A model generated the notes under the pieces. It had not been told where the DNA came from, searched no databases, and was given only the letters and a program-made list of their open reading frames with translations. From a bacterium (GTDB taxonomy: Bacteria; JAMCPX01), in the NCBI GenBank assembly GCA_021792615.1, contig JAJYUJ010000035.1:1-24321 (forward strand): a stretch of DNA of 24,321 nt, given 5' to 3'. The translations under genes and the position numbers were made by a program. Positions 1 through 24,321 of this stretch are shown piece after piece; position 1 is the stretch's first letter, and the number at the start of each line of letters is the position of its first letter.

Positions 1-99
1 TTGTCGGAACTTATGAAAAATGGGTTTACTATTATAAAGGTAGAGCCTGTACGCCAGACTTTGGAAACGCTGATATCGAAGATGATTAAGGAGAATTAA
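1..99 (+). CDS. ABC transporter ATP-binding protein, C-terminal end (partial)
   Basis: Frame 1 is open from the first base to a TAA at 97-99 and encodes 32 residues. It ends in a hydrophobic/charged tail (VRQTLETLISKMIKEN) that resembles the C-terminus of exporter-type ABC ATPases, which commonly end in a 'sLEdvFlkl'-like helix. No Walker or signature motif lies inside the window, so the assignment rests on this tail and on the ABC-2 permease gene that follows. The gene would supply ATP hydrolysis for that permease. The stop codon lies in an AAGGAGAATTAATG string that recurs exactly 300 bp downstream at the permease start. The two genes were therefore probably once joined by a TAATG stop/start overlap. 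Confidence 0.6.
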   Translation: MSELMKNGFTIIKVEPVRQTLETLISKMIKEN

Positions 100-110
100 T
101 GGGTACGAAT

Positions 111-175
111 GTCATTCCTGCGAAAGCAGGAATCCAGAAAGAAAAGAATGGATTCCGCATCAAGTGCGGAATGAC
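111..175. repeat. Dispersed palindromic repeat of the 'gtcattcc...ggaatgac' type
   Basis: This is a symmetric element that starts with gtcattcc and ends with ggaatgac. It contains two hairpins: attcctgc-gaaa-gcaggaat and attccgca-tcaag-tgcggaat. The same family appears at about 3956-3982 (ttcccg...cgggaa followed by tgacag). Repeats of this kind are scattered through intergenic DNA of many bacteria. The ORF crossing it is only repeat translation. Confidence 0.7.
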
Positions 176-193
176 AAAAACGGATTGCTTCGC

Positions 194-208
194 GGCACCT
201 TCGGTGCC
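194..208. repeat. Small hairpin ggcacc-ttc-ggtgcc
   Basis: A perfect 6-bp stem with a 3-nt loop. It is preceded by ggattgcttcgc, which matches the start of the right half of the 'gtcattgcgag' palindrome family found elsewhere in the window. It has no T-tract, so a terminator function is not supported. Confidence 0.4.
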
Positions 209-262
209 ACTCAGGATGTTAAGAGAAGGTAGCGGTCGTATTTATGCGAGGGTAGAGAGAAA

Positions 263-348
263 GACCTCATCCCTCCTTCCCCTAAAAAAGGAAGGATATA
301 TAGCAAAGTTGATTTCCTATCCTCTTAGGAGAGGGTGAAGGTGAGGTC
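263..348. repeat. Dispersed repeat with 'gacctca...tgaggtc' inverted ends
   Basis: The ends gacctcatccctccttcc and the complement of ggagagggtgaaggtgaggtc form a long imperfect inverted repeat. Pyrimidine- and purine-rich arms enclose an A+T-rich centre. This type of repeat is common in intergenic DNA. The remaining 349-387 shows no recognisable feature until the permease ribosome-binding site. Confidence 0.55.
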
Positions 349-398
349 TCTTTGCTTGATAAATCAAACCGCTCCATAAAAAATCAAAAGGAGAATTA

Positions 399-1202
399 AT
401 GTTTAAACGGATTTTTGCCATTACATCAACAGGGTTTAAAGAAGGTATACGGGAGCGCATCCTCTATCTTTTATTGCTATTCGCATTACTCATGATGTTC
501 GCATCATACGGCCTTGCGGCACTCAGCATGGGCGAGTACATCAAGGTCACACAGGACGTGGGTCTTGCAAGCATCATGATCTTCGGTGTATTGATAGCAA
601 TATTCATGGGTGCGTCCATCGTCTACAAAGACATTGAGCAAAAAACGATCTACACAATCCTTACAAAACCCATCAAAAGGTCCGAATACCTTATAGGCAG
701 GTTCTTCGGGCTTGCATCCCTTGTCGGTGTTGTCACCATTTTTATGTCCATTATATTTTTTGCGATACTGTTCTCTTTTAACAGGAATGTTTATTATACC
801 CAGTGGTCAATAAGAACGATCTTTACCACGGATATTGTCCTTGCCATTGTGTACTCGTATCTTTCCATGCTTATTGTAATAAGTATTTCTCTGTTCTTTT
901 CAACGTTTACGTCCCCAATCGTCGCATCCATTATCACATTCTTCGTTTATATCATCGGAAACGGGCTTGATACCATCCAATCTCTGGTGGAAAAAGTGCA
1001 CAGTGAAGTTGCAAAGGTATTGCTGCGCGTGCTGTATTACATTCTCCCGAACTTTGGAAACCTTAACTTAAGGGACCTTTCCATCTATGGCATTGTGCCG
1101 TCTACCGGCCACCTGCTGTTGCTTGTAGCCTACGCGTTTGTTTACATCGCCATTATGCTGATGCTATCCATGGGCGTTTTCAACAGGAAGGAAATGCGGT
1201 GA
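399..1202 (+). CDS. ABC-2 type transporter permease
   Basis: This 267-residue integral membrane protein is the membrane half of an ABC exporter whose ATPase gene ends just upstream. The substrate cannot be told from sequence. An N-terminal cytoplasmic stretch (KRIFAITSTGFKEGIRERI) precedes a first membrane segment near residues 22-42. About five more hydrophobic segments follow at roughly 57-77, 102-128, 145-170, 175-190 and 235-258. The motif ASIVYKDIEQKTIYTILTKPIKRSEYLIGRF (about 73-103) is the conserved loop of ABC-2/NosY-like permeases, in which 'E...GT...L..P..R.e...GK' is typical. The start is set by AAGGAGA at 388-394. It is likely co-transcribed with the ATPase and with the TPR protein at 1702, although repeats now occupy both junctions. 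The TGA stop overlaps an ATG (TGATG) that opens no gene. Confidence 0.88.
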   Translation: MFKRIFAITSTGFKEGIRERILYLLLLFALLMMFASYGLAALSMGEYIKVTQDVGLASIMIFGVLIAIFMGASIVYKDIEQKTIYTILTKPIKRSEYLIGRFFGLASLVGVVTIFMSIIFFAILFSFNRNVYYTQWSIRTIFTTDIVLAIVYSYLSMLIVISISLFFSTFTSPIVASIITFFVYIIGNGLDTIQSLVEKVHSEVAKVLLRVLYYILPNFGNLNLRDLSIYGIVPSTGHLLLLVAYAFVYIAIMLMLSMGVFNRKEMR

Positions 1203-1214
1203 TGCCGGTATCCT

Positions 1215-1587
1215 GTCATTGCGAGGAAGGGAATGACGAAGCAATCTACTGATCGATAAATGGATAATCAATATTTTGTTTATATAATGACAAATAAAAA
1301 CAATACGACTCTTTATACAGGAGTAACATGTAATTTACAGAAAAGGATATATGAACATAAAGAAAAATTGGTTGATGGGTTTACTAAAAAGTACAATATT
1401 AACAAATTAGTATATTATGAAATATTTGATGATGCGTACAATGCAATTTCAAGAGAAAAGCAGATTAAAAGTGGCTCAAGGCAAAAGAAGGTTAATTTGA
1501 TTGATGGAATGAATAAAAAATGGAAGGATTTATATGCTGAATTGTAGAGGAGAACGTAGGGATTGCTTCGCTATCGCTCGCAATGAC
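1215..1587. mobile_element. Palindromic element carrying a GIY-YIG nuclease gene in its loop
   Basis: The left arm, 1215-1249 (gtcattgcgag ... cgaagcaatctac), and the right arm, 1556-1587 (gtaggga ttgcttcg ... ctcgcaatgac), are inverted copies of each other. The same two arms form the 87-bp hairpins at 5675-5926, where only a ~20-nt loop separates them. Here the loop is replaced by a GIY-YIG gene bounded by the same 'ctac' and 'taggg' loop edges. The interior is clearly more A+T-rich than its neighbours. The layout suggests a mobile or formerly mobile unit, with the short hairpins as its gene-less relatives. Movement is inferred, not shown. Confidence 0.6.
1260..1547 (+). CDS. GIY-YIG domain endonuclease (small, stand-alone)
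   Basis: This 95-residue protein is almost entirely one GIY-YIG nuclease domain of the YhbQ/COG2827-like group. The first motif is VYI at 7-9 and the second is LYTGVT at 18-23. Conserved R29 lies in NLQKRIYEHK, and E66 in AISREKQIK is the likely metal-binding acid. The C-terminal KKWKDLYAEL is typical of the full-length family, so the gene looks intact. Family members are DNA nucleases or predicted ones, but the function of most stand-alone copies is unknown. No Shine-Dalgarno precedes the ATG. A later start would remove the first motif. Base composition is much more A+T-rich than the flanking transporter genes. With repeat arms on both sides, this points to acquisition together with the repeats. 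It interrupts the permease-TPR operon. Confidence 0.85.
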   Translation: MDNQYFVYIMTNKNNTTLYTGVTCNLQKRIYEHKEKLVDGFTKKYNINKLVYYEIFDDAYNAISREKQIKSGSRQKKVNLIDGMNKKWKDLYAEL

Positions 1588-1599
1588 CGGTACACGAGA

Positions 1600-1666
1600 G
1601 TCATTGCGAGGAACGAAGTGACGAAGCAATCTACACGCACAGGGATTGCCCGGCCGGGCTTCGACG
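1600..1666. repeat. Second, degenerate copy of the 'gtcattgcgag' palindrome
   Basis: The left arm from 1600 (gtcattgcgag ... cgaagcaatctac) is intact. The right arm at 1642-1666 starts gggattgcc but then diverges into cggccgggcttcgacg. The linker joining it to the preceding element (ccggtacacgaga) is nearly the same as the linker between the tandem units near 5750-5762. The two sites therefore share a tandem-array organisation. Confidence 0.6.
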
Positions 1667-1701
1667 TATACCCGCGCTTTCAACGATAGAACAATAATGA
1701 C

Positions 1702-2559
1702 ATGAATAACTTAATTAAAAAAATAATGATTAGCCTTATCCTCCTTCTGCTGGCCTTTTCCCTTTACCCCCTCGGCAAATCCATAGACCGGACATCCCCG
1801 GAGAATACCAATCCGATACCCGAGCTGTTCTATTTTCCCAAAACAAGCTTTATAAAAAACATAGCGTTCGGGTATAACAACCTGCTTGCAGACATCTTCT
1901 GGATACGATCTATTCAGTATATTGGTCAGCATTCAATGACAGATAACACATATCCATATTTGTATCACATCCTTGATATTACAACATCCCTTGATCCGAG
2001 GTTCATCAATGCGTACAACTTTGGCTCATTCTTTTTGGTAACATGGGCAAGTGATAAAAAAGAAGGCATCGAACTTGCACAAAAGGGTGTAAAAAATAAT
2101 CCAAAGAATTGGCAGTCGGCATTTGGTCTTGGTTTTATATATTTTTTAAGTAAAGATTATAAAAATGCGTACAAGTATTTCAGCCTCGCCAATACATTAC
2201 CGGGTATGCAGGATGAATACAAGACATTTGCACCGTATGCAATGAGCAAGTTTGCCTCGCCGGAACAGGGCATACAGATGTGGACAGCAATTGCAAAGAT
2301 GTCCGATAATAAATTTATTGTAGATGCGGCAAGAAACAATATTGCAGTGCTCACGCAGAAAAAACGTGTAGATATGCTGAACCAGGCTGTGCAAACCTAT
2401 AAAAAGCGTTTTCACAAATTTCCCTCAGACCTTTCCGAACTTGTCGGAAAGGGGATCATTGCCAAGCTGCCGGAGCCGGTTGGCGGTATGCCGTATGATT
2501 ACGATCCTTCAACAGGCAAGGTAACCGCACAAATACCGGCGCCCGAGAATAAGGAGTAA
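1702..2559 (+). CDS. Membrane-anchored TPR-like protein with pseudopilin-like C-terminus
   Basis: This 285-residue protein has one N-terminal hydrophobic segment (about 9-26) acting as a signal anchor, so most of it lies outside the cytoplasm. Residues ~85-220 are helical and TPR-like (SLDPRFINAYNFGSFFL, KNNPKNWQSAFGLGFIYFLSKDYKNAYKYFSLA). The tail at ~230-270 (AVQTYKKRFHKFPSDLSELV, then LPEPVGGMPYDYDPSTGKV) resembles the C-terminal 'Y...G.yP..l..Lv' block of type II secretion pseudopilins, without a pilin N-terminus. A similar tail occurs in the DUF4388 protein at 13843. It follows an ABC ATPase and permease, so it may be an accessory part of that exporter. No strong Shine-Dalgarno is visible at the chosen ATG. 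Function is unknown. Confidence 0.75.
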   Translation: MNNLIKKIMISLILLLLAFSLYPLGKSIDRTSPENTNPIPELFYFPKTSFIKNIAFGYNNLLADIFWIRSIQYIGQHSMTDNTYPYLYHILDITTSLDPRFINAYNFGSFFLVTWASDKKEGIELAQKGVKNNPKNWQSAFGLGFIYFLSKDYKNAYKYFSLANTLPGMQDEYKTFAPYAMSKFASPEQGIQMWTAIAKMSDNKFIVDAARNNIAVLTQKKRVDMLNQAVQTYKKRFHKFPSDLSELVGKGIIAKLPEPVGGMPYDYDPSTGKVTAQIPAPENKE

Positions 2560-2689
2560 CCCGTTTTCCCGGCTGGTCGTTACAAGAACTGAAATGATGA
2601 AGCAATCCATTTTTTCATATCCACCTGATATGGAGGATGACAGAGGGTTAACCCGAAAAAGGTGTTTGAAAAATAAGGAAGTTTATGCA

Positions 2690-2767
2690 ATGAGTGATAA
2701 GCCCGCGTCAGACAAAGGTATTCTTCGAATATCCGATAAGGAAACCAGACCTGGTAATAGCATATAA
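2690..2767 (+). other. Possible 25-codon ORF, perhaps a gene remnant
   Basis: ATG at 2690 is preceded by aaggaag (2675-2681) at a suitable distance and runs 25 codons to TAA at 2765-2767. The product is hydrophilic (MSDKPASDKG..., ending in RPGNSI). The stop abuts the first base of the inverted-repeat element at 2768, so the ORF may be the 5' remnant of an interrupted gene. No family is recognised. It may equally be chance. Confidence 0.2.
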
Positions 2768-2862
2768 ACCCCGTTAGAAATGTCGGAATAATACAGATTT
2801 TTTATAATAATTTTTCAATCTATCGTCGTACAAATTATCATCTGCTGAGTTTCTAACGGGGT
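2768..2862. repeat. 95-bp element with 'accccgttagaaa' inverted termini
   Basis: accccgttagaaa at 2768-2780 is perfectly complementary to tttctaacggggt at 2850-2862, which is followed by gaac. A second element at 3998-4118 shares the ctaacggggtgaac right end and the accccgttag left end, but the interior differs. It is A+T-rich inside and has no coding capacity. No clear target-site duplication is seen. It resembles a MITE or REP-like element. Confidence 0.65.
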
Positions 2863-3046
2863 GAACATACAGAGGACTGAAACCTCGTTTCTCTATGGAA
2901 GCGTATAGATATCAGGTGGATCGCGGGATTGAGCGAATAAGTAAACTTCCTTATTGCACTTTCCGGGTCAAAGAATTGCTTTACTATTGTTCACAATGAC
3001 TTCTGTTCAACCAGAAAAATGTGTTTTCCACGTTATCGCAACTGTG

Positions 3047-3490
3047 TCACAATTTCTTTTGCTCTTTTAGCTTTCCCATAATTTCGCAAAATCTTTTTGG
3101 TGTAACAATTTCTATTCCTCTGAAGTTGTTTAAGTTTAATAAATGCGCATCACCGGAGATTATGTAGTCAGCTTTACCGGAAACAGCTGTAGCCAGAATA
3201 GTATTATCTGCGGGGTCTTCTTTTATAATGTTTAATGTTGAAAGGTTTTCTGCAAAAACAGAATACTTAAACAGATTTGATAGTATGTGATTTATATCTT
3301 CGTTTGTAAGTTTATAGTTTTTCTTTATCTTTGGGTAATGCAAAACTCTTTCCGCTTCTTCTATTGTTGCAAGTGATGTTATTATGACCACAAACGCATT
3401 TTCCCATAGCTTTATAACGTTGAAAGGGAATCCACTCCGCTGGATGATACCGCTTGTGAGAACATTGGTATCAATAACTACTCTATACAC
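3047..3490 (-). CDS. PIN-domain toxin (predicted ribonuclease)
   Basis: This 147-residue PIN-family protein is related to the COG1569-type putative toxins. Acidic residues expected of the metal-dependent RNase site are D7 (VVIDTNV), E44/E45 (ATIEEAERVL), D95 (EDPADN) and D114 (ISGDAHLL). It starts with GTG, and its first 8 bases overlap the end of the antitoxin gene upstream, which is typical translational coupling in toxin-antitoxin pairs. The toxin would cleave RNA when freed from its partner. The RNA target cannot be read from the sequence. The pair lies in a repeat-rich accessory patch, which fits horizontal acquisition. Confidence 0.85.
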   Translation of the reverse strand: MYRVVIDTNVLTSGIIQRSGFPFNVIKLWENAFVVIITSLATIEEAERVLHYPKIKKNYKLTNEDINHILSNLFKYSVFAENLSTLNIIKEDPADNTILATAVSGKADYIISGDAHLLNLNNFRGIEIVTPKRFCEIMGKLKEQKKL

Positions 3491-3749
3491 CCTTGCGTAC
3501 CGCCTTCATTGCCTCCTCAACATCTTTTTTTATACTTGCCGAAGAATATATTTTTGATCTGATATTATCAAAAATTGCCATATCGGTTTTTCTTTGCTTT
3601 CGAAGATTTTCGAACTCATCTAAAGAAATTAAAACAGCCATCGGTTTTTTGCCTCGCTTGATAATAAATTCTTGTCCCTTATAGTAGACTTCTTCAAGGA
3701 TTTCTCCTAAATTCCCTCTCATTTTTAAAGCAGTCAGGTCTTTTGTCAT
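3483..3749 (-). CDS. Phd/YefM-family antitoxin
   Basis: This 88-residue protein is read from ATG at 3747-3749, chosen because GGAGGT lies five bases upstream. An in-frame TTG at 3761 would place the start before that Shine-Dalgarno. The N-terminal half (MTKDLTALKMRGNLGEILEE, then a 'QEFIIKRGKKPMAVLISLDEFENL' type block) matches the Phd/YefM DNA-binding fold. The C-terminal half (DNIRSKIYSSASIKKDVEEAMKAVRKGV) would wrap the toxin. It presumably neutralises the overlapping PIN toxin and represses its own promoter. Confidence 0.85.
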   Translation of the reverse strand: MTKDLTALKMRGNLGEILEEVYYKGQEFIIKRGKKPMAVLISLDEFENLRKQRKTDMAIFDNIRSKIYSSASIKKDVEEAMKAVRKGV

Positions 3750-3769
3750 AGTTACCTCCAATTATGATA

Positions 3770-3797
3770 ACTATAGCAATTATAGTAGGTATGTCAA
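3770..3797 (-). promoter_or_regulatory. Toxin-antitoxin promoter with palindromic operator candidate
   Basis: On the minus strand, TTGACA (3792-3797) and TATAGT (3770-3775) are separated by 16 bp. The -10 is one arm of the inverted repeat ACTATA-gcaat-TATAGT (3770-3786). This suits autorepression by the Phd-type antitoxin. The start codon lies about 20 bp downstream of the -10. Confidence 0.5.
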
Positions 3798-3928
3798 TAG
3801 TCGATCTACCGGTTCCCCGGATGCTTCTCTGCAGTTTATTTATTGGTGTAGCCCTTTTGCTTGCGTAGTGTAAAAAATTCACCTATATACATCCTGAAGA
3901 GCAGGGAAGAAGAAACACACCCCGTTGT

Positions 3929-3985
3929 CCCCTCTTATGAGAGGGGAATAAAGAACTGGATTCCCGCTAAACCGGGAATGACAGA
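3929..3985. repeat. Two intergenic hairpins (cccctct...agagggg and ttcccg...cgggaa)
   Basis: A perfect 7-bp stem with a TATG loop at 3929-3946 is followed by a 'ttcccg-ctaaac-cgggaa' palindrome at about 3961-3978 ending in tgacag. The second belongs to the same dispersed family as 111-175. These and the next element fill the gene-free stretch 3798-4118. 3798-3920 shows nothing recognisable. Confidence 0.55.
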
Positions 3986-3997
3986 AGATAATAGCGA

Positions 3998-4118
3998 GGT
4001 TTACCCCGTTAGAGATTAATAAAATAAAATGTTTTATACGTACATAATTCGAAGTGTAAAAGATAGGAAATGGCATACAGTACTAATAAATGATTTATTA
4101 TCTCTAACGGGGTGAACC
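3998..4118. repeat. 121-bp element with 'ggttYaccccgttagagat' inverted termini
   Basis: ggtttaccccgttagagat (3998-4016) is complementary to 4100-4118 with one mismatch over 19 bp. It is the second copy of the element type at 2768-2862. The two share the terminal accccgttag and ctaacggggtgaac but not the interior. The right end stops one base before the ATG of the carboxyltransferase gene. Confidence 0.7.
4109..4114 (+). promoter_or_regulatory. Ribosome-binding site contributed by a repeat terminus
   Basis: The sequence aacggggtgaacc-ATG places GGGGTGA, a 6-of-7 match to the anti-Shine-Dalgarno complement GAGGTGA, directly before the ATG at 4119. These bases belong to the right inverted terminus of the 3998-4118 element. 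No other Shine-Dalgarno is near. This supports the start at 4119 rather than at a later codon. Confidence 0.5.
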
Positions 4119-5669
4119 ATGTCCCATGAAAAACGTATAAAAGAACTCGAAAAAATGAATAAGCAGGCCGAGCTTGGCGGGGGTGAGGCACGCATCGAAA
4201 AACAACACCAGGCCGGCAAGCTCACTGCTCGGGAGCGCATCGACATCCTGCTCGATAAGGGCAGCTTTGTCGAGCTTGACAAGTTTGTAATGCATAGGGC
4301 GATCGATTTCGGCATGGACAAGCAGAAGTTTCTTGGTGACGGCATTGTTACGGGCTACGGTACGATCGATGGCAGGCTCGTGTATGTGTTCTCACAGGAC
4401 TTCACCGTGTTCGGCGGCTCTCTGTCAGGTGCCTATGCAAAGAAGATCTGCAAGATCATGGACCTTGCGTTGAAGAACGGCGCCCCGCTCATTGGAATGA
4501 ACGATTCCGGCGGTGCGCGGATTCAGGAAGGCGTTGAGAGCCTCGCAGGATACGCGGATATATTCCTTCGCAACGTCATGGTGTCCGGCGTTATACCCCA
4601 GATCTCGGCGGTTATGGGACCATGTGCAGGCGGCGCTGTGTATTCGCCTGCGATAACGGATTTTATCTTTATGACAAAGGGCACAAGCTACATGTTTGTA
4701 ACAGGCCCTGATGTCGTGAAATCGGTTACCCACGAGGAGGTCACCAAAGAGGAGCTTGGCGGAGCAATAACGCATGCCACGAAGAGCGGTATTGCAAACT
4801 TCGTTTTCGATAATGACGAAGAATGCCTGATCGGCATCAGGGAGCTCATAGGCTTTATACCTTCAAACAACCTTGATGACCCTCCCTATAAGGAAACTTC
4901 AGACCCTGCAGACCGCACGTCGCCTGAGCTCGACGCCCTGATACCGGATCAGCCCAATAAGCCTTACGATATAAAAGAATTAATCTTTGCAACGGTTGAT
5001 GACGGGTATTTTCTCGAGGTGCATGAACTCTATGCCCCCAATATTATCGTGGGCTTTGCACGGTACGGCGGCATGCCGGTGGGCATTGTTGCGAACCAGC
5101 CCGCATATCTGGCGGGCACGCTCGATATAGATGCGTCCGTAAAAGGCGCACGGTTCGTGCGGTTTTGTGATGCGTTCAACATCCCCCTGATCACGCTCGA
5201 GGACGTGCCCGGGTTTTTACCCGGCACCGTTCAGGAACACGGCGGCATCATACGGCACGGTGCAAAGCTTTTATTCGCATTTGCGGAGGCCACGGTACCG
5301 AAGATCACCATCATAACGCGGAAGGCGTACGGCGGTGCGTATGACGTTATGTCGAGCAAACACATCAGGGCCGACATCAACTATGCGTACCCGAGTGCCG
5401 AGATCGCAGTAATGGGACCGGATGGAGCGGTTAATATTATCTTCCGCAAAGAGCTTGATGCAGCGAAGGATCCCGAGGCAAAGCGTGCCGAGCTTATCGA
5501 AGACTACAGGGAAAAATTCGCATCGCCATGGAAGGCAGCGGAGCTTGGTTATATCGACGAAATTATAAAGCCCTCGGAAACAAGATTCAAGATCATATCG
5601 GCACTGCGTATGCTGAAAAATAAGGTTGATACCAATCCGAAGAAGAAACACGGGAACATACCGCTGTGA
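4119..5669 (+). CDS. pccB: Acyl-CoA carboxylase carboxyltransferase (propionyl-CoA carboxylase beta-like)
   Basis: This 516-residue carboxyltransferase moves CO2 from carboxybiotin to an acyl-CoA, most likely propionyl-CoA to give methylmalonyl-CoA. Both crotonase-fold halves are present. The N-half has [28 protein letters not shown] and the oxyanion loop [11 protein letters not shown] (about 128-138). The C-half has [22 protein letters not shown] and [10 protein letters not shown] (402-411). D409 in that last motif corresponds to the residue that favours propionyl/butyryl-CoA over acetyl-CoA in actinobacterial enzymes. The C-terminus KKHGNIPL is characteristic of the family, so the gene is complete. 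The related methylmalonyl-CoA decarboxylase alpha subunit is a possible alternative, but the biotin carboxylase gene downstream favours a carboxylase. Its ribosome-binding site comes from a repeat. Confidence 0.9.
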
Positions 5670-5674
5670 TATGG

Positions 5675-5926
5675 GAGTCATTGCGAGGAATGAAATGACG
5701 AAGCAAACTACGGGCATACATAGGGATTGCTTCGCTATCGCTCGCAACGACCGGTACACTGGAGTCATTGCGAGGAATGAAATGACGAAGCAAACTACGG
5801 GCATACATAGGGATTGCTTCGCTATCGCTCGCAACGACCGGTACATTGGAGTCATTGCGAGGAATGAAGTGACGAAGCAAACTACGGGCATACATAGGGA
5901 TTGCTTCGCTATCGCTCGCAATGACA
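5675..5926. repeat. Three tandem 87-bp hairpin repeats
   Basis: Units begin at 5675, 5762 and 5849, a constant period of 87 bp, and are nearly identical. The differences are single bases, such as gaaatga/gaagtga and caacgac/caatgac. Each unit has a left arm (gtcattgcgag ... cgaagcaa), a ~20-nt loop (ctacgggcatacataggg) and a right arm (ttgcttcg ... ctcgcaacgac), so each can fold alone. They fill the spacer between the two carboxylase genes. Because 87 is a multiple of three, the repeats give apparent ORFs on both strands; these are not taken as genes. 5927-5967 is pyrimidine-rich and carries the next ribosome-binding site. Confidence 0.85.
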
Positions 5927-5967
5927 GACGAGACCCCCCTACCTCCTCTACGAGAAGGGAATAAGAT

Positions 5968-7458
5968 ATGTTTAAAAAAATACTTATTGCAAACCGCTCG
6001 GAAATAGCAGTCAGGATTATCAGGGCATGCCATGAGATGAACATCGAGGCAGTTGCCGTCTATTCCGATGCGGACAGGAATGCCCTGTATGTCAGGATGG
6101 CGGATGAGGCGTATTGCATTGGCCATCCCCAGCCCTCGGAGAGCTATCTCAATATGGATAAGATCATAGCTGTTGGTAAGGCGTGCGCTGCTGACGCGAT
6201 CCATCCGGGGTACGGCTTCCTCGCAGAGAACACGGAGTTTGCGAAACGCATCATGGATGCAGGGATTACCTTTATCGGTCCATCCCCTGAATCCGTAAAA
6301 GCGATGGGCGATAAGATCAGTGCGCGGAGGCTTGCCAAACAGGCGGGGGTAACGATCGTACCGGGGACCATCGATCCTGTACCCGATGTGAAGCACGCGA
6401 AAAAGACGGCAAAGGATATCGGCTATCCGGTCATGTTAAAGGCAGTGAATGGCGGCGGCGGCAAGGGCATGAGGCTTATCGAAAAGGAAGCCGATATGGA
6501 ATCCTCGTTTGAGCGCGCGTCTTCAGAGGCCTTAACTGCTTTTGGCGACGGCTCTTTGTATATAGAGAAGCTGATAAGGGACCCAAGGCATATAGAATTT
6601 CAGCTCCTCGGGGATACGTACGGCAATGTTATTCATTTAAATGAAAGAGAATGTTCTATTCAAAGAAAGCATCAAAAGCTCATCGAGGAAAGCCCTTCTC
6701 CGGTTATGACGCCCGAGAAACGTGCAAAGGTCGGTGCAATGGCAGTATCTGCTGCAAAGGCAGCGGGATACTACAATGCAGGTACCATTGAATTTATCAT
6801 GGACGAAAAGGGCGAGCTTTACTTCATGGAGATGAACACGAGGCTGCAGGTGGAGCACCCGGTAACCGAGCTGGTAACGGGTATCGATATTGTGAAAGAG
6901 CAGATCAGGATAGCGGACGGGCAAAGGCTGGCGTACAAGCAGTCGGATATCGCCTTGACGGGCAGTGCAATGGAATGCAGGATCGTTGCGGAGGATCCGT
7001 CAAATGACTTTGCTCCGACGCCGGGCAGGATCGTCCATTTACGGGAGCCGCAGGGAGACGGGGTACGCGTTGACAGCGGCGTGTACGAAGGCTTTGAAAT
7101 ACCGGGCTGGTATGATTCCCTGATCGCAAAGCTTCAAACGCACGGTAAGGACCGGCACGAGGCAATCGAAAGGATGCTCAGGGCCTTGAGTGAATACAGG
7201 ATTATCGGTGTTTCGACGGCTATACCGCTTTATAAATGGATACTGAGGCATAAAAGGTTTATATCCGGGGACATCAGCACAGGCTTCCTCGAACAGGAGA
7301 TGGAAGGTTTTTCAAAGGATACATCCAATTTGTGGATTATGGCTGCTATCGCCTCGGGCATATCCTCCATGAGCAAGGATCTTACGTCAGTTCATGACTC
7401 TCAACAGGCAGACACTTCAAAGTGGAAGACTGCGGGACGAATGAACAACCTGAGATAG
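5968..7458 (+). CDS. accC: Biotin carboxylase subunit of an acyl-CoA carboxylase
   Basis: This 496-residue enzyme carboxylates biotin on a carrier protein using ATP and bicarbonate. It contains the N-terminal pre-ATP-grasp domain (KILIANRSEIAVRIIRA, 4-20), an ATP-grasp domain with the glycine loop GYPVMLKAVNGGGGKGMR (152-169), and the catalytic stretch EMNTRLQVEHPVTE. In that stretch R292, Q294 and E296 match E. coli AccC numbering. The biotin carboxylase C-terminal domain follows. After ~450 there is a 45-residue tail ending WKTAGRMNNLR but no biotinyl-lysine (MKM) domain. It is therefore a free-standing subunit, longer than AccC (449 residues) and shorter than full alpha chains. GAAGGGA precedes the ATG. 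It pairs with the carboxyltransferase upstream; the carrier must be encoded elsewhere. Confidence 0.92.
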   Translation: MFKKILIANRSEIAVRIIRACHEMNIEAVAVYSDADRNALYVRMADEAYCIGHPQPSESYLNMDKIIAVGKACAADAIHPGYGFLAENTEFAKRIMDAGITFIGPSPESVKAMGDKISARRLAKQAGVTIVPGTIDPVPDVKHAKKTAKDIGYPVMLKAVNGGGGKGMRLIEKEADMESSFERASSEALTAFGDGSLYIEKLIRDPRHIEFQLLGDTYGNVIHLNERECSIQRKHQKLIEESPSPVMTPEKRAKVGAMAVSAAKAAGYYNAGTIEFIMDEKGELYFMEMNTRLQVEHPVTELVTGIDIVKEQIRIADGQRLAYKQSDIALTGSAMECRIVAEDPSNDFAPTPGRIVHLREPQGDGVRVDSGVYEGFEIPGWYDSLIAKLQTHGKDRHEAIERMLRALSEYRIIGVSTAIPLYKWILRHKRFISGDISTGFLEQEMEGFSKDTSNLWIMAAIASGISSMSKDLTSVHDSQQADTSKWKTAGRMNNLR

Positions 7459-7475
7459 CAAAGCAACCCCCTCTT

Positions 7476-7495
7476 TTCCCCCTTGTCAGGGGGAA
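7476..7495. terminator. Hairpin between convergent genes, weak terminator candidate
   Basis: ttccccc-ttgtca-gggggaa forms a perfect 7-bp stem between the ends of the biotin carboxylase and fabI genes. This is the right place for a bidirectional terminator, but neither strand has a clear T-tract after it. It also resembles dispersed 'cccc...gggg' repeats such as 3929-3946. The call is therefore weak. Confidence 0.3.
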
Positions 7496-7552
7496 GTATA
7501 AAAAAGTTTCCCGATAAGGAGCGGGTTACCCAGGCAGGGCTTGGGTCGGGGG

Positions 7553-8329
7553 TTACATCCCGACGATGTGGTAGCCTGCGTCCACGAACATCACTTCGCC
7601 GGTTATGGCGCTGCTCATGGGTGAAAGGAGAAACAGGGCTGCATCGCCGACCTCGTCTGCCGTTATATTCCTTCCGAGGGGCGCCTTCTGCGGATACATC
7701 TGCATCATAGTCGTAACTCCCTTTATGCCCCTCGCTGAAAGTGTATTGACCGGGCCTGCGGATATGCCGTTTACCCTTATGTTGTTTTTGCCGAGTTCAT
7801 AGGCAAGGTATCTTATAATATTTTCAAGGGCTGATTTTGCTATTGCCATGACATTATAGCCAGGGATTACAACCTGTGAAGCGATATACGACATGGCAAT
7901 AATGCTGCCGCCGTCTTTCATCAGCGGTGCTGCCTGCCGTGTGAGAGAGATAAGGGAATAGGAACTTACATCCAAAGCCGTTAAAAACCCCTGCCGCGTG
8001 GTGCTCTCTACAAAGCTGCCTCCCAGTTCTTCCCGCGGCGCAAACGCAACACTGTGGACAAGCGTATGGATGGTATCGTGCTTCTTTTTGATCTCATCGA
8101 ACACACCTTTTACCATGTCTTCTTTCTGCACATCACACTCGAACAACCCCAGCGGGTTCATCTCCGGTATTACCTCTTCGACCCTTTCCTTCAGGTCGGG
8201 GTTCGCATAGGTAAAATAAAGTTCCATGCCTGCCTGGTGCAGCTTTCTCGCGATGTGTAATGCTATGCTGTACTTGTTGACAACACCGGTTACGAGTCCA
8301 ACCTTTCCTTTGAGATCTATTGTGTACAT
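7553..8329 (-). CDS. fabI: Enoyl-[acyl-carrier-protein] reductase (NADH), FabI type
   Basis: This 258-residue short-chain dehydrogenase-fold enzyme reduces enoyl-ACP in the last step of each type II fatty-acid elongation cycle. The nucleotide-binding start KGKVGLVTGVVNKYSIALHIA is FabI-like. The active site PGYNVMAIAKSALE has the Y-x6-K spacing that distinguishes FabI from ordinary Y-x3-K dehydrogenases. SYIASQVVIPGYNVM and NGISAGPVNTLSARGI are also family blocks. The frame stays open for 32 further codons upstream, but ATG at 8327-8329 gives the normal N-terminus (MYTIDLKGK). AGAAG lies upstream. It is transcribed convergently with the carboxylase genes and has its own promoter region shared with tRNA-His. 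Confidence 0.93.
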   Translation of the reverse strand: MYTIDLKGKVGLVTGVVNKYSIALHIARKLHQAGMELYFTYANPDLKERVEEVIPEMNPLGLFECDVQKEDMVKGVFDEIKKKHDTIHTLVHSVAFAPREELGGSFVESTTRQGFLTALDVSSYSLISLTRQAAPLMKDGGSIIAMSYIASQVVIPGYNVMAIAKSALENIIRYLAYELGKNNIRVNGISAGPVNTLSARGIKGVTTMMQMYPQKAPLGRNITADEVGDAALFLLSPMSSAITGEVMFVDAGYHIVGM

Positions 8330-8400
8330 AGTGTTATCTTCTATGCCACACTGTCCCGGGAAAGTCAAAGGCACGTAATCCGATCGGCTTGACACGCATG

Positions 8401-8464
8401 CAGGAAGTGGTACAAGGAATGACACTGTTCATACCAGGAAGACCGGTAAGGCATGGTGTTCCTG
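8401..8464. repeat. Imperfect duplication and hairpin upstream of tRNA-His and fabI
   Basis: caggaagtggtacaaggaat from 8401 is imperfectly repeated from 8435 (caggaagaccggtaaggcat), 34 bp on. The second copy forms a stem of caggaagacc (8435-8444) with ggtgttcctg (8455-8464), one mismatch and a 10-nt loop. It lies between the divergent fabI and tRNA-His. No T-tract follows. Function is unknown. Confidence 0.35.
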
Positions 8465-8475
8465 ACAGGATGATG

Positions 8476-8481
8476 TATAAA
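8476..8481 (+). promoter_or_regulatory. Candidate -10 box for tRNA-His
   Basis: TATAAA lies 11 bp before the tRNA 5' end, a suitable place for a -10 box. No convincing -35 box is seen at 16-18 bp upstream. Confidence 0.3.
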
Positions 8482-8492
8482 TTCTTCTCTAT

Positions 8493-8568
8493 GGTGGGTG
8501 TAGCTCAATGGTGGAGCATTGGACTGTGGCTCCAAGGGCTGAGGGTTCAAATCCCTTCACCCACCCCA
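8493..8568 (+). tRNA. tRNA-His (GTG)
   Basis: A complete cloverleaf. Acceptor gtgggtg pairs with cacccac, D-stem gctc/gagc, anticodon stem ttgga/tccaa with loop ctGTGgc, and T-stem gaggg/ccctt with loop ttcaaat. The extra G(-1) at 8493 and discriminator C73 are the histidine identity elements and pair with each other. The CCA end (8566-8568) is encoded. 8569-8640, before the acylphosphatase stop, shows nothing further. Confidence 0.97.
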
Positions 8569-8640
8569 TTTACCCCAAAAATGCGTTTGCAAAATGGTGA
8601 ATAAACAAACTCCGTTATTGCATTTTTCGGTTGATTGCGA

Positions 8641-8922
8641 TTACCGCAGTATCTTGAAGCCCTGAAGGCCGTTCACCGGTTCAAGCTCTTGGATGTCTAT
8701 AGCGGTTACCCGTGCTCCGGGCGGGCCTTTGGAGCACCACTGAATAAACTGTTCTACATCCGCAGGTTCGCCGGCAGCGTCTACTTCTACGGAAAGATCC
8801 GGCAGGTTCTTTACCCATCCCTTTATACCGAGATTATCGGCTGCCTCCCGGGTGCTTGCCCTGAACCAGACCCCCTGAACGCGGCCGGTTATGATGAGAT
8901 GAACGTGTCTTTGATTATTCAT
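8641..8922 (-). CDS. acyP: Acylphosphatase
   Basis: This 93-residue protein of full family length hydrolyses acyl phosphates. The phosphate-binding loop GRVQGVWFR (13-21) with catalytic R21 and the second catalytic residue N39 in GWVKNL are present. VEVDAAGEPADVEQFIQWCSKGPPGARVTAI completes the ferredoxin-like fold. It is the last of four minus-strand genes, 33 bp after the small membrane protein gene, so it is probably co-transcribed from the promoter near 11802-11830. No strong Shine-Dalgarno is visible before the ATG. A link with acyl-CoA metabolism of the operon is inference. Confidence 0.93.
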   Translation of the reverse strand: MNNQRHVHLIITGRVQGVWFRASTREAADNLGIKGWVKNLPDLSVEVDAAGEPADVEQFIQWCSKGPPGARVTAIDIQELEPVNGLQGFKILR

Positions 8923-8955
8923 ACAAAAAATCTGACAGAAATTATGCCGGATGGT

Positions 8956-9390
8956 TCAACGAGCAAGTTCTTTTTTGACCGGCAGGTAAAACGCAAGGAC
9001 TATCAGAACAATGCTGCCATCGATGACGAAATTGGACAGGTAAAGCAGAGACTTCTGATAGAGAAAGAAGCTTAAAAGCGAGATGAGTGATGACGTGGTT
9101 TTCCCGACGATTAAAACAGGTGTCAGGTTTAAGTTTTTCAAAACATCCCTGCTTATCAAATAGGCGATTGCCGTTACACATGCCATATACGCTACGGCAA
9201 GGTCGAGGTAGAATTTCTCCAGGTTTTGGTGGAGTGACTGAAAGTAACCTATTTTTTCGGAAACAATATTAAATATGTTTATGACTTGGTTCGGTACAAT
9301 ATAAAACGACAGGCCTACTATCAGAAACGTCCAGAAAAGCAAGGTCATCAGTAATCTGTAATTTTTTTGTTTCGATGTTAACTCCGGCAT
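8956..9390 (-). CDS. Small integral membrane protein of unknown function
   Basis: This 144-residue protein starts at ATG 9388-9390, chosen because AGGGAGAA lies just upstream; the frame remains open further upstream. Four hydrophobic segments are seen at about 13-32 (LLMTLLFWTFLIVGLSFYIV), 63-79 (LAVAYMACVTAIAYLIS), 90-110 (TPVLIVGKTTSSLISLLSFFLY) and 118-135. The N-terminus (PELTSKQKNYR) and C-terminus (PVKKELAR) are charged. No family is recognised. It lies 22 bp after the sirtuin gene and 33 bp before acylphosphatase, so it is probably part of the same operon. Confidence 0.75.
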   Translation of the reverse strand: MPELTSKQKNYRLLMTLLFWTFLIVGLSFYIVPNQVINIFNIVSEKIGYFQSLHQNLEKFYLDLAVAYMACVTAIAYLISRDVLKNLNLTPVLIVGKTTSSLISLLSFFLYQKSLLYLSNFVIDGSIVLIVLAFYLPVKKELAR

Positions 9391-9412
9391 TTTATTCTCC
9401 CTGTTAGGTTTA

Positions 9413-10219
9413 TTATAACATAGCCTTGACTTGAACGAGCAGTTCCGGTAACACGACACCCGCCGGTCCCTTCAACATATAATTATCTATATCTGTATAG
9501 AATGTTTCCCGCGGATTGATGTCGATGATGACCGCACCGGACTTCTTGGCATACCTCGGTATTTCCGAGACCGGATATACCGTGCCTGAAGTACCGACGA
9601 TAAGAACCACCTTTGCCTGTTCTATCTCCATGTAAGATTCGGGTATCATGTGTACGGGTTCTCCGAACAGGACGACATCAAGCCTTGCTTTGCCGCCGCA
9701 CTTACATGCGGGCATGGTGTTGACGATGCGTTCCATGGAACCGCTGGAGAGCTCTACGATCGCCTTTTTCAGAAAGCCGATAAAATCGTCTTTTGTGAAC
9801 TTGAATGTTTCATTGCACTGGGTGCACCTAAATGCATAAATGTTGCCGTGGACCTCTATGACATGTTTGCTCCCGGCCGCCTGGTGCAGATTGTCGATAT
9901 TCTGGGTGATGACACAGTCGAGCAATCCGAGCTTTTCAAGTTCTGCAATGGCAATGTGTGCGGGGTTCGGCGGGGCATTCCCGATAGAATTGATGGAGTC
10001 CGTTAAAAAATCTATAAGTTTTTGAGGGTTGTTATTTGCGAGCTCGATGATCCCCTGGGTGGTGCCGAATTCCATGGGATTAAACCTGTCCCATAATCCG
10101 CCGGGATCCCTGAAGGTCGGTATGCCGCTTTCCTGAGAAACGCCGGCACCCGTAAAGGCTACGACATGACCTTTTTTTACGATCTCCTTGGCAGCCTTTT
10201 TCAGTGAATCATTTGCCAA
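9413..10219 (-). CDS. cobB: Sir2-family NAD-dependent protein deacylase
   Basis: This 268-residue sirtuin removes acetyl or other acyl groups from lysines using NAD. It has the NAD-binding loop AFTGAGVSQESGIPTFRDPGG (21-41), TQNIDNLHQAAG (105-116) and catalytic H124 (EVHGNIYAFRC). Four cysteines form a zinc site: C132, C135, C172 and C174. VVLFGEP and GTSGTVYPVSEI are further family blocks. The start is TTG with AAGGAAA upstream; no ATG in frame fits. Its first 11 bases overlap the end of the acyl-CoA synthetase gene, implying translational coupling. Sirtuins of the CobB type are known to reactivate AMP-forming acyl-CoA synthetases by deacylating their catalytic lysine, which makes the upstream gene product the likely substrate. 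Confidence 0.93.
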   Translation of the reverse strand: MANDSLKKAAKEIVKKGHVVAFTGAGVSQESGIPTFRDPGGLWDRFNPMEFGTTQGIIELANNNPQKLIDFLTDSINSIGNAPPNPAHIAIAELEKLGLLDCVITQNIDNLHQAAGSKHVIEVHGNIYAFRCTQCNETFKFTKDDFIGFLKKAIVELSSGSMERIVNTMPACKCGGKARLDVVLFGEPVHMIPESYMEIEQAKVVLIVGTSGTVYPVSEIPRYAKKSGAVIIDINPRETFYTDIDNYMLKGPAGVVLPELLVQVKAML

Positions 10220-11774
10220 TATTGTTTTCCTTTTTCGCCTTTGCTTTTTCTCTCATCCTGAGTTCTTTCTTCAGTACCTTACCAATAATATTTTTAGGCA
10301 AATCGTCAACAAATTCGATATACTTCGGTATCTTAAAAGGGGCAAGCTTCGTTTGCAAATAACGTTTTAGCTCATCCCCGGTTGTTTTTTCTCCCGGCTT
10401 TGTGACGACGAACGCCTTTGCCTCCTCACCCATGATCTTATCGGAAACCCCTATAACGGCAGCATCCATAACCTTTGGGTTTTCATAGAGCGCATTTTCG
10501 ATTTCTTTGGGATATATATTTTCACCGCCGCGAATGATAAGGTCTTTTTTCCGGTCGATGATATAAAAATAGCCCTGATCATCGACATAGCCTATATCGC
10601 CGGTGTGCAGCCATCCATCGATGATGGTTTGTGCGGTTTCCTCGGGTCTTTTGTGGTAGCGTTTCATAATCGCTCCGCCGCGTATGACAATCTCGCCCAC
10701 CTCGTTCACCGGTACTTCTTTGCCGTTATCGTCGACGACCCTTACCTCTTGTCCGGGCAGGGCTTTGCCTATAGAACCGATCTTTCTCTCGCCGTTGAGC
10801 GGGTTCAGCGTGCTGACAACCGTTCCCTCGGTAAGCCCGTATCCCTCGATGATCTTAATCCCGTACGTCGATTCGAATTTCTTAAACGTTTCTTCCGCGA
10901 GCGGTGCTGCCCCGCACACACCGAACCGCAAGCTGCCGAGGTTATGCGTTTTTACCTCATCGGCAATCAGTATCAGGATATTGTAAATTGCGGGGACCCC
11001 GCTGAAAAACGTTACACCGTACCGTTCGACAACCTCTCCGAATTCCGAAGCAGAAAATGTGGTTCTTAAGACGATGGTGATGCCGGAATAGAGCGCGCTG
11101 ATTAAGGACATCATGGCGTTGACATGGAACAGAGGCAAAAAGATCAAAGCGACTTCGTCCCCTGTTTCTTCATCGGACTGGAGAACAGAGCGGATACCCA
11201 TAACCGCATACAGTGCATTGGCATGCGTCAGCAGCGCGCCCTTGGGTTTGCCGGTTGTGCCGGAGGTGTAAAAAAGAAAGGCATCGTCGTCAGGCTGGAT
11301 GACCGTATCCCCGGGGACGACGGGATGCTTCATTAGATCTTTGTAGGGAACGGTCCCGGCAGGCGCGTCATCCCCATGATAAACGATCTGCTGAACATGT
11401 TCCAGTTCAGGTTTTATGGCTTCTATAGTGTAGTAGTAGGCGGAATCGACAACGAGGTACTTACCCCCGGAGTCGTTCAGCAGAAACTTTACCTCTTCGG
11501 CACTCCACCAGCAGTTAATGGGGCCGGCAATAGCGCCAAGCACGTTTGCAGCGAGTGCGGCATAGAGGAATTCCGGCGAATTATTCATATAGACATGGAC
11601 CGTATCGCCCTTTTTTACCCCGATCGATTTCAATCCGTTTGCGAAACGGCTGACCCTTTCATGAAACTGACGGAACGTTACGGCATCGTCATAAAATTTT
11701 AGGTAGGCCTTGTCTCCGCTGTCTGCCGCCCTTTTTTCGATCATCTCCCGTATGTTGCTATATGCCAATTCCAT
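10209..11774 (-). CDS. AMP-forming acyl-CoA synthetase (long-chain fatty-acid CoA ligase type)
   Basis: This 521-residue member of the ANL superfamily activates a carboxylic acid to acyl-AMP and then acyl-CoA. The phosphate-binding loop YTSGTTGKPKG is at 169-179. YGLTEG, GWLHTGDIGYVDDQGYFYIIDRKKD and GGENIYPKEIE are the other core motifs. The catalytic lysine is K499 in DLPKNIIGKVLKKELR, followed by a lysine-rich tail. Chain length is not predictable from sequence; fatty or aromatic acids are possible. GGAGGG (11778-11783) sets the ATG. It is the first gene of a minus-strand operon with the overlapping sirtuin gene. The PK...GK motif is the site acylated in related enzymes, so reversible lysine acylation is a likely control. 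Confidence 0.92.
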   Translation of the reverse strand: MELAYSNIREMIEKRAADSGDKAYLKFYDDAVTFRQFHERVSRFANGLKSIGVKKGDTVHVYMNNSPEFLYAALAANVLGAIAGPINCWWSAEEVKFLLNDSGGKYLVVDSAYYYTIEAIKPELEHVQQIVYHGDDAPAGTVPYKDLMKHPVVPGDTVIQPDDDAFLFYTSGTTGKPKGALLTHANALYAVMGIRSVLQSDEETGDEVALIFLPLFHVNAMMSLISALYSGITIVLRTTFSASEFGEVVERYGVTFFSGVPAIYNILILIADEVKTHNLGSLRFGVCGAAPLAEETFKKFESTYGIKIIEGYGLTEGTVVSTLNPLNGERKIGSIGKALPGQEVRVVDDNGKEVPVNEVGEIVIRGGAIMKRYHKRPEETAQTIIDGWLHTGDIGYVDDQGYFYIIDRKKDLIIRGGENIYPKEIENALYENPKVMDAAVIGVSDKIMGEEAKAFVVTKPGEKTTGDELKRYLQTKLAPFKIPKYIEFVDDLPKNIIGKVLKKELRMREKAKAKKENNIGK

Positions 11775-11801
11775 ACACCCTCCATTTTGATTGTAAGGTC
11801 A

Positions 11802-11830
11802 ATTCTAAAATCCTGCGGGGATAAAGTCAA
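11802..11830 (-). promoter_or_regulatory. Promoter of the acyl-CoA synthetase-sirtuin operon
   Basis: On the minus strand TTGACT (11825-11830) and TAGAAT (11802-11807) are 17 bp apart, about 28 bp upstream of the ATG. A divergent promoter lies opposite. Inverted copies of aatcctgc (11809-11816) and gcaggatt (11852-11859) lie within the two promoters and could bind a shared regulator. Confidence 0.5.
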
Positions 11831-11857
11831 ATGGAACAAATACTCCGCAGAGCAGGA

Positions 11858-11887
11858 TTGACTTAATCTGGCGGGGTGGTATATAAA
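11858..11887 (+). promoter_or_regulatory. Promoter of the TPR-DUF4388-phoH operon
   Basis: TTGACT at 11858-11863 is followed by overlapping -10 candidates: TATATA at 11880-11885 (16-bp spacing) and TATAAA at 11882-11887 (18-bp spacing). Transcription would start only a few bases before the ATG at 11900, giving a very short leader. No other promoter is evident before the next eight genes. Confidence 0.45.
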
Positions 11888-11899
11888 ATATCAGCATTT

Positions 11900-13852
11900 A
11901 TGGTTAACAAAAAATTATTCATTGCCGCGTTTTTTTCGATAGTGATGCATCTTATGCTTTTTGTTCCCCGGGCATTTTGCTTCACCCAAACGGCGGTATC
12001 CCCTGAATTGCAGAAATATCAGGCGATCACTTCCACGGCGGCTGTTTCTCCAACGCAGGCAGCAACCGTGCCGTCCGGGACAACCTTTGTGGATGCTCTG
12101 TACAATGCATGGGTTAGCAATGGCACGGCACAAAACGGCATCGACCAAAAAGTCCGGGAATTAAACGAAATAAAAATCAATGACGGCTTTATGAATCTCT
12201 ATCCCTTCAGCTTCGTCTTGCTGGATAAATACAAAGAGCTCCACGTAAATAAATTTTTGCACGATGCAATACTCCTATCACCCTCCATGTCAGAACCGTA
12301 CTTCGAACTTTCTTATTCCATGCTCCGGGGCAGGAAGGCGGACTATTCCCTTGCGGTCATAAACCTGTCGAAAGCCATCACCGCCTTTTTCCAGGATCCC
12401 TACAATATCCTGAGGTTCGCTTCGAACAGACTCATCAATATTACCCTTTCAATCCTTGTCATACTTTTTATCTTTTCCCTGCTCCTTATAATCAGATATT
12501 CGATGCAGATCTATTCGTCGATAAAGTCCTACCTCCCGGAGTACATACCCGCGTATGCAGTTGTCTTGTTTTCAATCGTTGTCCTGGTACTTCCGTTCCT
12601 GTTTGGAGCAGGGTTCCTTTGGCTTTTGGTCCTCTGGCTTTTTCTCACGTTTACCTATCAAAAAACAACGGAACGCATCGTGAGTGCGGGATTCATAGTT
12701 TTTCTCGGCATACTTACGTTCGTATTGCTGATCATCGTTGCCACTATCTTAAAACCCGAGGAGGAACCCTTTACCGGTATCATGAACATGCACTACGGGA
12801 ATGTTTCTGCACAGGATATCAAAACTTTGAAGGCGTATGCCGACGAACATCAGGGGGATCTTTACAGCAACCTGTACATGGGTGTTTATTATAAGAGAGT
12901 GGGCAATTACCAGGAGGCAGATGTATTCTACAAAAGGCTCCAGGACAACGGGTACGGTAACCTGCCCGTGGTCCTGGTCGATATCGGAAATCTCGAATAT
13001 GCAACCGGGAATTCTTCCGGGGCTGAAAGTGACTATAAACAGGCTGTTTCGGTAAACCCAAATTTTTTCCCTGCAAGGTATAACCTCGGACAGTTGTACC
13101 TTATTAAGGGGAATATAGAGGGAACGAATGAACTCGATCGTGCGAAAAGCATCGATCCTGCACAATTCGGCTATGCCGCTTCGCTCTATCAGAAAGCCAG
13201 CATAAACAGGATATTTGTCGATGCGCTCCCTTCCTCCGGAGAGCTTGCTTTGATCATGTTCAAAGAAACCTTTCACAATGCTACGGCAATAGGACTTGCA
13301 GATGTTATGGTAAGCCGGCTTATAAAATGGCCATCTGCAAAACAATTGCCGTTTCTCGGAATGTGGCTTTTGTTTCTCTTCATGGGGACACTGGTTCTGT
13401 CAAAATTCATTACAAAGTATTATCGGTGCAAATCGTGCGGCAGATTGTACAATCCTTTGAACAGGAGCGACGAATACAGATATTCGATCTGTAATGACTG
13501 CCTCCGGTTTTATATAAAAAACGACATAAAAGACAACAAGAAAAAGATCGAAATAACGCAGAGGGTCTACCGGTGGAAAAAAAGGTTGAAAATTATCAAT
13601 ATCGCATCATCGCTGTTTATACCGGGGAGCGGCAGCATCCTCAGGGGGCAGACAATTAGGGGTATGTTGCTGTTGTCGGTTTCCTGTTATCTTCTCGTGG
13701 AATATATGACCTCGTTCGGGCTCATAACGCCGATATTCCCGGTATTCAATCCGTACCTTGGTATAGTAAAGACAGCGAGCCTGTTCTTCCTGATACTCGT
13801 ATATTTGTTGAATATTTTTATTACCGTTAAAGCGGAGGCTAAATGGTTCTAA
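11900..13852 (+). CDS. Multi-pass membrane protein with TPR repeats and a zinc-ribbon-like motif
   Basis: This protein is about 650 residues from ATG 11900. An upstream GTG at 11876 is in frame but lies before the -10 box. A signal-like segment (KKLFIAAFFSIVMHLMLFV) is followed by an exported region of ~140 residues. Membrane segments follow near 180-205, 215-255 and 260-285. A soluble TPR stretch comes next (YSNLYMGVYYKRVGNYQEADVFYKRL, VLVDIGNLEYATGNSSGAESDYKQA, ARYNLGQLYLIKGNIEGTNELDRA). After another membrane segment, CKSCG...CNDC (about 515-540) looks like a zinc ribbon. Two final hydrophobic segments end the protein. The combination is unfamiliar. Its end overlaps the DUF4388 gene by 10 bases, so the two products probably work together. 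TPRs suggest a protein-assembly platform. Confidence 0.8.
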   Translation: MVNKKLFIAAFFSIVMHLMLFVPRAFCFTQTAVSPELQKYQAITSTAAVSPTQAATVPSGTTFVDALYNAWVSNGTAQNGIDQKVRELNEIKINDGFMNLYPFSFVLLDKYKELHVNKFLHDAILLSPSMSEPYFELSYSMLRGRKADYSLAVINLSKAITAFFQDPYNILRFASNRLINITLSILVILFIFSLLLIIRYSMQIYSSIKSYLPEYIPAYAVVLFSIVVLVLPFLFGAGFLWLLVLWLFLTFTYQKTTERIVSAGFIVFLGILTFVLLIIVATILKPEEEPFTGIMNMHYGNVSAQDIKTLKAYADEHQGDLYSNLYMGVYYKRVGNYQEADVFYKRLQDNGYGNLPVVLVDIGNLEYATGNSSGAESDYKQAVSVNPNFFPARYNLGQLYLIKGNIEGTNELDRAKSIDPAQFGYAASLYQKASINRIFVDALPSSGELALIMFKETFHNATAIGLADVMVSRLIKWPSAKQLPFLGMWLLFLFMGTLVLSKFITKYYRCKSCGRLYNPLNRSDEYRYSICNDCLRFYIKNDIKDNKKKIEITQRVYRWKKRLKIINIASSLFIPGSGSILRGQTIRGMLLLSVSCYLLVEYMTSFGLITPIFPVFNPYLGIVKTASLFFLILVYLLNIFITVKAEAKWF

Positions 13853-15063
13853 AGGGATCGATCGGTACATTTGATATTATATCCATTATACAGATGGTTA
13901 CTTCGCAGCAAGTTACCGGTGTGCTGCATATTCAGGGCCCGCATAAAAACGATATTTTTGAGATCATGATAGAAAACGGTATGATTATCAGAGCCGTTCC
14001 CATGATCGAAACGCCTGCCCGATATAGCGCAGAAAGGCTCCATAAAGCAGGATTGCTCGGGTCCGGTCAATTCAAGGTATTGATAGCGGGGATAAAAAAG
14101 GATGATATCAACGAAGCAGATATACCGAAACGATTTTCAGTGCCCGTAGAGTCCATGAAAAGATTAATTCTGTCTATAACCTATGAATCCCTGCACAGAA
14201 TGTATGCACTGAAAAGCGGTACCTACGAATTTGAACCAAAAAAGATTGAGTACGATCCTCAACTCATTGAACCGATGAATACGGAATTTGTATTAATGGA
14301 ATCTTCGAGAGTCGTCGATGAGGTGGTTCATAGTAATTGGACCTACAGTGATGATGTTGTATTTCAGAAAACAGTGATCCATGAAAAAGAACAGCCAAAA
14401 CCGGTGCATCAGCCTCCGGCAACAAAAACGGATACAAAAGCAGAAGAAGAATTTATTATCGAAAGAACAGCTGCACCCGTAGAGGCACAAAAAGCTGCAG
14501 AGGAAATACCCCGAGAGCATCATAAAACTACGGAAGATATACTCCTTGAACTTATCGATGGTAAAAGGACCGTGGGCAGCATTTATTTCATGAGTCTGAT
14601 GTGCAAAAACGAGGTAATCCTTGAACTCGGCAATATGCTCAAAGCCGGGAAAATAGCAGCGTTCCATGTTCCCAAAGCACAAATACTACCCAGAAAAACG
14701 CCGTTAGCTGCCAGAATTATTTCTGCAAGTAAGACCGTACTCGTTTTGGTGCTCAATATCGTTATACTGCTCACGATCCTTTATTATTCAAAAATCAATC
14801 CCTTGCATACGCAAGAGAAGAAAAGAGAGGTAAGATATAGCAATTTATTGAAATATATAGGCAAGTATCAACAGATAAAACTCACCAATGCCCTGGAGAT
14901 TTACAAACTCGAGTACGGCAGCTATCCGGAGTCGCTGAAGGCTTTGGTTGACCGGAATATTGTACGGAGTAAGGATTTGACTTTCCCTTACGGCAGTGAA
15001 TACTATTATACAGTACAGGACGGATCGTATATATTAATTGCACCCAAATATGCAGCTAAGTAG
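13843..15063 (+). CDS. DUF4388-domain membrane protein with pseudopilin-like C-terminus
   Basis: This 406-residue protein starts at an ATG with GGAGG upstream. The N-terminal ~120 residues (LKGSIGTFDIISIIQMVTSQQVTGVLHIQ ... IIRAVP) match the DUF4388/PatA-N type domain seen in bacterial signalling and motility proteins. A charged, proline-rich linker (about 170-225) follows, then a second small helical domain (EDILLELIDGKRTVGSIYFMSL, ~228-275). One membrane segment lies at about 290-312 (KTVLVLVLNIVILLTILYY). The last ~80 residues (LTNALEIYKLEYGSYPESLKALV ... YYYTVQDGSYILIAP) resemble the pseudopilin C-terminal block and would lie outside the cytoplasm. The layout suggests a cytoplasmic sensor linked through the membrane to a periplasmic domain. 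The gene is four bases from phoH. Function is unknown. Confidence 0.8.
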   Translation: MVLKGSIGTFDIISIIQMVTSQQVTGVLHIQGPHKNDIFEIMIENGMIIRAVPMIETPARYSAERLHKAGLLGSGQFKVLIAGIKKDDINEADIPKRFSVPVESMKRLILSITYESLHRMYALKSGTYEFEPKKIEYDPQLIEPMNTEFVLMESSRVVDEVVHSNWTYSDDVVFQKTVIHEKEQPKPVHQPPATKTDTKAEEEFIIERTAAPVEAQKAAEEIPREHHKTTEDILLELIDGKRTVGSIYFMSLMCKNEVILELGNMLKAGKIAAFHVPKAQILPRKTPLAARIISASKTVLVLVLNIVILLTILYYSKINPLHTQEKKREVRYSNLLKYIGKYQQIKLTNALEIYKLEYGSYPESLKALVDRNIVRSKDLTFPYGSEYYYTVQDGSYILIAPKYAAK

Positions 15064-15066
15064 GTT

Positions 15067-16074
15067 ATGAACATAAATATGGAGACAAAAGAAGCAACCA
15101 AGGTATTTGAGTCAAATGAACTTGCCAGGATCCTATTCGGCGTTAACAATGAAAATCTCAAGGTTATAGAAAACAATCTGGGTTTGAAGCTGAACGTTCG
15201 CGGCAATGTGGTAAATTATAACGGGGATAGCGGTTCGATTGATTTTGTCAACAGACTGCTTACGGAACTTTATACGGTTGTCGACAGAGGATATGCTGTC
15301 GGGCCGCGGGATGTTCTCAATGCAATTGACATACTGAAGGAAGATCAATCCATAGATCTCACCACCATATTCCTTGATGACTCGTTTATTAACCTCAAGA
15401 AAAGAAAGATTATACCCAAAAGTCTGAATCAAAAGCTTTATCTTGAGGCAATAAAAAAATATGACATTGTCATAGCAATAGGTCCTGCAGGAACCGGTAA
15501 AACATATCTTGCAATGGCAATGGCCCTTATTATGCTCATTCGCAAAGAGGTCGACAGGATCATACTGACAAGGCCTGCTATAGAGGCAGGCGAGAAGCTG
15601 GGATTTCTGCCGGGAGACATGTATGAGAAGGTTTCTCCCTATCTCAGGCCGCTGTATGATGCGTTATATGATATGATGGACCAGGACAGGGCGAATGATT
15701 TGATCTACAAAGGGGTCATCGAGGTCGCGCCCCTCGCTTTCATGAGAGGAAGGACCTTGAATGATTCTTTTATCATACTCGATGAGGCTCAGAACACGAC
15801 TTCGGAACAAATGAAGATGTTTCTTACGCGGATCGGGTTCAGCTCGCGTGCGGTTGTAACAGGGGACATAACACAGATAGATCTGCCGCGCGACCGTCAA
15901 TCGGGACTCGTAGAAAGTGTAGATGTGCTTTCCGGTATTGAAGGTATCAAATTTATACGGTTCTCGGAGGTCGATATCGTACGACATAAGCTCATTCAGG
16001 AGATCATTAAAGCGTATGAGCTTAAAGAGAGCGGCAAGTATACCGAAAAGAACCATAACAAGAACTATAAATGA
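15067..16074 (+). CDS. phoH: PhoH-like ATPase
   Basis: This 335-residue P-loop NTPase of the PhoH/YbeZ family is linked to RNA metabolism and ribosome maturation with YbeY. Walker A is GPAGTGKT (139-146) and Walker B is IILDEAQN with D239 and E240. EKLGFLPGDMYEKVSPYLRPLYDAL and VTGDITQIDLPRD are family blocks. The N-terminal ~100 residues form the usual KH-like RNA-binding region. The start is taken as ATG 15067; an in-frame ATG at 15079 is possible. It overlaps pgpH by four bases (ATGA). The order phoH-pgpH-ybeY is widespread in bacteria. Confidence 0.93.
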   Translation: MNINMETKEATKVFESNELARILFGVNNENLKVIENNLGLKLNVRGNVVNYNGDSGSIDFVNRLLTELYTVVDRGYAVGPRDVLNAIDILKEDQSIDLTTIFLDDSFINLKKRKIIPKSLNQKLYLEAIKKYDIVIAIGPAGTGKTYLAMAMALIMLIRKEVDRIILTRPAIEAGEKLGFLPGDMYEKVSPYLRPLYDALYDMMDQDRANDLIYKGVIEVAPLAFMRGRTLNDSFIILDEAQNTTSEQMKMFLTRIGFSSRAVVTGDITQIDLPRDRQSGLVESVDVLSGIEGIKFIRFSEVDIVRHKLIQEIIKAYELKESGKYTEKNHNKNYK

Positions 16075-18383
16075 ATTTACTATCTGCTGTAAAAGCAGTT
16101 ACCAAAGAAAAATATACCGGCTTCAAACAAAAAATACCCCTTCTCAAAAACTCTCCGTATATGGTAAAAATACTCCTCGTAGCTCTGATAAGCATTATCA
16201 TTGGTTTCATCATTTCGCCCATAACCAATATTCGGAGTATAGCGCATTACCATGTTGGTGATGTTGCAAAACAAACGATTTATGCACCCCAGGATATTGA
16301 GGCAACGGATGTTGTTGGAACGGAAAAGAATACAGAGAAAGTGCTGCGACAATTGCCTCCCGTTTTCCGTTACAACCCCTTTATAAAACCACGCATGTAC
16401 AATACGCTTATCATGGTATTTACCACAGGGAGGTCGATGTTTCTGGAGCATAAAGACGCCGGTGATATAGTAAGGGTATTAAACAACGAGATGAAAAAAA
16501 ATTCCGGATTGTCCCTGTCCAGGGATACGGTATTATTTTTATACAGAAAAGGCTTCAGTAGACCGTATGAAGACAAATTACTCGGTATCATCCAGAAATT
16601 TTACGACCGGTACAAGATAGTAGAACAAGGTGCTGTAATTCAAGACTATACGAATACGGGCATACTGTTAATAACGCCAGGCATAGGCAGGTTGTACATC
16701 CGCGATATCAATAGCTTTATAGATTCCCAGGATGCAAAAAATATACTCTTTGATTATGTTTCCGAAACTTTTCCGTTCCTTTCTATCGAAGACCACATTT
16801 TGCTTACAAACTTTATGACCAACTTTGTGATATCCGATGTACAGTACGATAAAGAGACAACCGAAAGCACCAGCGCAAAGGTAAAGGCTTCGATAAAACC
16901 GTTAACCATGCATTTAAAGAAAGGAGAGATAATCGTCAGGGAGGGGGAGAGGATAGACAGGAATGTATACGCGAAATTAAAGGTGATCGCAGATACCGGC
17001 ATTGTGCAGCACTGGTATGTACTGGTTTTGTTCTATGCGTTCATATTTTTTATCATGATCTTTTCCGTACTGGAGTTTTCTCAAAGGAATATAAGGAAAT
17101 TCAGCATAACATTTAAGGACGGGGTTTTCCTTTCGATAACCCTGCTTTTAACGGTTTTGATCGCACGGCTTTCGACGATGCTCACGAACATCGGCGAGAT
17201 TGCATCGTTCAATATCCCTCAGGAGGCGTATTATTATGCGGCACCGATTGCCTTTGGAGGCATGATCGTACGGCTCATACTCAATTCCGAAATAGCCATC
17301 GGGTTTAGTATCGTTGCGGGACTGACGGCAGCTATGACCGTATCAAACAATGTGTTCATTGTATTATATTATATCATCAGCGGCCTTTTAGGCGCCCATA
17401 TGCTTGCCAAGTGCGAGCAGCGATCTTCCATTATGAAGGGCGGACTGGTCGTTTCGGGAGTAGGCATGTTTCTGGTCAGCATGTTTATGCTCATCCAGGG
17501 CAACCAACCGCCGACCCAGTTTATCATAAATATTATTATGGCTTTCTTTAGCGGTGTAACCTCGGCAATCATGGTAACCGGGCTGACACCGGCATTCGAA
17601 TCTCTTTTTGATTATGCAACCGATATTAAACTGCTCGAACTTGCAAACCTCGAAAACCCGCTTTTAAAAGAATTGTTTATGACGGCTCCGGGTAGTTACA
17701 ATCACAGTATGATGACAGCAACCCTCGCGGAAGCTGCCGCATCCTCCATTCATGCAAATCCGCTCCTGTCGAGGGTGGCGGCCTATTATCACGATATAGG
17801 GAAGGTGAAGATGCCGGATTATTTTATAGAGAATCAGCAATATATGGCAAACAAACATGATAAGCTGTCCCCGAGTATGAGCAGTCTGATAATCATATCG
17901 CATGTAAAAGAAGGGAAAGAACTTGCAAAAGCGTATAAGATACCCCAAAGGATTATAGATATCATCATGCAGCATCATGGTACGAGCCTGGTCAAATATT
18001 TTTATGAAAAAGCAAAAGAGAAAAACGGTAACAGTATTCAGGAAGAAGAGTATCATTACCCCGGTCCAAAACCACAAACGCGCGAGGCCGGTATTGTTAT
18101 GCTTGCCGATGCTGTTGAGGCCGCTTCAAGGACACTTACCGAGCCAACCCCGGCAAAGATAAAGGCAATGGTGGAGAAGATCGTAAACGCACGGTTTGAG
18201 GACGGCCAGCTCGACGAGTGTACGCTGGCGCTGAACGACCTGAACGAAATAAAAAAGAGCTTTGTGAAGGTACTATCGGCCATCTTTCATAAAAGGGTTG
18301 ATTACCCCGGTTTCAAATTTAACGTACCACCCGCAAAAACCAATGGATATTCAAATATCCTCCCCATACAAAAAAAGCAGTAA
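16071..18383 (+). CDS. pgpH: 7TM-HD cyclic-di-AMP phosphodiesterase, PgpH type
   Basis: This 770-residue membrane protein resembles PgpH, which hydrolyses cyclic di-AMP. After a first membrane segment (about 26-46), residues ~50-300 form the extracytoplasmic 7TMR-HDED region (QTIYAPQDIEATDV ... MHLKKGEIIVREGERI). About seven membrane segments span ~310-500. The cytoplasmic HD domain has H545 (GSYNHSMMTATLAEAA), H574-D575 (AAYYHDIGKVKMPDYF), ISHVKEG and IIMQHHG, the expected metal ligands. Many Gram-negative lineages keep this gene beside phoH and ybeY. No diadenylate cyclase lies in this window. The 3' end overlaps ybeY by 41 bases. Confidence 0.93.
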   Translation: MNLLSAVKAVTKEKYTGFKQKIPLLKNSPYMVKILLVALISIIIGFIISPITNIRSIAHYHVGDVAKQTIYAPQDIEATDVVGTEKNTEKVLRQLPPVFRYNPFIKPRMYNTLIMVFTTGRSMFLEHKDAGDIVRVLNNEMKKNSGLSLSRDTVLFLYRKGFSRPYEDKLLGIIQKFYDRYKIVEQGAVIQDYTNTGILLITPGIGRLYIRDINSFIDSQDAKNILFDYVSETFPFLSIEDHILLTNFMTNFVISDVQYDKETTESTSAKVKASIKPLTMHLKKGEIIVREGERIDRNVYAKLKVIADTGIVQHWYVLVLFYAFIFFIMIFSVLEFSQRNIRKFSITFKDGVFLSITLLLTVLIARLSTMLTNIGEIASFNIPQEAYYYAAPIAFGGMIVRLILNSEIAIGFSIVAGLTAAMTVSNNVFIVLYYIISGLLGAHMLAKCEQRSSIMKGGLVVSGVGMFLVSMFMLIQGNQPPTQFIINIIMAFFSGVTSAIMVTGLTPAFESLFDYATDIKLLELANLENPLLKELFMTAPGSYNHSMMTATLAEAAASSIHANPLLSRVAAYYHDIGKVKMPDYFIENQQYMANKHDKLSPSMSSLIIISHVKEGKELAKAYKIPQRIIDIIMQHHGTSLVKYFYEKAKEKNGNSIQEEEYHYPGPKPQTREAGIVMLADAVEAASRTLTEPTPAKIKAMVEKIVNARFEDGQLDECTLALNDLNEIKKSFVKVLSAIFHKRVDYPGFKFNVPPAKTNGYSNILPIQKKQ

Positions 18384-18801
18384 TCTTTTGCAGGCCGTTA
18401 CCACCCGATGGAAACGGTTTGCTGCTTCGTATAAGGACAATGTGAAAATCCTTATTGCATTGGTCGATGATTCCATGATGAAGGAGCTGAACGGAAGATT
18501 CAAAAACCTGGAAAAAACTACCAATGTCCTTTCGTTCGAAATGAATCAGACAGATCCCGAGGACGGTACATTTATTCTGGGTGAAATTATTGTATGTGTC
18601 GACACCGCGAAGCGGGAAGCTCTCCATGCCGGCATGCCTGTTTGCGACCGGCTAACGGAGTTATTCGTTCACGGGCTTGTGCACCTGTCGGGATACGATC
18701 ATACGATAAACAAGAGAGAAGCCGTCAGGATGCGGAAGAAAGAAAAAGAATTGATGAAAGAAATAGCCATGATTGACAAGAAATCCGGGAAACGAGTTTG
18801 A
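18343..18801 (+). CDS. ybeY: Endoribonuclease YbeY
   Basis: This 152-residue zinc metalloprotein acts in rRNA 3'-end maturation and ribosome quality control. The zinc motif HGLVHLSGYDH gives H110, H114 and H120. NRRFKNLEKTTNVLSFE-type spacing (N...TNVLSF) and LGEIIVCVDTA are also family marks. The frame is open from 18298, but ATG 18343 (MDIQISSPYKK) gives the normal family length. Translation would begin inside the 3' end of pgpH. Its TGA overlaps the TTG start of lnt (TTGA), so it is tightly coupled to both neighbours. Confidence 0.93.
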   Translation: MDIQISSPYKKSSNLLQAVTTRWKRFAASYKDNVKILIALVDDSMMKELNGRFKNLEKTTNVLSFEMNQTDPEDGTFILGEIIVCVDTAKREALHAGMPVCDRLTELFVHGLVHLSGYDHTINKREAVRMRKKEKELMKEIAMIDKKSGKRV

Positions 18802-20375
18802 TCGTGCCTTTATTCTTTTCAGTCCTTTCCGGTATATTGGCCGGGTTGAGCTTCCCCAAATACGGTTTCTCATTGATCGCATGGATAGCGTATGTGCCCC
18901 TGCTGTTTTCGATACAACAAATAAAAGGTAAAAATCAGGTCATCAAGAGCTATTTGTATGGATTTGTCTCCGGATTTATAACAAATGTGATTTTACTCTA
19001 CTGGGTTGTCGTAGCAATGAACAAATATGGCAATATAAATTTAGCGGTGAGTATACTCGGGCTTGTACTGCTTGCTGCGATACTGAGCGCTCTCTACTCC
19101 GGGACATTCACCATGCTGATAAAAATATTCAGGGACGGCCGGATGTCCGGCGAAATACTCTTTGTCCCGGTCGTATGGGTCGTCCTCGAATACCTCAGAA
19201 CATTTCTTTTCTCCGGTTTCCCCTGGGAATTATTGGGGTATTCCCAGTACAAAGATCTTTCTTTGATACAGCTCTCGAGATTTACCTCGGTGTACGGGGT
19301 ATCGTTTTTGATTATGCTCTTCAACACCCTTCTCTATGAAGCCATAGTCTGGTGGTACGAAACAAAAAGCGTAAGGACGGTCAAGTACCCGTACCTTTTT
19401 GCTAAAACGATTGTGATATTTTTGCTCATTACCGGCACACTCATCTATGGCGATATAACCATTGAGAATACAGCATCGGTTGTGCATCATACAAACGATA
19501 CAATAACCGTGGGCTTAATCCAGGGCGATATAGATCAGAACCATAAATGGGACCCGGTTTACCAGGACAATACCATAGCCTCCTATCTATCGTTTTCGCA
19601 GGAGGCGTACAACCAGTCGCATCCCCGGCTGATCATCTGGCCTGAAACAGCTACACCCTTCTTTTTCCAGTCCGACTCCAATTATGCGTCACGGATAAGC
19701 GGTTTTGTAAAATCTCATGACCTCTATTTACTGTTCGGAAGTCCTGCATTCGACTATACGCAGAACGGTATGCATTATTATAACAGTGCGTTCCTTATGG
19801 GCCCCGGTGGTACGATACTGGGGCGGTATGACAAACGGCATCTGGTGCCGTTCGGTGAATACCTTCCCTTGAAAAACATTTTTTTCTTTCTTAAAAAATT
19901 AACCGATACTATCGGCGCTTTCACCCCGGGCAGGCAGGGCAACCTCCTGAAATTCGGGAACGTCCGCATGGGAACGCTCATCTGTTATGAAATCATTTTT
20001 CCTCAATTGTCCGCCAATGACGTCAGGGACGGTGCAAACCTGCTTGTTACGATAACCGATGATGCATGGTTCGGGAATACCTCTGCGCCGTACCAGCATT
20101 TGTCCATGGCGGTGTTCCGGGCCGTCGAGAACGAGAGGTTCGTCGTACGGGCGGCAAACACCGGCATCTCCGCGGTCATAGCCCCTACGGGGAAAATCCT
20201 TGCTTCGACAAAATTATTCGTGCCGTCGTTTATAGATTATAAGGTCGCTTTAATTAATACGAAGACCTTTTACTCCGCCCATGGCGACGTGTTTGCTTTT
20301 GTGTGTATCCTGCTGTTCGTATGGTTTACCGTTCGATATGGTTATGACCGTTTAACCAGAAAGAGCTTACGTTGA
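18798..20375 (+). CDS. lnt: Apolipoprotein N-acyltransferase
   Basis: This 525-residue inner-membrane enzyme adds the third acyl chain to lipoproteins. The N-terminal ~210 residues contain about six membrane segments and the block FSGFPWELLGYSQY. The periplasmic nitrilase-like domain has the catalytic triad E283 (IWPETATPFF), K346 (GRYDKRHLVPFGEYLP) and C396 (TLICYEIIFP). These sit close to E. coli Lnt E267, K335 and C387. A final membrane segment lies near 500-520. The start is TTG overlapping the ybeY stop; a GTG two codons later is the only near alternative. Its presence indicates triacylated lipoproteins and a diderm envelope. Lnt next to YbeY is a common arrangement. Confidence 0.94.
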   Translation: MIVPLFFSVLSGILAGLSFPKYGFSLIAWIAYVPLLFSIQQIKGKNQVIKSYLYGFVSGFITNVILLYWVVVAMNKYGNINLAVSILGLVLLAAILSALYSGTFTMLIKIFRDGRMSGEILFVPVVWVVLEYLRTFLFSGFPWELLGYSQYKDLSLIQLSRFTSVYGVSFLIMLFNTLLYEAIVWWYETKSVRTVKYPYLFAKTIVIFLLITGTLIYGDITIENTASVVHHTNDTITVGLIQGDIDQNHKWDPVYQDNTIASYLSFSQEAYNQSHPRLIIWPETATPFFFQSDSNYASRISGFVKSHDLYLLFGSPAFDYTQNGMHYYNSAFLMGPGGTILGRYDKRHLVPFGEYLPLKNIFFFLKKLTDTIGAFTPGRQGNLLKFGNVRMGTLICYEIIFPQLSANDVRDGANLLVTITDDAWFGNTSAPYQHLSMAVFRAVENERFVVRAANTGISAVIAPTGKILASTKLFVPSFIDYKVALINTKTFYSAHGDVFAFVCILLFVWFTVRYGYDRLTRKSLR

Positions 20376-20435
20376 AAGCGGATGTGCGCCTGTCATGACG
20401 GAGGTAATGACAGTAAAATTAATCTATGCTATGAA

Positions 20436-20681
20436 ATGAATATGAACATGACAATACTGGATCTATTCAATAAGAGGCTTGATGCATCGCTGCAGAATAC
20501 GATAAAAATACCTTTTTTTTATTTTATTCTTATTTTTTCTGCTTTTGTGATAGTGCTCTTTCCCCTGTACGTAAAGGGAAATGGCGCGAAACCGTTACCC
20601 TGGATCCTTACCGCTCTGGTTCTTGGTATCATGCTATTTCTGTTGTACATAATATATATTACCGGCGGGTTCCATGGTTAA
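20436..20681 (+). CDS. Small two-pass membrane protein of unknown function
   Basis: About 81 residues from ATG 20436. The frame is open from 20382, but the added N-terminus has no ribosome-binding site. ATG 20448 is also possible. Two hydrophobic segments are seen, IPFFYFILIFSAFVIVLFPLYV and PWILTALVLGIMLFLLYIIYI, joined by a short KGNGAKPL loop. No family is recognised. It lies ~60 bp after lnt and overlaps the next gene by 8 bases, so it is likely the penultimate gene of the long operon. An upstream palindrome (ctgtcat...atgacag) lies at about 20393-20413. Confidence 0.6.
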   Translation: MNMNMTILDLFNKRLDASLQNTIKIPFFYFILIFSAFVIVLFPLYVKGNGAKPLPWILTALVLGIMLFLLYIIYITGGFHG

Positions 20682-21090
20682 AAGAGTTCTCCTTATTTGT
20701 ATAAGTGTCTTCATTGCGCATACGGCGTATGCCCAATCCCTTGATACGACCGTGCATAAATTTTGTTCTGAACTCAAGGATAAAGATATAACGAGCATTC
20801 ACACCCGGACAATGCTTTTGCCTTATTTTGTCTCGGGAAACGACTTGTCCAATTTTATCGTTTATATGAATATAAAAATGAATAACGCCGGGTTCAGAAG
20901 GTTCACCGTTTTGAACTGTAGAACAAAAGATATAAGAAACAATGGGATCGATGCGGAGGGAGAGCTTGAAATTACCGGAGAAGGGGCATTATTTTTCTTG
21001 AAAAAGCATATTCTTATTCTGACGGTATGGATAAACAAGGACAACCGGTGGTATGTGGAATCACCGTCAACGATAAATACGGATCAGTAA
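20674..21090 (+). CDS. Small secreted or periplasmic protein of unknown function
   Basis: This 138-residue protein has a clear signal peptide: KR, then a hydrophobic core VLLICISVFIAHT, then AYA before Q21, a likely signal peptidase I site. The mature ~118-residue part has alternating strands and one helix near the start (LDTTVHKFCSELKDKDITSIHTRT). It ends in a strand pair (HILILTVWINKDNRWYVES) that recalls NTF2-like or SnoaL-like small folds, a weak resemblance only. It overlaps the preceding membrane protein gene by 8 bases, which implies a functional pair. Confidence 0.65.
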   Translation: MVKRVLLICISVFIAHTAYAQSLDTTVHKFCSELKDKDITSIHTRTMLLPYFVSGNDLSNFIVYMNIKMNNAGFRRFTVLNCRTKDIRNNGIDAEGELEITGEGALFFLKKHILILTVWINKDNRWYVESPSTINTDQ

Positions 21091-21137
21091 AACAGGTAAC
21101 TTTTCCCTTATGGAAAGCAAATGAACAAACCTGCTTG

Positions 21138-21166
21138 TTGCAATTTTTGCAAAGAGCGTCTAATAG
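21138..21166 (+). promoter_or_regulatory. Candidate promoter for tRNA-Ala
   Basis: TTGCAA (21138-21143) and TAATAG (21161-21166) are separated by 17 bp and end 16 bp before the tRNA. Matches to consensus are partial. Confidence 0.3.
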
Positions 21167-21182
21167 CTTTGTAACAGGAGAT

Positions 21183-21258
21183 GGGGCAGTAGCTCAGCTG
21201 GGAGAGCGCCACGTTCGCAACGTGGAGGCCGAGGGTTCGATCCCCTTCTGCTCCACCA
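21183..21258 (+). tRNA. tRNA-Ala (CGC)
   Basis: A complete cloverleaf: acceptor ggggcag/ctgctcc, D-stem gctc/gagc, anticodon stem ccacg/cgtgg with loop ttCGCaa, T-stem gaggg/ccctt with loop ttcgatc. G3:U70 in the acceptor is the alanine identity pair and agrees with the CGC anticodon. Discriminator A and CCA (21256-21258) are encoded. Confidence 0.97.
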
Positions 21259-21307
21259 TTTTTTGAATATAATTGAAATTGCCGCTTTGTTCATGTATAC
21301 AGAAATC

Positions 21308-21910
21308 ATGAATGAGTTAGATGCCCTGCTTTCCAATCTTTACCCGTGGTCTTACCTTATCATAGGTGCGGGAGTCATGATCGAGAATGCGGGTATACCC
21401 ATACCGGGTGAAACCATGATGATCGCAGCAAGTATACTTTCGTCAACCGGCAGGCTTGATCCCTATAGTGTGATTGCCAGCGGTGCAACCGGTGCAATAA
21501 TCGGCGACAACATAGGCTATTGGATTGGAAGGATTGGCGGGAGGAAACTGCTCGTTCGCGTATCAAACAAATTCAGTTATGTTGAGCACGCGGCAAAAAT
21601 AACGGAAAAATATTTTAAGAGCTATGGGGGTGTAACGATATTGCTCGCACGGTTTATAACCGGTGTAAGGATATTTGCAGGGCCCCTTGCCGGTGCAGCG
21701 AATATGGATTTCAAAAGATTTTTCGTTTTCAACGCCATTGGAGCAATCGTCTGGGCAAGTGTACTGGTGTTTGGAATCATGTACCTCGGCACTATGTACA
21801 TGACCTATATCAAGGATTATCAGTATGCGAATTATATAATTTATGGACTTTTATTTTTAGTATTGTTATCTATTACTTACAGAATAGTTACAAAAATGAG
21901 AACTCCTTAA
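21308..21910 (+). CDS. DedA-family membrane protein
   Basis: About 200 residues. The start is uncertain: ATG 21308 gives the usual DedA N-terminus, while in-frame starts at 21293 (ATG) and 21263 (TTG) lie nearer the tRNA. No good Shine-Dalgarno is seen for any of them. Family marks are MIENAGIPIPGETMMIAAS, GATGAIIGDNIGYWIGR, and the glycine/arginine block LARFITGVRIFAGPLAGA. DedA proteins are half-transporter-like membrane proteins linked to lipid carrier flipping and membrane energetics; the specific cargo here is unknown. Four to five hydrophobic segments fit the family. Confidence 0.88.
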   Translation: MNELDALLSNLYPWSYLIIGAGVMIENAGIPIPGETMMIAASILSSTGRLDPYSVIASGATGAIIGDNIGYWIGRIGGRKLLVRVSNKFSYVEHAAKITEKYFKSYGGVTILLARFITGVRIFAGPLAGAANMDFKRFFVFNAIGAIVWASVLVFGIMYLGTMYMTYIKDYQYANYIIYGLLFLVLLSITYRIVTKMRTP

Positions 21911-21964
21911 AAGGTCAACGATCGGCATAAAAAGCAGAACATTCATTAGAGATGAAGAATTATT

Positions 21965-22732
21965 ATGACAGACAAAAGAAGTAAAAACGGTTTGATAGGC
22001 TTTTTACGGGCTGTTTTGAAGGGGCAACCCAGAGGGAAGATAGACATTGGCATGAAAAACCTTTTAGTCAATGTAGAAAAAATAACAAAGCGCAGATTTA
22101 AAAACCACCTTCTTGTAAAAAAAGCCCTTACCCACAAGTCTTCGAGGCTCGCGGACGAACAGAACAACTATGAAAGAATGGAATTCCTCGGGGATGCTGT
22201 ACTCGGCCTCATCATATCCGATCTTTTATACTCGTCGTATAAAGAGGAGGACGAGGGCAGGCTCACCTATTATAAAGATACCCTTATTCAGATGAGGAGC
22301 CTTGCAGGGAAGGCGAGAGAACTCGGTCTGAGCAATTACGTGATTGTCGGTAATAAAGAAAAGAAGAATGGGTTCTTGAACAGCGACGTTCTGCTCGGGG
22401 ATATATTCGAATCTCTGGTCGGCGCCATCTACCTTGATATGGGATTCGAGGGTGTGTTCCGGTTTATCAGCACCCTGTTTAAAAAAGACATAGCCTTCGT
22501 AAGAGAACAGCCCGAATGGGACTTTAAATCAAAATTAAACAATATAGCCCAGGAACTGTATAAGGCGCCGCCCGATTATAAGGTGATCGGTGAACCCGTC
22601 ATTGACGGCGTGAAGATATACCGGATCGTCGTTGAGCTGAACAAGAACGTTCTCGCCCACGGCGAGGCAAAGAGCAAAAAAGAAGCGGAACAACAAGCCG
22701 CAATGAAAGCCCTCGTAAAGCTGAAAAGATAG
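21965..22732 (+). CDS. rnc: Ribonuclease III
   Basis: This 255-residue double-strand-specific endoribonuclease acts in rRNA processing and mRNA decay. The signature NYERMEFLGDAVLG gives E70, E73 and D77. D146 and E149 lie in GDIFESLVGAIYLD. The spacing of 69 between D77 and D146 equals that of D45 and D114 in E. coli. The C-terminal double-stranded RNA-binding domain ends in AHGEAKSKKEAEQQAAMKAL. A basic ~30-residue N-terminal extension (MTDKRSKNGLIGFLRAVLKG) goes beyond the E. coli enzyme. It lies ~55 bp after the DedA gene on the same strand. Confidence 0.95.
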   Translation: MTDKRSKNGLIGFLRAVLKGQPRGKIDIGMKNLLVNVEKITKRRFKNHLLVKKALTHKSSRLADEQNNYERMEFLGDAVLGLIISDLLYSSYKEEDEGRLTYYKDTLIQMRSLAGKARELGLSNYVIVGNKEKKNGFLNSDVLLGDIFESLVGAIYLDMGFEGVFRFISTLFKKDIAFVREQPEWDFKSKLNNIAQELYKAPPDYKVIGEPVIDGVKIYRIVVELNKNVLAHGEAKSKKEAEQQAAMKALVKLKR

Positions 22733-22860
22733 CCTTCAAAGGCTGCATATTGTAACATCCGTTTATCGAATCTTTGATTTTAAAGTAACTTATTTCAATG
22801 CGCTGTGAATTCCTTATTGTGGAATTATAACAACGTAATATGGAGACAGGAATATTCAAT

Positions 22861-23814
22861 ATGTTAAACAGAAAGATTAGTGTAAAACGTAGTTATCTTA
22901 TAGTAGTCTGGTTTGTAATATATTGTGCAAAAATGTTGATCGGCGGTTTTTGCCTCATTGATTTGCTCGCCTTTTTTATGGGTTATCCACTTCCTTTTCC
23001 CATATATAAGAGTGATGGAATATGGTTAACAATTACATTTTTATTTATTATTACAATATGGATGTTCTGGAATAAAGCTACATTTTCACAAAGAGATTTT
23101 ATAAAGTTAACAAAATATATTGGTATAAGGTTTATTAAATGGAAATTCTTCCCAAGATGGTACGATGATCTATCGCACATTTATTCATATGGATTATTAG
23201 AGGACATTCATATAGCCACGATTATAGATTCACCCTCAAGTTCGGTTTCTACAATTATCTATGGTAGCAGTAGCATGGAAAGGTATAAAAAATTAGAAAG
23301 TCAGTTATTTCATTCATTTCAAAATGAAACGACGACTCCAGAAATAAACAAAGAGAATACTCCGTTGCAACCATCAGGAGCATTTAAGAGTATCGAATGG
23401 GGCAAGGTGCTCGGCATGGCGTATCTATACGAGGAAAGTCGAATAGAGCTTTTTTCATTAATCAAAGGACCATGTAATGTTGATGTCAAAATAAAGATAG
23501 AAGATGATGAAAAGGATGTTCCAGCCACTGATTGTCCTGAGATAGATAAAATTCTTAGAGCTTCGCTTAGCGATGTTAAACATTTCTATGCACGGTTAAT
23601 CTTTAATAAAGATTGTTTAAGGATGACCATTATTGGTGGTTCGTGGGAGGGCGAGAAGTTCAGACAAAAAATCCTCAAAGGCTTCGAGATATTCCAAGCA
23701 ATGAACAATGAACTCAGAAAGAAATATACTGTAGGAAGTTGGGATAGCTGGGATGTGAAATGGGATAAGAAAGGAAATTTCTTTTACTTAGCACCAAAGG
23801 AAGGACAGGCATGA
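22861..23814 (+). CDS. Unknown membrane-anchored protein, A+T-rich
   Basis: About 317 residues from ATG 22861, which has acagga upstream. An in-frame ATG at 22840 would add seven residues but lacks a ribosome-binding site. Two hydrophobic segments are seen near the N-terminus (about 7-35 and 52-70). A ~240-residue soluble part follows with KFFPRWYDDLSHIYSYGL, a serine-rich stretch (DSPSSSVSTIIYGSSSMERY), an acidic stretch (KIKIEDDEKDVP) and a tryptophan-rich end (GSWDSWDVKWDKKGNFFYL). No family is recognised. Codon and base use are clearly more A+T-rich than rnc and earlier genes, suggesting acquisition. It overlaps the next gene by four bases (ATGA). The inverted repeat aattcc/ggaatt lies upstream. 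Confidence 0.7.
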   Translation: MLNRKISVKRSYLIVVWFVIYCAKMLIGGFCLIDLLAFFMGYPLPFPIYKSDGIWLTITFLFIITIWMFWNKATFSQRDFIKLTKYIGIRFIKWKFFPRWYDDLSHIYSYGLLEDIHIATIIDSPSSSVSTIIYGSSSMERYKKLESQLFHSFQNETTTPEINKENTPLQPSGAFKSIEWGKVLGMAYLYEESRIELFSLIKGPCNVDVKIKIEDDEKDVPATDCPEIDKILRASLSDVKHFYARLIFNKDCLRMTIIGGSWEGEKFRQKILKGFEIFQAMNNELRKKYTVGSWDSWDVKWDKKGNFFYLAPKEGQA

Positions 23815-24311
23815 TTAGAGCAAAAAGCTGTTTGCCATTATTTGCTTTGTTCTCTTTGTTACCTGTATCAGCAAATGCCCAGCAAGGGGCTATAAACAAC
23901 GGTCTTAAGTATCTCCAAGCTTGCCAGTTAACAGAGGGAAGCTGGTCAAGCAGTATAGTAGCTGAATATTATGCTACAGACGAAGTATTAATAACCCTGA
24001 ATGATCTTGGGCAAAAATATACTGATTACACCATCGGCATCAATTGGATTACATCACAGCCCTTATATAATGTTGATCGTATTTCCCGAAGTATTGCCTT
24101 ATTAAGCTCTACAGGCAATTTAAGTAATTTATTGTCATATAAGAACCTCAACAATGGATGGGGAATAGGGCAATTCTTCTCAACCAATACCCTTGACACC
24201 ACCCTTGCCCTTTCTGCGCTGAAATCGGTCAATTACTCAAATCAGACTACGATCAGCAATGCGGTTTTATATCTTGTAACCAACCGGATACAAAACAGGA
24301 TTTCCAAATGA
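23811..24311 (+). CDS. Secreted terpenoid-cyclase-fold-like repeat protein, probably frameshifted
   Basis: This 166-residue frame has a signal peptide (CLPLFALFSLLPVSANA, cleavage about residue 23) and good Shine-Dalgarno (ggaagga). The mature part has helical-hairpin repeats like those of the prenyltransferase/squalene-cyclase/alpha-2-macroglobulin superfamily: GLKYLQACQLTEGSW, then NNGWGIGQFFSTNTLDTTLALSALKSVN. Such proteins are usually much longer. Just before the stop, the sequence fits better in another frame. From about 24283 that frame reads TGYKTGFPNEANS and stays open to the window edge, like the expected next repeat. The stop at 24309 is therefore probably caused by a frameshift (real or sequencing), and the gene continues beyond the window. 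Confidence 0.6.
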   Translation: MIRAKSCLPLFALFSLLPVSANAQQGAINNGLKYLQACQLTEGSWSSSIVAEYYATDEVLITLNDLGQKYTDYTIGINWITSQPLYNVDRISRSIALLSSTGNLSNLLSYKNLNNGWGIGQFFSTNTLDTTLALSALKSVNYSNQTTISNAVLYLVTNRIQNRISK

Positions 24312-24321
24312 AGCAAATAGT

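Follow-up and report, generated by a model that had tools for sequence, protein, structure and literature searches.

Does a small nuclease gene lying in the loop of a palindrome form one mobile element together with the gene-less hairpins that share its arms? The question is raised by a locus in the window, the whole bacterial DNA stretch of 24,321 nucleotides analysed here. It is probable that the window holds a REPtron-like selfish element, consisting of a GIY-YIG nuclease gene within an inverted pair of cognate REPs and of hairpin pairs without the gene. The pairing of the nuclease gene with a class of hairpin is strongly supported by the comparisons described below.

The gene unit and its repeat families

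The gene unit, its neighbouring REPs and the solo hairpins occupy the following positions in the window:

1215-1249, plus strand: left arm, a TGTC-tagged REP hairpin (REP core 1215-1246), sequence GTCATTGCGAGGAAGGGAATGACGAAGCAATCTAC, read directly
1260-1547, plus strand: GIY-YIG nuclease gene, an intact open reading frame of 95 aa (PF01541, E = 3.6e-17)
1556-1587, minus strand: right arm, an inverted REP hairpin (REP core 1561-1587), sequence GTAGGGATTGCTTCGCTATCGCTCGCAATGAC
1600-1631, plus strand: second left-type REP, directly 3' of the gene unit, its own right partner degenerate
2576-2607, plus strand: degenerate single REP of the gene-arm family (75% identity)
5677-5751: solo hairpin unit 1 (REP 5677-5708, inverted REP 5725-5751), read directly
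5764-5838: solo hairpin unit 2 (REP 5764-5795, inverted REP 5812-5838), read directly
5851-5925: solo hairpin unit 3 (REP 5851-5882, inverted REP 5899-5925), read directly

An earlier note on this DNA had placed the gene in the loop of a palindrome and described the same arms in solo hairpins; direct reading of both confirms this arrangement and its coordinates. The right arm reads GTCATTGCGAGCGATAGCGAAGCAATCCCTAC as its reverse complement. Each arm is a small hairpin in itself, and the gene therefore has a REP-like hairpin on either side while also occupying the loop of a large palindrome. The second left-type REP at 1600-1631, which is found in a relative (G004) too, makes the gene unit part of a short tandem array as well. 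The arms of the three 75-bp solo hairpins and their orientation are those of the gene unit; in the solos the REP cores are separated by 16-nt loops.

PF01541 is the sole Pfam match of the encoded protein, which is single-domain and has little beyond the catalytic domain. The GIY-YIG active site is complete: among 89 arm-associated proteins Y8, Y19, G21, R29, H33 and E66 are invariant, and N85 is conserved at 98%. A search of the window against Rfam returned tRNAs only.

The arm pattern has 17 matches in the 2.54-Mb genome to which the window belongs, against none for the reversed control. This genome encodes five PF01541 genes in total. The UvrC gene and a UPF0213/YhbQ-like gene are both devoid of arms; a second GIY-YIG gene (L002) lies between GTCATTCCCG...CGGGAATCCA hairpins, and a third (L003) between ACCCCGTTAGAGAT inverted repeats. 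Short copies of the L002 and L003 repeat families are both present in the window. Two C4-type REPs (GTCATTCC...GGAATCCAG) at 110-137 and 3956-3983 are the source of open reading frames containing 'VIPAKAGIQ', and the arms of L002 belong to the same class. An inverted ACCCCGTTAGAGAT pair with an 83-nt loop (3998-4016 and 4100-4118) is located directly upstream of a carboxyltransferase gene; besides L003, the ACCCCGTTAGAGAT repeat bounds several genes of a separate clade (L030, L163, L175, L176 and L192). The GIY-YIG frame of L002 reads through its right arm (1771-1800, giving WIPTSVGMTE near the C-terminus), so that arm sequence is translated.

Cognate arm classes and empty sites

Solo copies have the same arm class as the gene in their genome, as a comparison of 145 Nostocaceae genomes shows. 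Genomes with a C1-arm gene (GTCATTGCGA) contain 32-161 C1 repeats, with a median of 50.5, and few of class C2; genomes with a C2-arm gene (GTCATTCTGA) contain 6-124 C2 and 0-8 C1 repeats; the median repeat numbers of gene-less genomes are 1 and 0 (Mann-Whitney against gene-less genomes, p = 1e-7 and 6e-6, uncorrected for phylogeny). A genome with one gene of each kind (G156) carries both repeats. The arm class at the gene predicts the genome-filling repeat in this family, in the manner of a double dissociation. About 17% of gene-less Nostocaceae genomes keep at least 20 C1 copies, which counts against the REPtron-like explanation: the abundance of arms in gene-less genomes suggests that repeats outlast a resident gene or move in its absence, or else that the gene was missed in draft assemblies.

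Arm class also follows protein clade. On a tree of 143 GIY-YIG proteins, which is short (96 columns) and leaves many inner forks open, arm class changes 28 times, against 65 when classes are shuffled. A clade of 98 rows (SH-aLRT 99) is nearly all arm-bearing, 13 of the 17 rows of the YhbQ-like group are without arms, and in a third group of 28 rows half have inverted repeats, either CCCCGT(T)AGAGAT-class arms or others. In two respects this goes beyond the earlier note: the arms are CGTC-tagged REP-type hairpins, and the pairing involves several arm classes and several protein clades. A contig of a member of Harrisonbacteria (G028; L162, 1-5042) contains two different GIY-YIG genes at most 2 kb apart, each with a different inverted repeat.

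Empty sites, for which the earlier note had proposed a search, were found at the window gene, at the window solo array and in Azospirillum. The genes flanking the window unit, encoding an ABC-2 permease and a TPR-like protein, abut in G006, G007 and G008; in G004 the gene unit occupies the same site as in the window, and G003 retains a broken remnant there. The remnant (L213), upstream of the TPR gene, consists of the GIY-YIG C-terminus and the right arm, the N-terminus being replaced by CTACCGCCTTCAAGGCGGTAG-containing sequence, possibly an IS200/IS605-type end. A member of another genus (G001) has, at the same junction, another GIY-YIG gene, whose arms differ and belong to the C4 class. The solo array site is bare in G005, G002, G007 and G008, and in G001 it is taken by a C4 hairpin pair, the class of that genome's own nuclease. 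In Azospirillum lipoferum a unit is situated between sufB and sufC; three close relatives are without it, hairpins included, and the 50-kb syntenic blocks contain hairpins at the gene locus only. In gene-less relatives of Shinella the site is too diverged for a clean empty-site alignment. Since the empty sites have neither gene nor arms, the two come and go together.

The joint absence of gene and arms bears directly on homing, in which REP hairpins pre-exist and a free-standing GIY-YIG gene invades their loops by cutting unoccupied hairpins, followed by double-strand-break repair. The fold is that of classic homing nucleases, the window protein weakly matches a group I intron endonuclease model (TIGR01453), and the gene occupies the loop of a hairpin found empty elsewhere. 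Fold and selfish distribution are indeed shared with the free-standing homing endonucleases of this superfamily (Seg type, catalytic domain of I-TevI). Unlike these, the present unit has no intron and no extra DNA-binding domain in its 95 aa, and it is bounded by dispersed hairpins and absent together with them. Homing is unlikely because relatives without the gene are also without hairpins at the site, so that the target is not intact in the empty sites; it also fails to explain why genome-wide repeat numbers follow the arm class.

A host function was considered as well, with a housekeeping or regulatory nuclease trimming REP hairpins as DNA or RNA, the REPs at its own gene serving autoregulation, and no mobility involved. 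The conserved hairpin structure and the location of hairpins in operons and after stop codons fit such a role, action at the RNA level is conceivable, and the UPF0213 relatives are standalone host genes. The UPF0213/YhbQ proteins (PDB 1zg2, 1ywl) are the closest solved relatives by sequence and of similar size, yet the window-type proteins form a separate clade and the UPF0213/YhbQ genes are mostly arm-less. We located all PF01541 genes of 25 homologue-bearing genomes and fetched most of them. An inverted-repeat score of at least 13 was reached by 49 of 91 small standalone GIY-YIG genes, a sample not fully independent in that it includes the loci that had led to these genomes, against 1 of 15 UvrC genes (Fisher p = 6e-4). 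A UvrC-like host gene was rejected on the mostly arm-less state of the UvrC genes. A host role in general is rather improbable in view of the patchy presence and absence between congeners and the disrupted remnants, namely that of G003 and a gene copy with an internal stop in G158. Homologues from different phyla are about 70-75% identical, which, together with the multiple classes per genome, looks selfish and horizontally mobile.

Element ends and distribution of the arms

An arm is built of Y-GTC, a basal stem, which in the window class is ATTGC/GCAAT, a small internal loop where GA faces GAA, GTG or GCG, and an apical stem that varies. From arm to arm the apical sequences are very different, yet the two halves of each match one another: 73% of positions pair within an arm, exchanging halves among arms lowers this to 44% (sd 1.8%), and none of 2000 permutations reaches 73%. 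The basal stems compensate between classes (ATTGC/GCAAT, ATTCT/AGAAT, ATTCC/GGAAT, ATCCT/AGGAT and ATCCC/GGGAT). Just outside Y|GTC, inverted-repeat pairing falls to about the random level in 44 gene units and 79 solos, and the hairpins thus form the ends of the element. At the arm ends of the gene units GTC is invariant, preceded by T or C in 80 of 88 cases. Outside the tag, the 44 gene units examined show neither a terminal inverted repeat (TIR) nor a visible target-site duplication, and no such duplication could be defined.

These ends set the gene units apart from the MITEs of DDE transposons, with which they have in common the short, non-autonomous palindromic repeats; the gene units are without TIRs beyond the tag and their nuclease is not of the DDE type. 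The gene might nevertheless be cargo, and the hairpins inner parts of ordinary DDE-transposase MITEs. Such MITEs exist: in G086 (L269, 1422-1552) a C1 hairpin lies in an IS630-like MITE of about 129 bp with the TIR AGTAnTnGGACA, a TA target and more than 20 near-identical copies, and the solos of this genome were accordingly rejected as recent REP insertions. Seven solo C1 hairpins of the window's own genome (L007, L008, L012-L015 and L017) are enclosed in larger palindromes with TIR-like ends of the type CAGGCTGTTGAAAAA, which probably represent another MITE family. Some solo copies are thus carried inside ordinary MITEs, a point beyond the earlier note, and the nuclease would not be the sole route of spread. 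As a general account, passage inside MITEs is very improbable. It was rejected in its pure form on the 44 gene units, which, like most of the 79 solos, show no inverted repeat outside Y|GTC, and MITE movement gives no tie between arm class and nuclease clade.

The generality of the arrangement was assessed on the 80 closest homologues, picked by protein similarity alone from contigs of one genome per species and coming from about twenty phyla. The earlier note had asked whether arms are paired around GIY-YIG genes above chance. They are, and in a fixed convergent orientation: under a strict motif, 53 of the 80 genes are enclosed by convergent arms on both sides, an arrangement seen in 0.04% of random intervals of the same length on the same contigs. 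The same note held that its proposal would fail if most homologues lacked arms; at least one arm-flanked side was found in 71 of 80, against 2.2% expected under the strict motif. Five homologues without the main arm class have variant arms (GTCATTCTGAG, GTCATCCTGAG or GTCATCCCGAAC). In the comparison of flanks, an inverted-repeat score of at least 15 was reached by 57% of genes and by 0.4% of random same-length intervals. Arms are certainly frequent in these genomes (378 matches to the pattern in 1.09 Mb, 1 to the reversed pattern), yet the notion that intergenic REPs are so common that small genes acquire copies on both sides by chance is refuted by the flank comparison and the random-interval counts, by the fixed orientation and by an arm density near the gene about 25 times that of the 10-kb flanks, which leave it a negligible probability.

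The phage collection contained no homologue, and the viral contigs one, also with arm-like sequence. The plasmid collection contains some misfiled chromosomes (PLSDB NZ_CP119140, NZ_CP119142 and NZ_AP026896 are, judging by their size, whole chromosomes of N. gonorrhoeae and Aeromonas caviae); a CGTC-type REP is found on at least one side at 16 of 16 GIY-YIG loci inspected in it. These include loci of Neisseria gonorrhoeae, Azospirillum lipoferum, Sinorhizobium meliloti and Novosphingobium aromaticivorans, and further loci of Shinella, Rhizobium, Aeromonas and Planktothrix. At the loci of Rhizobium tumorigenes and Photobacterium a REP was seen on one side only. In Azospirillum and Rhizobium the gene is positioned between two complete hairpin pairs and not inside one, which we count against the REPtron-like explanation. 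On a Planktothrix plasmid (L223) the neighbours of the GIY-YIG unit are an MmeI-type restriction enzyme gene on one side and the DISARM gene drmA on the other.

CGTC-tagged REPs and a possible mechanism

REPs are among the commonest bacterial repeats and have been split into GTAG-tagged REPs, which are accompanied by RAYT transposases, and CGTC-tagged REPs (Di Nocera et al. 2013, PMC3733652). The latter bear a CGTC, TGTC or CCTC tag, a stem beginning with AT and a CCA tail, occur as head-to-head dimers, and include the Neisseria dRS3 (dRS3/NIME) and Rickettsia RPE-4 and RPE-6 repeats; a dedicated transposase is apparently absent, and it was suggested that the enzyme is extinct or that many transposases serve (PMC3733652). 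Like CGTC-tagged REPs, the arms described here have an unpaired CGTC or TGTC tag at one end (in the plasmid examples), ATNNN/NNNAT stems, TC or TCCA tails and a head-to-head dimer arrangement. Examples from N. gonorrhoeae and A. lipoferum were among those recovered. In Neisseria the GIY-YIG gene stands among dRS3 repeats (ATTCCC(N8)GGGAAT, about 700 copies per meningococcal genome; PMC3898611), and the N. gonorrhoeae arms match dRS3 exactly. Unlike the published set, the arms found here have an associated enzyme gene. The four published CGTC families have stems of 8-9 bp and loops of 4-5 nt, a description that suits the C4-type arms. The C1 class of the window (GTCATTGCGAG...GCAATC) departs from all four: its basal stem has 5 bp, there is an internal loop, and the apical stem varies. 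Its arms would constitute a further class of the CGTC-tagged super-family.

The comparison with RAYT/REP systems drawn in the earlier note is supported. As in REPtrons, REPINs and the IS200/IS605-like TnpA-REP systems, a single gene lies between two inverted, tagged short hairpins, copies of these hairpins are dispersed in the same genome, also as pairs without the gene, the enzyme clade matches the hairpin class, and distribution is patchy. In contrast to these systems, the enzyme is a GIY-YIG nuclease and not a Y1 HUH transposase, the tag is CGTC or TGTC (Y-GTC) and not GTAG, and units occur also in many phyla outside Proteobacteria. The element works like a REPtron, yet fails two defining REPtron features, the HUH enzyme and the GTAG tag. 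For CGTC-tagged REPs, the meningococcal dRS3 among them, the GIY-YIG nuclease is the best candidate for the enzyme that they have lacked.

A REPtron-like element of this kind might operate as follows, with the GIY-YIG nuclease taking the place of the RAYT transposase. Extrusion of the hairpin, as a cruciform or on the lagging-strand template, would let the nuclease recognise the tag and basal stem (GTC-AT...) of its own hairpin class and cut at the foot; host repair would then place the freed or broken hairpin DNA at a new site, by copying or by joining. Full units, arms and gene together, would spread horizontally, and arm-only units would multiply in trans within genomes. Binding and cutting at the hairpin foot, the role of cutting in driving spread, and insertion of the copy by repair are inferred. 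GIY-YIG enzymes are hydrolases and not transesterases, so hairpin insertion is left unexplained, a point against this explanation. The earlier note regarded the gene unit as an autonomous copy and the hairpins as its non-autonomous derivatives. Their association, shared arm class and empty sites agree with this view, and mobilisation by the nuclease is the part that would follow from the proposed mechanism. That a 95-aa GIY-YIG nuclease alone mobilises the whole CGTC/TGTC super-family, comprising dRS3/NIME, the rhizobial and cyanobacterial repeats and the trans-phylum GTCATTGCGAG class, is a further reading, somewhat less likely than not.

The earlier note knew of no established mechanism joining GIY-YIG genes to the repeat. 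In line with this, a search of an open-access library, which leaves bioRxiv and most subscription journals outside its reach, returned no paper joining GIY-YIG nucleases with REPs (RAYT, dRS3 or palindromic repeats). CGTC-tagged REPs, one of the two super-families, had no enzyme assigned to them in 2013 (PMC3733652). With a cognate nuclease gene found beside them in about twenty phyla, the enzyme question can be put to a direct test that needs a single small protein and a single oligonucleotide. dRS3 would thereby gain an enzyme partner, and the known roles of GIY-YIG nucleases would be extended. If the proposal is true, the unit would be a self-contained prokaryotic mobile element with a hydrolytic nuclease as its sole enzyme, and not one based on an HUH enzyme, a DDE transposase, a recombinase or a reverse transcriptase.

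Elsewhere in the window, the minus strand encodes a PIN-domain toxin (3047-3490) with a Phd/YefM antitoxin (3483-3761), which together span 3047-3761.
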